From the IMG/VR virus record IMGVR_UViG_3300044613_003214, positions 1-20,185 of that record: a stretch of 20,185 nucleotides of DNA; one strand, written 5' to 3'. The notes under the pieces were generated by a model, which saw only the letters and a program-made list of their open reading frames with translations, ran no database searches and was not told the origin of the DNA. Of the stretch, positions 1 to 20,185 are shown piece after piece. Position numbers and translations under genes: made by a program. Each line of letters begins with the position of its first letter. Positions within the stretch are counted from its first letter, which is position 1. Source of the stretch: a virus.

Positions 1-818
1 TTCCTGGACAGTATGGAGTCGGCAGTCAATTTGTTGGTGCAGGCGGTATGGGTGCGGCGAATATTGCTCAACAAGCTGCTGGTATTGGGCAAGGATATTA
101 TGGGATGGCTACTAATCCTTTTGCTCAACAGTCCTTTATGTCGCCCTACATGCAGAATGTGGTGGATGTTCAAAAACAAGAAGCCGTTCGTGACTATGGG
201 AAAATGTTGCCTGGTATGCAGGCACAAGCTACTCGTCAAGGAGCTTTTGGTGGTAGCCGTCAAGCAATTGAAGCGGCAGAAGCCCGTCGTAATTTAGGCA
301 CACAGCTAGGACAAATTCAAGCTCAAGGGTCACAAAAAGCATTTGAAGCTGGTCAACAAGCTCAACAGTTTGGCGCTAACTTAGGTCTTCAAGGTTATGG
401 CACGGCATTGCAAGGTACTGGGCAATTAAGTCAAGCTGGTAGGTCATTAGCCGATATTGGTGGGCAAGAACTACAAGCTCGTCAGGGGATTATTGGTCTT
501 CAATCTCAGGCTGGTGCACAGCAACAAGCTCTTGAACAACAACGAGTTAATCAGGCTATTCAAAATTACGCTCTACAGCAACAACACCCACAGATGCAGT
601 TGTCCATGATGAGTAGTTTATTGCGGGGTCTTCCACTTCAACAAGCTACTACACAAACATATCAAGCGGCTCCAAGTGCTATTTCTCAGTTTGCTGGATT
701 GGGTACGGCGGGTGTGGGTGCTTATGGTTTAGGACGTTCAGCAGGAATATTTAGAGTAGGTGGTAAGGTTAAAGAAGATAAAGGCCTGCATGATATTGTC
801 ATGCGCCAACTAAGTTAA
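1..818 (+). CDS. Gln/Ala-rich phage structural (putative ejection) protein, 5' end missing
   Basis: The frame is open from the left edge (first complete codon at 3) to the TAA at 816-818, so the gene starts outside the window and 271 residues are visible. The internal ATG at 48 is not needed as a start. The protein is rich in Gln, Ala and Gly and is probably helical or coiled-coil through the middle. It has an SPYMQNVVD segment followed by GAFGGSRQAIEAAEARRNL, a pattern I associate with structural proteins of environmental podovirus-like phages. The C-terminus carries an RVGGKV segment followed by a short charged tail. It lies directly upstream of the transglycosylase and giant virion genes, which suggests an internal virion or ejection protein with a role similar to T7 gp14. 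That role is inferred from context and composition; no enzymatic motif is visible. A tail-fibre-associated role is possible. Confidence 0.75.
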   Translation, partial: PGQYGVGSQFVGAGGMGAANIAQQAAGIGQGYYGMATNPFAQQSFMSPYMQNVVDVQKQEAVRDYGKMLPGMQAQATRQGAFGGSRQAIEAAEARRNLGTQLGQIQAQGSQKAFEAGQQAQQFGANLGLQGYGTALQGTGQLSQAGRSLADIGGQELQARQGIIGLQSQAGAQQQALEQQRVNQAIQNYALQQQHPQMQLSMMSSLLRGLPLQQATTQTYQAAPSAISQFAGLGTAGVGAYGLGRSAGIFRVGGKVKEDKGLHDIVMRQLS

Positions 819-827
819 GGAATTTGT

Positions 828-2720
828 ATGGCTATTGGACGCGATATTATAGGTAATTTGGCAGAACAGTTTGGCTATAGCAAAGAGCTAGTGAGAGAAG
901 CTTTATCTTCAAACCAAATTGACCCACTAACCGCTAGTTTAATTGGTAGCCGAATTGATAGATTGCAACAGTCTAAGCAAGAAGCTGCTTCGCGTACTAC
1001 CGTTATGGAAGATGTTTTAGCGCCCAAACCAGAAGAAGTTATGGGTCAAGGAATTGCCGCAGCACCCCAAGAAGCACCTAGCGCATTAGCCGCGTTGCCC
1101 TCTAATTTACCTGCTGAAGGTATGGCAGGTGGTGGGATTGTTGCTTTTGCAGATGGTGGTGAATTAGATATTGATGACGACGAAGATGAAGTTAGAGAAA
1201 AATCTACTTTGTCTCAATTAATGGGTAGTTTATCAAGTGGTTTAACTGGTCTTAGAAATGCCATTCCAGAGAGAAGTAGTATCCCTATGCCTAAGAGCTA
1301 CGAGGCTGCTTTGGCTGAAAAAGGTCAAACCCCTGCAACTGTCCGTAAGATGATGATTGAAGGTCCTAAGAAGGGCGATTATGTAATGCCCCCAGTAGAG
1401 GCTTCAGAAACTACTAAACGTGGTGGACACAAGTATGAAGACGCGGTGGTTAAAGAAGCTCAACGACTTGGGGTTGATCCTCAATTAGCACTGCATGTTC
1501 TTTATAAAGAAACCGGTAATCTAAAGAATCCTGAGACCGCTCGTTCTAAAGCAGGTGCTTTGGGTGTTATGCAATTAATGCCTAGAACAGCTAAAGAACT
1601 TGGTGTTGATCCTATGAATCCAGAAGAAAATATTCGCGGTGGGGTTGTATATCTTAAGAAAATGATGGACCAGTTTAACGATCCTACACTAGCCTTAGCT
1701 GCTTACAATGCAGGGCCTGGTCGGGTAAATCAAATTCTTAGAAGTGGTAGGGGTATTGAAGCATTGCCTCGTGAAACGCAAAACTATATACGTATGGCCG
1801 ACGGTGGCATTGTGGCTTTCCAAAATAGAGGTTTGGTAAGTAGTTCTATGCCTGAAATAGATTTTGAAAGTATTAACCCTGAAACAGGACAACCCTATGT
1901 AGTTGCAGGGCCGTTTGAAGCTATTGGGCGTATAGCTCGGGGTGGTAAGTCTATTGAAGAAACCTATGGACCAAACCCAGTAAAAGCAAAGGTAGATGCT
2001 TCTGTACCAACCACAAAAACTTTTAGTGACGAAGACCAAGGTCCGTACACAGGGCAAACTCCAGCTCCTGAAATATCTAAAGAGCAAATTGAAAAATTAA
2101 TTGGTGGTGGACAAGGCGGCGAAAAAGAAGATGGTATGATGAAACGATATATGGCGCTTCTTGAAGGCCGTGAAAAATCGTCCGCGGATCAACGCAAACA
2201 AGACGCTTACCTATCGTTACTTAGTGCCGGTTTGGGTATTATGGGGGGTACTTCTCCATATGCTGCAGTTAATATTGGCCAAGGAGCCCAAGCCGGTGTT
2301 GCTGCACAAGCTGCTGCACGTAAGACCCAAGCTGCTGAAGAAGCTGCTACACTTAAAGGGTTTGGTACAGCTGCCGCTGCTGAAGAATATGCAAAACAAC
2401 GTCAACTAGTAGCAGGGCAGGCACGAGAAGGAAAAATAGGTACAATAATTTCAAACAGAGAAAAACAACTGGAAACTGCTGCTTACAACAATGCTGTAAA
2501 AGCAGGGGGGTTAAGTTTCTCTTTCCTTGAACCAGCGCAACAGCAAGCAGCTATAGCTAGAGAAGTTCAAAGACTTAAGAGCACAGATCCTTTATTATCG
2601 AAGTTGTACAAAGAATATGGATTGCCTCCAATTGAAGCCGTAGCTCCTATCAAACCATTAACTAAAGACGAATTACTTGCTCAAAGAAAAGCACAAAAAG
2701 ATAGCCTCGGTATAAAGTAA
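828..2720 (+). CDS. Virion-associated lytic transglycosylase (SLT domain), 630 aa
   Basis: A soluble-lytic-transglycosylase (SLT) domain spans about residues 203-310. The putative catalytic Glu228 is in LYKETG, followed by the family motifs GVMQLMP (246-252) and AYNAGPG (292-298). Enzymes of this family cleave the MurNAc-GlcNAc bond of peptidoglycan; in podovirus ejection proteins this opens a local path through the wall for genome delivery. The N-terminal ~200 residues are low complexity with an acidic patch (114-121). The C-terminal ~300 residues are Ala/Gln-rich and helical, without a motif I recognise. A GGIVAF segment occurs on each side of the SLT domain (about 101-107 and 326-331). The ATG at 828 follows an AAGG Shine-Dalgarno that overlaps the previous stop codon. 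The gap to the next gene is 10 nt, so the three + strand genes are probably one late transcript. Domain call is strong; virion location is inferred. Confidence 0.9.
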   Translation: MAIGRDIIGNLAEQFGYSKELVREALSSNQIDPLTASLIGSRIDRLQQSKQEAASRTTVMEDVLAPKPEEVMGQGIAAAPQEAPSALAALPSNLPAEGMAGGGIVAFADGGELDIDDDEDEVREKSTLSQLMGSLSSGLTGLRNAIPERSSIPMPKSYEAALAEKGQTPATVRKMMIEGPKKGDYVMPPVEASETTKRGGHKYEDAVVKEAQRLGVDPQLALHVLYKETGNLKNPETARSKAGALGVMQLMPRTAKELGVDPMNPEENIRGGVVYLKKMMDQFNDPTLALAAYNAGPGRVNQILRSGRGIEALPRETQNYIRMADGGIVAFQNRGLVSSSMPEIDFESINPETGQPYVVAGPFEAIGRIARGGKSIEETYGPNPVKAKVDASVPTTKTFSDEDQGPYTGQTPAPEISKEQIEKLIGGGQGGEKEDGMMKRYMALLEGREKSSADQRKQDAYLSLLSAGLGIMGGTSPYAAVNIGQGAQAGVAAQAAARKTQAAEEAATLKGFGTAAAAEEYAKQRQLVAGQAREGKIGTIISNREKQLETAAYNNAVKAGGLSFSFLEPAQQQAAIAREVQRLKSTDPLLSKLYKEYGLPPIEAVAPIKPLTKDELLAQRKAQKDSLGIK

Positions 2721-2730
2721 GGATAGCGTA

Positions 2731-5700
2731 ATGGACTTTAAACAACTTCGCCAAGACGTTACGGAATTAATTGATGCGGACGTAGATAGGGATAAAGTTG
2801 AAGCCTATATCCAACAAAACGGGTTTACCATACCTGAATTTAAATTAGCCAACGAAAACTACGGCACCTTTATGAGTGCTGTTAAACGGGGTGGTAAAAA
2901 CATTAGTTCTTTAGTCGGTGATTTTCTTCCCGCCATGGGGGCAGATTTACTTGAAAAAATTGCTCCAGATAGCTTTAAACCCCAAATTGAAGCTTTTAAA
3001 CAAAAACAGTTTGAAGAAGCAGCGGCTACACAAGAAGAGATTGCTAAAACGTTACCCGCTAAGTATGAGTCTTATGAAGATGTTGGCGGCCCATTAGAAG
3101 CTCTTGGGTATGCTAAAGAAGCGGTTGGTGAAGCTGTTACTTCTTTTCTTCCAGGTATAGTTACCGGAGGTATTGGTAGCGTTGTGTCTCGTGGCGCTGT
3201 TGCGGCGGCTGGACAAGCTGCATCTCAAGCGGCTAAAAATAGAGTACTTGCCTCGGCTCCCGCAGCTGCAATTGAAAGTGGTGCAGCAGAACAACTAGCG
3301 GCTAAAGCGGCAATTAGCGCAGCATCAAAAGCTATGACTAGTAAAGCTCTTCAATACGAAGCGGCAGGTGCTGTTTTAGGTTCTTCAGCACTGACCATAC
3401 CCGATGCATATTCAACCATCTATTCTGAAACAGGCAAAACGGAATTACTGCCAGCAATTGGAGGGGGTTTATTTAATGCTGGATTAGACGCAATAACCCC
3501 AATTAGTTTACTACGTGCGGCTAGAGGAAAAGGATTAACTAACCAAGATATTATTGGCGCTTGGTATATGAGGGGTATTAAAGGGGCCGCTAAAGGGGCA
3601 GTTACAGAAGGATTAACCGAGGGCTTCCAAGAAGTAACTAACGCAGCAGCAGTTAATTTTGTTGACGAAAACAAAGAAATATTTACCCCAGAAAATTTTG
3701 TACGTTTTATTGATTCTGGTATTCGTGGGGCGTTAGGTGGTGCAGCTGTAACCGGTGCTGCCGGTGCTGCATTTGGTAAAAGAGAAGCCGCGCCAAAAAC
3801 AGAAGAATCTACCCAATTTGTTCCGCCTCCAGGAGCTGTACCGGGCGGTCAAGGTGTAGGTTTGGGTGTTTCTCCAGCACCTTTTAGTCCTTTAACTGGT
3901 GAGCGTGACCTTGCTGGCATGGTTCCAAAAGGAGCTTATTACAAACCAACCGAAGAACTTGAGCCTATTATTGGCCCAGACGGAAAAGTTACCGGATATC
4001 GACCAGCAAAACAAGTACCCCCACGCCAAGAATTAGAAGGCGAGCAATTGGGGTTACCTATATCAGAACAAGGTGAACTACCGCTTACGCCTAGAGAGCA
4101 ACCAATTAAAAAGGGTGAATTGCGTAATATAGAGGGTGAACTAATTTATCCTGAAGAACTAAAAAACGTAAAAGGAGAGCCTTTAGCTCCCGATGCAGAT
4201 TTAGCAAAACCTATTGACGAGTATATAAGTGGCGTTGTAGAAAAAGCTAAAAAAGATACTAGCGCGTCTAAGTTGTTAAAAGCAAACAATGCAGCGACTG
4301 CAAAAATAGTTGCCGGAAGAATTCAAGCATTATTGCCTAGCCCAGAGGCAGACCCAACAGAAGCAATGGAACAACTATATGAGCAAGACAAGACTGGGAG
4401 ATATCCTGCGGGCACTAAGGCTCTTAGCGAAGCTCAAAGAGAACTCCTCCAAACAATCTACAGACGCCGGACTGGTAGGGATATTGAAGACACAATCAGA
4501 GACAGAGCGTTTGCAAAAGCCCAACAGGGAGAACTATTCCCAGAAGGAGACGTCGATGGAACCCAACAAGGTGCCGGTCAAGGTGAGCTTTTCCCCGGAA
4601 CAGCTGGAACTGATGTGGGCGTTACTGGCCAAGGACCCGGAGCGGGTGTACTCGGGCAACCTACCGGAGGAGCTGCTGGAACTCCAGGAGTGGGAGTGGG
4701 TGGTGGCGAGCTACCTCCTGCAGGAGGTGTTGGAGGAACTGGAACAAAGCCCAGTGCATTAACTCCAGAAGAAGCCTGGAACCGCCATAAGAATGATGAT
4801 CATCCTGCATTTACAGAACTAAGCCCTGAAGAACAGGCCGCTTGGTCAGACTTAACTGCTCGTGGTAGAGATACTGCACCAAACTTCCAAGACTTAGTTG
4901 AAGGTTATGTAACGCGCACAACTAAACAACCAGAAGAAATTAAAAAGATTTTTGCAGAAGAAACCAAAATAACTACAGCAGACATTGAAAGTGAACTTGC
5001 TGGTAAAGACTTTAAACAACTTTTAGATTACATGACAAAAAATGGGCCCCTGTCCATGCAAGAAGTTATGAAAGAAGTTGCTAAAAAAGTAGATTTAATG
5101 CGCAAGAAAGGTTTTGATTTTACGTTTACCCTTGTACAAACTCCCGGCGCTGCAAGAAGGGTTGGCTTGAGTTCAAGAGCTTCTGGACATGTATCTCCAG
5201 TTGGTAAAACTATGAACTTAGTTCTTGCTGGAAGAGGTTCTGGCCGGATACCTGGCAATACATTTGAAGTTGCAGCACATGAACTTTTGCATACTATTAC
5301 GATCCCATTAATTCGATATGGGTCTTTGCATCCTACTTCAAAAGAAGGAAAAATAGTTCAAGAATTAGAAGCACTAAGTGACCATATAAAAGCGGAACTT
5401 AAAAAACGTATAAAAAATGGCACAGCTACTTATTTTGAGCAATCCATTATTAACGGCACAAACGTGTTTGGTAAAAAGTTTATGGGCTCTACTATCCATA
5501 AAGCCGATGAAATGGTGTCATGGGGTATGACCAACAGTGAGTACCGTGGTGTTTTAGAAAGTATTCCCTACAAAGGCAAAACTGTTTTAGATGCTTTTGT
5601 AGAAGCTATTCGTAGATTAATTGGCCTGTCACCAAAAGCAGACACTGCTTTGTCAGAAATTATTAGGTTAAGCAACGAGCTGTTCCAAATGCAAGTGCCA

Positions 5701-8562
5701 GCAAACATACCGTTTTTTAGTGAACCAGTAACGTATGATGTTGAATTACCACTACCTCCAGTAACACCACCAGTGGGGCCTTCCGTAGTTCCAGCACCCG
5801 GACAGCCATATACACTGCCACAATTAACCAAAGTAAAACCCGCCCCAACCGTTAAACAATCGGTTATAGACACAGCTAAAAAAGTTACAGATGCCTATAA
5901 TGATAGTAGCTGGTGGACTAAATTTCGTATTGCTGCAGTTGACCCTACCGCCGGTTTAGCAAAAACATTAAGTTCGTTGCCTGTATTTCAAGACGGCAAG
6001 CTTCGTGGAGATATGCTAATTCGCGCGTTTAGCCAAGTTATTAACTTAATTAAGAATGGTATCCAATCGGGTATTCCAGTTATTAACGCAGATGGCACAG
6101 TAGTTATTCAACGTAATGCTAATAACCTTGCACGTTCCCAAGTTCTTGCAGATGAATTAGATAATAACTCAATTGTTAAAGGGTCTAAACTTAGTGGTCG
6201 TGGATATGTAGCGGAAATTGCTCGTATCTTGCGCGGTGATGAAATTATGAAGGTGGATGCTCATCGTAGATTTAAAGCGGGTATGGCATTCCAAGAAGCC
6301 GAAAGAAAAATGCAGCAAGCTAAACAGCTGCAAAAGCAAGGTCGTTCAATAACAGAAGTAACCAAATTAGTTAATGAAGCTAAGGCGCTGCGTAAACGCT
6401 ATCGTAAAGATTTAAATGCTAATCGTGAAAAGCAAGTAACTCAAGCACACCTTGACTGGGCTAACCAACAGTTAAAAGCAGTTCCACAAGTACAAGAAAT
6501 TCTTAACATTTGGGATGAAGTTAATCAAGGGTTAATTACGCTTTGGGAAGACTCTGGTTTACTAACTGAAGAGCAAGCTGCCTATTATCGCAGTATGAAG
6601 AACTATGTGCCTCTTTATGCGGCTAGAGAAGATTTACCTACCGCTGAACAAGAAGCATATACAGGTACTCGTACAGGAACTAAAACGGTTCGTGAGTTAG
6701 ACCATTTAGAAGGCACTGATTTACAGCGAAATATTTGGGAAAACCTTGATAAGCACTATGCCTCAATGACCGCCTCTGCCTTTCAAAACCAAACCCGTAA
6801 AGTTGCTGCAGAACAACTACTATATTTAAGAGCGGCTCGTTTAGCTAAAGACCCCGATGATAAAAATATTAACTTGCGCTATAGAGACCCAACCAACCCC
6901 GATGCCGACAAGCATGGCGTAGTGCATTTAATTTTAGATAACCCAAATGATCTGGCTGCGTTCCAAACAATGCACTATCCGTTAGGCGCCTTAATGAAGG
7001 GTATCTCTGCCACTACCCAGGTCCTACGCGGCACGGCTTTGATTAACCCCATGTACTGGATTAGACAGCTAATTCGTGATCCGATCCAGGCGTCACTTGT
7101 GGCTAATAGTGGAATTGTTACTCCATTCCATTCTGCTGCTGAATATTTACGGGTACTTGCTGGGCAATCTGAAGAAGCAAAGATTCTTGCGTCTCGTGGC
7201 GTAATTGGTCAGGTTGATAGCACGGTTGATTTACAAGACTTCTTAAAACAAGTTGGTACAGAAAAAGTATCCCCGTCTAAGCTAGATGAAATGATCCGTA
7301 AAGTAATGCGTATGCATGAAGCGTCGGACGCTGCAACCCGCGTTGCTCTATTTAAGAAAGCTAGAGACGAAGGCCTTGCTAAGGGCATGAGCGCAAAAGA
7401 AGCGGAAGACTATGGAGTGTTTAGAGCACGGGAATCCATTAACTTTGGTATACGTGGTAACTCCCAAACACTAAATACCCTACGCCACATGATACCGTTC
7501 TTCTCGGCAACTATTGTTAGCTTGGATACTTTGTACCGCGCAGCTACTGGTTATGGATTAAATCCAAAAGAAAAAGCAGAAGCCCAACGTATTTTTTATA
7601 GCCGTGCCTTAATGATGGCAGCCTTATCAACTGTTTATGCAATGATGTTGCAAGACGATGAGGACTACAAAAAACTACCGGATAACGTTAAAGACAATAA
7701 CTGGCTATTACCATCTCCTATAGGTGACGAGCGTTCTTTTATAAAGATTTCTATTCCGTACGAGGTTGGTTTCCTATTCAAAACATTGCCAGAAGCTTTT
7801 GTTCGTTATATGGCAGATACCAGCACAGGTAAAGAAACTTTGGCTTCAGTTGCTTTAGGTATTAAACGTAACCTACCGGGCGAAGGTATTTTAATTCCAC
7901 AGGCATTTAAACCCGCCTTAGAATCTGTTACCAACTACTCGTTTTTTACGGGGCGCCCAATTGAAGGTATGAGCGATAAAGGGTTGCCTGTAGAATATCG
8001 TGGCCCCCATGCTTCTGAGTTGGCAAAGACATTAAGTTCTTTTGGTCTAAACAAAATTGAGTTGTCCCCAGCAAAAATAGACGCTTTAATTCAAGGTTAC
8101 TTTGCTGAACTTGGTACATTCTCTACAGGACTAGCAAGCTCGGCTATTAACGCAGCTACTGGAAAAGAACCACCTGCTAAGAATTTAGAGCAGATGCCTT
8201 TCTTTAAGGCCTTCTTAACAAATCCAAATACCAGTAAAGCAGCTACAGATTATTACGAAATTTCAAACAACGCACAAGAAGCGGTCAATGCATTTAATCG
8301 TATGAAGAAGGAAGGCCGTATTGAAGAGGCTAAAGAGTTTGTATCTAAAGAAGAAAACAAAAAGCTCATGGCTGCTGCACCATCTTTACGTAAGATTCAA
8401 GATCAAATGTCAACAATTCGTACTCAAATAAATGTTATTGAAAGAAACGAAAAAATTGATCCTGAAACACGCCGGCAAAGAATCAATCAACTTATGACAA
8501 CGTATGACAAAGTTGCCCGTCAAGGATATAAAGTTCTAGAAGCTGCCGGAATCGAGCGATAA
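2731..8562 (+). CDS. Giant polyvalent virion/ejection protein with HELLH metallopeptidase motif and LPD38-like C-terminal region (1943 aa)
   Basis: A single open frame encodes 1943 residues; an AAGGA Shine-Dalgarno precedes the ATG. Residues ~130-350 are Ala/Gly-rich hydrophobic helices. Residues ~350-675 form a Pro/Gly-rich linker with four short QxxL[FP]-type motifs (439, 447, 599, 617). A zinc-metallopeptidase motif HELLH lies at 850-854, with E927 in a DEMVSW context as a possible third ligand. A charged helical region follows (~1180-1270), then MKNYVPLY (1289-1296) and NPMYWIRQLIRDP (1439-1451). A block at ~1587-1680, with a hydrophobic helix near 1626-1641, resembles the phage 'large polyvalent protein associated' domain LPD38. 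Such proteins enter the host with the DNA in podovirus-like phages, comparable to T7 gp16 (about 1.3 kaa), though here the transglycosylase is a separate gene. The metallopeptidase activity and domain borders are inferred from motifs only. Confidence 0.88.
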   Translation: MDFKQLRQDVTELIDADVDRDKVEAYIQQNGFTIPEFKLANENYGTFMSAVKRGGKNISSLVGDFLPAMGADLLEKIAPDSFKPQIEAFKQKQFEEAAATQEEIAKTLPAKYESYEDVGGPLEALGYAKEAVGEAVTSFLPGIVTGGIGSVVSRGAVAAAGQAASQAAKNRVLASAPAAAIESGAAEQLAAKAAISAASKAMTSKALQYEAAGAVLGSSALTIPDAYSTIYSETGKTELLPAIGGGLFNAGLDAITPISLLRAARGKGLTNQDIIGAWYMRGIKGAAKGAVTEGLTEGFQEVTNAAAVNFVDENKEIFTPENFVRFIDSGIRGALGGAAVTGAAGAAFGKREAAPKTEESTQFVPPPGAVPGGQGVGLGVSPAPFSPLTGERDLAGMVPKGAYYKPTEELEPIIGPDGKVTGYRPAKQVPPRQELEGEQLGLPISEQGELPLTPREQPIKKGELRNIEGELIYPEELKNVKGEPLAPDADLAKPIDEYISGVVEKAKKDTSASKLLKANNAATAKIVAGRIQALLPSPEADPTEAMEQLYEQDKTGRYPAGTKALSEAQRELLQTIYRRRTGRDIEDTIRDRAFAKAQQGELFPEGDVDGTQQGAGQGELFPGTAGTDVGVTGQGPGAGVLGQPTGGAAGTPGVGVGGGELPPAGGVGGTGTKPSALTPEEAWNRHKNDDHPAFTELSPEEQAAWSDLTARGRDTAPNFQDLVEGYVTRTTKQPEEIKKIFAEETKITTADIESELAGKDFKQLLDYMTKNGPLSMQEVMKEVAKKVDLMRKKGFDFTFTLVQTPGAARRVGLSSRASGHVSPVGKTMNLVLAGRGSGRIPGNTFEVAAHELLHTITIPLIRYGSLHPTSKEGKIVQELEALSDHIKAELKKRIKNGTATYFEQSIINGTNVFGKKFMGSTIHKADEMVSWGMTNSEYRGVLESIPYKGKTVLDAFVEAIRRLIGLSPKADTALSEIIRLSNELFQMQVPANIPFFSEPVTYDVELPLPPVTPPVGPSVVPAPGQPYTLPQLTKVKPAPTVKQSVIDTAKKVTDAYNDSSWWTKFRIAAVDPTAGLAKTLSSLPVFQDGKLRGDMLIRAFSQVINLIKNGIQSGIPVINADGTVVIQRNANNLARSQVLADELDNNSIVKGSKLSGRGYVAEIARILRGDEIMKVDAHRRFKAGMAFQEAERKMQQAKQLQKQGRSITEVTKLVNEAKALRKRYRKDLNANREKQVTQAHLDWANQQLKAVPQVQEILNIWDEVNQGLITLWEDSGLLTEEQAAYYRSMKNYVPLYAAREDLPTAEQEAYTGTRTGTKTVRELDHLEGTDLQRNIWENLDKHYASMTASAFQNQTRKVAAEQLLYLRAARLAKDPDDKNINLRYRDPTNPDADKHGVVHLILDNPNDLAAFQTMHYPLGALMKGISATTQVLRGTALINPMYWIRQLIRDPIQASLVANSGIVTPFHSAAEYLRVLAGQSEEAKILASRGVIGQVDSTVDLQDFLKQVGTEKVSPSKLDEMIRKVMRMHEASDAATRVALFKKARDEGLAKGMSAKEAEDYGVFRARESINFGIRGNSQTLNTLRHMIPFFSATIVSLDTLYRAATGYGLNPKEKAEAQRIFYSRALMMAALSTVYAMMLQDDEDYKKLPDNVKDNNWLLPSPIGDERSFIKISIPYEVGFLFKTLPEAFVRYMADTSTGKETLASVALGIKRNLPGEGILIPQAFKPALESVTNYSFFTGRPIEGMSDKGLPVEYRGPHASELAKTLSSFGLNKIELSPAKIDALIQGYFAELGTFSTGLASSAINAATGKEPPAKNLEQMPFFKAFLTNPNTSKAATDYYEISNNAQEAVNAFNRMKKEGRIEEAKEFVSKEENKKLMAAAPSLRKIQDQMSTIRTQINVIERNEKIDPETRRQRINQLMTTYDKVARQGYKVLEAAGIER

Positions 8563-8586
8563 AAAAAGCCCCCAGGGGAGGGGGCT
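8561..8586 (-). terminator. Rho-independent terminator of the leftward (- strand) operon
   Basis: A perfect 7-bp GC-rich stem AGCCCCC (8567-8573) / GGGGGCT (8580-8586) encloses a 6-nt loop. Read on the - strand, it is followed by seven T residues (complement of 8561-8567), the canonical intrinsic terminator layout. On the + strand the hairpin is followed by AAAAAG, not a U-tract. It should therefore stop leftward transcription before it runs antisense into the giant virion gene. The T-tract includes the complement of the last two bases of that gene's TAA stop codon. Confidence 0.85.
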
Positions 8587-8654
8587 AAAAAGTCACTACG
8601 AGGAGAAAACACGAGAGCAAACGCCATCGTTACCTCGAAATATAGCACGAATTT
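8587..8654. other. Short convergent intergenic gap / 3' UTR of the - strand operon
   Basis: This 68-nt gap lies between the hairpin and the last - strand gene. No gene of useful length is visible. It contains a 5-bp inverted repeat CGAGG (8599-8603) / CCTCG (8633-8637), and the + strand words GAGGAGAAAA (8600-8609), CACGAGAG (8610-8617) and TCGTTACC (8627-8634). Similar words recur in the gap at 14828-14958. The + strand 10-mer AGGAGAAAAC (8601-8610) equals the Shine-Dalgarno of the - strand ssDNA-binding-like gene, so the leftward transcript carries its exact complement here. Confidence 0.5.
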
Positions 8655-8855
8655 TTAAACTCGCCAAAACCGAACCCCATAAAAGCCGTTATAGACACAA
8701 ACCTTATGGGTCAGCCTAATACCCCTAACCGTTGCCGCTTTGCGTACCTCCCGAGCCAATTCCGTAGTCTTAATAGCCGGAATAAAGAACGTGGCCCCGG
8801 GGGTAAGTAAGTGCCATTCTATGTGGACCAGAGCCCCTTCATTCAGTATTTCCAC
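8655..8855 (-). CDS. Small uncharacterised phage protein ending in GVRFWRV (66 aa)
   Basis: This short gene is the last of the leftward operon and overlaps the 3' end of the primase-helicase gene. No in-frame ATG is available. I chose the GTG at 8855, preceded by AAGGG about ten bases upstream; a TTG start at 8879 would give 74 residues. The protein has a hydrophobic FFIPAI segment, a helical middle (TTELAREVRKAATVRGI) and a terminal GVRFWRV. That pattern recalls small conserved phage proteins, but I cannot name a function. The basic, compact character might suit nucleic-acid or protein binding; this is a guess. The overlap and its position right before the terminator support its being a real gene rather than chance. 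Confidence 0.65.
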   Translation of the reverse strand: MEILNEGALVHIEWHLLTPGATFFIPAIKTTELAREVRKAATVRGIRLTHKVCVYNGFYGVRFWRV

Positions 8856-11643
8856 TTGGCATATACCCTTGCATGTCAAACCCGTCTATCTTCTTGGTAT
8901 CAATAACTAGGGTATTTACGGCTGGAGTATTAAGCTTAGTACCCCTGGCCAACCGCTTTTTGATACCGGCTTGAGCTATCCCGTCCTTCTCTAAAGAGTC
9001 AGCAATCGTTTTATAGGAAGCTTGGCTCTTGGTACACCAGTCCCTAAAATGCTTAGTAGTAATAAACAAAAGCTTGGTGTCCGGTTCGTAGCGGGTTATC
9101 AGTTCTCTATATGGAAGCTGGATCGGTGCCTGCTCTATATGGGTACGGCTGTCAACCTCGCTATTAATTACCAATAGATTCTGGGAATGCTCATTTAAGA
9201 AAATGCCTAGCTGGTCTAGTGGGTTAGCTGCGTTAGGTTTCACAGATCTACTTGCTTGCGCAAAATAGTTTACGGCCCATTTATAGACCGGTCCAGTATC
9301 AATATCATGCAGTCCACACTTCTTAGCAATCAACCCACCTACTAGGGCAACTGCCGCTAGGGCAGAGTAAAAACGCTCCCGCTGGGTTAACCCCGCATCT
9401 GCATCAAATCGAGCCTGTGTATCTTTAATAAGCTCAACAATAGCTTCACGATGTGCTACGACATACTGCAAATAAACTTCTCCGGCAACCCCATAGTTTT
9501 CAAACATCATGCTATAGAGCTCGTCTGTTTCTTCTTTGCTCATGCTGTTATCGCGTGGAATATTAATCTCAACCACACGCATTAGCTCGCCCTCTGGAAA
9601 AGTCTTCATACTATACAAAACGTCATGCACACTGCGGTTACCAGAGGTCCAAAGGATCAAGGCCCAGGTTGTATTGTTGAGGCGCTCGGAATTAGACTGC
9701 GACATCATGCGGTTACGGCCACGCCCTTGCGTACCAATGTAAGCTAAGTTACTAACCTCTTCGTTTGGCATGTTGGTAATCTCGTCAATACAAGCGGGGA
9801 GATTTTGTATCGTGCCCATGCGGTGCATTTTAGATTTAAACGTATCTTGCTCAAGCAACATGGTCTGATCTGGGTGGCCAAAGATGCTGTTAATCATCAT
9901 CTCAATCGTGGTTTTTCCAGTACCCGAACCATCGTCGGTCAGGTGGATCTGTACGCCTTTTAGATTGGTAAAGCGTAACAATGGGGTGCCGAACCCAGCA
10001 AATAAATTAAATGCTCTTGCTTCCATGTTTGGACGCGCATACCAGTTTGCAACCCGTTTCCAATTTTCTAGAGTACCTTTCTTGCCATAGGCAGGGACCA
10101 AATTAATCGTAGAGGAAGAAGGAGGACTATATATAACTTCGCCGGTTTTAATCTCCCTATCCCCAATGACAAACGTGTTTTCACTTGTCCAACCAAACTG
10201 TAGCCTAGACTTCTCTGCGTTATCTATATTTTGCAATTCTTTAACCCACCGTGTTATATATGCCATGATCCCATCCATCTGCTTACTTAATGCTGCTACG
10301 CCTTTTGCGGCAATTACTTCTCTCAATTTATCCTTCGCTAAAACACTAGTCAACGGCACAGAAAATTCTCTAATACCGTCTTTAGGTAAATGCAATTTCA
10401 TCCACACCATTTCACCTAGCTCTGGATCTTCCAAACGTTTAACTACATACAGATCGTTTTCATAGACAAGTACGTCTTCTGATTCTTCTTCATTATCTGG
10501 ATTAGATATGCCCCGTTTATAGACCCCTCCGTTTTTTCCTCTAAAATAGGGGAAGGGGTACTCGGGGATTTCAACAGTGACTTTTGTTCCAAGGGTATCG
10601 TTTTTAACGCTAACAATATTATCTTCTGCAGTTGCTGCAGCGATCTCGGAACCCAAAACAATTGGGGAAGTGATTCTTCCTCTATGAGGACATCCTTCAC
10701 ACCCGTTCGGATTTTTGGATTCAAACTCTGCGCACGAGTGCGGGCCCTTGATATGATCGAGTTTACCTTCTGTAGCCGTGGGTGAGTAGTCGGGATGTTG
10801 ATCTGAAATACGGTGTATAGCTCTGTCTCTATCGTCACAAAATTTAGCAATAGAAAGTCCTGAGAACCATAATGGTTCTGATACGTCGGCTTGATGTGTG
10901 TAAATATAATTAAGCTGCGCACAACCCTTATCTCCTTTCAGCATGATGTTGGCAAATTTAGAAATACGGTTACCCATCAATGCTCTTGTTGCTTCGTCTA
11001 ATGGTCTCTTAGTAGCCGGCATTGCGGTTAGCAAATCGACACCAAGCTTTTCTTTAAACTCCTCAAACTTGACTGGCTTTGACATCAGCATTACTGCAAC
11101 TTTGTATGGCTCTGTCGGGTTCTTAAAATTTAAAGTCTCCGGCACCCGCAAAATACGGGCCGCATCCGCAGTTACTGAAACATCCGCATAAAGTCTTTTA
11201 ATAGCACAAAGCTTTTTAAGTGCCTCAGCAGTAGGCTTCCAATCGTTGTAAGAAATTATTTCCTCAAGGGGCCAATAAGCGTGAATGCCCCGCCCCGAAT
11301 TAACAATGCTCGGTCTTGGTAAACCAGTTGCTTCACAAAATTGCTTTAAACCATTTAATGCTATTGCCTGATTTTCATATTCTTTGCCTTCCCCACAATC
11401 CAAATCCAACCAAAATGACTTAAACCACTTAGCATTCTTTGTAGTCCTACCTTCGTCTGTTTCATATTTAGCACACCCAAAGTATGCGTCATACCCCTGT
11501 TCAACCAGACTATCTACTAGGCTGTCTACCTCTTCGACGGTTCCTACAAATTGTTGCTTCGGGTTCCCTTTTTTAAGTCCTACTACACAGTACAGACCTT
11601 CTGTGGCCAGCACGGTAGAGAGAAAGAGATTCCTTGAGGTCAT
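8839..11643 (-). CDS. Primase-helicase: AEP-like primase fused to DUF927-type ATPase helicase (934 aa)
   Basis: The N-terminal ~200 residues look like an archaeo-eukaryotic primase/prim-pol domain: FWLDLDCG supplies the metal-binding D80 and D82, NSGRGIHAYWP supplies H121, and D160-x2-R163-x2-R166 with a following LNF segment fits the third motif. Cysteines C304, C315 and C318 plus H320 could form a zinc site. From about residue 360 the sequence matches the DUF927 pattern seen in phage and mobile-element helicases. It has Walker A GSGTGKTT (572-579), Walker B ACIDE (D620, E621) and a sensor-like N669 in WTSGNR. It should synthesise primers and unwind DNA at the phage fork, doing the job of T7 gp4 with unrelated domains. 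The ATG at 11643 has only a weak Shine-Dalgarno. The C-terminus overlaps the next gene by 17 nt. Confidence 0.88.
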   Translation of the reverse strand: MTSRNLFLSTVLATEGLYCVVGLKKGNPKQQFVGTVEEVDSLVDSLVEQGYDAYFGCAKYETDEGRTTKNAKWFKSFWLDLDCGEGKEYENQAIALNGLKQFCEATGLPRPSIVNSGRGIHAYWPLEEIISYNDWKPTAEALKKLCAIKRLYADVSVTADAARILRVPETLNFKNPTEPYKVAVMLMSKPVKFEEFKEKLGVDLLTAMPATKRPLDEATRALMGNRISKFANIMLKGDKGCAQLNYIYTHQADVSEPLWFSGLSIAKFCDDRDRAIHRISDQHPDYSPTATEGKLDHIKGPHSCAEFESKNPNGCEGCPHRGRITSPIVLGSEIAAATAEDNIVSVKNDTLGTKVTVEIPEYPFPYFRGKNGGVYKRGISNPDNEEESEDVLVYENDLYVVKRLEDPELGEMVWMKLHLPKDGIREFSVPLTSVLAKDKLREVIAAKGVAALSKQMDGIMAYITRWVKELQNIDNAEKSRLQFGWTSENTFVIGDREIKTGEVIYSPPSSSTINLVPAYGKKGTLENWKRVANWYARPNMEARAFNLFAGFGTPLLRFTNLKGVQIHLTDDGSGTGKTTIEMMINSIFGHPDQTMLLEQDTFKSKMHRMGTIQNLPACIDEITNMPNEEVSNLAYIGTQGRGRNRMMSQSNSERLNNTTWALILWTSGNRSVHDVLYSMKTFPEGELMRVVEINIPRDNSMSKEETDELYSMMFENYGVAGEVYLQYVVAHREAIVELIKDTQARFDADAGLTQRERFYSALAAVALVGGLIAKKCGLHDIDTGPVYKWAVNYFAQASRSVKPNAANPLDQLGIFLNEHSQNLLVINSEVDSRTHIEQAPIQLPYRELITRYEPDTKLLFITTKHFRDWCTKSQASYKTIADSLEKDGIAQAGIKKRLARGTKLNTPAVNTLVIDTKKIDGFDMQGYMPSGNTE

Positions 11644-11679
11644 ACGCTCACATTCTTAAAACAGCTTGTTGTAATAGGC

Positions 11680-11907
11680 TTACGCCAGTTCTTTTATGTA
11701 CTTCTCGATTGCGTTTTCTAAACGCCAGTTAGGGCTGCTTCGTCCGCAAAACCACGCATAAACTGCGGTCCGTGAGACTTCAAAATCTGCTGCTACCTGC
11801 ACCACCGAAACACCTGCTTTGATGCAAGCCCTACCAAGCTTTACCCCCAGCATGTGTCCAGGGGCTGCCTTGTTGGCCCGCACGAGAGAAACTGTATATC
11901 CGTGCAT
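11680..11907 (-). CDS. Small helix-turn-helix DNA-binding protein (75 aa)
   Basis: A helix-turn-helix is predicted around residues 33-57: VSVVQVAADFEVSRTAVYAW followed by FCGRSSPN. This resembles XRE/Cro-like and small phage HTH proteins, with the recognition helix at SRTAVYAWF. A C-terminal amphipathic helix follows. It sits between the ssDNA-binding-like gene and the primase-helicase gene, so it may regulate phage promoters or assist replication initiation; neither is shown by sequence. The ATG at 11907 has no Shine-Dalgarno immediately upstream. Instead a perfect hairpin occupies that position (see 11917-11941), suggesting that translation of this gene is controlled by structure. A start at the internal Met19 is possible but would cut only the non-conserved N-terminus. 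Confidence 0.8.
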   Translation of the reverse strand: MHGYTVSLVRANKAAPGHMLGVKLGRACIKAGVSVVQVAADFEVSRTAVYAWFCGRSSPNWRLENAIEKYIKELA

Positions 11908-11916
11908 AATTTTTAA

Positions 11917-11941
11917 GGGGTGGAGACCACCCCAACCCTTT
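11917..11941 (-). promoter_or_regulatory. Hairpin in the translation-initiation region of the HTH gene
   Basis: On the - strand a 7-bp perfect stem GGGGTGG / CCACCCC (11933-11927 and 11923-11917) with a 3-nt TCT loop lies nine bases before the ATG of the HTH gene. A purine-rich AAAGGG (11941-11936) lies just 5' of the stem. Folding would bring this weak Shine-Dalgarno to about 11 nt from the start codon, as known for T4 genes 25 and 38. Alternatively, the GGGGTGG arm is itself the ribosome site and is sequestered. There is no U-tract, so it is not a standard terminator. Confidence 0.55.
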
Positions 11942-11942
11942 C

Positions 11943-12800
11943 TTATTTACCCCAGTCGTCAAGAATAGCGCTTACATCTTTAGGCGCAGCCTGTTTAGAT
12001 TCCCGTTTTGTGGGCTCTTTTACAGGAGCAGGCTCTTCAACTTTAGCTTTAGGAGCTTCTAGCTTTGCACCATCTAGTTCAGCTGGAGTTGTACCAACAG
12101 CACGTTGTGCATCCGAAGAATTGCTACGGGACTGTACTAAAACAATCTCTTCCTCAGATAAAGGACGGGTTGCTTTGAAGTGTAATTTAGGAGACGAACT
12201 AGCCGTATCAAAACGCATCTCAGTAACCACTTGAGTCACATTTAAACTGTGACCACCTAAGAACTCTGCATAAGGACGAAGACCTAGTTTGCCGTTGTCG
12301 GTATTCCACAAAGAATTGGAAGGGATGGTCAATTGGAATATCTCGCCCTTTTGATCATTCTCAAGTAACACTGCAAGACGACGGCTATATTTACAAGCAC
12401 GGCTACCATTGTTACCAGAACCAGCAATGTTCTGTGGGCAGTCAAGGCAGCGTTTAGCCTGTGGATTTTCTGCTTTTGCATCTGGCGCAGTACCGTCGTT
12501 AGACCAACAGTCTGGTGCAGTTACTGCCTGACCCTCTACGAATTGCTTCGCGTAAAAAGTACGGGAGTCTTTAGGGGCTGCAGCTGCAATAATGACATTC
12601 ATTGCACGTTCTTCGTTTTGTGCAACTTCTTTGCCATCAACCATCATCCGGAATACACCGGCTTTAATAGAAATACGTTTGTTACCACCTGTACCACTTG
12701 CCGCTTTCTTGGCGCCCATCAATGCTTTTGTTGCGTCATCCAAGTCCGCATTGCGGAGGTGGGCTGGAATACCACCTTTAAATAGAGTCATTTCACTCAT
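11943..12800 (-). CDS. Putative ssDNA-binding protein with a four-cysteine segment (285 aa)
   Basis: The core (about residues 40-210) has alternating beta-strand-like segments (KRISIKAGVFRMMVDG, FQLTIPSN, LHFKATRPL) interrupted by a Cys cluster C98, C118, C121 and C136 that could bind zinc. A Pro/Lys/Glu/Ala-rich disordered tail follows, ending in the short acidic/aromatic SAILDDWGK. Core plus flexible tail with an acidic tip is the general plan of phage and bacterial SSBs (T7 gp2.5, T4 gp32), whose tails contact polymerase and helicase. The position beside helicase and primase genes supports this. I cannot prove the OB fold from sequence, so the function is inferred. Translation has a strong signal: AAGGAG six bases before the ATG. 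The upstream gene ends 16 nt away. Confidence 0.65.
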   Translation of the reverse strand: MSEMTLFKGGIPAHLRNADLDDATKALMGAKKAASGTGGNKRISIKAGVFRMMVDGKEVAQNEERAMNVIIAAAAPKDSRTFYAKQFVEGQAVTAPDCWSNDGTAPDAKAENPQAKRCLDCPQNIAGSGNNGSRACKYSRRLAVLLENDQKGEIFQLTIPSNSLWNTDNGKLGLRPYAEFLGGHSLNVTQVVTEMRFDTASSSPKLHFKATRPLSEEEIVLVQSRSNSSDAQRAVGTTPAELDGAKLEAPKAKVEEPAPVKEPTKRESKQAAPKDVSAILDDWGK

Positions 12801-12816
12801 TGTTTTCTCCTTAAAA

Positions 12817-13221
12817 TTAAGATGCTCGTGTTACGGTTACTGTATATCTGCTATCCACATTTAAACCTTCCGGCATAAGATTTGGATGCTCATTAAGAAA
12901 CTCTTGCATAGCTTTGTTTGAAATGCGTTGATGCAACAAATGAAATGCGTCGTGTTCCTTTACAACTTTGTAAAAAGATTCCCAATCGTTAGTCCAAAAA
13001 TTACGACTAATACGACGGGCTACCCTCCCTACATTTGGAACAGAAATATTACCTCCTGCTAGTTCTACACGAGCCAATAGTTCCTGTTCTAAAACTTCTA
13101 ATTGTTCTACCAAATTACGCTTTTCTTCTTTGTGACGTTGTTCCATTGCAGCAATGGCATCGCGTACTTTGATATAGGTCTCAACAACTTTTTCTGTGGT
13201 TACTTCTACTGTTTCAGTCAT
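12817..13221 (-). CDS. Conserved uncharacterised phage protein with N-terminal coiled coil (134 aa)
   Basis: Residues ~8-55 form a charged, Glu/Lys/Arg-rich coiled coil. The remainder contains GRVARRISRNFWTNDWESF, HDAFHLLHQRISNKAMQEFL and GLNVDSRYTVTVTR, a pattern I recognise from conserved hypothetical proteins in many phage replication modules. The overall layout (coiled coil, then a small alpha/beta domain) loosely recalls the Mu Gam-like/host-nuclease-inhibitor family, but I see no firm evidence for that function. A strong Shine-Dalgarno GAGGAGGA (13234-13227) lies six bases before the ATG, and a near-consensus promoter sits just upstream. It is thus the first gene of a likely sub-operon with the ssDNA-binding-like, HTH and primase-helicase genes. 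Confidence 0.82.
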   Translation of the reverse strand: MTETVEVTTEKVVETYIKVRDAIAAMEQRHKEEKRNLVEQLEVLEQELLARVELAGGNISVPNVGRVARRISRNFWTNDWESFYKVVKEHDAFHLLHQRISNKAMQEFLNEHPNLMPEGLNVDSRYTVTVTRAS

Positions 13222-13245
13222 ATTTATCCTCCTCGATAAAATTTT

Positions 13246-13273
13246 ATTTTACACCTTTAGTTAACATTGTCAA
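13246..13273 (-). promoter_or_regulatory. Sigma70-type promoter, TTGACA-N16-TAAAAT
   Basis: On the - strand, a perfect -35 box TTGACA (13273-13268) is followed by a 16-nt spacer and a -10 box TAAAAT (13251-13246, five of six consensus bases). It lies in the 58-nt gap between the helicase gene and the 134-aa gene. The predicted start near 13239 leaves a leader of only about 18 nt, containing the GAGGAGGA ribosome site. It would let host RNA polymerase express the promoter-proximal conserved gene, ssDNA-binding-like protein, HTH protein and primase-helicase independently of upstream genes. Confidence 0.7.
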
Positions 13274-13279
13274 GTGATT

Positions 13280-14827
13280 TTAACTAAGTAGTTCCCCGTA
13301 TAAATCCGTAATTCTGGTATGGATGTCTACTTTGTCTTGCAGCATGCGATATAGTTTCCGCTCTACTTGGCTACCCTGTAAATGAAATACAGTGGTTTTG
13401 TTCTTTTGGCCAGCACGATGTACTCGAGCATTTGCTTGTAGATACGTTTCTACAGACATTACTGGACTCCAATACACAATCGTGTCGGCTGCATGAAGAG
13501 TTACCCCATGGCTAGCTGCTTGTGGTTGAATGACAAGGATCTTAGGGTTTCCACTAGTCTGAAACTTATCAAATATTTCGGTTCGTTTGCCAGCAGATAT
13601 GCCACCATGAATTAGGTCTACCGTATAGTCTTTCTTAAGTTCCTCTGAAACAATCTCAATAGCGTGTCTGTAGGGTACAAATATCAAAACCTTATGGCTG
13701 GCCTCATCAATAACTTCTTGCAGCACCTTAAGCCGATTACTAGCGTCAAATTCGACAATCTCACCAGTATCCGAATACACCGCGCCTCCAGAAAGCTGGA
13801 GTAATTTATTCAAGTTTGCCGCTGCGTTAATGGTGGTAATGGCTTGGCCTCCTGCATGGACTAACATTTCTTTACGCATTAGGTCGTAGTATTTTTGCTG
13901 CTGTGCAGTAAGCGGTACGTCTCGGGTGACGTAAGTCATCTCTGGTAAATCAAGACATTGTTGTTTGGTAAACCGAATGGCCGGTTGCAGTGCAGCATGT
14001 ACAACGTTTTCCGCGTTGGGTTTTGGCACCCACCTAAAGTTGCTAACCTTATACATTACTTGATCTCTAAAAGCCCCCATAAATTTAGGTACTTTTTCAG
14101 GACTAACCAATTTTGCAAGGCCGTAAGCATCAACGGGGGATTGCGCTGCTGGGGTTCCGGTCAACATCCACAACCATGTTTTTTGTGTAATCAAACGAGC
14201 TAATATTTTCCAACGCCGGGTCTGTGGGTTTTTGTAGGCATTTGCTTCGTCAATAACAATTAAATCAAAACCCGCTTTTTCAATATCGTCGGCAATGATT
14301 TCTACACCATCGTAATTAATGATGACAAATTCAGCATCTCCATAAACAATACTTTTTCGTTTATCTCTAGCTCCATAGGCTATATCTACTCTGCGATGCA
14401 TTGCAAATTTAAAAAGGTCTGCGCGCCATGCGCTATCCATAATGGATAAAGGGCAGATAACCAGTACCCGCTTGATAGCCCCAATCTTCATCAAATAGTC
14501 TGCTGCCCAAATTACTGAGCCTGTTTTACCGGTTCCTTGCTCGTTAAAGCAAAACGCTTTGCGGTGCATGGTCAAGAAAGAGGCGGTTGTTTTTTGATGA
14601 TCAAAAGGTTTATATATCCCTTTCCAATCGTAATCTTTAAGAATGGGAGATGGAATGTCTTTAACCCCTAAGTTTTTAAGCACCCTAACTTCTTCTAGGC
14701 CCCAATGAATTAATACCTCGTGATGGTCTACATGGGAAGCAATAATTTTGCTTTTAGGAATTACATTTGTAATACGGCCTGCGTCCCGTACTTTTAGCAA
14801 TAACGCTCGGTTTTCTACTATTTCCAC
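13280..14827 (-). CDS. SNF2/DEAD-like superfamily 2 helicase (515 aa)
   Basis: Both RecA-like lobes of an SF2 (SNF2-type) ATPase are visible: Walker A EQGTGKT (96-102), motif Ia-like VLVICPLSIM (121-130), motif II VIDEAN (191-196), motif III LTGTP (222-226), LIFVPYR in the second lobe (391-397), motif V region ASHGVTLHAAD (438-448) and motif VI QANARVHRAGQ (464-474). Such phage enzymes are thought to remodel or translocate on dsDNA during replication or recombination. Motif II has Asn where DEAD/DEAH/DEGH is usual. The start is GTG at 14827, supported by a GGAG (14836-14833) five to six bases upstream; no better in-frame start is needed because Walker A is ~95 residues in. It follows the HNH-like gene after a structured 131-nt gap. 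Confidence 0.92.
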   Translation of the reverse strand: MEIVENRALLLKVRDAGRITNVIPKSKIIASHVDHHEVLIHWGLEEVRVLKNLGVKDIPSPILKDYDWKGIYKPFDHQKTTASFLTMHRKAFCFNEQGTGKTGSVIWAADYLMKIGAIKRVLVICPLSIMDSAWRADLFKFAMHRRVDIAYGARDKRKSIVYGDAEFVIINYDGVEIIADDIEKAGFDLIVIDEANAYKNPQTRRWKILARLITQKTWLWMLTGTPAAQSPVDAYGLAKLVSPEKVPKFMGAFRDQVMYKVSNFRWVPKPNAENVVHAALQPAIRFTKQQCLDLPEMTYVTRDVPLTAQQQKYYDLMRKEMLVHAGGQAITTINAAANLNKLLQLSGGAVYSDTGEIVEFDASNRLKVLQEVIDEASHKVLIFVPYRHAIEIVSEELKKDYTVDLIHGGISAGKRTEIFDKFQTSGNPKILVIQPQAASHGVTLHAADTIVYWSPVMSVETYLQANARVHRAGQKNKTTVFHLQGSQVERKLYRMLQDKVDIHTRITDLYGELLS

Positions 14828-14958
14828 GTTTTCTCCAAAAGCTTTATATCCTAAAAGTGGTGTCCACTAATAGGGTGTTTTTAGTTGCCGGTCTTTCCCG
14901 GCTGTCAGTCAACTCGTTACCACGTGAGAGGAGGAGGAAAATAACGAGTCAACAAAAA
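14828..14958 (-). promoter_or_regulatory. Structured leader/intergenic region before the helicase gene
   Basis: This 131-nt gap is the longest in the window and has no gene. It holds three inverted repeats: AGTGG/CCACT with a 3-nt loop (14856-14868), GCCGG/CCGGC with a 6-nt loop (14887-14902), and ACTCGTTA (14912-14919)/TAACGAGT (14942-14949) with a 22-nt loop. AGTCAAC is also directly repeated (14907-14913, 14947-14953). On the transcribed (-) strand the third loop contains a pyrimidine run with CCTCCTCCTC, complementary to Shine-Dalgarno sequences. A TATAAA (minus strand, about 14849-14844) could be a -10 box but has only a poor -35. No hairpin has a U-tract on either strand. Regulation of helicase expression is likely; the mechanism is unknown. 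Confidence 0.5.
14833..14836 (-). promoter_or_regulatory. Shine-Dalgarno fixing the GTG start of the helicase gene
   Basis: On the - strand, TTTTGGAGAAAAC directly precedes the GTG at 14827-14825. GGAG at this spacing is a good ribosome-binding site and decides in favour of the non-ATG start. The sequence GGAGAAAAC is also part of the ribosome site of the ssDNA-binding-like gene (minus strand, 12810-12802). Confidence 0.65.
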
Positions 14959-15237
14959 CTATTTCTTGCGTTCTCTCTTACTTACTTCTGAAACTAAATT
15001 GCGTTTTGCATCTCTTTTAAAAGAACGGTTTTTACTAGCGCTTTCAACTTTAACTCCGTCCCCATTTACACCGCCCTTATCAAATGCTTTGACGTGGGAT
15101 ACATCCATGCCATCGCCTTTATGCACTTTGCCTTCTTTTGATAATTGGCGTCTGGCTTTATTTCGTTGGGCGCGTTTTTTCTTCTGCTCTTCCGTGCCTT
15201 GGTATGTAGCATATTCCCGTTTGTAATCTCTAGCCAT
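14959..15237 (-). CDS. HNH-like small basic nuclease-family protein (92 aa)
   Basis: I start the protein at the ATG at 15237 (MARDYKREYATYQGT), with AGAGG just upstream; extending to 15318 would add 27 residues that read like the shadow of the nuclease C-terminus. It is strongly basic. The pattern KGDGMDVSHVK (residues 40-50) followed by ASKNRSFKR (67-75) matches small phage HNH-like proteins, where His48 would be the first metal-binding histidine and Asn70 lies in the conserved NRSFKR end. The usual central Asn-rich segment is replaced by a Gly/Val-rich stretch, so activity is uncertain. It overlaps the Cas4-like nuclease gene by 8 nt, implying coupled translation and perhaps a joint role in DNA processing. 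Confidence 0.72.
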   Translation of the reverse strand: MARDYKREYATYQGTEEQKKKRAQRNKARRQLSKEGKVHKGDGMDVSHVKAFDKGGVNGDGVKVESASKNRSFKRDAKRNLVSEVSKRERKK

Positions 15238-15919
15238 ATCGCCTCTTTTCGTTATGTGCGCACTCTGATACTGGGCACCAACCCTTACATGTAAAGTTCC
15301 GTTTAGGGTTCCATACATTCGATTCTAGCGCCATTTCTAGTTGTTGGACAAGCGGTTTGAACTGCTCAAAATAAGCCGTACGAAACATGGATTGATAATC
15401 TTCTTTTATAAAGTCGTTTGCCACAACAAACAACAGACCAGCCTTAATCTCTTTAATTTTTGGGAAGTGAGTAAATACTGCCCCGGCCATTAATTTTAAT
15501 TGTTTAGTATCGGCATACTGAGCGCTTTTGCCTGTTTTGTAATCAACCAACCGGGCTTCTTCTTTTTCGCGGTCAACAATCAATAAGTCGGCAATCCCAC
15601 GATACCAAACGTTTTTGTCAAAGAAATCACAAGCAACAATCTTAGAGCCACCATCAGATAGCTTTACGCCCATCTTAAGTTCGCAATGTTTTTCCCCAGG
15701 AAGTGCTTTCAATTTATCCAGCATAGGCTGGATGTATTTATATTTATCTGGAATGGGCTTGCCGTCCCGCATAAATTCTTCTGCAGCTAAATGTAAATCT
15801 TTACCATAAATGATGGCGTCCGATTCAGATTCTTTTACGTCTTTGGCTATACGAAGATGATAGTACTTTTTAGGGCATTGTTCAAAAAGCGTAATGCTGC
15901 TATAGCTCCAGGATGGCAT
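15230..15919 (-). CDS. Cas4/RecB-like PD-(D/E)XK nuclease with four-cysteine (Fe-S type) pattern (229 aa)
   Basis: The order of motifs fits the PD-(D/E)XK exonuclease superfamily (Cas4, RecB C-terminal, AddB): YSSITLFEQCP with C15, His43 in GKDLHLAAEE, D111 in YRGIADLLIV, D126-x-K128 in LVDYKTGK, and Gln140 in KQLKLMAG. The C-terminus has C211, C215 and C220 (CKGWCPVSEC), which with C15 gives the four-cysteine set typical of Fe-S cluster nucleases of this superfamily. The likely role is 5'-3' or 3'-5' exonuclease in phage recombination or end processing, analogous to T7 gp6 or lambda Exo; polarity cannot be read. The ATG overlaps the previous stop as TGATG. There are no cas genes or repeat arrays nearby, so a CRISPR role is unlikely. 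Confidence 0.9.
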   Translation of the reverse strand: MPSWSYSSITLFEQCPKKYYHLRIAKDVKESESDAIIYGKDLHLAAEEFMRDGKPIPDKYKYIQPMLDKLKALPGEKHCELKMGVKLSDGGSKIVACDFFDKNVWYRGIADLLIVDREKEEARLVDYKTGKSAQYADTKQLKLMAGAVFTHFPKIKEIKAGLLFVVANDFIKEDYQSMFRTAYFEQFKPLVQQLEMALESNVWNPKRNFTCKGWCPVSECAHNEKRRYG

Positions 15920-16104
15920 CAGTCTTCTTTCGTTGGTATCCAGGTTTTAACTGCACCGCTTAATAAACGCATTTCTGTTTGCGCATTTAAACAATGTTCG
16001 TATGCTTCTTGAAACTTTCTTGCTACTAATGCTTTCTCTGCTGCTTTAATTTCTTTTACTGCTTCTAAATAAAAAGATGAGTACTCCACCTTAGCATTCT
16101 CCAT
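15919..16104 (-). CDS. Small helical uncharacterised protein between polymerase and nuclease (61 aa)
   Basis: The start chosen is the ATG at 16104, with GGA about ten bases upstream; a TTG at 16116 would add four residues. The protein is almost entirely helical: a Glu/Lys/Ala-rich region (residues ~10-45) with KEIKAAEKALVARKFQEAYE and a NAQTEMRLLSG segment. It resembles a two-helix hairpin of the TPR/coiled-coil kind. It overlaps the polymerase gene end by 14 nt and the nuclease start by 1 nt, so it is embedded in the translationally coupled replication block. It might be a small adaptor of the polymerase or nuclease, but I do not recognise it. Confidence 0.72.
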   Translation of the reverse strand: MENAKVEYSSFYLEAVKEIKAAEKALVARKFQEAYEHCLNAQTEMRLLSGAVKTWIPTKED

Positions 16105-17911
16105 ACGATTTTCCAAAACCCACCTCGCAACTAAGCGGTAAATCCGAAGCCCATTCCGGAACCCATTTCATACATTCTTCTACATAGGCTACCGCTTCTT
16201 GAGCTTCTTTTTCTAATGCGACACAAGCAATGGCGTCATGCACGGTAAGTACAACTTTATATCGTTTTGCAATCCGAATCATTTGCTCCCCAATAATACA
16301 ACGAGCGATTCCTTGGCAAATATTCTCTACCAATTTACCACCGTAAATTTTGTTTACTCCACGTCTAGCATCATACACATATTGATACCGCCCGTCAGTG
16401 TCTTGGATCTGCCGAAGGTGTGGGTATCGTTGGTATAAACCATTAGGCATTAACACTCCCTTATTGCCCGATACAACCACCGCTCCAGTACCAAATGTAA
16501 CCGATTGATTGTTGACCATCGCTTCAATAGCAGACCCGCCCTGTTCCCATAGTTTAGGAATCATTCCGTAGGTGTCACGGTAGACAGCCACAATATGGCG
16601 AGCTTCCCCTTCGTTAATTTCCGTACCAAACGTTTTGAGTTGTGTTTGGAATTTTTGCGCTCCCATCCCGTAGCCCGCGCCAAGGATGGTCGTCTTACCC
16701 ACAAACCTTTCTTCCTTGGTAATTTCTTCTTTCGGCTTGCCATATATAGCAGCAGCCATGATTTTGTATACGTCCTCTCCATTTTTAAATGCCTCCGTTA
16801 AATCTGTTTGACCCGCCAACCAAGCTAATACCCGTGCTTCAATCTGGGCAGAGTCTGCATCAATTATTACATGGCCTTTAGGCGCCATGATTGCCCTTTT
16901 TAACTTACCACCATTAGCCCCCCGGCTAGGTAGATTCTGTAGGTTTATTTTGTCTGCGCCACCCCAACGACCTGTATGTGCTGCATAGTATGACAACGGT
17001 ACGGGCATCTTCCCACGTTTTGAAATGTTGATAAACCGATCCGTACGGGTTTCCTCTAATGTAGACTTGTTACCAAGACGAGCAGCGACCAAGGCCTGTA
17101 CTCTTTCATCCGGATGTTCGGCTAGTGCTTTAAACCCTTCATCGCTCTTGGCCATGGCCAAGGTCTCCTGGCCCGTTGTTGGTGAAATCTTTGTAGGTGG
17201 CTCTACCCCGCATTGACGTAATAACTCAGCAAACTTTTGATTTGACATCAACGCTTCCCGGTCTTGCTGGACCGCTTGTAACAATAGCTCCTTGCGGTTC
17301 TTTACATCTTCTAAGTGCGCCTCCAGGAGCGGGGTGTCCAACTCAAGTGTGGGCTCAGAAAACATCTTGACGGTTATATCAATTAGTTTTAGCTCGGGTT
17401 GTTTAAAGTTAGGTAGGAGCCGTAGGAAGAGTTCGTAGGTTAACTCAACATCATTAATACAGTACCCACCATATGCATCGATTTCCGCTTTGCTAAAGTC
17501 TTTCTTATGTTTACCTAATGCGTTTATGACTTCGGTGCCTTTTTTACCGAGCTCGTAGTATTCCACCAGTTTTGCCAAGCTGTTTCCAATTTCTGTTCCA
17601 TGGACAGCTCTGGCCATGCTGAGGGTATCCAACCAAGCCAAGGGTTTAATACCAAACCGCCAAGTAAGAATAGAGGCGTCAAACATAGCATTGTGAGCCA
17701 GCGCAAAAGAACTTTGCCAATTGTATTGCCTGAGAAATCCACAAACTTCTTCTCCTGTACCACTAAGCCATTTTGTTTCATTATTATTCTCCTTAACAGC
17801 TACGCCGATTACCTCAAAGCGGTCGTCACGAACATACTCCTCTGTCGTTATCTTCGACAAAGAAAATTCTCGGTCATAGTATGTCTCAAAATCAAGGGTA
17901 ATAATATTCAT
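16091..17911 (-). CDS. Family A DNA polymerase with 3'-5' proofreading exonuclease (606 aa)
   Basis: The N-terminal 3'-5' exonuclease shows motif I D7/E9 (LDFET), motif II N74 and D78 (LAHNAMFD), and motif III D154 (CINDVEL). The polymerase domain shows motif A D353-SAQIE (residues 351-358), motif B R402-x3-K406-x7-Y414 and motif C VHDA with H558 and D559. There is no 5'-3' exonuclease domain, as in T7 gp5. The residue equivalent to E. coli Pol I Phe762 is Leu410. Motif C reads HDA rather than the usual HDE. This is the phage replicative polymerase. The ATG at 17911 follows AAGGGG, which overlaps the preceding gene's 3' end; the gap to that gene is 8 nt. Confidence 0.96.
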   Translation of the reverse strand: MNIITLDFETYYDREFSLSKITTEEYVRDDRFEVIGVAVKENNNETKWLSGTGEEVCGFLRQYNWQSSFALAHNAMFDASILTWRFGIKPLAWLDTLSMARAVHGTEIGNSLAKLVEYYELGKKGTEVINALGKHKKDFSKAEIDAYGGYCINDVELTYELFLRLLPNFKQPELKLIDITVKMFSEPTLELDTPLLEAHLEDVKNRKELLLQAVQQDREALMSNQKFAELLRQCGVEPPTKISPTTGQETLAMAKSDEGFKALAEHPDERVQALVAARLGNKSTLEETRTDRFINISKRGKMPVPLSYYAAHTGRWGGADKINLQNLPSRGANGGKLKRAIMAPKGHVIIDADSAQIEARVLAWLAGQTDLTEAFKNGEDVYKIMAAAIYGKPKEEITKEERFVGKTTILGAGYGMGAQKFQTQLKTFGTEINEGEARHIVAVYRDTYGMIPKLWEQGGSAIEAMVNNQSVTFGTGAVVVSGNKGVLMPNGLYQRYPHLRQIQDTDGRYQYVYDARRGVNKIYGGKLVENICQGIARCIIGEQMIRIAKRYKVVLTVHDAIACVALEKEAQEAVAYVEECMKWVPEWASDLPLSCEVGFGKSYGEC

Positions 17912-17919
17912 GTTTTAAA

Positions 17920-18693
17920 TCAACCCCTTGGTAGTTGACCGCTAAAGTTGTAAGTCCCGCTATGGGTTAGATTCGCCCAAGGTGCGGCATAGACTTTGAA
18001 GCCAGCTTTGCGAGCAATCTTACAGAAGTGGTAGTCTTCTGAGAGCAATCGGTTAGATTCTTCATCAATGCTGGTATCAAAGAACTCGTGAATAATCTTC
18101 TTAACTGGGTTCTTATCTACAATCAAGATCATGTCGTTGGTATAAGTCGGCACTAATGGTTTTAAAGTATCAAAAACATTACGCTTAATCAGCATGAATC
18201 CTGTACCACCGTTATCAATCTCCATGGGTTCGTTGATGTTGCCTACTGTTTCGTGTACACCGCCTACTAAGTTAACCACAAACGATCCTGTGTAATTACC
18301 CAAGTCTTTGTAGTCCACACCTTGCTTGACCGCATCGTGTACTAACTTCCAGTTAATTTCTTTTTTGGGATATAGACCGCAAATAATATCTTTGTCAGCT
18401 TTGACCATACGCACAATGTCAGCAGGCTTAAAGCTAATGTCTGCATCAATAAACATCAAATGTGTTGCGTCTGACTGCATGAAATCATAGGCCATGCCAT
18501 TACGAGCACGAGTAATCAAAGACTCATTCATCATGTACGAGTAATACATTTGAATTTGATGGGGCATAAACGTTTGCACACACTCTAAGATACCCATGGT
18601 GTAACCGCCGGTGCATAACCCACCATACATTGGTGTAGCTACAAATAATTTAGCAGGCTTCTTTGGTTCTATTGCTTCTACATTTTCTAACAT
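17920..18693 (-). CDS. Glycosyltransferase-like protein (GT-A fold type, 257 aa)
   Basis: The sequence has an N-terminal beta-strand LFVATPMYGG (16-25), a DxD-type metal/nucleotide-sugar motif in MFIDADISF (D83, D85), a DNGGTGFMLIKR segment (160-171) and SEDYHFCKIARKAGFKVY (218-235) with E219-D220 as a possible catalytic acid pair, then THSG (243-246). This order fits family-2-like GT-A glycosyltransferases of phages. The acceptor could be host or virion glycan, or modified DNA bases; the sequence does not tell. No membrane segment is seen. A strong AAGGAG lies seven bases before the ATG, and the preceding gene ends 3 nt upstream. Its place between surface- and modification-type genes and the polymerase suggests an early accessory function. 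Confidence 0.8.
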   Translation of the reverse strand: MLENVEAIEPKKPAKLFVATPMYGGLCTGGYTMGILECVQTFMPHQIQMYYSYMMNESLITRARNGMAYDFMQSDATHLMFIDADISFKPADIVRMVKADKDIICGLYPKKEINWKLVHDAVKQGVDYKDLGNYTGSFVVNLVGGVHETVGNINEPMEIDNGGTGFMLIKRNVFDTLKPLVPTYTNDMILIVDKNPVKKIIHEFFDTSIDEESNRLLSEDYHFCKIARKAGFKVYAAPWANLTHSGTYNFSGQLPRG

Positions 18694-18696
18694 TCA

Positions 18697-19335
18697 CTAC
18701 TCCTTTTTAATCTCTTCAAAGTTATAAAACCATTCATCCTTAGCACTCCACTTAGCGTGATTTTCAACGCTATATACCTCGGTGGGTATACAAAAGTCAG
18801 GAGTCTTTAGAACTGCTGGTACGAGCGACACGTCATACCAAAGGCATCTGTTGTTGGGTTGGCAAGCAAACTGCCCGTTATCTAAACAAATAAAGTTATA
18901 GCTCTTATGCTCCTCAACACCCTCTGAAAAACTAGTATCTAGTCTGTTAGATTCGGGCGAGGCAAAGTCAATGGTGAACAGGTAGTTACCAAAATGAAAC
19001 TGCTTATCCTTACCAAAGAACTTAACCTTGAGTCCTCTTAAATTAGACTTCTCAATTACCGCCATGTCATACGATAAGCAATCCCATATCTGCAGGTGAT
19101 CTAATGGCAACGGCTCAGCTACTTCTTTCCATACATAGGCATGAATGGGTAGCTTGTCGTACAACGCCCCGTAGTTAGTTAGCATAGACTCGATACGAAA
19201 CGCTTGGCCCTTGATTGCCTTGGCAGTCATCCATACGCAAGGCTCTAGTTCTCCATGCCCCTTCTCATGGTTATAAAGAAACTCTTTACGCACAAAGCAT
19301 TTAACGGGTGGGATGTTAGCAACTAGGAATGTCAT
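18697..19335 (-). CDS. Conserved uncharacterised phage protein (212 aa)
   Basis: I start at the ATG at 19335, which overlaps the previous stop as ATGA; a longer reading to 19365 adds ten residues shared with that gene's frame shadow. The protein begins MTFLVANIPPVKCFVRKEFL and includes AYVWKE, a DHLQIWDCLSYD block (about 89-100), FASPESNRLDTSF, and a C-terminal region rich in aromatic residues. Six Cys are spread through it without a clear zinc pattern. I associate its N-terminal pattern with hypothetical proteins from environmental phages, but no function is known to me. Translational coupling and adjacency to the glycosyltransferase suggest common expression. Confidence 0.82.
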   Translation of the reverse strand: MTFLVANIPPVKCFVRKEFLYNHEKGHGELEPCVWMTAKAIKGQAFRIESMLTNYGALYDKLPIHAYVWKEVAEPLPLDHLQIWDCLSYDMAVIEKSNLRGLKVKFFGKDKQFHFGNYLFTIDFASPESNRLDTSFSEGVEEHKSYNFICLDNGQFACQPNNRCLWYDVSLVPAVLKTPDFCIPTEVYSVENHAKWSAKDEWFYNFEEIKKE

Positions 19336-19514
19336 TTCTCTTGTGCCTTTCCTAATCGAAGCCACTCCGCCTCAATGTATTCTTCTGACAATGGCTTGGC
19401 AATTTTAATTGCTTCATTCAACATATCTTCTGTGACTGTGCAAGTCCATACATGATCGGTCTTATAAAAACGCATAACCAAAGTGCCGATAGGAAACTCT
19501 TTAAACGTGTTCAT
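19332..19514 (-). CDS. Small uncharacterised protein (60 aa)
   Basis: The ATG at 19514 overlaps the stop of the upstream 57-aa gene (ATGA) and is preceded by AGGA about nine bases upstream. The protein starts with IGTLVMRFYKTDHVWTCTV, which looks like a small beta barrel, then has a helical acidic segment ending in EWLRLGKAQEK. No family is recognised. The reading frame, coupling on both sides and a ribosome site support a real gene. Confidence 0.7.
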   Translation of the reverse strand: MNTFKEFPIGTLVMRFYKTDHVWTCTVTEDMLNEAIKIAKPLSEEYIEAEWLRLGKAQEK

Positions 19515-19684
19515 TTCTGAATCCTATTCCATAGTTCAGACAACGGCATCCCTTTGATCTCTCTCCAGCCAACGTATACACAGGCGTACATAATAAACAA
19601 GAAGAAACTAAACACCACCGCAAATATCAATACTGCAAAGGTGGCCAAAAACAAAGCAAACATATTCAGTATTGTGACAATCAT
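19511..19684 (-). CDS. Small hydrophobic membrane protein (57 aa)
   Basis: Translating the - strand from the ATG at 19684 to the TGA at 19513-19511 gives 57 residues. Residues 2-40 are almost wholly hydrophobic and aromatic with no charged residue (for example FALFLATFAVLIFAVV at 9-24), and the tail REIKGMPLSELWNRIQK is mixed and polar. This predicts one long or two short membrane helices with a positively charged C-terminus, probably cytoplasmic. AAGGA lies six bases before the ATG, and both ends overlap neighbouring genes as ATGA, which strongly argues for a real gene. It could be a superinfection-exclusion, lysis-related or membrane anchor protein; nothing in the sequence decides. Confidence 0.78.
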   Translation of the reverse strand: MIVTILNMFALFLATFAVLIFAVVFSFFLFIMYACVYVGWREIKGMPLSELWNRIQK

Positions 19685-20185
19685 TTGTTCCTTATGGCTA
19701 AATTGTTCTGTCCTAGCTGTTGTATTTTGTAGCCGTGACCTTCTAGGTATTCAAGCAATGCTTTACGTTTAGGTTCAAACCATGGCTTCCATGTCCATGC
19801 TTCAAAGATAATTGGTGGGTAGTTGTTTGCCTTGATGGTTTTGATACCACCCTTAATTACTTCTAGTTCGTGACCTTCTACGTCAATTTTAATTAAGCGT
19901 ACGTTTTTGTGTGCACCTGAGTCCAAGGTAAATACTACTAATGGTTCTTTGATACCCTCAGTTTTACATTCGTAATCATTATCACGAACTTCTTTATCCA
20001 TACTAAACGCACCAATGTTGCCTTCATTAGCGTAGTCAGGCATGGTAAGTACCATCCGCTCTTCTTTATCAGACAGCCCAAAGTTATGGCAATGGACATT
20101 ATCTAATCCATTAACAAACGTATTGGCGCATAATTGGTAATATATTATCCGTTGTGGTTCAAAGGCATGATAGGTATGCTTTGAT
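19681..20185 (-). CDS. FkbM-family SAM-dependent methyltransferase, 5' end missing
   Basis: The frame is open to the right edge, so the start is outside; 167 residues are visible. Before the internal ATG at 20055 the sequence continues with YHAFEPQRIIYYQL and NGLDNVHCHNFGLSD, which match the FkbM pattern, so 20055 is not the true start. The hallmark LIKIDVEGHELEVIKGG (visible residues ~97-113) contains the acidic DVEG segment, and IIFEAW follows. FkbM enzymes O-methylate sugars or other small molecules. Next to a glycosyltransferase-like gene, methylation of a glycan is a fair guess. The SAM-binding motif I is beyond the window. The stop overlaps the start of the membrane protein gene (ATGA). 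Confidence 0.9.
   Translation of the reverse strand, partial: SKHTYHAFEPQRIIYYQLCANTFVNGLDNVHCHNFGLSDKEERMVLTMPDYANEGNIGAFSMDKEVRDNDYECKTEGIKEPLVVFTLDSGAHKNVRLIKIDVEGHELEVIKGGIKTIKANNYPPIIFEAWTWKPWFEPKRKALLEYLEGHGYKIQQLGQNNLAIRNK

Follow-up and report, generated by a model that had tools for sequence, protein, structure and literature searches.

The roles of large phage ejection proteins beyond channel formation are little known. Metallopeptidase (MPTase) and LPD domains have already been described in injected 'polyvalent' proteins, whose MPTases have an N-terminal helix, a three-stranded sheet and two C-terminal helices (Iyer et al., 2017, PMC5512222), and a zincin has been described for the N4-like virion RNA polymerases (vRNAPs) (PMC5512222, PMC8472413, PMC12633501). 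Many records name gp37, the internal virion protein of phiKMV-like phages, 'internal virion protein with endolysin domain' or 'peptidoglycan lytic exotransglycosylase', and the PhiM1 ejectosome paper assigned residues 268–528 of the tetrameric ejection protein (TEP) as 'endolysin/exotransglycosidase-like' (PMC11440229).

We analysed a 20,185-nucleotide stretch of viral DNA (the window; IMG/VR record IMGVR_UViG_3300044613_003214) that encodes a 1943-residue protein with features of these systems. The explanation we favor, with a probability of roughly 0.6, is that this is the third ejection protein of a podovirus, at the position of T7 gp16, and that its zincin acts as a protease once ejected, on a host protein or on the ejected proteins themselves.

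The gene lies third in a cassette on the plus strand. The first gene (48–818) encodes a gp14-like small ejection protein of 256 aa (PHROG 4287 'DNA ejection protein', E = 5.7e-8). The second (828–2720) encodes a 630-aa protein at the gp15 position that matches PHROG transglycosylase/endolysin families and carries a lytic transglycosylase (SLT) domain at residues 208–305 (about 1449–1742; Pfam PF01464, E = 1.6e-20). The large protein follows at 2731–8562, from an ATG start, and gave no SLT match in Pfam; the sequence-only reading had likewise put the transglycosylase on a separate upstream protein. Judged by gene order and homology, this is a T7-like podovirus ejection cassette with the 1943-aa protein at the gp16 position. 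In Pelagibacter phage Lederberg, the order is tail tubular A, tail tubular B, acetyltransferase, gp14-like protein, gp15-position protein, LPD38 protein and tail fibre; in a relative from our set (L016), it is acetyltransferase, gp14-position protein, SLT protein and LPD38 protein. From the cassette order in the window, Lederberg and L016, we infer a virion location on good grounds, and the protein is probably injected into the bacterium along with the DNA. The gp15-position protein (499 aa) of two other relatives, L019 (1489–2988) and L020 (5486–6985), has no transglycosylase match, unlike that of the window and L016; their cell-wall enzyme either sits elsewhere or is absent from the stretch. 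Downstream of the 1943-aa gene in the window are replication genes on the opposite strand, beside which we noted an FkbM-type methyltransferase fragment (19681–20055, minus strand) and a weakly glycosyltransferase-like (Anp1) protein (17920–18693, minus strand).

Full-length IMG/VR relatives of the large protein share 52–62% identity with it in their best segments, and L016 is 55% identical over the entire alignment. Residues 1–350 (2731–3780) form an Ala/Gly-rich region that is conserved in L016, with Ala plus Gly reaching about 30–38% across residues 101–400. The Ala/Gly-rich hydrophobic helices of the earlier description hold up in part: the composition is as stated, but the mean Kyte-Doolittle score exceeds 1.4 at one weak peak only (residues 135–153). 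Residues 351–749 (3781–4977) are mostly a Pro/Gly-rich linker that varies in the pairwise alignment with L016. The zincin-like domain occupies residues 750–990 (4978–5700) and is followed by a Pro-rich linker at 991–1048 (5701–5874). The remainder, residues 1049–1943 (5875–8559), is a largely helical backbone common to many phages, as seen in an alignment of 24 sequences (A5). Pfam recognizes one domain in the whole protein, LPD38 (PF18857, E = 2.7e-37), at residues 1643–1824 (7657–8202), and PHROG 9854 covers the conserved block 1423–1937 (E = 1.7e-31). LPD38 had been predicted at 1400–1750; it is present, but slightly more C-terminal.

The single HExxH motif of the protein is HELLH at residues 850–854 (5278–5292), in the one open frame, as the sequence-only reading had it. 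Because 1.6% of composition-shuffled copies of the protein also contain an HExxH, the motif by itself is suggestive and no proof. Conservation is more telling. Across 36 distinct homologous domains in which the site could be aligned, H850, E851, H854 and E927 never vary and T857 is kept in 35, and all five residues are invariant in an alignment of 12 domains. E927 (5509–5511), the second residue of DEMVSWGMTN, lies on the next conserved helix, and the identity of His, Glu, His and Glu in 36/36 domains makes it the right candidate for the third zinc ligand, which it had been proposed to be. The two histidines would supply the other ligands and E851 the general base.

The same residues bear on whether the fold is a structural remnant that serves in packing or channel assembly while its active site is idle. 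The N4 region with this domain is needed for encapsidation (PMC5512222), as such a remnant might be. A scaffold, however, would not need the invariant His, Glu, His and Glu ligand, which persist in domains with as little as about 20% identity to that of the window. We consider an idle site unlikely; the invariance of catalytic residues across such divergent domains argues that the enzyme is in use.

In an AlphaFold2 model of residues 745–1015, built from 13 aligned sequences, the mean pLDDT was 78 and the pTM 0.76, with most core blocks at about 88–97. In fragment numbering, the model has a helix at 30–48, strands at 52–58, 75–80 and 83–89, and helices at 101–122 and 181–190, a predicted topology that agrees with that of the polyvalent MPTases (PMC5512222). 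HELLH lies on helix 101–122 and E927 (E183 of the fragment) on helix 181–190, so that the model has the zincin arrangement anticipated from sequence, with the motif on the active helix and the glutamate on a later one. Among predicted viral structures (BFVD), the best match was gp37 of the phiKMV-like phage Ab05 (TM 0.76, rmsd 3.0, E = 4e-11). Below it ranked further internal virion proteins, a virion RNA polymerase and ART-PolyVal proteins; matches to SprT-like proteases were weak. The BFVD matches include proteins of crAss-like phages (cr116_1, cr127_1, cr8_1 and Cellulophaga phi14:2), a hint from modeling that the domain may also occur in crAss-like virion proteins. Foldseek matched the zincin model to no PDB structure at E ≤ 0.001; zinc metalloproteases were among the top-ranked entries, at low TM-scores.

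HExxH motifs also occur in radical-SAM-linked enzymes, as the N4 vRNAP paper points out (PMC12633501), and the domain might then perform another chemistry, for example as an alpha-ketoglutarate HExxH oxygenase. This seems very improbable to us, as the third-ligand Glu is conserved on the following helix and the weak fold neighbours of the model are zinc metallopeptidases (lethal factor, ZMPSTE24 and SprT-like). Taken together, homology and the model support the assignment of residues 750–990 as a zincin-type metallopeptidase domain carrying three predicted zinc ligands. Neither of the two outcomes named beforehand as counting against the sequence-only reading turned up: homologues conserve the HExxH, and the topology of the predicted fold is that of a zincin.

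Homologues of the domain occur in ejected proteins. In a tblastn search of phage records with residues 745–1020, phiKMV-like internal virion proteins (gp37) matched with E down to 2e-14, and N4-like vRNAPs and a DarB-like protein of Serratia phage Parlo matched with weaker scores. With phmmer, the domain matched 9sfn, an 'internal virion protein', among PDB sequences (E = 6.8e-15), and PHROG 2206, the N4 vRNAP family, matched residues 775–990 (E = 9.6e-10). A profile of 12 homologous domains, searched against PDB sequences, found 9sfn (2.5e-67), N4 vRNAP structures (9pnr; about 3e-36), 23sg gp10 (3.7e-15) and the PhiM1 TEP (8vb2; 8.7e-14), and matched none of the T7 gp16 entries. The PDB sequence search with the whole 1943-aa protein did not find relatives, and a single-sequence zincin scan of viral contigs gave no match. 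By these profile and pairwise comparisons, three ejected proteins of solved structure (9sfn, 9pnr and 8vb2) contain a region homologous to the domain. In a tree of the 36 domains, the window sequence adjoins phiKMV gp37 with moderate support (84/87), and the tree requires several moves between backbones, which we take as a hint of domain exchange. Two further cases deserve mention in their own right. Of the two HExxH motifs in the LPD38 protein of Synechococcus phage MinM2 (L012:1833-10244), which carries the annotation 'RelA/SpoT', one belongs to the window's zincin clade. In Pectobacterium phage Peat1 (KR604693.1 32134-33061), the zincin region of the TEP falls into two annotated genes separated by extra DNA; the cause may be an insertion, a frameshift or a sequencing error.

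The names given to these homologues would instead make the domain a peptidoglycan-degrading enzyme, an endolysin or exotransglycosylase, as in the database names of gp37 and the PhiM1 TEP assignment (PMC11440229). The zincin profile, however, covers residues 305–514 of the PhiM1 TEP, within the labelled region, with HEAAH at 385 and the Glu in THEFISQLF, and both HExxH and Glu are conserved in the zincin of the PhiM1 TEP (L069:8999-9781) and of phikF77 gp37 (L002:4974-5786). Pfam found no transglycosylase family in either protein. The profile behind the label, PHROG 342, has its transglycosylase part at about positions 9–142, which the window's SLT protein matches; gp37 and the PhiM1 TEP begin to align to this profile at positions 169 and 192, and therefore lack that part. 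On these three counts we rejected an endolysin function for the zincin domain, to which we would give very long odds, and the 'endolysin/exotransglycosylase' label on the phiKMV and PhiM1 proteins looks likely to be wrong. In the openly accessible literature, with the publication on 9sfn excluded, we found no description of a zincin in phiKMV/PhiM1-type proteins, and priority for this observation is uncertain.

No kinship emerged between this backbone and those of the phiKMV TEP and the N4 vRNAP. A search of IMG/VR contigs with a C-terminal alignment yielded 48 loci. No relative was found with the LPD38 alignment in bacterial genomes or with the LPD38 profile in PDB sequences, and kinship with the C-terminal region of the phiKMV TEP went undetected when backbone alignments were compared by hhalign (probability 0.1). 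Neither was the backbone significantly similar to the N4 C2 region. The model of residues 1049–1943 was of low confidence (pLDDT 63.5, pTM 0.39), and a PDB fold search with it gave no significant match. Because backbone kinship was undetected, what supports a role as ejection protein is gene order together with the zincin that these proteins share; these two lines agree with the earlier placement of the product among large podovirus ejection proteins.

This backbone carries swappable domains. Many full-length members have an HExxH domain ahead of it, the clades differing. The window's zincin type is found on L016, L019–L021, L023–L025, L028, L042, L053, L056, L057, L060 and L061, whereas L017, L027, L030, L035–L037 and L039 carry on the same LPD38 backbone a HESIHAL...EEAIAEAF type that is only weakly related. 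ART-PolyVal and DUF7178 are added in some relatives, including members with the HESIHAL...EEAIAEAF type. One 2321-aa protein (L042:2580-9542) fuses Phage_lysozyme2, zincin and LPD38. The large proteins of L019 and L025 share 94% identity to either side of the zincin-backbone junction, where L025 has a complete ART-PolyVal domain (980–1146, E = 3.1e-25) that is absent from L019. As read from the two sequences, the difference is a precise single-domain insertion that marks a cargo slot beside the zincin. The window has only the Pro-rich linker 991–1048 at this position.

The slot raises the self-target half of our explanation, which can be taken separately: the zincin would cut the ejected polypeptide at proline-rich linkers and free N-terminal or cargo modules, such as the ART of relatives, from the backbone. 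The domain is flanked by Pro-rich linkers, the ART of L025 is inserted exactly between zincin and backbone, and Iyer et al. (2017, PMC5512222), with reference to P1 DdrB, proposed that polyvalent MPTases process their own polypeptides. Release of cargo would thus explain the arrangement in L025. Yet the phiKMV and PhiM1 TEPs have the same domain and no recognised cargo domain, and a target outside the cargo, among host envelope or channel proteins, would explain its general conservation. The N4 vRNAP is, moreover, packaged uncut (PMC5512222). Self-processing as the whole account is therefore possible and, in our estimate, doubtful. The N4 vRNAP and the PhiM1 TEP, whose domain is resolved within a contiguous hub (PMC11440229), also make cutting before packaging unlikely and favor action after ejection.

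How, then, should the protein be classed? It has the features of polyvalent proteins (PMC5512222): by sequence, it is large and multidomain, combines a zincin MPTase with LPD38, is encoded among virion genes, and has relatives that add ART-PolyVal and DUF7178. Unlike those proteins, it is encoded in third place in a T7-type gp14/gp15/gp16 cassette, and its zincin is of the N4/phiKMV type, whereas other members with the same backbone carry the HESIHAL...EEAIAEAF type. With the phiKMV-group gp37 and PhiM1 TEP (9sfn, 8vb2), it shares a homologous zincin, the same catalytic residues and a preceding protein that bears a lysozyme-like domain, and it may work like a TEP. It is, however, about 600 aa longer, and since homology of the C-terminal backbone was tested and not found, we do not class it as a phiKMV-type TEP. 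The C1 domain of the N4-like vRNAP gp50 (9pnr) is a homologous zincin in an ejected protein too, but Pfam found no RNA polymerase family in the window protein and the PHROG 2206 match is confined to the zincin; with the polymerase absent, we do not class it as an N4 vRNAP. T7 gp16 resembles it in cassette position and large size, but has its own N-terminal transglycosylase on the same protein. In the window this enzyme is on the preceding protein, and so the 1943-aa protein is not classed as a T7 gp16.

In the mechanism we favor, post-ejection cleavage, the protein would start with an Ala/Gly-rich N-terminal region, continue through linkers into a gluzincin-type domain and a proline-rich cargo slot, and end in the helical LPD38 backbone. 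It would be packaged and would exit the virion together with the DNA or before it, and the transglycosylase of the preceding protein would open the peptidoglycan. The zincin, presumed to bind zinc and to act as a protease, would then cut either a host protein of the envelope or cytoplasm or a site within the ejected proteins; we regard a host target and a self target as about equally likely.

Beyond the window, we think it slightly better than an even bet that an active zinc-protease clade is a mobile part of podovirus ejection machines and that the 'endolysin/exotransglycosylase' domain of PhiM1 and of the databases is this same protease. Such a clade would span the ejection proteins of the phiKMV/KP34/PhiM1 type, the N4 vRNAPs and the LPD38 proteins, whose backbones show no detectable kinship. 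The L019/L025 pair indicates that effector domains can slot in next to the protease domain, and the structures 9sfn, 8vb2 and 9pnr already point to the residues for loss-of-function mutation. If the domain is an active protease, infection by such well-studied phages as phiKMV, KP34 and N4 begins with the injection of a protease, and a functional label in many phage genomes would be corrected. These phages would then inject, with that ejection protein, a protease and no second cell-wall enzyme.
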